Positions 1 to 37,588 of a stretch of 37,588 nucleotides of DNA are shown one piece after another (positions within the stretch are counted from its first letter, which is position 1; each line of letters opens with the position of its first letter). The notes under the pieces were generated by a model. That model saw nothing but the letters and a program-made list of their open reading frames with translations, made no database searches and was not told where the DNA came from. Source of the stretch: an uncultured Azonexus sp. (GTDB lineage: Bacteria; Pseudomonadota; Gammaproteobacteria; Burkholderiales; Rhodocyclaceae); the NCBI GenBank assembly GCA_937983545.1, contig CALJZP010000145.1:1-37588 (forward strand). The letters are read 5' to 3'. Made by a program: the position numbers and the translations under genes.

Positions 1-2
1 AG

Positions 3-2012
3 GTCGTCTGTCGGGAAACGCCCCTGATCTTTCACTTGGCCGAAGAGGTCGGTGAGCGCGCCCGGGCGCTGGCGCGCCAGCGCGGCGCGGCCGCACCCGA
101 GGGCTTTTCCGTTTTCGTGGCCGATCTCGGTCCGGAGCAGCCGGTTATCGAAGCGGAATGGACCTATGTCCGAAAGGACGGTTCGAGCTTTCCCGTCAGC
201 CTGTGCATCAGTCTGCTACGCGGCAAGTGCGGCGAGATTCTGGGTTATCTCGGGATCGCGACGGATATTTCCGAACGTCAACAGCACGAACAGAATCTCC
301 GTATTGCGGCCATTGCCTTCGCTTCGCAGGCGGCGATCATGGTTACCGATGCCGAGCAGCGCATTCTGCAGGTCAACCAGGCCTTTTCGACGCTTACCGG
401 CTATCCGGCCGCCGAAGCGATCGGCAGTACGCCCAGCATATTGAAGTCGGGGCGGCAGGATGCCGCGTTTTATACCGAAATGTGGCGTACGCTCGCCGAG
501 ACGGGGCATTGGCAGGGCGAAATCTGGAATCGCCGCAAAAATGGGGAGATTTTCCCGGAATGGCTGACGATCAGCAGCGTACGGGATGCCTCGGGCAAGG
601 TAACGCATTTCGTCAGCACCTTTTCCGACATCAGCAATTTGAAAGTCGCCGAGTCGGAGATTCATCATCTGGCCTACTACGATCCGCTGACGGCGATGCC
701 CAACCGCCGCATGCTGCTCAACCGGCTGGAAAAGGCATGCCTGGCCAGCAAGCGTGATGGCCATTTCGGGGCGCTGTTGATGATCGACATCGATCACTTC
801 AAGACCCTGAACGATACCCTGGGCCACGATGTCGGCGACCGCTTGCTGACCGAGGTCGCCAATCGGCTGGCGGCGTGCATACGCGAATGCGACACGGCGG
901 CGCGTCTGGGGGGCGACGAGTTCGTGGTGATGCTCGAAAACCTCGGGGGCGATGTCGAGGGCGCCGCTCTCCAGGCGGAAGCGGTTGCCGAGAAGGTTCG
1001 TTTCGAGTTGGCCCGCCCCTATCTGCTGATCGGCGATACCGAGTACTTTCGTTCGGCGAGCATTGGGATCAGCCTTTATCAGGGCTGCGACAAGACCGTC
1101 GATGTGCTGCTCAAGCAGGCCGATATCGCTTTGTACAAATCCAAGGATGCCGGGCGCAACGCGATCCGCTTCTTCGACAATGCCATGCAGGTTGCGCTGG
1201 ACGAGCGAGCGGCCCTCGAGTCGGGCCTGCGCCGTGCCCTGTCGCGAAACGAGTTCGTGCTTTACCTGCAACCGCAAGTCAATGCGGCGAGCCGCCTGGT
1301 CGGGGTCGAAGTGCTGTTGCGCTGGCGTCCTCCCGGGCAAGCCATGGTTTCGCCTGCCGATTTCATCCCGCTGGCCGAAGATACCGGTTTGATCGTGCCA
1401 ATCGGTCTGTGGGTGCTCGATCAGGCCTGTGCCGAGTTGCGTCGTTGGGCTGACGATCCGGAGACGGCGAAACTGACCATGGCGGTCAATGTCAGCGCCC
1501 GCCAGTTCCGTCAGGGCGACTTCGTTAGCCAGGTCGGCGATGCCCTGGCGCGGCATGGAGTGAACCCCGGGTTGATCAAGCTGGAACTGACCGAGAGCCT
1601 GCTGCTCGACAAGGTCGAGGACGTGGTCGCCAAGATGCAGGCGCTGCGCCGCATGGGGGTTCGTTTCTCGCTTGACGATTTCGGCACCGGCTATGCCTCC
1701 CTGTCTTACCTGAAACGTTTTCCGTTCGAGCAACTGAAGGTGGACCGTTCTTTCATCAGCGACATCATGCGCAATAGCGACGATGCGGGCATCGTGCGGG
1801 CGATCCTGGCGATGGGCAATACGCTACGGCTCAACGTGGTGGCCGAGGGGGTCGAGGACAGCGATCAGCATACCTACCTGGTGGCGCATGGCTGTGCCTT
1901 CTTCCAGGGGTACCTGTTCGGCAGGCCGATGTCCGTTGCCGAGTTTCGCCAGACATTGGGTGGCTATCGGGGAACGGTGTCGGACGCATCGTTCGACGAC
2001 TGGATGATTTAG
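3..2012 (+). CDS. PAS-PAS-GGDEF-EAL c-di-GMP turnover protein (5' end cut)
   Basis: The frame is open to the left edge, so the N-terminus lies outside the window; a TTG at 36 is only an internal candidate start. Numbering from 36: the end of one PAS domain (about 40-88), a full PAS domain (90-205), GGDEF (about 210-380) and EAL (about 392-640). The active-site GGDEF is intact at 292-296, and an RxxD inhibitory site lies five residues before it. The EAL signature reads EVLLRW (425-430), a common conservative variant, and the later motifs LELTES, DDFGTG and VVAEGVE are present, so both cyclase and phosphodiesterase activity are plausible. PAS-GGDEF-EAL proteins make or degrade cyclic di-GMP in response to a PAS-sensed signal; which activity dominates cannot be read here. 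The gene converges on livF with only about 35 bp between them, where a weak GC stem without a T-run may lie. Confidence 0.93.
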   Translation, partial: VVCRETPLIFHLAEEVGERARALARQRGAAAPEGFSVFVADLGPEQPVIEAEWTYVRKDGSSFPVSLCISLLRGKCGEILGYLGIATDISERQQHEQNLRIAAIAFASQAAIMVTDAEQRILQVNQAFSTLTGYPAAEAIGSTPSILKSGRQDAAFYTEMWRTLAETGHWQGEIWNRRKNGEIFPEWLTISSVRDASGKVTHFVSTFSDISNLKVAESEIHHLAYYDPLTAMPNRRMLLNRLEKACLASKRDGHFGALLMIDIDHFKTLNDTLGHDVGDRLLTEVANRLAACIRECDTAARLGGDEFVVMLENLGGDVEGAALQAEAVAEKVRFELARPYLLIGDTEYFRSASIGISLYQGCDKTVDVLLKQADIALYKSKDAGRNAIRFFDNAMQVALDERAALESGLRRALSRNEFVLYLQPQVNAASRLVGVEVLLRWRPPGQAMVSPADFIPLAEDTGLIVPIGLWVLDQACAELRRWADDPETAKLTMAVNVSARQFRQGDFVSQVGDALARHGVNPGLIKLELTESLLLDKVEDVVAKMQALRRMGVRFSLDDFGTGYASLSYLKRFPFEQLKVDRSFISDIMRNSDDAGIVRAILAMGNTLRLNVVAEGVEDSDQHTYLVAHGCAFFQGYLFGRPMSVAEFRQTLGGYRGTVSDASFDDWMI

Positions 2013-2047
2013 CGCGTTGCGTCGTCGGTGCAGCAGACGACCGGACC

Positions 2048-2754
<707 letters not shown>

Positions 2755-2758
<4 letters not shown>

Positions 2759-3519
2759 AAATGATCTCCCAGATAGGCGCGGCGCACGGCGGCATCGTTG
2801 CGGACCTCGTCGGGCGTGCCGGTACAGATCAACTGTCCGTTGACCAGCACCGAGATGCGGTCGGCCAGCCGGAAAACGGCAGCCATGTCGTGCTCGACGA
2901 GCAGGATGGTGACGCGGCGGGCCAACTGCTCGATCAACTCGACCATGCGGGCCGACTCCTCGGGGCCGGTGCCGGCCATCGGCTCGTCGAGGAGCAGGAG
3001 TTTGGGGCGGGTGGCCAGTACCATGGCCAGCTCGAGTGCGCGCTGCTCGCCGTGCGACAGCATGCCGGCGGCAGCCCCGCCCTTGTCCTGCAGCCCAACC
3101 TGTTCGAGATAGCCCTTTGCTTCGTCGAAGAGGGCGGCTTCCCGGCCGACCGGCCGCCAGAAGCGGAAGCTGCTGCCGGCATCGTTGCGCCCCTGGACAG
3201 CCAGCGCCACGTTGTCGAGCGCGGAGAGGCCGGGAAAGATGTTGGTGATCTGGTAGGAGCGCGCCATGCCGGCGCTGACCCGCCGATGCATGGACAAGGC
3301 GGTCACGTCGTGGCCGGCAAAGCGGATGCGGCCGCTGTCCGGTTGCAAGGCACCGGAAACATGGTGGATGAAGGTCGTCTTGCCCGCGCCGTTCGGTCCG
3401 ATCAGGGCATGGACTTCGCCGGCGGTCACGTTGAAATCGACTTCCTTCAACGCATCGACCGCACCAAAGCGGCGCGAGAGCCGGCTAACCTCGAGCAATG
3501 CTTCAGCCATGCTCGTCAC
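2755..3519 (-). CDS. livG: HAAT-family ABC importer ATPase, LivG type
   Basis: A 254-residue ATPase with Walker A (GPNGAGKTT), the signature motif LSHGEQRALELA, Walker B (LLLLDEPMAG) and a proper switch histidine (LLVEHDM). The long insert between Walker A and the signature and the C-terminal VLVNGQLICTGTPDEVR are typical of LivG. It overlaps livM by 17 bp upstream and livF by 4 bp downstream, so the genes form one transcription unit. It powers uptake of an amino acid, amide or aromatic-acid type substrate across the inner membrane with LivF, LivH and LivM. Confidence 0.92.
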
Positions 3520-4462
3520 TCCGGGCGGGTCCGAACAGGGCGGCGACGCCCCGGGGGGCGAAGAGAACGACCGCGAGCAGCAACAGGCCGAGCACGATGT
3601 GCCAGTGCGCCGTGAAACCGACCAGCGTTTCTTCCAGCATCAGCAGGATCACGGCGCCGACCACGCCGCCGTACAGATAGCCGACGCCGCCGATGATGAC
3701 CATGACCAGCAGCGTGCCGGATTGCGTCCATTGCAGCAGGTTGGGGCTGGCCAGTCCGGTCAGGTTGGCGAGCAGTGCGCCGGCGAGCCCGGCGACCATG
3801 CCGCCCAGGACGAAGGCAACGAGACGAAAGCGGAATACGGGGTAGCCGAGCGCTTCCATGCGTGTCTCGTTTTCGCGGATGGCTTGCAGTACCCGGCCGA
3901 AGCGGGCATCGACGAGCCGGCCGAAAAGGGCCATGGCAGCGACCAGCGCAAGGAGGGCAGCGTAGAACAGGGCGTCGTCGGAAGCCAGGGGAAGGCCGCC
4001 CAGGGTCATCCGCCCGTTGAGCGGCAATCCATCATCGCCGCCCCAGCTGCGTGCGGAGACGAACAGGTAATACGCCATCTGGGCGAAAGCCAGGGTGATC
4101 ATGATGAAGTAGACGCCCCGGGTTCGCAGGCTGACGGCCCCGACGACGAGGGCGAATAATCCGGCAACGCTCATGGCCAGCGGGAAGGCGATGAGCGCTT
4201 CGTTGATGCCGGCCTGCTGGCAGATGGCGGCGACATAGGCGCCGGCGCCCAGAAAGGCGGCATGCCCGAGGGACACCATGCCGCCGAAGCCGAGTACGAG
4301 GTTCAGGCTGGAGGCGGCCAGTGCGAAGATCAGCACGCGGGTGGCGAAGCCGATATAGAACGCCTGGTCGAGTGCGGAGAGCGCGGTCGGCAAGGCGAGT
4401 GCCGCGAGCAGCAAGGCCAGTGACAGCGGTTTCTGCCAGGGGGCGGCGCGGTAGAGGGCCAT
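3503..4462 (-). CDS. livM: HAAT-family ABC importer permease, LivM type
   Basis: A 319-residue hydrophobic protein with about 8-10 membrane segments. It contains the LivM-type stretch LGFGGMVSLGHAAFLGAGAY near residue 60 and the coupling-helix region RENETRMEALGYPVFRFRL near 195. LivM is one of the two different permease halves of HAAT importers. Its 3' end overlaps livG, and about 52 bp separate it from livH upstream, consistent with one operon. Confidence 0.92.
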   Translation of the reverse strand: MALYRAAPWQKPLSLALLLAALALPTALSALDQAFYIGFATRVLIFALAASSLNLVLGFGGMVSLGHAAFLGAGAYVAAICQQAGINEALIAFPLAMSVAGLFALVVGAVSLRTRGVYFIMITLAFAQMAYYLFVSARSWGGDDGLPLNGRMTLGGLPLASDDALFYAALLALVAAMALFGRLVDARFGRVLQAIRENETRMEALGYPVFRFRLVAFVLGGMVAGLAGALLANLTGLASPNLLQWTQSGTLLVMVIIGGVGYLYGGVVGAVILLMLEETLVGFTAHWHIVLGLLLLAVVLFAPRGVAALFGPARSDEHG

Positions 4463-4514
4463 TCAGGCGATCCTTGGCGCAAATGCCGCCGGAAGTGGGG
4501 TGGAAAGCATCATC

Positions 4515-5429
4515 TCAGGCCCGTGCCGGGAAGAGGCCTTGCGGCTTGAAGAAGAGGATGGCGGCCATCAGCAGGTAAATGAGGATGGAAGCCAGCGCGG
4601 GGCCGAGCGTCGACGCCGCATCCGCCGGCAGCAGGGCGCGCAGCAGGCTGGGCAGCAGCGCGCGGCCGAGGGTGTCGACGGTGCCGACGATGAGGCTGCC
4701 GACCAGCGCGCCACGGATCGATCCGATGCCGCCGATGATGATTACTACGAAGGCGAGAATCAGCACGCTTTCGCCCATGCCGACCTGTACGGCGAGCAGG
4801 GGGCCGAGCAGGCCACCGGCCAGGGCGCACAAGGCCGCGCCAAACACGAAGACGGCGGTGAACAGCGCCCGCACATTGATCCCCAGCGACTCGGTGATCT
4901 CGCGATTGGCGGCGCCGGCACGCACCCACATGCCGACCCGGCTCCGGGCGACCAGCAGATAGAGCAGGAGGGCGACCGCCATGCCGACGGCGATGATGAG
5001 CAGGCGATAGGCCGGGTAGAAGAAACCGCCGATCTCGACCGGCCCGGCCAGCGCCTCGGGCGGATTCAGCAGCAGGGCGGCCGGTCCCCAGATGGCGCGG
5101 ACGGCCTCGTTGGCGATCAGGATCAGGGCGAAGGTAGCGAGTACTTGCGACAGGTGGTCGCGCTGGTAGAGGCGGCGGAACAGCGTCAGTTCGAGCACCA
5201 GGCCCAGCACGGCCGCGCCGGCTACCCCGACGCCCAGTCCGATCCAGAACGAATCGGCGGCCTGGGTGGCCGCCGCGACAAAGTAGGCACCCACCATGTA
5301 CAGCGAACCGTGTGCCAGGTTGATGCAATCCATGATGCCGAAGACCAGCGTCAATCCGGCAGCGAGCAGGAACAGCATGAGGCCGAACTGGAGGCCGTTG
5401 AGAGTCTGTTCGAGGATGAGCTGGAGCAT
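4515..5429 (-). CDS. livH: HAAT-family ABC importer permease, LivH type
   Basis: A 304-residue membrane protein starting MLQLILEQTLNGLQFG, a typical LivH opening. It carries the family stretch LVFGIMDCINLAHGSLYMVGAYF and a C-terminal ILFFKPQGLFP motif. It is the first gene of the four-gene operon. The 175 bp upstream are shared with the divergent TonB-dependent receptor gene, so the two transcription units probably have back-to-back promoters. The periplasmic binding protein of the system is probably the one encoded 2.8 kb away at 8198-9364. Confidence 0.92.
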   Translation of the reverse strand: MLQLILEQTLNGLQFGLMLFLLAAGLTLVFGIMDCINLAHGSLYMVGAYFVAAATQAADSFWIGLGVGVAGAAVLGLVLELTLFRRLYQRDHLSQVLATFALILIANEAVRAIWGPAALLLNPPEALAGPVEIGGFFYPAYRLLIIAVGMAVALLLYLLVARSRVGMWVRAGAANREITESLGINVRALFTAVFVFGAALCALAGGLLGPLLAVQVGMGESVLILAFVVIIIGGIGSIRGALVGSLIVGTVDTLGRALLPSLLRALLPADAASTLGPALASILIYLLMAAILFFKPQGLFPARA

Positions 5430-5607
5430 GCGTGGTGGGGCGGTCGTGAGCGGCGCGGGCTTCCGGCCCGGATGGGGCGAGATTATCCGGCAAAAACCGG
5501 TCGACTGAACAAGGTTTGTGATTCGGGAGAATGAGGGTATGGGATGGATTGTTTTGACATAAATCTATAAAATATCAAAATTGGTATTGTTGTTGTGTGT
5601 TTGAGTG

Positions 5608-7620
5608 ATGAGGTTCGGCATCCTGAAAATGGTATTTGTCTTGATCGGCCTGCAGCTGGCCGGGGGCTTGGCATGTGCCGGAGCCGACCGCGACCTGTCG
5701 GATACGCCGTTCGAGCAACTGGTACAGCAGGAGGTTGTTCCCGCTTCGCGTCTCGCCCAGCAGATCAGCGATTCGCCATCGGCCGTCGCCATCGTCACCG
5801 CCGATGACATCCGGGCCTACGGCTACCGTACGATAGCCGACGTCATCAACAGCATGCGCGGCCTATACACGACCTACGACTATCGCTATCAGTACATGGG
5901 CGGGCGCAGTTTTGGCGTGCCGGGTGACTACGCCGGACGGATCATGCTGATGATCGACGGCTATGCGACGCAGGACAGTCTTTTCAATCAGGCCTACATC
6001 GACAACTCCGGCCTGATCGACCTCGATCTGGTCGAGCGGGTCGAATATGTTCCGGGTACCGGCTCCGCGACCTACGGCAGCAATGCGATGCTGGGCATCA
6101 TCAATATCGTCACGCGCCAGGGACGTTCATTCAATGGCACGCAGGTGGCGGGAGACGTGTTCAGCCATGGTGGCAGGAAAGAGCGGCTGACCTACGGCAA
6201 GCGCTTCGAAAACGGCGCCGATGTGCTGTTCTCGGTATCGGCGCTGGACGTCAACGGCCGGAATCGCTATTTCCCCGCCTACGACACGCCGTCTACCAAC
6301 AACGGTATCGCCGAGGGCAGGGACTGGGAGCGCAACAAGCGCCTGTTCGGCAAATTTTCATATGAAGGCCTGACGCTCGAGGCGGCGTATGTCGACCGCA
6401 ACAAGGCGGTGCCGACCAATCCAGCCTACAGCACCGCGTTCAATTCCCTGTTTGCCATTCGCGATGAAAACACCTTCCTGAATGCTCGCTACGAAAGCGA
6501 CCTGGGTCTGAGTCTCTATTCCTCGACGCGTTTTTACTACGGCCAATACGTTTACGACGCTTTCAGGGAGTTTGCCGACGACAGCGACGGTGAAAAATAC
6601 GGCCAGCGTCGTTTCGAGGGTAAATGGTGGGGGCTGGATCAGAAATTCGTCGGCAACTGGTTCAAGGATCATTCCCTCGTCTTCGGCATCGAGTATCGCA
6701 ACGATTTTCGCCAGAATTTTCGCTGGCGCTATCTTTCGGCGGCGCACGAGACGGTGCGCACGGCACAGGAAGACTACGCAAGACGCACGATCAGCCTTTA
6801 TCTGACGGACGAGATACGCCTCAACGATCAGTGGTCGCTCAATATCGGCGCCCGCTACGACGATGCCAGCGATCTGGCGCCCAACTGGAGCCCGCGTCTG
6901 GCGGCCATTTACCGTCCCGCTGCGGAGACGACGTGGAAGGCTTCCTACAGCGAAGCCTTCCGCATGCCGAATGCCAACGATCGCTCGACCTACGGGGCGA
7001 CGGCGGCGCCGGAATACGTGGCGGCCAGCGAGCTGGTCTTGCAGCACGAATTCACGCCGCGCCTGCGCTTCACCGGCTCGTTGTACCGCTACAAGCGCAG
7101 CCGGCAGCTGGTGTACAACGCCGTGGCCGACGACTACCTGCCGGAAGGGTCCAGTACCAGCCGGGGACTTGAAGTCGAGCTGGAGCGTTCGTGGGAAAGT
7201 GGCGTTCGGATGCGCGGCAGCATGGCCTGGCAGGATGCGAGCAATGTGCAGGGAGCGCAACTCGCCAACGCACCGCATGTGCTGGGCAAGTTCAATCTGA
7301 CTTTTCCGGTCCTGGCCGACCAATGGCGGGTCGGCTTCGAGGGGCAGTATCTGGGATCGCGATTGGCCCTGGTTCAGGAAGAAATGGGCGGCAGCATTCC
7401 CGAACAGAAGCGGCTGGGAGCGATGACCCTGGCCAATCTGACCCTGTCCAGCGAACGCAAGTGGTACGGCTTCTCGGCATCCTTCAGCATCCGTAACCTG
7501 TTCGACCGGCACTACGAGGTGGTTTCACCCTTCTCCTGGCGCCCGGCCAGCGACATTCCGCAGGAAACCCTGCGCATGGACGGCCGGAGCTACTGGTTCC
7601 AGCTGCGTTGCGATTTCTGA
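5608..7620 (+). CDS. TonB-dependent outer-membrane receptor paired with a YfiR-like protein
   Basis: About 670 residues. It has a signal peptide (ending near LACAGA), a plug domain of about 40-165 with IMLMIDGYATQD and the ERVEYVPGTGSATYGSNAMLGIINIVTRQ-type plug signature (shown here in shortened form as GSNAMLGIINIVTR), and a 22-strand-type barrel ending in a terminal Phe. It therefore sits in the outer membrane and imports a bulky ligand using TonB energy. The ATG at 5608 was chosen; a GTG three bases earlier and an ATG at 5629 are alternatives, and no strong Shine-Dalgarno is visible. The region just upstream is AT-rich. The gene directly precedes a YfiR-family gene (10 bp apart), a pairing often seen in proteobacteria for signalling-linked receptors. 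The ligand is unknown. Confidence 0.9.
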   Translation: MRFGILKMVFVLIGLQLAGGLACAGADRDLSDTPFEQLVQQEVVPASRLAQQISDSPSAVAIVTADDIRAYGYRTIADVINSMRGLYTTYDYRYQYMGGRSFGVPGDYAGRIMLMIDGYATQDSLFNQAYIDNSGLIDLDLVERVEYVPGTGSATYGSNAMLGIINIVTRQGRSFNGTQVAGDVFSHGGRKERLTYGKRFENGADVLFSVSALDVNGRNRYFPAYDTPSTNNGIAEGRDWERNKRLFGKFSYEGLTLEAAYVDRNKAVPTNPAYSTAFNSLFAIRDENTFLNARYESDLGLSLYSSTRFYYGQYVYDAFREFADDSDGEKYGQRRFEGKWWGLDQKFVGNWFKDHSLVFGIEYRNDFRQNFRWRYLSAAHETVRTAQEDYARRTISLYLTDEIRLNDQWSLNIGARYDDASDLAPNWSPRLAAIYRPAAETTWKASYSEAFRMPNANDRSTYGATAAPEYVAASELVLQHEFTPRLRFTGSLYRYKRSRQLVYNAVADDYLPEGSSTSRGLEVELERSWESGVRMRGSMAWQDASNVQGAQLANAPHVLGKFNLTFPVLADQWRVGFEGQYLGSRLALVQEEMGGSIPEQKRLGAMTLANLTLSSERKWYGFSASFSIRNLFDRHYEVVSPFSWRPASDIPQETLRMDGRSYWFQLRCDF

Positions 7621-7630
7621 GGCGACGGGC

Positions 7631-8158
7631 ATGCGGACACTATTCCTCCTCGTATCGATCTGGCTGGCCGGGATCGTTCTGGCCGATTCCGGCGGGGAAC
7701 GGCCGGCTGCCGTCGCCGAGGCCGACATGAAGGCGGCCTACATTTACAACTTTGGCGCGTTCACGGAATGGCCGGACTCGAACCGGATCAGCTTCAATAT
7801 CTGCACCTTGGGTGATGACAGGGTCGGTCGCTCGCTGAGGCGTTACGAGGGCAAGCTGATCAGCCATCGGCGGGTGGTGGTGGCGCGCCTGTCGTCGCTG
7901 GCGGCCATTTCCGATTGCCAGATCCTTTTCATCGGCGATTCCGAGGTGCCCAATCTTGGGCGCATTACCCATGAACTGGGGCAGCAAGCGGTGTTGACCG
8001 TGACCGATGCGCCGGTCCTGCCACAGGTGGGTGCGGTCATCATGCCGGAGGGGCAGCGTCTGGCCTTCGAGGTCAATCTCGATTACTGCAAGCGTGCCAA
8101 TCTGAAGCCGCAATCGAACCTGCTGCGCCTGGCAAAGAACGTCCGCAAGAGCGACTAG
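7631..8158 (+). CDS. YfiR-like periplasmic protein (DUF4154)
   Basis: 175 residues with a signal peptide (cleavage near residue 18, IVLADS) followed by the DUF4154 pattern: AAYIYNFGAFTEWP, FNICTLGDD, the middle CQILFIGDSE, and a C-terminal LAFEVNLDYCKRANLKP-type ending. YfiR of Pseudomonas is a periplasmic inhibitor of the diguanylate cyclase YfiN; other family members sit beside TonB receptors and sensor kinases. Here it follows the receptor by 10 bp, so the two are probably co-transcribed. No kinase or cyclase follows. The GGDEF-EAL gene at the left edge is the only c-di-GMP gene nearby, and a link to it is only a guess. Confidence 0.85.
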   Translation: MRTLFLLVSIWLAGIVLADSGGERPAAVAEADMKAAYIYNFGAFTEWPDSNRISFNICTLGDDRVGRSLRRYEGKLISHRRVVVARLSSLAAISDCQILFIGDSEVPNLGRITHELGQQAVLTVTDAPVLPQVGAVIMPEGQRLAFEVNLDYCKRANLKPQSNLLRLAKNVRKSD

Positions 8159-8162
8159 CTAC

Positions 8163-8178
8163 CCCGGGCTTCACCCGG
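8163..8178. terminator. Small GC hairpin between convergent genes
   Basis: CCGGG (8164-8168) and CCCGG (8174-8178) form a 5-bp stem with a 5-nt loop in the 39-bp gap between the convergent yfiR-like and binding-protein genes. There is no T-run on either side, so it is only a possible weak bidirectional end signal. Confidence 0.25.
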
Positions 8179-8197
8179 AGCAGCCGCTCGCCGGGGC

Positions 8198-9364
8198 TTA
8201 CTTCATCTTGCACTGGCCGACATAGGCGTCGGCGTGGTTGGTGAAGATGGTGCCCATGGTCCTGTTGGTGATGCGGCCGCCGGCATCCTTGCCGATGGCG
8301 CGCAGGACATAGTTCTGCACCGGATAGTGGTTGGTGTTGAACTTGAAGTCGCCGCGCACGGATTTGAAGCGTTTGGCTTCGAGCGCCTTCTGCAGTGCCT
8401 TCTTGTCCTCGACATTGCCCTTCACGTCGCGCACGGCGGCATCCATCATCAGTGCCGCGTCATAGCCCTGCGAGGCGTACAGCGAAGGCAGACGGCCGTA
8501 TTCCTTCTGGAAATCGGCGACGAAGCGCTTGTTCTCCGGATTGTCCATGTCGTGCGCCCAGTGCGACGAGTTGAACATGCCGAGCATCGAGCCGCCGACG
8601 GCCTTGATCACATCCTCGTCAGCCGAGAAGCCGGGGGCGAAGAGCTGCGTGTCGCGCGACAGGCCGGCCGAGACGAACTGCTTGACGAAGTTGATGCCCA
8701 TGCCGCCCGGCAGGAAGAAGAACAGCGCATCCGGCTTGAGGCTGCGGATCTGGGCCAGTTCGGCGGCGTAGTCGAGTTGGCCGAGCTTGGTGTAGATCTC
8801 TTCCGAGACCTGGCCCATGTAGTAGCGACGGAAGCCGGCAACGGCATCCTTGCCGCCCGGGTAGTTCGGGGTGACGATCACGACATTCTTGTAGCCCTTG
8901 TCCTGAACGACCTTGCCGACGGCCTCGTGCAGGTTGTCGTTCTGCCAGGCGACGTTGAAGAAGAAGGGGTTGCACTGCTCGCCGGCGTATTGCGACGGGC
9001 CGGCGTTGGCCGAGATGTAGAAGGTCTGGTTCTGGAAGACGGCCGGGCCGACGGCCAGCATGATGTTGGAGAAGACGATGCCGGTCATGAAATCGACCTT
9101 GTCCTTTTTCAGGAACTTGTCGGCGACCTGCTTGGCGATATCCGGGCTTTGCTGGTCGTCGGCAACCAGCACCTCGGCCGGCAGGCTGCCCAGCTTGCCG
9201 TTCAGGTGCTTGATGCCGAGCTGGAAACCGTCGCGGATGTCGACGCCGAGGCCGGCGCCGGGGCCGGAGAGGGTCGAGACGAGGCCGACCTTGATCCGGT
9301 CGGCGGCGTGGACGGAACCGGCCAGCAGCATGGCGGCGGCAAGGGCGGTCAGGCGAGGCATCAT
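8198..9364 (-). CDS. Periplasmic substrate-binding protein of a HAAT-type ABC importer
   Basis: 388 residues with a signal peptide (about 1-20, ending SVHA) and a Peripla_BP_6 (type I) fold: [17 protein letters not shown] at the mature N-terminus, [18 protein letters not shown], and [23 protein letters not shown] Shine-Dalgarno precedes the ATGATG start. These proteins capture amino acids, amides, urea or aromatic acids for Liv-type permeases. The TMD and ATPase genes of a matching importer lie at 2048-5429 on the same strand, separated by a receptor/YfiR pair on the opposite strand. The sequence looks closer to aromatic- or carboxylate-binding HAAT members than to E. coli LivJ, but the ligand is not determined. 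Confidence 0.88.
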
Positions 9365-9449
9365 CGGAATCTCCGGGCTGGTGGGCTAAAGCGGGAAATT
9401 GTAGCGCAGGAACAAGCAGATACCATCGCGGTCCATGGTCATTTTCGGG

Positions 9450-9455
9450 TATATT
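9450..9455 (+). promoter_or_regulatory. Candidate -10 box for queC
   Basis: TATATT ends only 8 bp before the queC ATG at 9464. If it is used, transcription would begin at or within 1-3 nt of the start codon, giving a leaderless mRNA. No convincing -35 hexamer lies 16-18 bp upstream, so confidence is low. Confidence 0.35.
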
Positions 9456-9463
9456 CGCGCCCC

Positions 9464-10141
9464 ATGATGAAGCCTGCTGTCGTACTCCTTTCCGGTGGTC
9501 TCGATTCCGCCACCTGTCTCGCCATTGCCCGCTCGCAGGGCTTTGATTGTTATTGCCTGTCCTTCGATTATGGACAGCGCCACAACGCCGAACTGAAGGC
9601 GGCCGAACGGGTCGTCCAGGCGCTGGGCGCCCGGGAGCACCGTGTCGTCAATTTCGGCATTGCCCAGTTCGGGGGCTCGGCGCTGACCGATACCTCGATC
9701 GCCGTGCCGACCGGAGGCGTGCAGCCAGGCATTCCGGTCACCTACGTGCCGGCCCGCAACACCATCATGTTGTCGCTGGCGCTCGCCTGGGCCGAAGTGC
9801 TCGGCAGCGACGACATCTTTGTCGGCGTCAATGCGGTCGATTACTCGGGTTACCCCGACTGCCGGCCGGAATACATCGCCGCCTTCGAAAAGATGGCCAA
9901 CCTGGCAACCAAATCGGGGGTCGAGGGCCATAAGCTCGCCATTCATGCGCCGCTGATCGATATGTCGAAGGCCGAGATCATCCGCGCGGGTTCCGCCCTG
10001 GGCGTCGATTACGGCCTGACCGTGTCGTGCTACCAGGCCGATCAGGAAGGCCGCGCCTGCGGCGCCTGCGACTCCTGCCGCCTGCGTGCCGAAGGCTTCG
10101 CTGCCGCCGGCGTGCCCGATCCCACCCCATATCGCGCCTGA
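9464..10141 (+). CDS. queC: 7-cyano-7-deazaguanine synthase QueC
   Basis: 225 residues. QueC converts 7-carboxy-7-deazaguanine to preQ0 with ATP and ammonia, the last step before reduction to preQ1 in queuosine tRNA modification. The PP-loop SGGLDS is at 10-15. The zinc ligands Cys189, Cys199, Cys202 and Cys205 (in [18 protein letters not shown]) are all present, and the length is normal. The frame is open much further upstream, but homology starts at [12 protein letters not shown], so the ATG pair at 9464/9467 is the start. There is no Shine-Dalgarno; a TATATT box is 8 bp upstream. The stop is followed within 2 bp by the start of a sulfur-transporter gene. Confidence 0.96.
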
Positions 10142-10143
10142 TC

Positions 10144-11244
10144 ATGGAAACCGTTACACCCGGCACCGTCCTCTGGCTGGCTTTCGCCGTTGCCTTCGTT
10201 TTCGGCGCCATCGGCCAGAAAACCCATTTCTGCACCATGGGAGCGGTCTCCGATATCGTGAACATGGGCGACTGGAGCCGCATGCGCATGTGGCTGCTGG
10301 CCATCGGCGTCGCCATCCTCGGCGCTGGCTTCCTGCATGCGGGCGGCCAGATCGACCTCGGCAAGACCATCTACCGGACACCGACCTTCGCCTGGCTGTC
10401 CTATCTCGTCGGCGGCACCTGCTTCGGCATCGGCATGGTGCTGGCCTCCGGCTGCGGCGGCAAGACGCTGATCCGCATCGGCGGCGGCAATCTGAAATCG
10501 CTGGTCGTTTTTGTCGTGCTGGGGCTCGTGGCCTACATGACCCTGCGCGGCGTCTTCGGCGTCTTTCGCGTCAACGTCCTGGAAAAGGCGGCGATCACCT
10601 TTCCGGGAGGGCAGGATATTCCCGCCCTGCTGACGGCTGCCGGCGTCGACGCGAAAACGGCCTTCTGGCTGGCCGTGCTGGGCGTCGGCGGCGGCCTGAC
10701 CGCCTTCTGTCTGCTCAAACGCGATTTCTGGACCCTCGACAATCTGCTCGGCGGCCTGGGTGTCGGCCTGACGGTCGTCGCTGCATGGTATGTCAGCGGT
10801 CACATCGGCTACCTCGCCGAACATCCGGAAACGCTGGAGGAGGCTTTCATCGCCACCAACAGCGGCCGCATGGAATCGCTATCCTTCGTCGCACCGCAGG
10901 CCTATACGCTGGAGTTGCTGATGCTGTGGTCGGATACCAGCCGCACGGTGACCTTCGCCATCGCCACAGCACTCGGCGTGATGGCCGGCTCCTTCATCTG
11001 GAGCGTGTTGACCCGCAGTTTCCGTTGGGAGGGCTTTGTCAGTCTCGAAGACACGGCCAACCACCTGATCGGCGCTGCCCTGATGGGTTTCGGCGGTGTC
11101 GTCGCCATGGGGTGCACCGTGGGACAGGGCATCACCGGCTTCTCGACGCTGGCGCTCGGCTCCATCGTCACCTTCGGCGCCATCGTCGCGGCGGCGGCGG
11201 CAACGCTCAAATTCCAGTACTGGCGTTTGATGCGCGAAGCCTGA
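10144..11244 (+). CDS. YeeE/YedE (TsuA-like) sulfur-compound transporter
   Basis: 366 residues with about nine to ten membrane segments. Three conserved cysteine motifs are visible: FCTMGA (Cys30), SGCGGKT (Cys104) and GCTVGQG (Cys324). In the bacterial thiosulfate channel TsuA/YeeE the equivalent cysteines line the thiosulfate path, so import of thiosulfate or a related sulfur anion across the inner membrane is likely. The ATG is 2 bp after the queC stop, indicating co-translation. The usual partner, a TusA-like protein (YeeD/TsuB), is not adjacent. The protein is a single full-length two-domain version of the family. Confidence 0.88.
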   Translation: METVTPGTVLWLAFAVAFVFGAIGQKTHFCTMGAVSDIVNMGDWSRMRMWLLAIGVAILGAGFLHAGGQIDLGKTIYRTPTFAWLSYLVGGTCFGIGMVLASGCGGKTLIRIGGGNLKSLVVFVVLGLVAYMTLRGVFGVFRVNVLEKAAITFPGGQDIPALLTAAGVDAKTAFWLAVLGVGGGLTAFCLLKRDFWTLDNLLGGLGVGLTVVAAWYVSGHIGYLAEHPETLEEAFIATNSGRMESLSFVAPQAYTLELLMLWSDTSRTVTFAIATALGVMAGSFIWSVLTRSFRWEGFVSLEDTANHLIGAALMGFGGVVAMGCTVGQGITGFSTLALGSIVTFGAIVAAAAATLKFQYWRLMREA

Positions 11245-11300
11245 TCCGGGCGGTCAGCCGGAAAAGAAGGACAGAATCGACGAACGCTTGGGCAAGCCGC

Positions 11301-11519
11301 TCAGGCGTTTTCGTTTTCCTTGAGCTTTTCGATGACCAGCGGAAAAGCGCCGGAGCCGATCAAGGCTACGGCGGAAACGATGAAGGCCAGTCCGGCCATC
11401 GGATCGTCGAGCACGGGATGGATGGCTCTACCGAAGCCGGCGAGGCTGAGCAGCCCGGGAATTGCGCAGAGCACGCCAAGCGCGGTGAGGATGAGGAAGG
11501 ACAGGGGATAGCGGCGCAT
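11301..11519 (-). CDS. Small two-helix membrane protein, unknown function
   Basis: 72 residues with two hydrophobic helices (about 6-26 and 42-60) and a charged C-terminal tail (EKLKENENA). I do not recognise a family. It converges on the sulfur transporter gene and lies 59 bp downstream of the YidD-like gene on the same strand. There is no Shine-Dalgarno before the ATG; a TAGACT hexamer 6 bp upstream could be a -10 box for a leaderless transcript. Confidence 0.6.
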   Translation of the reverse strand: MRRYPLSFLILTALGVLCAIPGLLSLAGFGRAIHPVLDDPMAGLAFIVSAVALIGSGAFPLVIEKLKENENA

Positions 11520-11578
11520 GGCGACAGTCTACACGGCTTGCCACCCGGCGGCGACCTGTGTTCGGCCAGGTTTCTCGC

Positions 11579-11941
11579 TCAGGTGGCCGTACCTTGTCCG
11601 CCGTCCTTGCGACGGCTGTCCCAGCTGCAGTCGCAAGGCAGGTTGGTGGCGATGTCGCAAGCCTGGCCCGGGTCGATATCGCACGAACAATCGCAGAAAC
11701 CGGCCTGCGCGCTGCGCAAAAGCGGCGAGCGGTGACGCCGGAATTCCTCGCCGCAGCGACCGAGCCGCCGACGCAGCAGCAACAGCCCGCGCAGCGTGCC
11801 ATGGCGCCGGATGACCCGGTAGCCCAGCGCCGAACAGCTGGCCTTGCCCGTGTAGTAGCGGTAGGCGCAGCAAAAGCCCTTGCGCGGGGAGAGGTGGCGT
11901 TGATAGGCGCGAATGGCGGCGAGCGCGAGGCGTCGGAGCAT
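11579..11941 (-). CDS. YidD-like membrane protein insertion factor with Cys-rich tail
   Basis: 120 residues. The first 75 match the YidD family (amphipathic start IRAYQRHLSPRKGF, a Cys cluster, then ALGYRVIRRHG), which assists YidC-dependent membrane insertion. The classic YidD motif is looser here, and the gene is not in the rpmH-rnpA-yidD-yidC context, so this is probably a second, divergent paralogue. The C-terminal half is unusual: six cysteines fall between about residues 83 and 106 (CDCSC...C...CDC), which suggests metal binding or disulfides. A strong AGGAG Shine-Dalgarno precedes the ATG. Confidence 0.78.
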   Translation of the reverse strand: MLRRLALAAIRAYQRHLSPRKGFCCAYRYYTGKASCSALGYRVIRRHGTLRGLLLLRRRLGRCGEEFRRHRSPLLRSAQAGFCDCSCDIDPGQACDIATNLPCDCSWDSRRKDGGQGTAT

Positions 11942-12018
11942 GCGGTTCTCCTGTGCCGAGGTCGGCAGAAGACTGCCCGCGCGTCGGGCATTTGTGTCGC
12001 GCTACGCGGAAAGCGGGC

Positions 12019-12051
12019 AAAAAAAACCGGCGGGAAAGGGCCGCCGGTTTT
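12019..12051 (-). terminator. Rho-independent terminator of the Tim44-domain gene
   Basis: An 11-bp perfect stem (12023-12033 with 12041-12051, AAAACCGGCGG/CCGCCGGTTTT) with a 7-nt loop. On the minus strand it is followed by a run of eight T (complement of 12019-12026). It sits 22 bp after the stop of the Tim44-domain gene. Confidence 0.92.
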
Positions 12052-12072
12052 GTCGGGAAAGCGCCAGAGCGC

Positions 12073-12951
12073 TTACTGGACCTGCTGGATGCCGGACAGA
12101 ACCCAGCCGCGGGAGCCGTCGCGCGGCTTGGTCATGTGCCACATTTCGGCGAAGGCCTCGGCCGGTGCGTGCTCGTCTTCGCGGATCAGGCCGGAGAAAT
12201 GCACGGTCACGATGTAGCGATTGGCTTCTTCGGCGACATCGATCACGTCGGCATTGAGCTGGACGACATCGGTCGTCTGCTTGGCGCCCTTGCGCTCGTC
12301 GATGGCCAGCTTGATCTCGGCGAACATTTCCGGTGCGGTGAATTCGCGGATATCGTCGAGGTTGCCGGCGTCGTTGGCGGCCTGCAGGCGAATGAAGTTC
12401 ACCTTGGCGTTGCGCACGAAGCCCTCGACATCGAAATCGGCCGGGATGTTGGCAACGCCCGCAGCGGCCACTGCGGCCGGGGCAGCGGCAGAACCGCCAG
12501 CCGGCGCGAAGTCAGGCTGTGCCGCCTTGCCACCGTAGGGGGCGCCGGCGCCGGCGTACTGCATGCCTTGATGGCCTTGGGCAGCGGCCTTCTTGCGCAT
12601 GAAGAAGGCGATCGCGCCGATCACGATCATCGCCAGCAGGGCGATCATCATGAAGTTGGCCAGTTCTTCGCCGAAACCGAAATGCGAAGCCAGCGCGGCG
12701 AGGCCGAGACCGGCGGCGAGGCCGGCGAGCGGGCCCATCCACGAGCGCTTCGGTTGTGCCGCGGGCGCCGGGGCTGCCGCCTGACGGGGAGCCTGGGCGG
12801 GTGCGGCCTGATGCGTGTTGTTCGGGGCGACCGACTGGCGCTGCATGCCGGACGAGCTGCCGCCGCCGAGGCGTTTCGCCGCTTCGGCATCGTTGATTTG
12901 CAAGCTGAAGCCGAGCACCAGCGCTGCGGCCATCATTACGAAGTTTTTCAT
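12073..12951 (-). CDS. Tim44-like domain membrane protein
   Basis: 292 residues. There is a signal-like N-terminus (1-24), a low-complexity Ala/Pro/Gln linker (35-65), two hydrophobic segments (about 72-92 and 97-116), a Gly/Ala-rich linker, and a C-terminal Tim44-like domain (about 165-290: FVRNAKVNFIRLQAANDAGN, FTAPEMFAEIKLAI, ending in a WVLSGIQQVQ tail). In bacteria this domain occurs in inner-membrane proteins of poorly defined role; in mitochondria Tim44 binds lipid and import machinery. It is a single-gene unit with its own terminator. Confidence 0.87.
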   Translation of the reverse strand: MKNFVMMAAALVLGFSLQINDAEAAKRLGGGSSSGMQRQSVAPNNTHQAAPAQAPRQAAAPAPAAQPKRSWMGPLAGLAAGLGLAALASHFGFGEELANFMMIALLAMIVIGAIAFFMRKKAAAQGHQGMQYAGAGAPYGGKAAQPDFAPAGGSAAAPAAVAAAGVANIPADFDVEGFVRNAKVNFIRLQAANDAGNLDDIREFTAPEMFAEIKLAIDERKGAKQTTDVVQLNADVIDVAEEANRYIVTVHFSGLIREDEHAPAEAFAEMWHMTKPRDGSRGWVLSGIQQVQ

Positions 12952-13053
12952 CCTTGTCTCCTGTTTGTGGAAAACGACTGGCGTAGTGTAACCCGTCAGT
13001 TAGGTGGGATTTAGCAGTGTATTTGGGTGTGACTATTCGATATTTTCGAAGTG

Positions 13054-14331
13054 TCAGCTGAGCAAGGCAGCGACCGCTTCAGGATTGGACGGGAAGTAGA
13101 GATGAACATACGACGCGGTCAGTCGATTCAGGCGGTAGACGGCCTCGCCTTCACGCCCGTCGGCGGTGCGCGCCCGGGTCAGTGGCGCCAGCGGCGACTC
13201 GCTTTTCGAGTAATGGAAGGTGTGCCCGGACAGCGAGCCTTCAGGCAGATCGACGAATTGCGTACCGAGGGCGGCCAGCCGTTTCTGCATGACCGAGCGG
13301 CCGGGTAGCAGGCCGCCGAAGCGATGGGTGGTGCCGGCCTTGTCCACGACTTCCCCGAACAGGCTCATCATGCCGCCGCATTCGGCGAGCAGCGGCTTGC
13401 CGGCCGCGACGTGGTCGCACAACTGCTGCCACAGCGCGGCATTGCCGCCGATGGCCGGGGCGTGCAGCTCCGGGTAGCCGCCCGGCAGCCAGACGGCGTC
13501 GCAGGGGGGCAAGCTTTCGCCGGCGACCGGCGAGAAGAAACGCAGGTCGGCGCCCAGTTGCCGCAGGGTCTGCAGGTTGGCCGGGTAAATGAATCCGTAA
13601 GCCGCATCGTGGGCGATGGCGACGGTCTTGCCGGCGAGCAGCGGTGCCGTGTCGGGCGGCGCGGCCATGGCGAAATCGACCAGGGCGGGCAGGTCGACGG
13701 TGGCGCTGGCGGCGAGTGCATCGGCCAGCTTGTCGAGGCGCTGCCCGAGGTCGTCGATCTCGGCAGCCTGGAGCAGGCCGAGATGGCGCTCGGGCAGGCT
13801 GTCGTCGCTTTTCGGCAGGGCACCGAACCAGCCCATGCCGGGAGGCAGGCTTTCCTTCAGCATGTCGGCATGGCGGGGGCTGCCGACGCGGTTGGCGAGC
13901 ACGCCGGCGAAGGGCAGGCCGGGACGGTAGCTGGCCAGACCGTGGGCTACGGCGCCGAAGGTCTGGGCCATCTTGCCGGCATCGATCAGGGCCATGACCG
14001 GGATGGCGAAGCGTTCGGCGATGTCGGCGGCGGACGGCTGGCCGTCGAACAAGCCCATCACGCCCTCGATCAGGATCAGGTCGGAATCGGCCGCCGCCTG
14101 GGCCAGGCGCCAGCGCGCATCGGCCTCGCCGCACATGCCGAGATCGAGGTTCTGGCAGGGGCGGCCGCTGGCGAAGGCGTGGATCTGCGGGTCGAGAAAG
14201 TCAGGGCCGCACTTGAATACGGTGACGTGCCGGCCTTGTCGGGCATGCAGGCGGGCCAGGGCGGCGGTGACGGTGGTCTTGCCCTGGCCGGAGGCCGGGG
14301 CGGCGATGAGGAGGGCGGGACAGGCGGGCAT
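13054..14331 (-). CDS. cobB: Cobyrinate a,c-diamide synthase (CobB/CbiA)
   Basis: 425 residues. It amidates the a and c acetate side chains of cobyrinic acid using glutamine and ATP. The N-terminal ATP-binding domain has the P-loop APASGQGKTT (11-20), FKCGPDFLDP and IEGVMGLFDG (88-97). The C-terminal class I glutaminase domain has WLPGGYPELH and the nucleophile Cys318 in AECGGMM. The frame is open upstream, but homology begins at MPACPALLIAAPASGQG, so the ATG at 14331 is the start. It lies 68 bp downstream of the riboswitch-controlled TonB receptor on the same strand, so it may share that control, though a 7-bp hairpin sits between. Other late corrin genes are not in the window. Confidence 0.94.
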   Translation of the reverse strand: MPACPALLIAAPASGQGKTTVTAALARLHARQGRHVTVFKCGPDFLDPQIHAFASGRPCQNLDLGMCGEADARWRLAQAAADSDLILIEGVMGLFDGQPSAADIAERFAIPVMALIDAGKMAQTFGAVAHGLASYRPGLPFAGVLANRVGSPRHADMLKESLPPGMGWFGALPKSDDSLPERHLGLLQAAEIDDLGQRLDKLADALAASATVDLPALVDFAMAAPPDTAPLLAGKTVAIAHDAAYGFIYPANLQTLRQLGADLRFFSPVAGESLPPCDAVWLPGGYPELHAPAIGGNAALWQQLCDHVAAGKPLLAECGGMMSLFGEVVDKAGTTHRFGGLLPGRSVMQKRLAALGTQFVDLPEGSLSGHTFHYSKSESPLAPLTRARTADGREGEAVYRLNRLTASYVHLYFPSNPEAVAALLS

Positions 14332-14367
14332 GGTGGCGGGAGACGGGATGTGAGAGGGGATGATAGA

Positions 14368-14385
14368 CCCTCCCGGCGGGGAGGG
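14368..14385 (-). other. Intergenic hairpin between TonB receptor and cobB
   Basis: CCCTCCC (14368-14374) and GGGAGGG (14379-14385) form a 7-bp perfect stem with a GGCG loop in the 68-bp gap. There is no T-run on the minus strand, so it looks more like a processing or attenuation element than a full terminator. Confidence 0.4.
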
Positions 14386-14399
14386 GCGCGAGTGAAGGA

Positions 14400-16493
14400 T
14401 CAGAAGCTGGCGCGCAGGCCGAGGCGGAAGGTACGCGGTTCGAGCGGATGCACCAGTCGGCCTTCGATGGCGGTGCCCGAGCCACAGCCGCCGGTACCGG
14501 CCAGCGCTTCGTTGCGCGAGCAGGCGCCGCCCCAGTACTCGATGTCGTTGGCCCGCTTGTCGAGCAGGTTGAGGATGTCGAGGGTGAGTTGGAGCTGGGG
14601 GGTGATGCGGTAGCCGGCTTTCAGGTTGGCCATCCAGAATGCCGATGACTTGTGTTCGCCGCTTTCTTCCAGCGCGTAGGCGCCGAGGTAGCGCAGGCGC
14701 AGGCCGCCGAACCACGGGCCGCCGTGGTCGGCGGTGAGGCCGAGCGAGGCGGTCAGCGGAATGGCGTTGGGTACGCGGCGGCCGCCGTTGTCGGCGTTGG
14801 CTTCGCGGAAGCGGGCCTGCGACCAGGCGATGTCGGCGTCGACGATCCAGCCGTCAACCGGCGTGATGTAGTTGGACCATTCGACACCATGCCGGCGCGA
14901 GGCCCCTTTGGGTTCGGTGATGCCTTCGTCGCCGACGAAGACCAGTTCGGAGGCCAGCGCCATCTGCCAGACCGACAGGTTGGTATGCCATCCCTTGAGC
15001 GGCGTGGCCCGCAGGCCGAGTTCGCTGCCCTTGGCCTTGACGATCAGCGGCACGGCGTCGACGGCGCTGCCGTCCTGCGGATTGGTGCGTGCCGTGACGC
15101 CGCGCGCATCGTTGCTGTGGAAGCCGTGGCCCCAGTTGGCGTAGAACTCGGTCGGCCCGAGCAAATCGAAGGGGCCGAAGACGAGGCCGAGTTTCGGGCT
15201 GGTCTGGCCGGCCGAGGCCTCGCCGCCGTTGCCCATGTTGAACTGTCCGGCCAGCGGGGTGACGCGGGCGTCGATCTGGTCGCGCCGCAGGCCGAGCGTG
15301 CTGCGCAGCCAGCCGGTCCATTGCGTGCGGGCTTCGAGCAGGAAGGCGAGCGCCGTCTCGCGGATGCGGTCCTCGCGGATGGTCCGCGTGCGCTGCCGGT
15401 TCTCGGTGGCGTACAGCCCGACGAGCGAAATCCGATCCTGACGCAACTGGACGCCGGCGCTCAGTTCGGTGTCCTTCCATTGCGGCCCGAGGAACCAGCT
15501 TTGCCGGACCTGTCCGCCCCACAGCAGGCGTTCGTCGGCCTGTTCATGCTGGTCGCCCTGCACGCCGTTGATGTAGCCGGACGGGTTGGCGAAGTAGTTC
15601 AGGCCGTAATCGACGACGTAGAGGTTGAGCTTGCTGGCCCCGGACTCGTTGGTACGCGCCCAGTCGCCGGACAGGCTGGTGCGGTGCGTCTTGCCGCCGT
15701 CATTGGGCGACTGGGCGCCGAAACGGCCGATCTCGCCGGCAGCGATGGCGCGTTCGGGCACATGCTCGGTGGCTGTCCAGTCGGCCTTGTAGGCCATGCC
15801 GGTCAGCGAAAAGCCGTTGGCGGCGTTGCCCGAGGTCAGACGCAGCACGCCGTTGGTTTTGTTGAGCTTCTGCGGCTGATCCCAGGGGCCGTCATAGCCG
15901 CCGACATCGATGGCGCCCATCAGATTGATATCGCCCAGGCTGTGTCCGCCGGCGGCGAGCAGGCGCCGGAAATTGTGCTGGCCGGCGCCGAGCTCGACGA
16001 AGCTCCGGTCGAGCTTGCGCAGGTAGTCGATGTGTGCCGAGCCGGTCGTGGCGAAATCGCCGTCCTCTGCCGCGTAGACGCCCTTGCGGTAGCGGATGCC
16101 GCCGATCAGTTCGGGGATCAGGAAATTGAGATCCATGTAGCCCTGGCCGTGGGCGTGGCTGGCCATGTTGACCGGCATGCCCAGGACGTGGGTGGCGAAG
16201 TCGCTGCCGTGGTCGAGATTGAAACCGCGCAGGAAATACTGGTTGGCCTTGCCGTCGCCGGAGTGCTGGGTGACGATCATGCCGGGCACGGTTTCCAGCG
16301 CTTCGGCCGGACGCAGCAGCGGCCGGTTGGCCAGTTGCCTGGCGGTGACCGTGCCCTCGGTGGCCGAGTCGGCGACACCGGTCAGGTCGCGCTGGCCGCT
16401 GCTGACGGTCACTTCCTGCAGGGTGGGTAGGCCGGCGGCGTTGAGGTTGCCGATGCCGGCCATGGCGGCCAGCAAGAACAGACGGTGGTGCAT
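14400..16493 (-). CDS. TonB-dependent receptor under cobalamin riboswitch (non-BtuB type)
   Basis: 697 residues. It has a signal peptide (cleavage near residue 19, NLNA-AG), a TonB-box-like LQEVTVSS, a plug domain (about 35-150, with QYFLRGFNLDHGSDFATHVL) and a barrel ending RASF with terminal Phe. The start at 16493 was chosen over an ATG 30 bp upstream because a GGAG lies 8 bp before it and the signal peptide starts there. The leader carries a full cobalamin riboswitch, so a cobalamin, a corrinoid or a cobalt chelate is the likely ligand. The sequence differs clearly from the BtuB at 20869 and looks like the receptor family that shares the RGFNLDHG plug. cobB follows on the same strand. Confidence 0.9.
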   Translation of the reverse strand: MHHRLFLLAAMAGIGNLNAAGLPTLQEVTVSSGQRDLTGVADSATEGTVTARQLANRPLLRPAEALETVPGMIVTQHSGDGKANQYFLRGFNLDHGSDFATHVLGMPVNMASHAHGQGYMDLNFLIPELIGGIRYRKGVYAAEDGDFATTGSAHIDYLRKLDRSFVELGAGQHNFRRLLAAGGHSLGDINLMGAIDVGGYDGPWDQPQKLNKTNGVLRLTSGNAANGFSLTGMAYKADWTATEHVPERAIAAGEIGRFGAQSPNDGGKTHRTSLSGDWARTNESGASKLNLYVVDYGLNYFANPSGYINGVQGDQHEQADERLLWGGQVRQSWFLGPQWKDTELSAGVQLRQDRISLVGLYATENRQRTRTIREDRIRETALAFLLEARTQWTGWLRSTLGLRRDQIDARVTPLAGQFNMGNGGEASAGQTSPKLGLVFGPFDLLGPTEFYANWGHGFHSNDARGVTARTNPQDGSAVDAVPLIVKAKGSELGLRATPLKGWHTNLSVWQMALASELVFVGDEGITEPKGASRRHGVEWSNYITPVDGWIVDADIAWSQARFREANADNGGRRVPNAIPLTASLGLTADHGGPWFGGLRLRYLGAYALEESGEHKSSAFWMANLKAGYRITPQLQLTLDILNLLDKRANDIEYWGGACSRNEALAGTGGCGSGTAIEGRLVHPLEPRTFRLGLRASF

Positions 16494-16577
16494 GGTGCGA
16501 CTCCAGTGAACGACCGTCCGCATTCCCGCAGCCGGTCAGTTGCCATCGCTGCCGTTGGCGGCGGCAGCACGAAGCAA

Positions 16578-16755
16578 CAGGCCGGTCTCCGGGCTGGCGA
16601 GTCTTGATGCGCCGCCTTCCCAAGTGGTCACTCAGTGGCGTCATGGCGTATCCGCACTCGCTTACCGTTGCGGGGGCAGCCGGGGCATTGCGATCGCGTG
16701 GATCGCTCACCCCGTTCCCGTTTCACCCGACGCCTTGCGGCGGCGGGCACCTGTT
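16578..16755 (-). ncRNA. Cobalamin riboswitch (upstream of second TonB receptor)
   Basis: Read on the minus strand, this leader shows the ordered conserved elements: GGTGCCC near the 5' end (16744-16751), the GTGAAACGGGAA element, the core GCCCCCGCAACGGTAAGC (around 16660-16680), the GCCACTG box, GGGAAGGC, and a closing AGCCCGGAGACCGGCC. This is the adenosyl/hydroxocobalamin aptamer (B12-box) class. Downstream, a CTGCCG/CGGCAG hairpin (16549-16567) lies before the Shine-Dalgarno and has no T-run, so control is more likely translational than by termination. The boundaries are approximate. Confidence 0.93.
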
Positions 16756-16892
16756 GCCGGTTTCCGGCTGATATTTCAGATTCTTGCCGCCGGACGGACA
16801 AGATCGGGTCATGCATTTCTTACGGTCTGGCAGGCTCGATCAACACCCGCTTGCCGAACATGGCGGGCGGGCGATTCTGATCAGCAAGCCGT

Positions 16893-18512
16893 TCATGGCG
16901 TGACTTGTCTGAAGCCCTGCCGGCGATCCCAGTCGACGTAGAACAGGCGCGTCTGCTCGGCGGTGAAGGCGAAGCGCCGCTCACCGCCACTGGCGACGAC
17001 GCTTTCGCCGGTCGAGAAATCGAGTTCCGGCTCGCGGCCGGTGCGGTTGTTGACGACCAGCGGCAGGCCGGTTTCGGCGCTCCGCCGTTCCCAGGCATCG
17101 CCTGGTCCCATGCCGTCCACCGGTGGCCAGGCAGACGGGGCCAGCAGGATGGCGGCGCCCTGCGCGCGCAGGCGGGCGGCCGGTTCCGGCCGGTAGGTAT
17201 CGGCGCAGATCAACACGCCAACCGGGATGCCGTCGATGACGAAGGGGACGCCACCGCTGCCTGCCGTGGACCAGCTTTCGACGCTGCCGATCGGGCGCTG
17301 CTTGCGGTAGGTGCCGCGCAGCGCGCCGTCGCGGTCAATGACGGCGACGCTGTTGTGCAGTTTGCCGCTTTTGGCGTCGCGCTCGGCGAAGCCGACGAAG
17401 AGCGCCACGCGGTTGTCGCGGGCGATGGCGGCCAGCTTGCTTATCCAGGCGTCGGGATAGGGGGCGATCCAGGCGGTGCCGATGCGCTTGGCGAAGTTGT
17501 AGCCAGTTTCGGCCAGTTCCGGCGTGACGATCCAGTCAGCGCCCCGGCCGATCGCCTCGCCGATGCCGGCCTCGATACGCGCGCGGTTGCCGGCAATGTC
17601 GCCGGGTACGGCATCAAGATGCAGAAGAGCGAGGCGCAGGGATTCAGGAGCCTTGGGCGGGGTTTCGGCGGTCGCCGTGAAGCGTTGGCTGCCGGGCAGG
17701 AACAGGCCGTTCTGTTTGCCGAGCGCGGCGATCACTGCCTCGTGACTGGCCTTGCCGATCAGTTCGCCGATCCGGCTGTGGCCGCCGGTGTAGCTGGCCT
17801 GCGGCCCTTCGGTACCGGAAACGACGATGATGCTGTCGGTGCCGGTTCCCGTCGCTTGCACCGCCGGGGTGTAGGTGCTCGCCACCTGCAGGTCCTGCAG
17901 CGCGGCGGTCTTGCCCTCGGTGACGGTGATCAGGGCGCGGGCCAGCGCGGCGTCGGTGAGCCGGATGTTGGTCAGGACCAGGATGTTGATGGTGCCTGCC
18001 GGCTCACTGCCCTCGATGTAAGTGCCGGCATCGACGCCGGTGCGGATGGCGTTCGATTTGGCGCCGGCCGTGGCCAGCACGGTGACTGTGAGCGGGCCGT
18101 GGCGCTTGGTGACGACTGCCAGGTTGTCCATGTCGGCGGCGGTGGCCATGTGGGCGACCGCCGACTTGGCGAGTTGCAGGTCGCGGGCGGTCCCGGCATG
18201 GATATATTCGCCGTAGGCCTTGCCGCCGCGGCCGTCCCGGCCCATGAACTCGATGCCCAGCTTGTGCCAGAGCTGCGGGTGGCCGGCGTGGTTCAGCGCG
18301 GCATGGGCGTCGAGCAGGCCGTCGGAGGTCGACAGCGTGCGCCGCGCCTCGGGGAAGCGGACGATCAGCCGCTTTTCCCAGTAGCCGTCGCGCTCGCCGC
18401 GCAGGATCCGGGCTTCGGCCCGGACGTCGGCTGGCAGGTCGATTTCGCCGGCGCGGGCGATGGCCGACAGCAGGAGCAGGCCGCACAGGGCCAGGTAGCG
18501 GAGGGCGTTCAC
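16893..18512 (-). CDS. cbiZ: Exported CbiZ (adenosylcobinamide amidohydrolase)-nitrilase fusion
   Basis: 539 residues in three parts. A signal peptide (1-21, positively charged start, LCGLLLLSAIARA, cleavage before GE) directs it to the periplasm. A CbiZ domain (about 25-268) has TAGAKSNAIRTGVDAGTY, GTINILVLTN, TEGKTAALQDL, ATGTGTDS and TGGHSRIGELIG. CbiZ cleaves the aminopropanol amide of (adenosyl)cobinamide to give cobyric acid in salvage. A carbon-nitrogen hydrolase (nitrilase) domain (about 290-535) keeps the triad Glu332 (PELAETGY), Lys404 (TYRKQRP) and Cys436 (GVLICADTY). CbiZ is normally a stand-alone cytoplasmic enzyme, so export and fusion are unusual. The gene is 10 bp after cobO, last in the btuB-btuC-btuD-cobO operon. 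The nitrilase substrate is unknown; a corrinoid amide is the natural guess. The start ATG gives the signal peptide directly. Confidence 0.9.
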   Translation of the reverse strand: MNALRYLALCGLLLLSAIARAGEIDLPADVRAEARILRGERDGYWEKRLIVRFPEARRTLSTSDGLLDAHAALNHAGHPQLWHKLGIEFMGRDGRGGKAYGEYIHAGTARDLQLAKSAVAHMATAADMDNLAVVTKRHGPLTVTVLATAGAKSNAIRTGVDAGTYIEGSEPAGTINILVLTNIRLTDAALARALITVTEGKTAALQDLQVASTYTPAVQATGTGTDSIIVVSGTEGPQASYTGGHSRIGELIGKASHEAVIAALGKQNGLFLPGSQRFTATAETPPKAPESLRLALLHLDAVPGDIAGNRARIEAGIGEAIGRGADWIVTPELAETGYNFAKRIGTAWIAPYPDAWISKLAAIARDNRVALFVGFAERDAKSGKLHNSVAVIDRDGALRGTYRKQRPIGSVESWSTAGSGGVPFVIDGIPVGVLICADTYRPEPAARLRAQGAAILLAPSAWPPVDGMGPGDAWERRSAETGLPLVVNNRTGREPELDFSTGESVVASGGERRFAFTAEQTRLFYVDWDRRQGFRQVTP

Positions 18513-18522
18513 CGTTCGGATC

Positions 18523-19113
18523 TCAGAATTCGAGGCCGGGCATGGCCTTGATGCCGGCCTGGAAGGCGTGCTTCTCCATGCCGATGTCGCTCACCGTGTC
18601 GGCGACATCGCGCAGGGCCTGCGGCGCGGCACGGCCGGTGACGATGACGTGCTGCAAGAGGGGGCGGGAGAGCAATGTGGCGATCACCACATCGAGGTCA
18701 AGCCAGCCGTACTTGAAGGCATAGGTCATTTCGTCGAGCACGACGAGGCCGATGTCCGGATTGCTCAGATGGCCGCAAGCGACTTCCCAGGCCGCCTGCG
18801 CCGCCTTGGCATCGCGCTCCTTGTCCTGGGTCTCCCAGGTGAAGCCCTCGCCGCCGACGTGCCAGGCGACGTTCGGCTGCTGGCGGAAGAAGGCTTCTTC
18901 GCCGGTATCCGAACGTCCCTTGACGAACTGCACGACACCGACCTTCAGGCCGTGGCCGAGGGCGCGGGCGACGACGCCGAAAGCGGCGCTCGACTTGCCC
19001 TTGCCGTTGCCCGTGTTGATCACCAGAACGCCGCGCTCTTCCTGGGCGGCGGCGATCTTGCCGTCGACGACGGTCTTCTTCTTTTGCATGCGTTGTTCGT
19101 GGGTAACGGTCAT
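18523..19113 (-). CDS. cobO: Corrinoid adenosyltransferase CobO/BtuR
   Basis: 196 residues. It transfers the adenosyl group of ATP to cob(I)alamin or other cob(I)inoids. The P-loop TGNGKGKSS, followed by AAFGVVARALGHG, the VQFVKG motif, and LVVLDEMTYAFKYGWLD are the family marks. The charged extension before the P-loop (about 1-30) is typical of CobO. It lies 4 bp after btuD and 10 bp before the CbiZ fusion, so it is translated within the riboswitch-controlled operon and would adenosylate corrinoids delivered by BtuBCD. Confidence 0.95.
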   Translation of the reverse strand: MTVTHEQRMQKKKTVVDGKIAAAQEERGVLVINTGNGKGKSSAAFGVVARALGHGLKVGVVQFVKGRSDTGEEAFFRQQPNVAWHVGGEGFTWETQDKERDAKAAQAAWEVACGHLSNPDIGLVVLDEMTYAFKYGWLDLDVVIATLLSRPLLQHVIVTGRAAPQALRDVADTVSDIGMEKHAFQAGIKAMPGLEF

Positions 19114-19117
19114 TTTT

Positions 19118-19891
19118 CTATTCCGGAATGAAACAGCGATGGCCGCGGTCTTCGATCTGCCGCAGGCCGTAGCCGTAGAGTTCGGACAGCGTCGCCGCCG
19201 TCAGGATGTCGTCGACCGGTCCGGTTTCGGTCCGTCCGTCGCCGTGGACGAGCAGGGCGCGGTCGCTGAAGCGATGAGCCAGCGCTGGGTCGTGGAGGAC
19301 CATGACGACGCCGGCACCTTCGTCGCGCGCCGTGGCGGCGAACAGTTCGAGGACGGCCATCTGGTGATTGAGATCGAGGTGGGACAACGGCTCGTCGAGC
19401 AGGTAAAGCGGCGCTTCCTGGGTGAGCAGCGTGGCGATGGCCAGGCGCTGGCGTTCGCCGCCGGACAGCGTGTGGATCTGGCGATCCTCCATGCCGCGCA
19501 GGCCGACCGCACCCAGGGCGTCGCGGGCGAGAGCGGCGTCCCGGGAGGTTTCCCAGTCCCAGCGGCCGAGATGCGGATGGCGGCCGGTCAGTGTCGTTTC
19601 CAGCACGGTCGAGCCGAACGGGTCGTTCTGGAACTGGCCGAGCCAGGCGCGGCGCAGCGCGGACTGGCGCGGATGCAGGCCGGCCGCATCGTCGCCGGCG
19701 AGCAGTACCGTGCCGGCGGCCGGTTTGCGCAGGCCGGCCAGCGTGGACAGCAGGGTCGATTTGCCGGCGCCGTTGCGGCCGAGGATGGCCAGTCGTTCGC
19801 CGGCCGCCAGACTGAGATCGAGGCGGTCGATAATGACCTTGTTGCCGACTGTCACCCGCAGTTGCCGGGTTTCGAGCAGGGGCCGGCTCAT
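19118..19891 (-). CDS. btuD: Cobalamin ABC importer ATPase BtuD
   Basis: 257 residues from the ATG at 19891; the frame is open further upstream, but that part overlaps btuC and is not homologous. Walker A is LGRNGAGKST, the signature LSGGERQRLA, Walker B LYLLDEPLSHLD and the switch histidine VLHD. It belongs to the FecE/BtuD group that powers vitamin B12, heme or siderophore import. The start overlaps the btuC stop by 4 bp. Together with btuB, btuC and the upstream cobalamin riboswitch, this assigns B12 as the substrate by context. Confidence 0.93.
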   Translation of the reverse strand: MSRPLLETRQLRVTVGNKVIIDRLDLSLAAGERLAILGRNGAGKSTLLSTLAGLRKPAAGTVLLAGDDAAGLHPRQSALRRAWLGQFQNDPFGSTVLETTLTGRHPHLGRWDWETSRDAALARDALGAVGLRGMEDRQIHTLSGGERQRLAIATLLTQEAPLYLLDEPLSHLDLNHQMAVLELFAATARDEGAGVVMVLHDPALAHRFSDRALLVHGDGRTETGPVDDILTAATLSELYGYGLRQIEDRGHRCFIPE

Positions 19892-20865
19892 TTCGGCTGC
19901 CTCGACAACAGGAAGAGGAAAACCGGTACCCCGATCAGCGCCGTCAGCACGCCGACCGGCAGTTGCTGCGGCGCGATGATGGTCCGCGCCAGCGTGTCGG
20001 CCAGCACCAGCAGCGAGCCGCCGGCCAGCACCGAGGCGGGGAGCAGCAGGCGCTGGTCGTTGCCGGTGGCGAGGCGCACCAGGTGCGGCACGACCAGACC
20101 GACGAAGCCGATCGAGCCAGCCGTGGTTACCGACGCCGCCGTGGCCAGCGAGGCGAGCAGGTAGATCGCGTAGCGCAGCCGATCCACCGCCACGCCCAGC
20201 GCCTGGGCCTGCATCATGCCGCGCGACAACAGGTTCAGTTCGCGGGCGAAGGGCATGGCCAGCGCCAGCGCCACGCCCAATGCCAGCAAGGCTGGCCACC
20301 ATTGCGCGCTCTGGCCGAGGTCGCCCATCAGCCAGAACAGCATGCCGCGCAGCTTGTGCTCCTCGGCGACGGCCAGCATCAAGGCCACCAGCGCGCCGCA
20401 GCCGGCGGCGACGATGACGCCGGTGAGCAGCAGGCGTGTCTGCGTCCAGCTGCCGTCGCCGTGGGCCAACCCGAAGACGATGAACATGGCACCGAGCGCC
20501 CCGGCGAAAGCCAGAGCGTCGATGCCGAGAACCGGCAGGCCGATCAGGATGGCGAACGTGGCACCCACTCCGGCGCCGCCGGAAATGCCCAGCACGTAAG
20601 GGTCGGCCAGCGGATTGCGCAACAAAACTTGCATCAGTGCCCCGGCCAGCGCCAGCAGGCCGCCGCAGGCGAAGCCGGCGATCGCCCGGGGCAGGCGCAA
20701 CTGCAGCACGACATCGCCACCACCGCCCTCTCGGCCGAGCAGGGCAGCGAACACCTCGCCATAGGAAACCTTGAAACTGCCCACCGTCAAGGCGAAACCG
20801 AAACTCACCGCGGTCAGCAGAACGAGGCTGGCGAGGATCAGGAAAGCGCGTTGGCGGGTGGGCAT
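19888..20865 (-). CDS. btuC: Cobalamin ABC importer permease BtuC
   Basis: 325 residues with about ten membrane segments and the FecCD marks: LRLPRAIAGFACGGLLALAG, QVLLRNPLADPYVLGISGGAGVG (shown split: NPLADPYVLGISGGA) and the C-terminal GSIGFVGLVVPHLVRL. It is the inner-membrane channel for corrinoids. It starts 3 bp after btuB and overlaps btuD by 4 bp. The periplasmic binding protein BtuF that normally docks on this permease is not encoded in the window. Confidence 0.93.
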   Translation of the reverse strand: MPTRQRAFLILASLVLLTAVSFGFALTVGSFKVSYGEVFAALLGREGGGGDVVLQLRLPRAIAGFACGGLLALAGALMQVLLRNPLADPYVLGISGGAGVGATFAILIGLPVLGIDALAFAGALGAMFIVFGLAHGDGSWTQTRLLLTGVIVAAGCGALVALMLAVAEEHKLRGMLFWLMGDLGQSAQWWPALLALGVALALAMPFARELNLLSRGMMQAQALGVAVDRLRYAIYLLASLATAASVTTAGSIGFVGLVVPHLVRLATGNDQRLLLPASVLAGGSLLVLADTLARTIIAPQQLPVGVLTALIGVPVFLFLLSRQPK

Positions 20866-20868
20866 GGC

Positions 20869-22776
20869 TTACTGGAAGCTGTAGCGGACGCCGGCAAAAG
20901 CCGACAGGCCCGGCGTGCCATAAATGACGCTGGTCGAACGGGCGACGTCGTAGTTGCGGTCGAACAGGTTATCCACGCGGGCAAAGGCCTGCCATTCCTT
21001 GTTGAAGGCATAGTTGGCGAACAGATTGGTCAGCGCATAGCCGCCCATGTGCACCTGGTTCAGGCCGGTTTTCCAATGCGGATCGTCGTAACGTCCGCCC
21101 ACCGCCTTGAACTCGATGCCGCCCCGGAAGGCGCCGGCGACATAGGTGGCGCTGACCAGGCCAAAAGCCTTGGCCCGACGCCGGAGTTGCTGGTGATGAT
21201 CCTGATCGCGCGGGTCCTGGAAGGTGGCGTTGGCGTTGAGCAGCCAGCTGCCGAGTGCCGTCCCGGCGCTGATCTCGATCCCGTCGATGATCGCCTGTCC
21301 GACGTTGGTGGGGGTCGAGAAGAAGGTGTTGGGATCGGTGGTCCACTCGATCAGGTTGTTGATCTTGTTGTGGAAATAGGTGATCCGGGCCTGCGTCGCG
21401 CCTTGCTGGAAACGCAGCGAGGCTTCCGCATTGCGCGACTCCTCCGGTTTCAGATTGGCGTTGCCGACGCCGACGCCAGCGGTGAACGGAAAGTAGAGGT
21501 CGTTCATGGTCGGCGCCTTGAAGGCCGTTCCATAACTGCCGGCCACCCGCCACGACGGGGCCAGTTGATAGCCGTAGCCGAGGAGCCAGGTTTCACGCTG
21601 GCCGAACTGCGAGTTGTCGTCGCTGCGCAGGTTGGCCTGGAAGGCGTGCGAGCCGAGTACGGCATTCCAGCCGAGCAGTGCCGAGTCGATGGTGCGCGCT
21701 TTCCGCGAGTAGTTCTTGGTCGAGTCGACCTCCTGCTCCAGTCGCTCCAGGGCGACCAGGGCGCTGCCCAGCGGCAGCTTGAGGTCGTTTTGCCAGGTGT
21801 ATTGTTTCTGGGTGGTCTTGAAGAAGCTGATCGGATCGCCGATGACCGATTCTGGACTTTCCGTGCGGTCCTCCCCCTGGGCGACCTTCAGCGTCGACTT
21901 CCAGAAGGAGGTCGGGGCGACGCTGGCGTAGGCGAAGGCGCCCGATACGCGGTGCTTCATCTGGTAATCGAGCCTGGCGTCAACATTTACAAAAGCGTTC
22001 GGGTCCCATTTGTATGCGTCGTAGCGGTTGGTCGATACCGAGTTGAAGAGGCCGGCGCCGACCTCGGCATCCTTGCTGAAGTTATAGCTGGCGTTCAGGT
22101 TCAGGTTGCTGTTGCGGTAACCGTCGCGATCCGGGTTGTAGCCAGGGTACTTGGGCGATTCGATGGCATTGATGCCTTGGGTGCCGCTGATGCCGCCCTT
22201 GATGCTGTAGCTCAGGTTACCGATCCGGTTGGCGTGGGCGAGGCTGGTTTCGTAGGTCGAGGCGCTGCCGGCGCCGACCTGGGCGGAGAACCGTGGGGCG
22301 TCGCCGGGGGCCTTGGTGAAAATCTGGATGACGCCGCCGATGGCGTCCGATCCGTAGAGCGCTGAGGCCGGGCCGCGCAACACCTCGATGCGTTCGATCT
22401 GCGCCAGCGGGATCATCTGCAGGGCGGTAGCGCCGGTCGTGGCAGAGCTCACCCGTACGCCGTCGAGCAGGATCAGCGCATGGCCGCTGTTGGTGCCGCG
22501 GATAAAAACACTTTCGTCAGCGCCGCGGCCGCCGGACCGTCCGAATTCGACTCCGGCGGTGCGGCCGAGCAATTCGCCCAACGTGGCGGCCGGGCCGACC
22601 TGTTCGATGTCCTGGCGTTCGATAATGGTGACTTCGGCAATGGCCTTGTTGGCGCGTTGCGACTGACGCGTGGCGGTGACGACAACCGGGTCGAGCGTGG
22701 CGAGCAATTCGGCCTGTGCCGGAGCTATAAAGGCGAGCGGCAGGAGGGCTGCCAGCGGCTTCAAATGTGGATTCAT
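20869..22776 (-). CDS. btuB: Vitamin B12 TonB-dependent receptor BtuB
   Basis: 635 residues from the ATG at 22776. The start is supported by an AAGGA Shine-Dalgarno and by the signal peptide (MNPHLKPLAALLPLAFIAPAQA). An in-frame ATG 33 bp upstream is disfavoured. It has a TonB-box-like DPVVVTATR, a plug (about 40-150, with GRSGGRGADESVFIRGTNSGH and SALYGSDAIGGVIQIFTK), and a barrel ending GVRYSFQ, with Phe as the penultimate residue. It resembles E. coli BtuB in size and plug motifs. It is the first gene of the riboswitch-controlled operon and imports cobalamin across the outer membrane with TonB energy. Confidence 0.94.
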   Translation of the reverse strand: MNPHLKPLAALLPLAFIAPAQAELLATLDPVVVTATRQSQRANKAIAEVTIIERQDIEQVGPAATLGELLGRTAGVEFGRSGGRGADESVFIRGTNSGHALILLDGVRVSSATTGATALQMIPLAQIERIEVLRGPASALYGSDAIGGVIQIFTKAPGDAPRFSAQVGAGSASTYETSLAHANRIGNLSYSIKGGISGTQGINAIESPKYPGYNPDRDGYRNSNLNLNASYNFSKDAEVGAGLFNSVSTNRYDAYKWDPNAFVNVDARLDYQMKHRVSGAFAYASVAPTSFWKSTLKVAQGEDRTESPESVIGDPISFFKTTQKQYTWQNDLKLPLGSALVALERLEQEVDSTKNYSRKARTIDSALLGWNAVLGSHAFQANLRSDDNSQFGQRETWLLGYGYQLAPSWRVAGSYGTAFKAPTMNDLYFPFTAGVGVGNANLKPEESRNAEASLRFQQGATQARITYFHNKINNLIEWTTDPNTFFSTPTNVGQAIIDGIEISAGTALGSWLLNANATFQDPRDQDHHQQLRRRAKAFGLVSATYVAGAFRGGIEFKAVGGRYDDPHWKTGLNQVHMGGYALTNLFANYAFNKEWQAFARVDNLFDRNYDVARSTSVIYGTPGLSAFAGVRYSFQ

Positions 22777-22781
22777 GCTAA

Positions 22782-22832
22782 TTCCTTTTCCCGGCGGGCG
22801 TCCCCGCATGCCGGAAATGTGTTGAAAAGGAA
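22782..22832 (-). promoter_or_regulatory. Candidate Shine-Dalgarno-sequestering stem of btuB leader
   Basis: On the minus strand TTCCTTTTC (22832-22824) is the exact complement of the GAAAAGGAA (22790-22782) that contains the btuB Shine-Dalgarno. The 9-bp stem would hide the ribosome site. Between the arms a GCGGG/CCCGC hairpin shortens the loop. This fits the expression platform of a translational riboswitch. Confidence 0.6.
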
Positions 22833-22898
22833 ATGCCGGGGAACGAGCCGGTCAAACTGGCGCCACCACCCCGTGGCACTTCGACATTTTTTGTTTCA

Positions 22899-23075
22899 GG
22901 CCGGTATCCGGGCTTGCAAGTCTTGACGTATCGCCTTCCCGGGGTTGCACCCAGTGGCCTCGTGATACGCCCGCACTTGCTTACCGTTGCGGGGGCAGCA
23001 GCGGAATGGTCTTGTCGAAGACGCACCGCTTTCCCGTTTAACCGCGCTTGGAGAACCCTTGCGCAGCACCTGACA
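22899..23075 (-). ncRNA. Cobalamin riboswitch (btuB operon leader)
   Basis: On the minus strand the leader contains GGTGC near the 5' end, GTTAAACGGGAA, the core GCCCCCGCAACGGTAAGC (around 22979-22999), GCCACTGGGTGC, GGGAAGGCG, and the closing AGCCCGGATACCGGCC. This is the standard order for the cobalamin aptamer. It lies 123 bp upstream of the btuB start and is followed by a Shine-Dalgarno-pairing stem. A TAGAAT hexamer is correctly placed for transcription to begin just before the aptamer. Confidence 0.94.
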
Positions 23076-23083
23076 CGGCGCGC

Positions 23084-23089
23084 ATTCTA
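23084..23089 (-). promoter_or_regulatory. Candidate -10 box of btuB operon
   Basis: TAGAAT on the minus strand lies about 8-14 nt upstream of the predicted aptamer 5' end, placing +1 near 23077. The -35 region is poor. Confidence 0.45.
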
Positions 23090-23166
23090 CATTCATCTCC
23101 ATTTCGATGCATCAGCCGTTTGGCGCCAAATTTCTATAAACCACTTTGAGAATAAAGGCTTAGTCC

Positions 23167-23196
23167 TTGACCATGCGGCATTTTTGACTCTATAGT
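23167..23196 (+). promoter_or_regulatory. Sigma70-type promoter of zapB-like-zapA-6S unit
   Basis: TTGACC (23167-23172), an 18-bp spacer and TATAGT (23191-23196). The predicted +1 falls at about 23202-23204, at the ATG of the first gene, so its mRNA may be leaderless. Confidence 0.65.
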
Positions 23197-23203
23197 TCGC
23201 GCC

Positions 23204-23401
23204 ATGAACGTCGAATTAGATACCCTTGAAGCCAAAATCGAGCAGGTTGTCGCTCTGGTTCACCAGTTGCGTGCCGAGAATGAGGTTTTGAGAAACCAGA
23301 TGGTCGCCGCCGAGGCTGAGCGGCTGCATTTGCGTCAGACCATGACTGCCGCGCGCGAGCGTCTCGAAGGGCTGATGGACAAGATTCCCGAGGATGCGTG
23401 A
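23204..23401 (+). CDS. Small coiled-coil protein, ZapB-like (TIGR02449-type)
   Basis: 65 residues, nearly all predicted coiled coil (heptads from about 5 to 58: LEAKIEQVVALVHQLRAENE). It precedes zapA by 1 bp. Small coiled-coil proteins in this position resemble ZapB/TIGR02449 proteins, which link ZapA to the division apparatus. The function is inferred from position and coiled coil, not from sequence identity to E. coli ZapB. There is no Shine-Dalgarno; the promoter's -10 box ends 7 bp before the ATG. Confidence 0.75.
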   Translation: MNVELDTLEAKIEQVVALVHQLRAENEVLRNQMVAAEAERLHLRQTMTAARERLEGLMDKIPEDA

Positions 23402-23402
23402 G

Positions 23403-23738
23403 ATGAGTCTGGAGCCGAATTTCCTCGACGTGAAGATCATGGGGCGCGAATACCGCGTCGCCTGCGGCCCTGAAGAACGCGATGCCCTGCTGGCAGCGGT
23501 CGATCTGGTCGACGGCAAGATGCGCGAGATTGCCCAGCGCACCAAGAACACCATCGCCGAACGCGTGGCCGTCATGGCTGCGCTCAACATTGCTCACGAG
23601 CATCTTTCGGGTGCCGGTACGGGTGAGCAAAAAGAGTTTGTGGAAGCGGTTGATACTTCCGAAACGAAGCGTAGAATCGGTGACATGGGAGCGCGGTTGG
23701 ATGTCGTGCTGGCGCCCCAGCAACGGCTGGACATCTGA
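23403..23738 (+). CDS. zapA: Cell division protein ZapA
   Basis: 111 residues. The N-terminal ZapA domain has the pattern LDVKIMGREYRVACGPEE followed by ALLAAVDLVDGKM, and a C-terminal helix forms the dimer/tetramer coiled coil (about 60-105). ZapA bundles FtsZ protofilaments at the division ring. The ATG at 23403 was chosen over an in-frame upstream codon because it directly follows the previous stop, with a GAGG nine bases before. The 6S RNA gene begins right after the stop, the usual order in many proteobacteria. Confidence 0.92.
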   Translation: MSLEPNFLDVKIMGREYRVACGPEERDALLAAVDLVDGKMREIAQRTKNTIAERVAVMAALNIAHEHLSGAGTGEQKEFVEAVDTSETKRRIGDMGARLDVVLAPQQRLDI

Positions 23739-23756
23739 CCGGTTGTTGTTGGCGTC

Positions 23757-23943
23757 ACCCACCGAGTGTTCCCTGCGGTGTTTGTTAAGGCCATACATTC
23801 CTTGAACCAATGCTGATTGGCATCGGTTGCGGACCGTTGAAACCGCTGTTGTGCGCGCTCTTTGACGAGTGTGCCTGATGCGGGAGGAAAGCAGCCACTC
23901 TGAACCCAGGTTCAGGATGCCGGCCTGACGGCACTCGCGGGGG
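23757..23943 (+). ncRNA. ssrS: 6S RNA
   Basis: About 187 nt beginning 18 bp after zapA. The closing stem pairs CACCGAGTG (about 23759-23767) with CACTCGCGGGG (about 23932-23942). The 5' arm GTTCCCTGCGGTG, the conserved CCTTGAACC and the mirrored 3' arm GGTTCAGGATGCCGG match the betaproteobacterial 6S layout. 6S RNA mimics an open promoter and sequesters sigma70 RNA polymerase in stationary phase. No obvious promoter of its own lies in the short gap, so it may be processed from the zapA transcript. The ends are approximate; a perfect terminator follows. Confidence 0.88.
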
Positions 23944-23962
23944 CCTGTATTTGCAGTAAAGC

Positions 23963-24000
23963 AACGGGTGGCAGATTCGTCTGCCACCCGTTTCCATTTG
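23963..24000 (+). terminator. Rho-independent terminator of 6S RNA
   Basis: A 13-bp perfect stem (23963-23975 with 23980-23992) capped by a TTCG tetraloop, followed by a short T-rich tail. It lies 20 nt after the predicted 6S 3' end and 12 nt before the EVE gene start. Confidence 0.92.
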
Positions 24001-24012
24001 AGAAATCGAGCA

Positions 24013-24471
24013 ATGCAATACTGGCTGATGAAGTCCGAGCCCGACGAGGTGTCGATCGACGATCTGGAACGTCTTGGCTCGGTTCCCTGGTTCGGTGTGC
24101 GCAACTATCAGGCGCGCAATTTCATGCGAGATGCGATGAATGTCGGCGATCTGGCTTTTTTCTACCATTCCGGATGCGCCGAACCCGGCATCGCAGGTAT
24201 TTGCGAAGTGTCGTCGGCCCCCTATCCGGATGCCACGCAATTCGATCCCGTCAGTCCCTATCACGACCCAAAATCGGCTCCAGACAAGCCGCGCTGGTTG
24301 CTCCGGGATGTCCGTTTCGTGCGTCGGACGCCCTATCTGGCGCTGACTGAACTGCGTGCGCATGCAGAACTTGCTAACATGCGCCTCCTTGCCCGCGGCA
24401 ACCGGCTGTCGATCATGCCGGTCAATGAGGAAGAATGGGCGTTCATTACCAAACAATTGATGGGACTGTGA
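24013..24471 (+). CDS. EVE-domain protein
   Basis: 152 residues covering a whole EVE domain: MQYWLMKSEPDEVSIDDL at the start, WFGVRNYQARNFMRDAM, GDLAFFYHSG and the C-terminal RLSIMPVNEEEW. EVE domains are PUA-like folds that bind modified bases in RNA or DNA, so a role in recognising modified nucleic acid is likely. The frame is open upstream, but the ATG at 24013 starts the domain. It begins just after the 6S terminator, so it needs read-through or a promoter inside the 6S region. Its stop overlaps the next start by 1 bp. Confidence 0.92.
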   Translation: MQYWLMKSEPDEVSIDDLERLGSVPWFGVRNYQARNFMRDAMNVGDLAFFYHSGCAEPGIAGICEVSSAPYPDATQFDPVSPYHDPKSAPDKPRWLLRDVRFVRRTPYLALTELRAHAELANMRLLARGNRLSIMPVNEEEWAFITKQLMGL

Positions 24472-25277
24472 TGACGATCTGGTGGCTGGCTTACATTGCC
24501 CTGGGTGCATTTGCCGGTTTTTTTGCCGGCTTGCTCGGTATAGGCGGCGGCTCGTTGATGGTGCCGGTTCTTGTCATGTTGTTCACCGCTCAGGCGTTTC
24601 CGGTGGGTGAGGTCATGCATCTGGCGCTCGGCACGTCGATGGCGACCATTTTCTTCACCTCGATTTCCAGCGTCCGTACCCACCATGCCCATGGTGCCGT
24701 GTTGTGGCCTATCGTCCTGCGTATTACGCCGGGCATCATCGCCGGCACGCTGATCGGCACGCATGTGGCCAGTCTCGTGCCGACCAAGGCGCTCGCCCTG
24801 ATCTTCACGCTGTTCATCTGCTACGTCTCGGTACAGATGATCATCAACCTGAAGCCTCAGCCGCATCGCGAGTTGCCGGGTGCCGTTGCGACGGGAGCGG
24901 TAGGTGCCGGGATCGGTTTCATTTCCTGTCTGGTGGCGATTGGGGGGGGCGTACTCTCGGTTCCGTTCATGACCTGGTGCAACGTCAAGATGCAGAACGC
25001 CATCGGCACGTCGGCGGCGATCGGTTTTCCGATCGCGCTGGGCGGTGCGCTGGGGTATATCTGGAACGGCTGGTCGGTAAGCGGTTTGCCATCCGGCAGC
25101 ATGGGGTTCGTCTATATTCCGGCCGTAGTCGGCGTGGCGGCGGTCAGTATGCTGACCGCGCCGATCGGTGCGCGCCTGACCCACCAGTTGCCGGTAAAAA
25201 CGCTGAAGCGTGTTTTTGCGGGCATTCTGCTGGCCCTGGCCGGCAAGATGATGTGGGGCTTGTTCAGCGCGCCTTGA
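24471..25277 (+). CDS. TSUP (TauE/SafE) family permease
   Basis: 268 residues with about eight membrane segments. The family motif GLLGIGGGSLMVP is in the first half and its repeat VAIGGGVLSVPFM in the second. TSUP proteins export or import sulfite, sulfoacetate, organosulfonates or small carboxylates; the substrate cannot be set here. TGATG overlap with the EVE gene indicates co-translation. The last 14 bp overlap the end of the convergent enoyl-CoA hydratase gene. Confidence 0.9.
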   Translation: MTIWWLAYIALGAFAGFFAGLLGIGGGSLMVPVLVMLFTAQAFPVGEVMHLALGTSMATIFFTSISSVRTHHAHGAVLWPIVLRITPGIIAGTLIGTHVASLVPTKALALIFTLFICYVSVQMIINLKPQPHRELPGAVATGAVGAGIGFISCLVAIGGGVLSVPFMTWCNVKMQNAIGTSAAIGFPIALGGALGYIWNGWSVSGLPSGSMGFVYIPAVVGVAAVSMLTAPIGARLTHQLPVKTLKRVFAGILLALAGKMMWGLFSAP

Positions 25278-26040
25278 AAACCGGTTGTCGCTTTTCCAGG
25301 AAGGCGGCCAGGCCTTCCTGATAGTCCTCGGTTTGCAGGAAGGCGAAGGACTCGGCCTTTTCGGCGTCGGTCAACGGTCTGCCGTCAAGCAGGCGGCGTA
25401 TCCACTGCTTGTGCCAGCCGGCGACCAGCGGGGCGCCGGCGCAGATGCGACGGGCGGTGGCGTAGGCTTCTTCGACCACGTCGCTATCGGCGACAACCCT
25501 TGTCAGCAGGCCTTTTTCATAGGCTTCCGGGGCCCGCATGATGCGGCCTTCGAGGAGGATTTCCTTGACGACGCTTGGCCCGAGCAGGCGGAGCAGGCCT
25601 TCCATTTCTCCCGGGTACATCGAGAATCCCAGGCGGTTGATCGGCGCGCCGAAGCGGGCGCTTTCACCGGCGATCCGGAAGTCGCAAACGCCGGCGATTT
25701 CCAGCCCGCCGCCGATGCAGGCGCCGCTGATCAGCGCCACCGTCGGGTGCGGGCAATCCGCAATGGCGTTGAGTGCCTTGGCGACTTCGTTGTGATAGTC
25801 GAGGGCCTGCTCCAGGGTGGCGCGGCCAGTCACAAATTCCTCGAGGTCGCCGCCAGCGGCAAAGGCCTGGTCGCCAGCGCCGCGCAAAATGATGCAGCGG
25901 ATTCCGGGGTCGGCGCTGAGGCGTTCGACTTGTGCGGAAAGCTGCTGCCACATGCCTCGATTGATGGCGTTCAGCTTGTCGGGATTGTTCAAGGTCAGGG
26001 TGGCGATTTCGCCCTGGATATCGAGGTCGATGTTGCTCAT
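25264..26040 (-). CDS. Enoyl-CoA hydratase/isomerase family protein
   Basis: 258 residues of crotonase fold: oxyanion-hole segments AFAAGGDLEEF (about 60-70) and SGACIGGGLEIAGVCDFRIA (shown as GACIGGGLEIAGVCDF, about 103-118). The first catalytic Glu of hydratases (in GGGLE) is present. The second, normally in FGxPE, is replaced (FGAPINRLG), so it may be an isomerase, decarboxylase or thioesterase-like member and not a hydratase. The ATG at 26040 was preferred to the one at 26046 because the AAGGA is then 9 bp away and not 3. It is divergent from yjcH-actP and overlaps the 3' end of the TSUP gene by 14 bp. Confidence 0.86.
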   Translation of the reverse strand: MSNIDLDIQGEIATLTLNNPDKLNAINRGMWQQLSAQVERLSADPGIRCIILRGAGDQAFAAGGDLEEFVTGRATLEQALDYHNEVAKALNAIADCPHPTVALISGACIGGGLEIAGVCDFRIAGESARFGAPINRLGFSMYPGEMEGLLRLLGPSVVKEILLEGRIMRAPEAYEKGLLTRVVADSDVVEEAYATARRICAGAPLVAGWHKQWIRRLLDGRPLTDAEKAESFAFLQTEDYQEGLAAFLEKRQPVFKAR

Positions 26041-26059
26041 GTGCATGTTTCCTTTTGAT

Positions 26060-26071
26060 TAATTCGAATTA
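26060..26071. promoter_or_regulatory. 12-bp perfect palindrome between divergent genes
   Basis: TAATTCGAATTA lies between the enoyl-CoA hydratase-family gene and yjcH. A perfect AT-rich dyad here could be an operator, but no regulator is encoded alongside. Confidence 0.35.
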
Positions 26072-26110
26072 TGGACAGCGAAATTCTGGTCTCTTGTGTC
26101 TTCTATAAGA

Positions 26111-26116
26111 TATAAT
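26111..26116 (+). promoter_or_regulatory. Candidate -10 box of yjcH-actP
   Basis: A consensus TATAAT lies 42 bp upstream of the yjcH ATG in an AT-rich stretch. No good -35 hexamer is present at 16-18 bp, suggesting activator dependence. Confidence 0.5.
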
Positions 26117-26158
26117 TATGAATGCAGTTTGATCTAATTATTAATAAGGGAGATAACG

Positions 26159-26479
26159 ATGAGCAGCGCGATGTATGAGCGGATGCGAGCCAATCCGAAG
26201 TTCCAGGAGCTGGTTGCCCGTCGGGGGAGATTTGCGTGGACCCTGGCTTTCATTGTCCTGGCCATGTTCTATGGCTTCGTGATGGTTGTTGCCTTTAATC
26301 CGTTGTCCTTGGGGCAGCCGATTGTCGAAGGGTCCAAGGTGACGGTGGGGGTTGCCGTCGAACTCTTCATGTTCATTTTCTTCTGGGCGCTGACCGCAGT
26401 GTACGTCAAGCGCGCCAATGGCGAATTCGACGCCTTGACTCAGGAGATCGTCAAGGAAGCCTGGAAGGAGAACAAATAA
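26159..26479 (+). CDS. yjcH: DUF485 membrane protein YjcH
   Basis: 106 residues with two membrane helices (about 27-46 and 62-83) and the DUF485 pattern [16 protein letters not shown] and [21 protein letters not shown]485 proteins almost always precede an acetate-type sodium/solute symporter, as here, where the stop and the actP start share one base (TAATG). A GGGAGA Shine-Dalgarno lies 6 bp before the ATG. It is probably an accessory subunit of the symporter. Confidence 0.93.
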
Positions 26480-28143
26480 TGCTGCGCCAAATCATTACCG
26501 CGCTCGGCCTGCTCGGCCTGAGCACCCTGACGCTGGCTGCCGATGCCGTTGCCCAGACCGAAAAGCAGGCGACCAACTGGCACGCCATCATCATGTTCTG
26601 CATCTTCGTCGCGATGACGATGGGCATTACCTACTGGGCTGCCTCACGCACCAAGTCGACGTCCGATTTCTACACCGCCGGCGGCGGCATCACCGGTTTT
26701 CAGAATGGCCTGGCCATCGCCGGCGACTATATGTCGGCTGCCACCCTGCTCGGGCTGACCGCCATGGTCTATACCCAGGGCTATGACGGTTACATCTACA
26801 TGCTGTGCTTCTTTGCCGGCTGGCCGATCATCCTGTTCCTGATGGCCGAACGCCTGCGCAACCTGGGCAAGTTCACCTTCTCCGACATCACCGCCTATCG
26901 CCTCGACCAGGGCAAGGTGCGCACGATGGCCGCGATTTCGTCGCTGACTGTCGTCTGCTTCTACCTGATTGCCCAGATGGTCGGTGCCGGCCAGCTGATC
27001 AAGCTGCTCTTCGGCCTGGAGTACAACACCGCGATCTTCGCCGTCGGCATCCTGATGATGGTCTATGTTACCTTCGGCGGCATGGTTGCCACGACCTGGG
27101 TGCAGATCATCAAGGCCTGCATGTTGCTCTCGGGCGGCACGCTGGTCATGTTCCTGGCGATGAGCGAGTTCGGTTTCTCCTTCACCAACCTGCTGGAGAA
27201 AGCTACGGCAGTCCACAAGCTGGGCGACAAGCTGATGTATCCGGGCGCCCTGCTCAAGGACCCGGTCACCGCCATTTCGCTGGGTCTCGGCCTGATGTTC
27301 GGTACGGCCGGCCTGCCGCACATCCTGATGCGCTTCTTCACCGTGACCGATGCCAAGGAAGCGCGCAAGTCGGTACTCTATGCCTCAGGTTTCGTTGCCT
27401 ACTTCTTCAACGTCATCTTCCTGATGGGCCTCGCCGGCATCCTGATCGTCGGCCAGAACCCCGAGTTCTTCGAAGGCGGCACGGTCGGCGGCAAGCTGGT
27501 CGGCGGCGGCAACATGGTCGCCATGCACTTGGCCAAGGCCGTCGGCGGCAACATGCTGCTCGGCTTCCTGGCTGCCGTGGCCTTCGCCACCATCCTGGCC
27601 GTGGTTTCCGGCTTGGCGCTGGCAGGCGCTTCGGCGATCTCGCATGACATCTACGCTCGCGTGATCATGAAGGGGCAAGCTTCCGAAGCCACGGAAATCC
27701 GCGTTTCCAAGATTGCCACCATCTGCCTCGGTGCCGTCGCCATCGTGCTCGGCATCCTGTTCGAGAAGCAGAACATCGCCTTCATGGTCGGTCTGGCTTT
27801 CGGCGTGGCAGCTGCCGCCAACTTCCCGGTGCTGATCCTGTCGATGTACTGGAAGGGCCTGACGACGCGCGGTGCGCTGTTCGGCGGCTACGGCGGCCTG
27901 ATTTCCGCCGTGCTGTTCGTGCTCTTCTCGAAGTCGGTGTGGGTCGACGTGCTGGGCAACAAGGCGGCGCTCTTCCCCTACACCCAGCCCGCACTGTTTG
28001 CGATGCCGATTGCCTTCCTGCTCGCTTACGTCTTCTCGAAGAGCGATTCCAGCGTGCGTGCCCGTCAGGAAATCGATGCCTTCGAAGACCAGTACGTTCG
28101 TGCGCAAACCGGTTTCGGTGCGGCCTCCGCCAGTAACCACTAA
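26479..28143 (+). CDS. actP: Cation/acetate symporter ActP
   Basis: 554 residues, a sodium:solute symporter family protein with about 13 membrane segments. It has a cleavable-looking N-terminus (1-21), then the ActP-type core [20 protein letters not shown] (about 59-78) and [11 protein letters not shown], and later [16 protein letters not shown]. ActP takes up acetate and other short-chain monocarboxylates driven by sodium or proton gradient. Its neighbour yjcH and the length match E. coli ActP. A strong terminator follows. In this organism it could supply acetate or propionate to the CoA-ester metabolism encoded at the right end. Confidence 0.93.
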
Positions 28144-28180
28144 GCTGTTCAGGTTTGTCAAAACTTCGCTTGTGAACTGT

Positions 28181-28217
28181 AAAAATCGCCCAGCCTTCGG
28201 TCTGGGCGATTTTTTTT
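28181..28217 (+). terminator. Rho-independent terminator of yjcH-actP
   Basis: A 12-bp stem (28182-28193 with 28202-28213, AAAATCGCCCAG/CTGGGCGATTTT) around a CTTCGG-containing loop, followed by a run of eight T. Confidence 0.95.
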
Positions 28218-28307
28218 ATTCTGTCCGTGGGGAATCTGCCGAGTATCCCGAGTAGGCACCGCTGCAATCGTCGGTTCAGCCTAAGCGAGAAAGGATCGAC
28301 CGTTCGC

Positions 28308-28676
28308 TCAAGTGTTTTGGAGAATAGTGATCGGTTTCTCTTTGCTCATTGCCCAATGAGCCGGGCTAGCTGGATAGTCATCTTCCGACTCTAGAGTCCA
28401 GGAAATTGCAGCGCAAATTGGCTTGAAGGAAAAGCCGCACAACAGCTTGGCGGATTGATCAAGCACAATCCAAGGTCGCTGCATTAGATGCATTAGATGC
28501 ATTGGACACAAAAAGGCCGGAACAGCGCCCGACCTTTTTTCAAAAACATCGGCAGCCAGCTTGGACAAATCAAAGGATGTCCCTACCTGTACCGGCGGAC
28601 AGTCCTTGAGAGTCTGCAGATGTTGGCCAATCAGAGTGTTCATGGGCTGCAAGAGCCAACTTACCTTCTGCATCAA
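28308..28676 (-). CDS. Doubtful small ORF in gene-poor region
   Basis: A 122-residue open frame (TTG at 28676 or ATG at 28673, with AAGG about 7 bp before the ATG). I see no known domain, signal peptide or membrane helix. A LMHLMHLMQ stretch comes from the short DNA repeat at about 28479-28503, and a terminator-like hairpin at 28510-28540 lies inside the frame. Both argue against a conserved protein. It may be a remnant or chance frame. The rest of 28218-28843 shows no convincing gene. Confidence 0.3.
   Translation of the reverse strand: MMQKVSWLLQPMNTLIGQHLQTLKDCPPVQVGTSFDLSKLAADVFEKRSGAVPAFLCPMHLMHLMQRPWIVLDQSAKLLCGFSFKPICAAISWTLESEDDYPASPAHWAMSKEKPITILQNT
28479..28503. repeat. Short tandem repeat, about 3 copies of 9 bp
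   Basis: Almost three tandem copies of ATGCATTAG (last copy partial, ATGCATTGG). It lies within the doubtful ORF and is probably a slippage product. Confidence 0.6.
28510..28540. terminator. Terminator-like hairpin in gene-poor region
   Basis: AAAAAGGCCGG (28510-28520) pairs with CCGACCTTTTT (28529-28539), one mismatch, 8-nt loop, with a T-run on the plus strand and a shorter one on the minus strand. It could end an unrecognised small transcript from either side. Confidence 0.45.
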
Positions 28677-28843
28677 ATGACCTTGAATTAATCCCCGTCC
28701 TCTGGGGTTAGCAACTATTCGGTCAGTATCAATCTTTGCCTATTACAAATGCATCGTATGCTGGAGTAAACGCTGGCTAACGCTAAAATTCACCGGAGTT
28801 GTACCGACTGTAAGCGTCCTGAGTTTGACTTGCGGAGTAGCCC

Positions 28844-30454
28844 ATGATTGCCCGGCCACGTTTTCTTTCACTCTTCTTCGCACTTCTGCTGATCATCAGC
28901 TGGCCGCTTGCATGGGCCAAGGAAAACCCGAGCGATGACGCTACGCTAACCGTCTTCAATCGATCGATCGTCACTTTTCGCAGCGAATTCCTGGGCGCTA
29001 AGCCCAGCTTCCGTGCTTCTCGCGCCCGCATGGTGATAGAAGAGGCACTGAATGACGGCAGCGATCTGGATATACAGGTCAGGCCGAGTCCGGAAGGCTA
29101 CTTGATCATGCTTGGTCATCGTCTGGCCTTTATCGTTGCTGCTGCCGATGCAGACCCGCTGCTCCAGGAAAATGCCGAAGCCCTGGCGAAACGTGCCGCT
29201 GGCAATCTGCAAAGGGCGGTCGAAGAAAGCCGGGAGTCGCGCAACCCGGAGCGTATGCTCAAAGCCGTTGGAAAAACCTTGTTGGCCAGTGCCTTGCTAC
29301 TGCTGTCGCTCTGGTTGATCTATCGCGCCCGCCGCAAGGCGACGAACTACCTGCTTCGACTTGCCAGCCGCAAAGCAGCGGCGCTACGTCTCGGAAACAC
29401 GCCGCTGATCGATACCCATACGCTGTTACAAGGGTTGAACCAAGCCTTTCGCATCCTGGCTTGGGGGCTTGCCGCCCTGCTGCTCTATGAGTGGCTCAGT
29501 TTCATCCTGAGCAGCTTTCCCTATACACGTAGTTGGGGCGAGCGCCTGAATGGCTATTTGCTGGGCGTCGTAGCCGAAATAACAGAAAGCATTGTCGGGG
29601 CCATTCCGGGCATGGGCGTCGCCATTGTCATTTTCCTGCTGGCCCGGCTGTGCGTCGGTTTCGTCGGTCAGATATTGCACCGGCTATCGCTCGCACAACC
29701 GCATCATCCGTGGTTGCGGTCGGAAACCGTGCCGACTTCGCGTCGCCTCTTAAGCATCGCCATCTGGCTTTTCGCCCTGGCCATGGCCTACCCCTACCTG
29801 CCGGGTGCCCAAACTGACGCTTTCAAAGGCTTGTCGGTCTTGCTGGGTCTGATGCTTTCGCTTGGCGCATCGAGCATCGTCGGCCAGGGCACGGCTGGCC
29901 TTGTGCTCACCTACACTGGCGCCTTTCGCATCGGCGAATATGTCCGGATCGGCGAATACGAAGGTACGGTCGTCGATATGGGTTTGTTCACCACACGCAT
30001 TCGCACCGGACTTGGCGAGGAGTTGACCCTGCCCAACTCGATGATCACCGCAACAGTCACCAAGAACTACTCGCGAGCCGTCCGCGGTCCCGGCTATATT
30101 GTCGATACCGTGGTGACGATCGGTTACGACACGCCCTGGCGGCAGGTCGAGGCTATGCTGATCGAGGCTGCCGGACGTACGCCGGGAATTCTGCTCCAGC
30201 CGCCTCCACGGGTGTTTCAAACCGCCTTGTCGGATTACTACCCGGAATATCGCCTGGTCGCTCAGGCGGTACCGACCGAGCCTCGCCCCAGGGCCGAAGT
30301 GCTCAGCACCTTGCACGCCAACATCCAGGATGTGTTCAACAACCATGGCGTACAAATCATGTCGCCGCATTACATGGCCGACCCGGGAGAGGCCAAGCTG
30401 GTGCCGAGCAAGGACTGGTATCGCGCGCCGGCCGAGCCACCGGAAAAATCATAA
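28844..30454 (+). CDS. MscS-family mechanosensitive channel
   Basis: 536 residues: signal peptide (1-25), a periplasmic N-terminal domain (about 26-140), then about five membrane segments. The MscS pore helix and beta domain follow: the Gly/Ala-rich LLGLMLSLGASSIVGQGTAGLVL (about 330-350; key glycines and alanines intact), FRIGEYVRIGEYEGTVVDMG and LPNSMITATVTKNYSR. The C-terminal domain ends near 520. Such channels release solutes during hypo-osmotic shock. A GGAG lies 6-10 bp before the ATG. It stands alone between the gene-poor stretch and the energy-taxis pair. Confidence 0.92.
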   Translation: MIARPRFLSLFFALLLIISWPLAWAKENPSDDATLTVFNRSIVTFRSEFLGAKPSFRASRARMVIEEALNDGSDLDIQVRPSPEGYLIMLGHRLAFIVAAADADPLLQENAEALAKRAAGNLQRAVEESRESRNPERMLKAVGKTLLASALLLLSLWLIYRARRKATNYLLRLASRKAAALRLGNTPLIDTHTLLQGLNQAFRILAWGLAALLLYEWLSFILSSFPYTRSWGERLNGYLLGVVAEITESIVGAIPGMGVAIVIFLLARLCVGFVGQILHRLSLAQPHHPWLRSETVPTSRRLLSIAIWLFALAMAYPYLPGAQTDAFKGLSVLLGLMLSLGASSIVGQGTAGLVLTYTGAFRIGEYVRIGEYEGTVVDMGLFTTRIRTGLGEELTLPNSMITATVTKNYSRAVRGPGYIVDTVVTIGYDTPWRQVEAMLIEAAGRTPGILLQPPPRVFQTALSDYYPEYRLVAQAVPTEPRPRAEVLSTLHANIQDVFNNHGVQIMSPHYMADPGEAKLVPSKDWYRAPAEPPEKS

Positions 30455-30816
30455 CTCGTTGTATTTCGCCCGCGAGCCAGCAGGGATTTTGCGTTGTTTT
30501 TGAGCGGCATGGTTCATGCCGTCTGTTCAAGGGCTACCTATCTTATCGGCGACCAAGCGCATGAACGTCGGCGCATTCGTGACCAGGCATGCTTGGGATG
30601 AGATTGACGAAGACGACTGGTATGACGCGGAGGCTGTCGGCATCGGGCACGGATCAATGTCGAGTCAAGGATCGCGTCCGCCTCGGATAGTGCGATTCCC
30701 GGCAAAGAACAGACTGGTTGGCAAGTTATGTAACCGCCTGCTCCAGGTTTGGCGTGTTTTGCTGTGCCATGTAGAACATCCGCAAAATCCAGATTGGCTC
30801 CTCCCCCCAGGCTTTG
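30455..30816. other. Intergenic stretch without a recognised gene
   Basis: About 360 bp between the MscS gene and the promoter of the taxis pair. An open frame of 109 codons (30516-30845, plus) crosses it but runs through the promoter and shows no domain or Shine-Dalgarno, so I do not call it. An acidic patch (DEIDEDDWYD) in that frame could be a decayed gene fragment. Confidence 0.4.
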
Positions 30817-30846
30817 TTGATATATGTGAAATTTATGATCTATAGT
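30817..30846 (+). promoter_or_regulatory. Sigma70-type promoter of the energy-taxis pair
   Basis: TTGATA (30817-30822), an 18-bp spacer and TATAGT (30841-30846), 26 bp before the PAS gene ATG, which has a strong GGAGG Shine-Dalgarno. Confidence 0.65.
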
Positions 30847-30872
30847 AAATTCATGGTAGTCGGAGGGGCGCC

Positions 30873-31391
30873 ATGAAGAGAGCTATTCAACCCAGCAACA
30901 TCGAACGCAAGATGCGGGAAGACGATTTCATCGTTTCCAAAACCAACCCGAAGGGGATCATTACTTATGGAAACCCGATATTCATCGAGTTTTCCGGGTA
31001 TTCCGAAGAAGAGTTGCTCGGGTCGCAGCACAACATCATCCGCCATCCCGACATGCCTCGTTCGGCCTTCAAGCTGGCTTGGGACACCATACAGTCCGGC
31101 AAGGAGTTCTTCGCCTATGTCAAGAACATGTCCAAGGATGGCGGCTTTTATTGGGTGTTTACCCACATCACCCCGGATTTCGACGGGAACGGCAAGATCG
31201 TCGGCTATACCTCGGTGCGTCGTTGCCCGTCCGCCGAAGCCGTCGCCAAGATCGAGCCGGTCTATCGAAGCATGCTGGCCGCGGAACAGGCAGCCGGATC
31301 GCGCTCGGCCATCGAGGCCGGTACCGCAGTCCTGGTCGACGTCATGAAACAGACCGGAATGACTTATGAAGAACTGGTTTTCTCCCTCTAA
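30873..31391 (+). CDS. Aer/CetB-like PAS-domain energy sensor
   Basis: 172 residues, a single soluble PAS domain closely resembling the N-terminus of the aerotaxis receptor Aer: [19 protein letters not shown], then [14 protein letters not shown] (53-66), YWVFTHITP and the GYTSVRR ending. In E. coli Aer, Arg57, His58 and Asp60 are needed for FAD binding; the same residues occur here at the same numbers. The protein has no membrane segment or signalling domain. It overlaps the downstream chemoreceptor gene by 26 bp, so the two products are probably made together and act as one receptor, as in Campylobacter CetB-CetA. It should sense redox or electron-transport status through FAD. Confidence 0.9.
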
Positions 31392-32652
31392 ACGCAAGGC
31401 GTTACTGGTCTTCCTCCTGTTGTCGGCCGGGGTGACGGCCTTTGTGTCGCCATGGGTGGTGATCGGGGTGGCTGTCGCCGCGTTGCTCGTCTTGTTGCTG
31501 CCTGCGGCGGAGTCGCGGGCGGATCTTGCCAAGGTCGACGATTTGTTGCGCAAGGTTGGTGGCGGGCAACTGGTTGCGCGCTTGCCGCATACCTTGCATG
31601 ACCCCATGCTGGAGGCGATCCGGGTCAACCTGAACTCCGTGCTTGATCAGACCGAGACCGCGTTTCGCGAAATTCTGGGCGCAATGCAGGCATCTTCGAG
31701 CGGAAATACGGCGCGCCGCCTGCAGTTGCCCGGCTTGCACGGCACGTTTCGCAACGTGCTAGAGCAGATGCAGAGCCTGCTTGACCATCTCGAGGCGGCG
31801 CAGGAGTCGATTGCCCGCGAAGCCCTGCTGTCGCGAATTTTTCTGCGCTCGGAACGCGGTTTGTCACTGGCGATCGAGCACGTGGAACAGGCCCTGCGCG
31901 AGGTAGGCGGAAATTCGCGTACCTCGCGTACCCTGGTTGCAAGCTTCGGGGAGTCGGCCAGCGGCATGTCGACGGCTGCCCAGCGGATGTCGGAGGCTCT
32001 GGGTGAGGCGCAGCAGGCAGCGAAAAGAGGGGTGGGAGCGCTCGACGACCTGAATGCAAAAACAGCCGATATCCAGTTGCTGACTACCCGTATCGATGGC
32101 GTTGCCAAACAGACCAATCTGCTGGCGCTGAATGCGGCCATCGAAGCGGCAAGGGCCGGCGAGGCAGGAAGGGGCTTTGCGGTGGTTGCCGACGAGGTGC
32201 GCAAGTTGGCGGATCAGGCCCAGCACTCCGCAGAGGAGATTTCGGCAGCCATTGCAGCGATCATGCTTTCGATGCAATCGGCCACGGCGCAAATCGGTGC
32301 GCTAACGGATTCGGTGTCAGAAGCGCGGCAGACCGCGTTCGAATTCAGCAGCGAGCTGGCCAGTTCGGCATCGTCGGCCAACCAGGTCTGCGACTTGGTG
32401 ACGACGATCGAGGCGGGTGCCAGTGCCATGGAGTCTTCCATGGGGCTGGTTGCGACGGCCCAGAGAGCCAGGGCGGATGCCGCGTCGATCCTGCACGGTC
32501 AGGAGGTAAACATTACCTCGTTGTCGGCGATGGAGCAGGAGGCCGTCAAGATTGCCCGCTCCCGTCGCTGGGTCAAGGGCAGTCACGATCGTGAGGCGCT
32601 GGTGGCAATCTACGACCGGTTGTTTGCCGGAATAGAAAGCCGGATGCGTTGA
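31366..32652 (+). CDS. Membrane-anchored chemoreceptor without sensor domain (CetA-like)
   Basis: 428 residues: two closely spaced membrane helices (about 11-28 and 30-47) with virtually no periplasmic loop, a HAMP-like and coiled-coil region (about 50-200), and an MCP signalling domain. The hairpin tip is at 242-283 ([35 protein letters not shown]), so it should bind CheA and CheW. The C-terminus ends in [24 protein letters not shown] (abridged), without the NWETF-type CheR-tether pentapeptide. It has no ligand-binding domain of its own; input must come from the overlapping PAS protein. Control is shared through the promoter at 30817. Confidence 0.9.
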
Positions 32653-32666
32653 TCCGCAAGCTGTTG

Positions 32667-33332
32667 TCAGGCAGCTTTCGGTGTCTTTGCATCCATCTTT
32701 GCCAGCGCTTCGCGCCCGGACAGCAAGTGATCGTGCATCAGCTTCTCCGCCTTGGGGGCATCGCTGGCCGCCAGGGCCGCCATGATCAGGCGGTGTTCGT
32801 CGAGAGACTGTTGCAGGCGCCCTTCGAGCGAGAGCGAGTGGAGGCGGGATAGTTTCAATACCTTGCGCAGGTCCTGGATGACCGACAGCAGCCAGCGATT
32901 CCCGGACAATTCCTGGATGCGCTTGTGGAATTCCTGGTTGGCCTCGAAAAAAGCATCGATACGGCCATCGCGGGCTGCGCTTTCAAGGCGGCCATGGATG
33001 TCCTGCAACGCCACGATATCGCCCGGTTTGGCATTGCGGACCGCTTCAGCGGCACAACGCCCTTCGAGCATCGCCATGAGCGGAAAGATGTCGTCAAGGT
33101 CCTGACGCGAGATTTCGGTGACATAGCAGCCCCGACGCGGACGCAGCTCGACCAGTCCCTCCGAAGCAAGCACCTTCAGTGCTTCGCGTAGCGGTGTACG
33201 TGAAATGCCGTACTGTTCGGCCAGCTTTTGCTCGTCAATCCAGGTGCCAGGCGTCAGTTCGTGAGCGAAAATCCGCTGGCGGAGACGTTCAGCGACTTCC
33301 TGATACAGTGCGGTGGGTGCGATGCGGGTCAT
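32667..33332 (-). CDS. GntR/FCD-family transcriptional regulator
   Basis: 221 residues. The N-terminal winged helix (about 8-72) has the GntR signature IDEQKLAEQYGISRTPLREALKVL (abridged: LAEQYGISRTPLREAL) and EGLVELRPRRGCYV. The C-terminal FCD ligand domain (about 80-205) has metal-site type residues (Asp and His in FHKRI and LDEHRLIM, then HDHLL). FCD regulators sense small carboxylic acids. It is divergent from the methylmalonyl-CoA mutase gene with interlocked promoters, so it probably controls the propionate/methylmalonate genes and itself. It converges on the chemoreceptor with 14 bp between them. Confidence 0.9.
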   Translation of the reverse strand: MTRIAPTALYQEVAERLRQRIFAHELTPGTWIDEQKLAEQYGISRTPLREALKVLASEGLVELRPRRGCYVTEISRQDLDDIFPLMAMLEGRCAAEAVRNAKPGDIVALQDIHGRLESAARDGRIDAFFEANQEFHKRIQELSGNRWLLSVIQDLRKVLKLSRLHSLSLEGRLQQSLDEHRLIMAALAASDAPKAEKLMHDHLLSGREALAKMDAKTPKAA

Positions 33333-33372
33333 TGTGATGTGGTCTCGGTGGACAATTCGGTACTTTGCCGAC

Positions 33373-33402
33373 TTGATTCCGTAATTATGGATACAGTATT
33401 AT
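33373..33402 (+). promoter_or_regulatory. Promoter of the methylmalonyl-CoA mutase operon
   Basis: TTGATT (33373-33378), an 18-bp spacer and TATTAT (33397-33402). It overlaps the divergent gntR promoter. Confidence 0.55.
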
Positions 33403-33421
33403 GTAGGGCTTGGTATGTCAA
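33393..33421 (-). promoter_or_regulatory. Promoter of the gntR-family gene
   Basis: On the minus strand a perfect TTGACA (33421-33416), a 17-bp spacer and TACTGT (33398-33393). The -10 box shares bases with the -10 box of the opposing mutase promoter. Confidence 0.6.
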
Positions 33422-33422
33422 G
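33409..33422. promoter_or_regulatory. Candidate GntR operator dyad
   Basis: CTTG-N6-CAAG dyad (CTTGGTATGTCAAG) covers the gntR -35 box and the expected start site of the mutase transcript. A protein bound here could block both promoters. FCD-family operators are short dyads of this type, but the exact site is inferred. Confidence 0.5.
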
Positions 33423-33438
33423 CTTGGCCCAAAAGCGT

Positions 33439-33453
33439 AGAATTTTGAATTCT
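33439..33453. promoter_or_regulatory. Second dyad in mutase leader
   Basis: AGAATT-TTG-AATTCT, 6-bp perfect arms with a 3-bp centre, 43 bp before the mutase ATG. It may be another protein site or a small leader hairpin. Confidence 0.35.
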
Positions 33454-33495
33454 GCATGATCGGCCGAAAAAAATCGACTCGACGAGGGGTGTTTC

Positions 33496-35646
<2,151 letters not shown>

Positions 35647-35652
35647 GCCCGG

Positions 35653-36663
35653 ATGAAACTGGACGAAGCGCCGGTGCGTGCCAATCTCCTGTCTGCCGCC
35701 GACCAGTCGCTGGTCGACGGCGTGCTGGCGGGTCAGCGTCGCTCGCTGGCCAAGGCCATCACGCTGATCGAATCGACCCGTGCCGATCACCAGCAGCGGG
35801 CGCAGCAGGTATTGACCGCGCTGTTGCCGAAGACCGGCAACGCGATCCGTATCGGCATCTCCGGTGTGCCGGGGGCGGGCAAGTCCACCTTCATCGAGGC
35901 GCTCGGAGTCTGGTTGATCGAGCAGGGCAAGAAACTCGCTGTGCTGGCTATCGACCCTTCGTCGTCGGTCACCGGAGGTTCCATCCTCGGCGACAAGACG
36001 CGCATGGAATTGTTGAGCCAGCGCGAGGAAGCCTTCATTCGTCCCAGCCCGTCGGCCGGTTCGCTCGGCGGCGTAGCCGAAAAGACGCGCGAAGCCATGC
36101 TGCTCTGCGAAGCGGCCGGCTACGACGTGATCATCATCGAGACGGTCGGCGTCGGTCAGTCGGAAACCACGGTCGCCGGCATGGTCGACATGTTCTGCCT
36201 GCTGCAACTGCCGAATGCCGGCGACGACCTGCAGGCCATCAAGAAGGGCATCGTCGAGATCGCCGATCTGGTGGTCATCAACAAGGCCGATATCGACAAG
36301 CAGGCGACTGCCGTGGTCCGTGCCCAGTGGCGCAACGCGCTGCACATGCTGCGGCCGGCCTCGCCCAATTGGGCGCCGCCGGTCATCGCCCTGTCTGCCC
36401 TGCACAAGGAAGGCATTGTGGATTTCTGGGAACAGGTCGAGAAATACCAGTCCGCCCTCAAGCCGACTGGCGAATTCGCCGCTAAACGCCAGCATCAGTC
36501 GCTGTCCTGGATGTGGCAATTGATCGACTCCGGCCTGCGCCAGCACTTCCGTCATCACCCACGCGTGCAGGAGAACCTGCCCGCTTTTACCCGATCCGTC
36601 GAGGAGGGCCATACGACCCCGGCTGCCGCCGCGTATGCGCTGCTCGACTACCTGAAACACTAA
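35653..36663 (+). CDS. meaB: Methylmalonyl-CoA mutase-associated GTPase MeaB
   Basis: 336 residues. This G3E-type chaperone GTPase loads and protects the adenosylcobalamin cofactor of the mutase. Walker A is GVPGAGKSTFIEAL (about 70-83), and the family stretch SSVTGGSILGDKTRM, the G3-like ETVGVGQSE and the base-recognition NKAD are intact. A C-terminal dimerisation arm is present. It lies 6 bp after the mutase stop and 27 bp before the carboxylase gene, in one operon. Confidence 0.95.
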   Translation: MKLDEAPVRANLLSAADQSLVDGVLAGQRRSLAKAITLIESTRADHQQRAQQVLTALLPKTGNAIRIGISGVPGAGKSTFIEALGVWLIEQGKKLAVLAIDPSSSVTGGSILGDKTRMELLSQREEAFIRPSPSAGSLGGVAEKTREAMLLCEAAGYDVIIIETVGVGQSETTVAGMVDMFCLLQLPNAGDDLQAIKKGIVEIADLVVINKADIDKQATAVVRAQWRNALHMLRPASPNWAPPVIALSALHKEGIVDFWEQVEKYQSALKPTGEFAAKRQHQSLSWMWQLIDSGLRQHFRHHPRVQENLPAFTRSVEEGHTTPAAAAYALLDYLKH

Positions 36664-36690
36664 TTAGTCGTAACTCAGAGGGAGTTTTTT

Positions 36691-37588
36691 ATGCACGACA
36701 TCATCCGCCAGCTGGAAAAAAAGCGTGAACTGGCCCGCCTCGGCGGTGGCCAGAAGCGTATCGACAGCCAGCACAAGAAGGGCAAGCTGACGGCCCGCGA
36801 GCGCATCGAGCTGCTGCTCGATCCGGGTTCTTTCGAAGAATGGGACATGTTCAAGGAGCACCGCTGCGTCGATTTCGGCATGGATCAGGCTGAAAAGACT
36901 CCGGGTGACGGCGTCGTGATCGGTTACGGCACCATCAACGGCCGTCTGGTCTTCGTTTTCTCGCAGGACTTCACCGTGTTCGGCGGCTCGCTGTCGGAAA
37001 CCCACGCCGAGAAGATCTGCAAGGTCATGGACCAGGCGATGAAGGTCGGTGCCCCGGTTATTGGCCTCAATGATTCGGGCGGTGCGCGTATCCGGGAAGG
37101 CGTTGCCTCTCTCGGTGGTTATGCCGACGTGTTCCAGCGCAATGTGATGGCCTCCGGCGTCGTGCCGCAGATTTCCATGATCATGGGCCCCTGTGCCGGC
37201 GGCGCCGTGTATAGCCCGTCGATGACCGATTTCATCTTCATGGTCAAGGATTCGTCCTACATGTTCGTGACCGGTCCGGAAGTCGTAAAGACCGTGACCC
37301 ACGAAGACGTCACCGCCGAAGAACTGGGCGGTGCCGTGACCCACACCAGCAAGTCCGGTGTGGCCGACCTGGCTTTCGAGAACGATGTCGAAGCCTTGTC
37401 GATGCTGCGTCGCTTCATGAATTTCGTGCCGGCCAACAACAAGGAAAAGCCGCCGGTCACCCCGACCAACGATCCGGCCGATCGCATGGATTATTCGCTA
37501 GATACCCTGGTACCGGATAACGCCAACAAGCCGTACGACATGAAGGAGCTGCTGATCAAGGTCGTCGACGACAGCGACTTCTTCGAAC
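36691..37588 (+). CDS. Acyl-CoA (propionyl-CoA) carboxylase beta subunit, 3' end cut
   Basis: The first 299 residues of a protein of about 510; the frame is open to the right edge. It starts [20 protein letters not shown] after an AGAGGGAG Shine-Dalgarno. It shows carboxyltransferase motifs: [44 protein letters not shown] and [16 protein letters not shown]. The biotin-dependent carboxyltransferase subunit transfers CO2 from carboxybiotin to an acyl-CoA. Placement after methylmalonyl-CoA mutase and meaB points to propionyl-CoA, giving (S)-methylmalonyl-CoA. The biotin carboxylase alpha subunit and the epimerase probably lie beyond the window. Confidence 0.93.

Follow-up and report, generated by a model that had tools for sequence, protein, structure and literature searches.

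We found a gene, cbiZ-nit, that joins a CbiZ domain and a nitrilase-superfamily amidase domain in one protein behind an export-type leader. The gene occupies positions 16893..18512 on the minus strand of the window (the whole stretch of 37,588 nucleotides that was analysed) and encodes 539 amino acid residues in a single frame with a GTG start; the first-pass annotation had read it as one protein, and its coordinates, strand and frame proved to be exact. By sequence, the protein belongs to both the CbiZ family and the nitrilase superfamily. These two families are already known, and what appears to be new is the joined, export-type form. In our estimate, there is a slightly better than even chance (about 0.52) that the protein is a periplasmic two-domain corrinoid amidohydrolase, which would carry out the first steps in salvaging and remodelling external cobamides, ahead of their passage through the inner membrane. 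Export would mean that B12 analogues are trimmed while still outside that membrane, with consequences for the sharing and loss of corrinoids in communities and for the question of why CobB and CobQ are retained in bacteria that depend on salvage.

Two complete domains in one reading frame

The CbiZ domain (residues 52-260; 17733..18359, minus strand) matched the Pfam profile PF01955 over all of its length (positions 1-191 of 191; E 2.9e-48; 164.9 bits against a gathering cut-off of 27), and a second analysis put the domain in the same place. The core residues of the family, namely GTIN (173-176), E199, K201, TGTGTD (221-226), H245, and G249, are kept in at least 22 of 23 aligned rows. A linker of residues 261-292 (17637..17732, minus strand) is the interval separating this domain from the nitrilase-superfamily (CN_hydrolase) domain (residues 293-527; 16932..17636, minus strand), which matched PF00795 from position 1 to 245 of 256 (E 3.3e-27). 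Thus, the profile matches bear out the presence of a full CbiZ domain and a full nitrilase domain in the same protein.

The catalytic triad proposed for the nitrilase half was examined in an alignment of 33 rows, consisting of the window and 32 loci obtained by a scan of public genome contigs. The catalytic Glu332 (codon at 17517..17519) and Lys404 (17301..17303) are identical in all 33 rows, and the nucleophile Cys436 (17205..17207; all three on the minus strand) is identical in 32, the remaining row (L026) being cut by a contig end before the site; the triad is therefore intact. The fusion is present in 31 of the 32 loci (29 complete, with L018 and L026 truncated at a contig edge), which match across both halves in one open frame, and a frameshift artefact is thereby ruled out. 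The mean share of the commonest residue is 0.84 in the CbiZ domain and also 0.84 in the nitrilase domain, 0.73 in residues 266-290, and 0.55 in residues 1-21.

A fold comparison that covered residues 284-533 gave a CN_hydrolase-type fold for the nitrilase half. The closest matches of known structure are small-amide enzymes, including formamidase, aliphatic, and carbamoyl types, and the half is 15-30% identical to those listed. Among the 10 NCBIfam nitrilase subfamilies listed (N-carbamoylputrescine amidase, NAD synthase, formamidase, Lnt, and others), no cut-off was reached, the best score being 78.1 bits against 479. No NCBIfam equivalog fits the joined form, and a sequence search for CbiZ found no relative among solved structures at E <=1.

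The protein shares with the CbiZ adenosylcobinamide amidohydrolases (PF01955) the full-length domain, the core motifs, and the company of corrinoid transport genes; it differs from them in its export-type leader, in the nitrilase-type amidase that is fused to or paired with it, and in its separate branch in the tree. CbiS (CbiZ / alpha-ribazole phosphatase) likewise links CbiZ to another enzymatic domain, but there the partner is a phosphatase instead of a nitrilase, and the fusion protein falls outside the CbiS family: it scored 63.9 bits over the CbiZ part, only positions 54-193 of the 335 in the profile NF038002 being matched, against a cut-off of 250. With the nitrilase-superfamily amidases (PF00795), such as the Nesterenkonia amidase and the B. 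cereus formamidase, it has in common the fold and the Glu-Lys-Cys triad, whereas the CbiZ partner, the leader, and the corrinoid gene context set it apart from the solved members. CbiR also starts cobamide remodelling by opening the nucleotide loop, but it cuts another bond and comes from an unrelated family (PMC7733943). The annotation knew of no described enzyme with this layout; consistent with this, no paper naming both CbiZ and a nitrilase was found in the literature searched, and none linking CbiZ to Dechloromonas (most subscription papers lie outside that literature).

Gene neighbourhood and distribution

The cbiZ-nit gene is the last of a minus-strand set that begins with a cobalamin riboswitch (22882..23088; RF00174, 108.7 bits). 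The riboswitch is followed by a btuB-like TonB-dependent receptor gene (20869..22809; best NCBIfam match TIGR01779, 484 bits against a cut-off of 600), a btuC-like FecCD permease gene (19888..20865; PF01032, E 4.6e-86; best NCBIfam match BtuC, under its cut-off), a btuD-like ABC ATPase gene (19118..19891; PF00005; its start at 19891 was inferred from the frame, and it adjoins btuC in relatives), and the corrinoid adenosyltransferase gene cobO (18523..19113; NF004637 and TIGR00708, both above cut-off), which lies 10 nt upstream of cbiZ-nit. On the other side, also on the minus strand, are a second cobalamin riboswitch (16563..16769; RF00174, 109.3 bits), a second TonB-dependent receptor gene (14400..16523), and cobB, the gene for cobyrinic acid a,c-diamide synthase (13054..14331, start inferred; NF002204, 428 bits against a cut-off of 254). 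The second receptor, which among the loci tested occurs only in L002, L004, and L025, has its own riboswitch and is perhaps another corrinoid receptor. Elsewhere in the window, the plus strand carries genes for methylmalonyl-CoA mutase, a B12 user, and the MeaB GTPase (33496-36663), and a 6S RNA (23767-23947) scored barely above the Rfam cut-off (48.3 against 46.4 bits) and was also present in all seven relatives scanned.

A window-like btuB-btuC-btuD-cobO-cbiZ-nit set is found in L002, L003, L005-L013, L018, L022, L025, L028, L029, and L031, and the 4.5-kb piece L004 carries cobO and cbiZ-nit. In nine loci (L007, L008, L009, L010, L013, L022, L028, L029, and L031), cobB lies within 51 nt of cbiZ-nit, its likely start being 9 to 40 nt past the fused stop. 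A block of chelatase, ExbB, and DUF2149 genes stands between cbiZ-nit and cobB in L005, L006, and L011; in L002 this block follows cbiZ-nit and is itself followed by the second receptor, which in L025, as in the window, sits between cbiZ-nit and cobB. No cobB was found within the stretch examined of L002, L003, L004, L012, and the cut L018, or in that of L014-L017, L019-L021, L023, L024, L027, L030, and L033.

Other settings also occur. The order is TonB receptor, ExbB, DUF2149, chelatase, cbiZ-nit in L015 and L023, and CbiM, CbiN, cbiZ-nit, receptor, ExbB, DUF2149, chelatase, tonB-exbB-exbD in L019. The gene lies between nrdA and nrdB in L020, L021, L023, L027, L030, and L033 (L033:5738-12479, where Pfam confirmed both nrd genes); in the short L026, it follows nrdA. 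A cobalamin riboswitch precedes the nrd site in five of the six loci, and a B12-independent ribonucleotide reductase shares this site. In L014, L016, and L024, sodB is just upstream of cbiZ-nit, with none of the other corrinoid or nrd settings. In all four Zoogloea loci (L014, L015, L016, and L024), sodB lies upstream of cbiZ-nit, which stands by itself or together with the receptor-chelatase set. A same-strand cobalamin riboswitch was found upstream in the window and, at distances between about 130 nt and about 7 kb, in 15 of the 20 fused loci scanned (directly upstream of cbiZ-nit in L017); none reached the Rfam cut-off in the other five (L014, L016, L023, L024, and the 3.5-kb L026). With riboswitches and with btuB, btuC, btuD, cobO, and cobB as neighbours, the gene stands in a corrinoid context, and these neighbouring genes tie the fusion protein to corrinoids.

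The fusion is carried by relatives of Dechloromonas from water and soil: the locus titles name Dechloromonas, Azonexus, Azonexaceae, Zoogloea, Propionivibrio, Accumulibacter, Rhodocyclaceae, Rhodocyclales, and beta proteobacterium, and a single locus (L029) is titled Gammaproteobacteria, within which GTDB places the betaproteobacteria. CbiZ is rare in these groups. It was present in two of the 300 genomes sampled from the order, one being the window's own genome and the other a member of the same genus, and it was absent from another genome of that genus and from six genomes of the family; in the class, it was present in 10 of the 369 genomes sampled.

A split form was found in another gammaproteobacterial order. 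CbiZ occurs in three of its 109 genomes (G458, G686, and G697), and in all three the CbiZ and Nit genes are neighbours that overlap or nearly overlap, depending on the start choice; in G458, the nitrilase frame overlaps the end of CbiZ, and each gene has a leader. The gene order in the split form is CobN-like chelatase with leader, ExbB-like, DUF2149, CbiZ, Nit; the ExbB-like frame of G686 was not separable from a shadow frame, and the chelatase frame of G697 is broken in the assembly. In G686, a gene for Thr-P decarboxylase (CobD; best match, slightly under the TIGR01140 cut-off) overlaps nit. In a CbiZ tree of 23 rows, the 12 fused and three split rows stood apart from eight other rows of the class with branch support of 99/98; the tree has long branches and gives no order of the fused and split forms. 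The neighbouring separate genes and the common branch make the fusion look like the joined form of a two-gene module, and the pairing in all three CbiZ-bearing genomes of the other order suggests a shared function of the two halves.

Predicted export and possible substrates of the two halves

Residues 1-21 (18450..18512, minus strand) form a predicted signal peptide, judged from the sequence and from relatives, with putative cleavage after ARA. The N terminus, MNALRYLALCGLLLLSAIARA followed by GE past the putative cleavage site, combines charged residues at its start with a hydrophobic core and an A-x-A motif. Comparable leaders were found in the window and in all 29 complete fused loci (in L019 only if a later start is chosen), and A-x-A is present in 24 of the 29. 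The separate CbiZ and Nit genes of the three split-form genomes also have export-type leaders on both. Of the annotation's claim of an exported protein, therefore, the signal-like leader is seen in the window and the complete relatives, while export itself is predicted. The hydrophobic N terminus could instead be no signal, and the protein could be cytoplasmic like ordinary CbiZ. The choice of start was inferred, and the simple hydrophobicity score used to judge the leader (at least 1.85 in fused rows, median 2.58) overlaps that of cytosolic controls, three of 11 of which scored at least 2.1, so that the score alone cannot tell exported from cytosolic proteins. We regard a cytoplasmic location as very improbable, as the hydrophobic core is present in all complete rows, A-x-A is frequent, and the separate CbiZ, Nit, and chelatase genes carry the same kind of leader. 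In the parts of the literature examined, CbiZ and other cobamide remodelling enzymes are treated without any export step, which is a point against the periplasmic reading.

If the protein is periplasmic, as predicted, the pathway may run as follows. A TonB receptor, judged from its family, would bring a corrinoid into the periplasm. There, the CbiZ domain would hydrolyse the f side-chain amide and remove the aminopropanol-nucleotide loop to give cobyric acid, as its family and conserved motifs suggest; CbiZ activity in the periplasm is likely. The nitrilase domain might then hydrolyse at least one primary amide of the corrin side chains to leave a cobyrinic-acid-like core, which is the least certain step. 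BtuCD would import the core, and CobO would adenosylate it; CobB and CobQ would put the amides back; and CobD, CbiB, CobU, and CobS would restore the loop, now carrying the lower ligand native to the cell. The genes for these last steps were partly shown here, and the reactions are taken from knowledge of the pathway. In many relatives, the leader-bearing CobN-like chelatase encoded alongside may act on the same trimmed ring.

For the second amidase, the annotation had offered the released aminopropanol amide, the lower-ligand loop, or side-chain amides as substrates. The first two are chemically unlikely. Hydrolysis by CbiZ leaves an amine and a carboxylate, and since the amine is on the released loop, the nitrilase is unlikely to act there; the usual lower ligands contain no amide. 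Side-chain amides of the corrin ring are the best candidate, and we propose them tentatively, at somewhat less than an even chance. In the literature searched, no report of the removal of corrinoid side-chain amides was found, and if the nitrilase half does remove them, this would be an activity without such a report. Removing amides only to restore them would cost glutamine and ATP, which counts against this best explanation.

The gene content of the fused genomes bears on this point. CbiC was present in 10 of 19 genomes, and CobI/CbiL was above cut-off in the same 10 of the 21 searched; the CobI/CbiL methyltransferase profile gave some match at E <=0.001 in 20 of 21, mostly under cut-off. 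Seven fused genomes (G300, G304, G306, G307, G310, G311, and G316; four isolates and three MAGs) had neither CbiC nor an above-cut-off CobI/CbiL. All seven have CobQ (all 10 CobQ proteins tested passed the cut-off) and CobB, the latter above cut-off in six, and the CobB of G306 is a contig-end fragment 66.5% identical to that of the window. CobS was found in 17 of 19 genomes, all except G000 and G315. Fused cells that are seemingly unable to make the ring thus seem to keep CobB and CobQ, which add the side-chain amides, and to be able to rebuild the loop. This retention is expected if corrinoids from outside lack some of their amides on arrival or are deprived of them afterwards. However, a haloarchaeon with an ordinary cbiZ is said to have retained the genes for the steps leading from cobyrinic acid to adenosylcobalamin (PMC3403918), and CobB retention therefore need not point to the nitrilase. 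In the split genomes, G458 and G686 had CobQ and no match to CobB, and G697 had neither; the genome of L032 gave CobQ, but neither CobS nor CobB was found in it. These absences count against the proposed pathway, as do the loci named above in which no cobB or no riboswitch was found. CbiJ (PF02571) turned up in 0 of 14 genomes, some of which do have CbiC and CobI/CbiL, and was therefore uninformative as a marker of ring synthesis.

Alternatively, only the CbiZ half may work on corrinoids. The nitrilase half would then have a different substrate, for example a small amide or a nitrile, or would transfer an acyl group, and the fusion would serve only to coordinate expression or export. Nitrilase-superfamily enzymes act mostly on small amides, and so do the nearest solved matches; moreover, the Accumulibacter MAG locus L032 has at its locus the nitrilase half only (3165-4031), with a hydrophobic leader. 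That lone copy, however, lies between tonB-exbB-exbD and a true cobN above the CobN cut-off, and at E <=1e-30 the nitrilase subfamily occurs in only two of the 369 genomes of the class, both with a leader-bearing CbiZ. We give this alternative a minor chance, though one to be taken seriously.

A binding role was also considered, in which the protein would be an exported corrinoid-binding partner of BtuCD in place of BtuF. No Peripla_BP_2 (BtuF-type) protein was found in the window's own genome, but such proteins are present in all 17 relatives, and the absence therefore probably reflects the 86% completeness of that genome, G000, which also lacks the CobS that relatives have, probably as missing sequence. 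A BtuF-like gene lies between btuD and cobO in L005 and L008 and beside cbiZ-nit in L027 and L033 (with Pfam, only under cut-off in L027 and no match in L033). As the catalytic residues of both domains are kept as well, binding in place of catalysis has next to no probability, and BtuF replacement was dropped.

The CobN-like chelatase and cobalt

A CobN-like (BtuS/HmuS-type) chelatase with ExbB and DUF2149 accompanies fused cbiZ-nit in seven loci (L002, L005, L006, L011, L015, L019, and L023) and the split pair in all three split-form genomes. In L002, L005, L006, and L011, the start codon of the chelatase and the stop codon of cbiZ-nit overlap in the sequence ATGA. All eight chelatase rows examined have an N-terminal hydrophobic leader, and all eight also have a hydrophobic stretch at the C terminus, though a weaker one in L019. 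Three chelatases scanned were under every CobN cut-off. A nine-row profile scored 605 bits for the HmuS heme de-chelatase, 591 for ChlH, and 543 for CobN, and a true CobN control scored 719 bits for CobN against 308.

These genes suggest that periplasmic disassembly might serve for cobalt: CbiZ and Nit would strip the loop and the amides, the leader-bearing CobN-like protein would extract cobalt in a reversal of late B12 synthesis, and the cobalt would be imported. The normal substrate of CobN has free propionates. The linkage to the fused or split genes, including the ATGA overlap, fits this reading, as do the presence of subtypes 29-34% identical to each other, the best match of the L023-type chelatase to HmuS (473 bits, against 421 for CobN), and the cobalt uptake genes CbiM and CbiN that adjoin the set in L019. 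On the other hand, the L011-type chelatase is closest to ChlH (365 bits), followed by HmuS (344) and CobN (335); the chelatase is absent from the stretch examined in the window and many relatives; and BtuC/BtuD, CobO, and CobB in the set speak for import of the ring itself. Cobalt recovery as the purpose is accordingly unlikely.

A broader scheme, which we hold to be rather doubtful, is a periplasmic disassembly line in which the three activities run late B12 synthesis backwards. CbiZ would undo the attachment of aminopropanol, the nitrilase would deamidate the side chains and so undo CobQ and CobB, and the chelatase would remove or exchange cobalt, powered by an ion channel of ExbB and DUF2149. 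Import of the bare ring or of its metal would follow, and then rebuilding.

BtuS is a third CobN-like kind proposed by Rodionov in 2003, as told in PMC6460266, and HmuS takes iron out of heme (PMC12583661). The partner gene shares with BtuS/HmuS chelatases the N-terminal leader, the C-terminal hydrophobic stretch (in the rows tested), and ExbB and DUF2149 as neighbours; the two papers deal with heme iron, whereas here the chelatase is a partner of CbiZ-Nit and is partly behind B12 riboswitches. The linkage to cbiZ-nit makes the role of BtuS-type proteins at B12-controlled sites directly testable. Chelatases with export-type leaders, of at least two subtypes, were observed at L005 (10623-15710) and in L002, L006, L011, L015, L019, L023, L056, L065, and L066.
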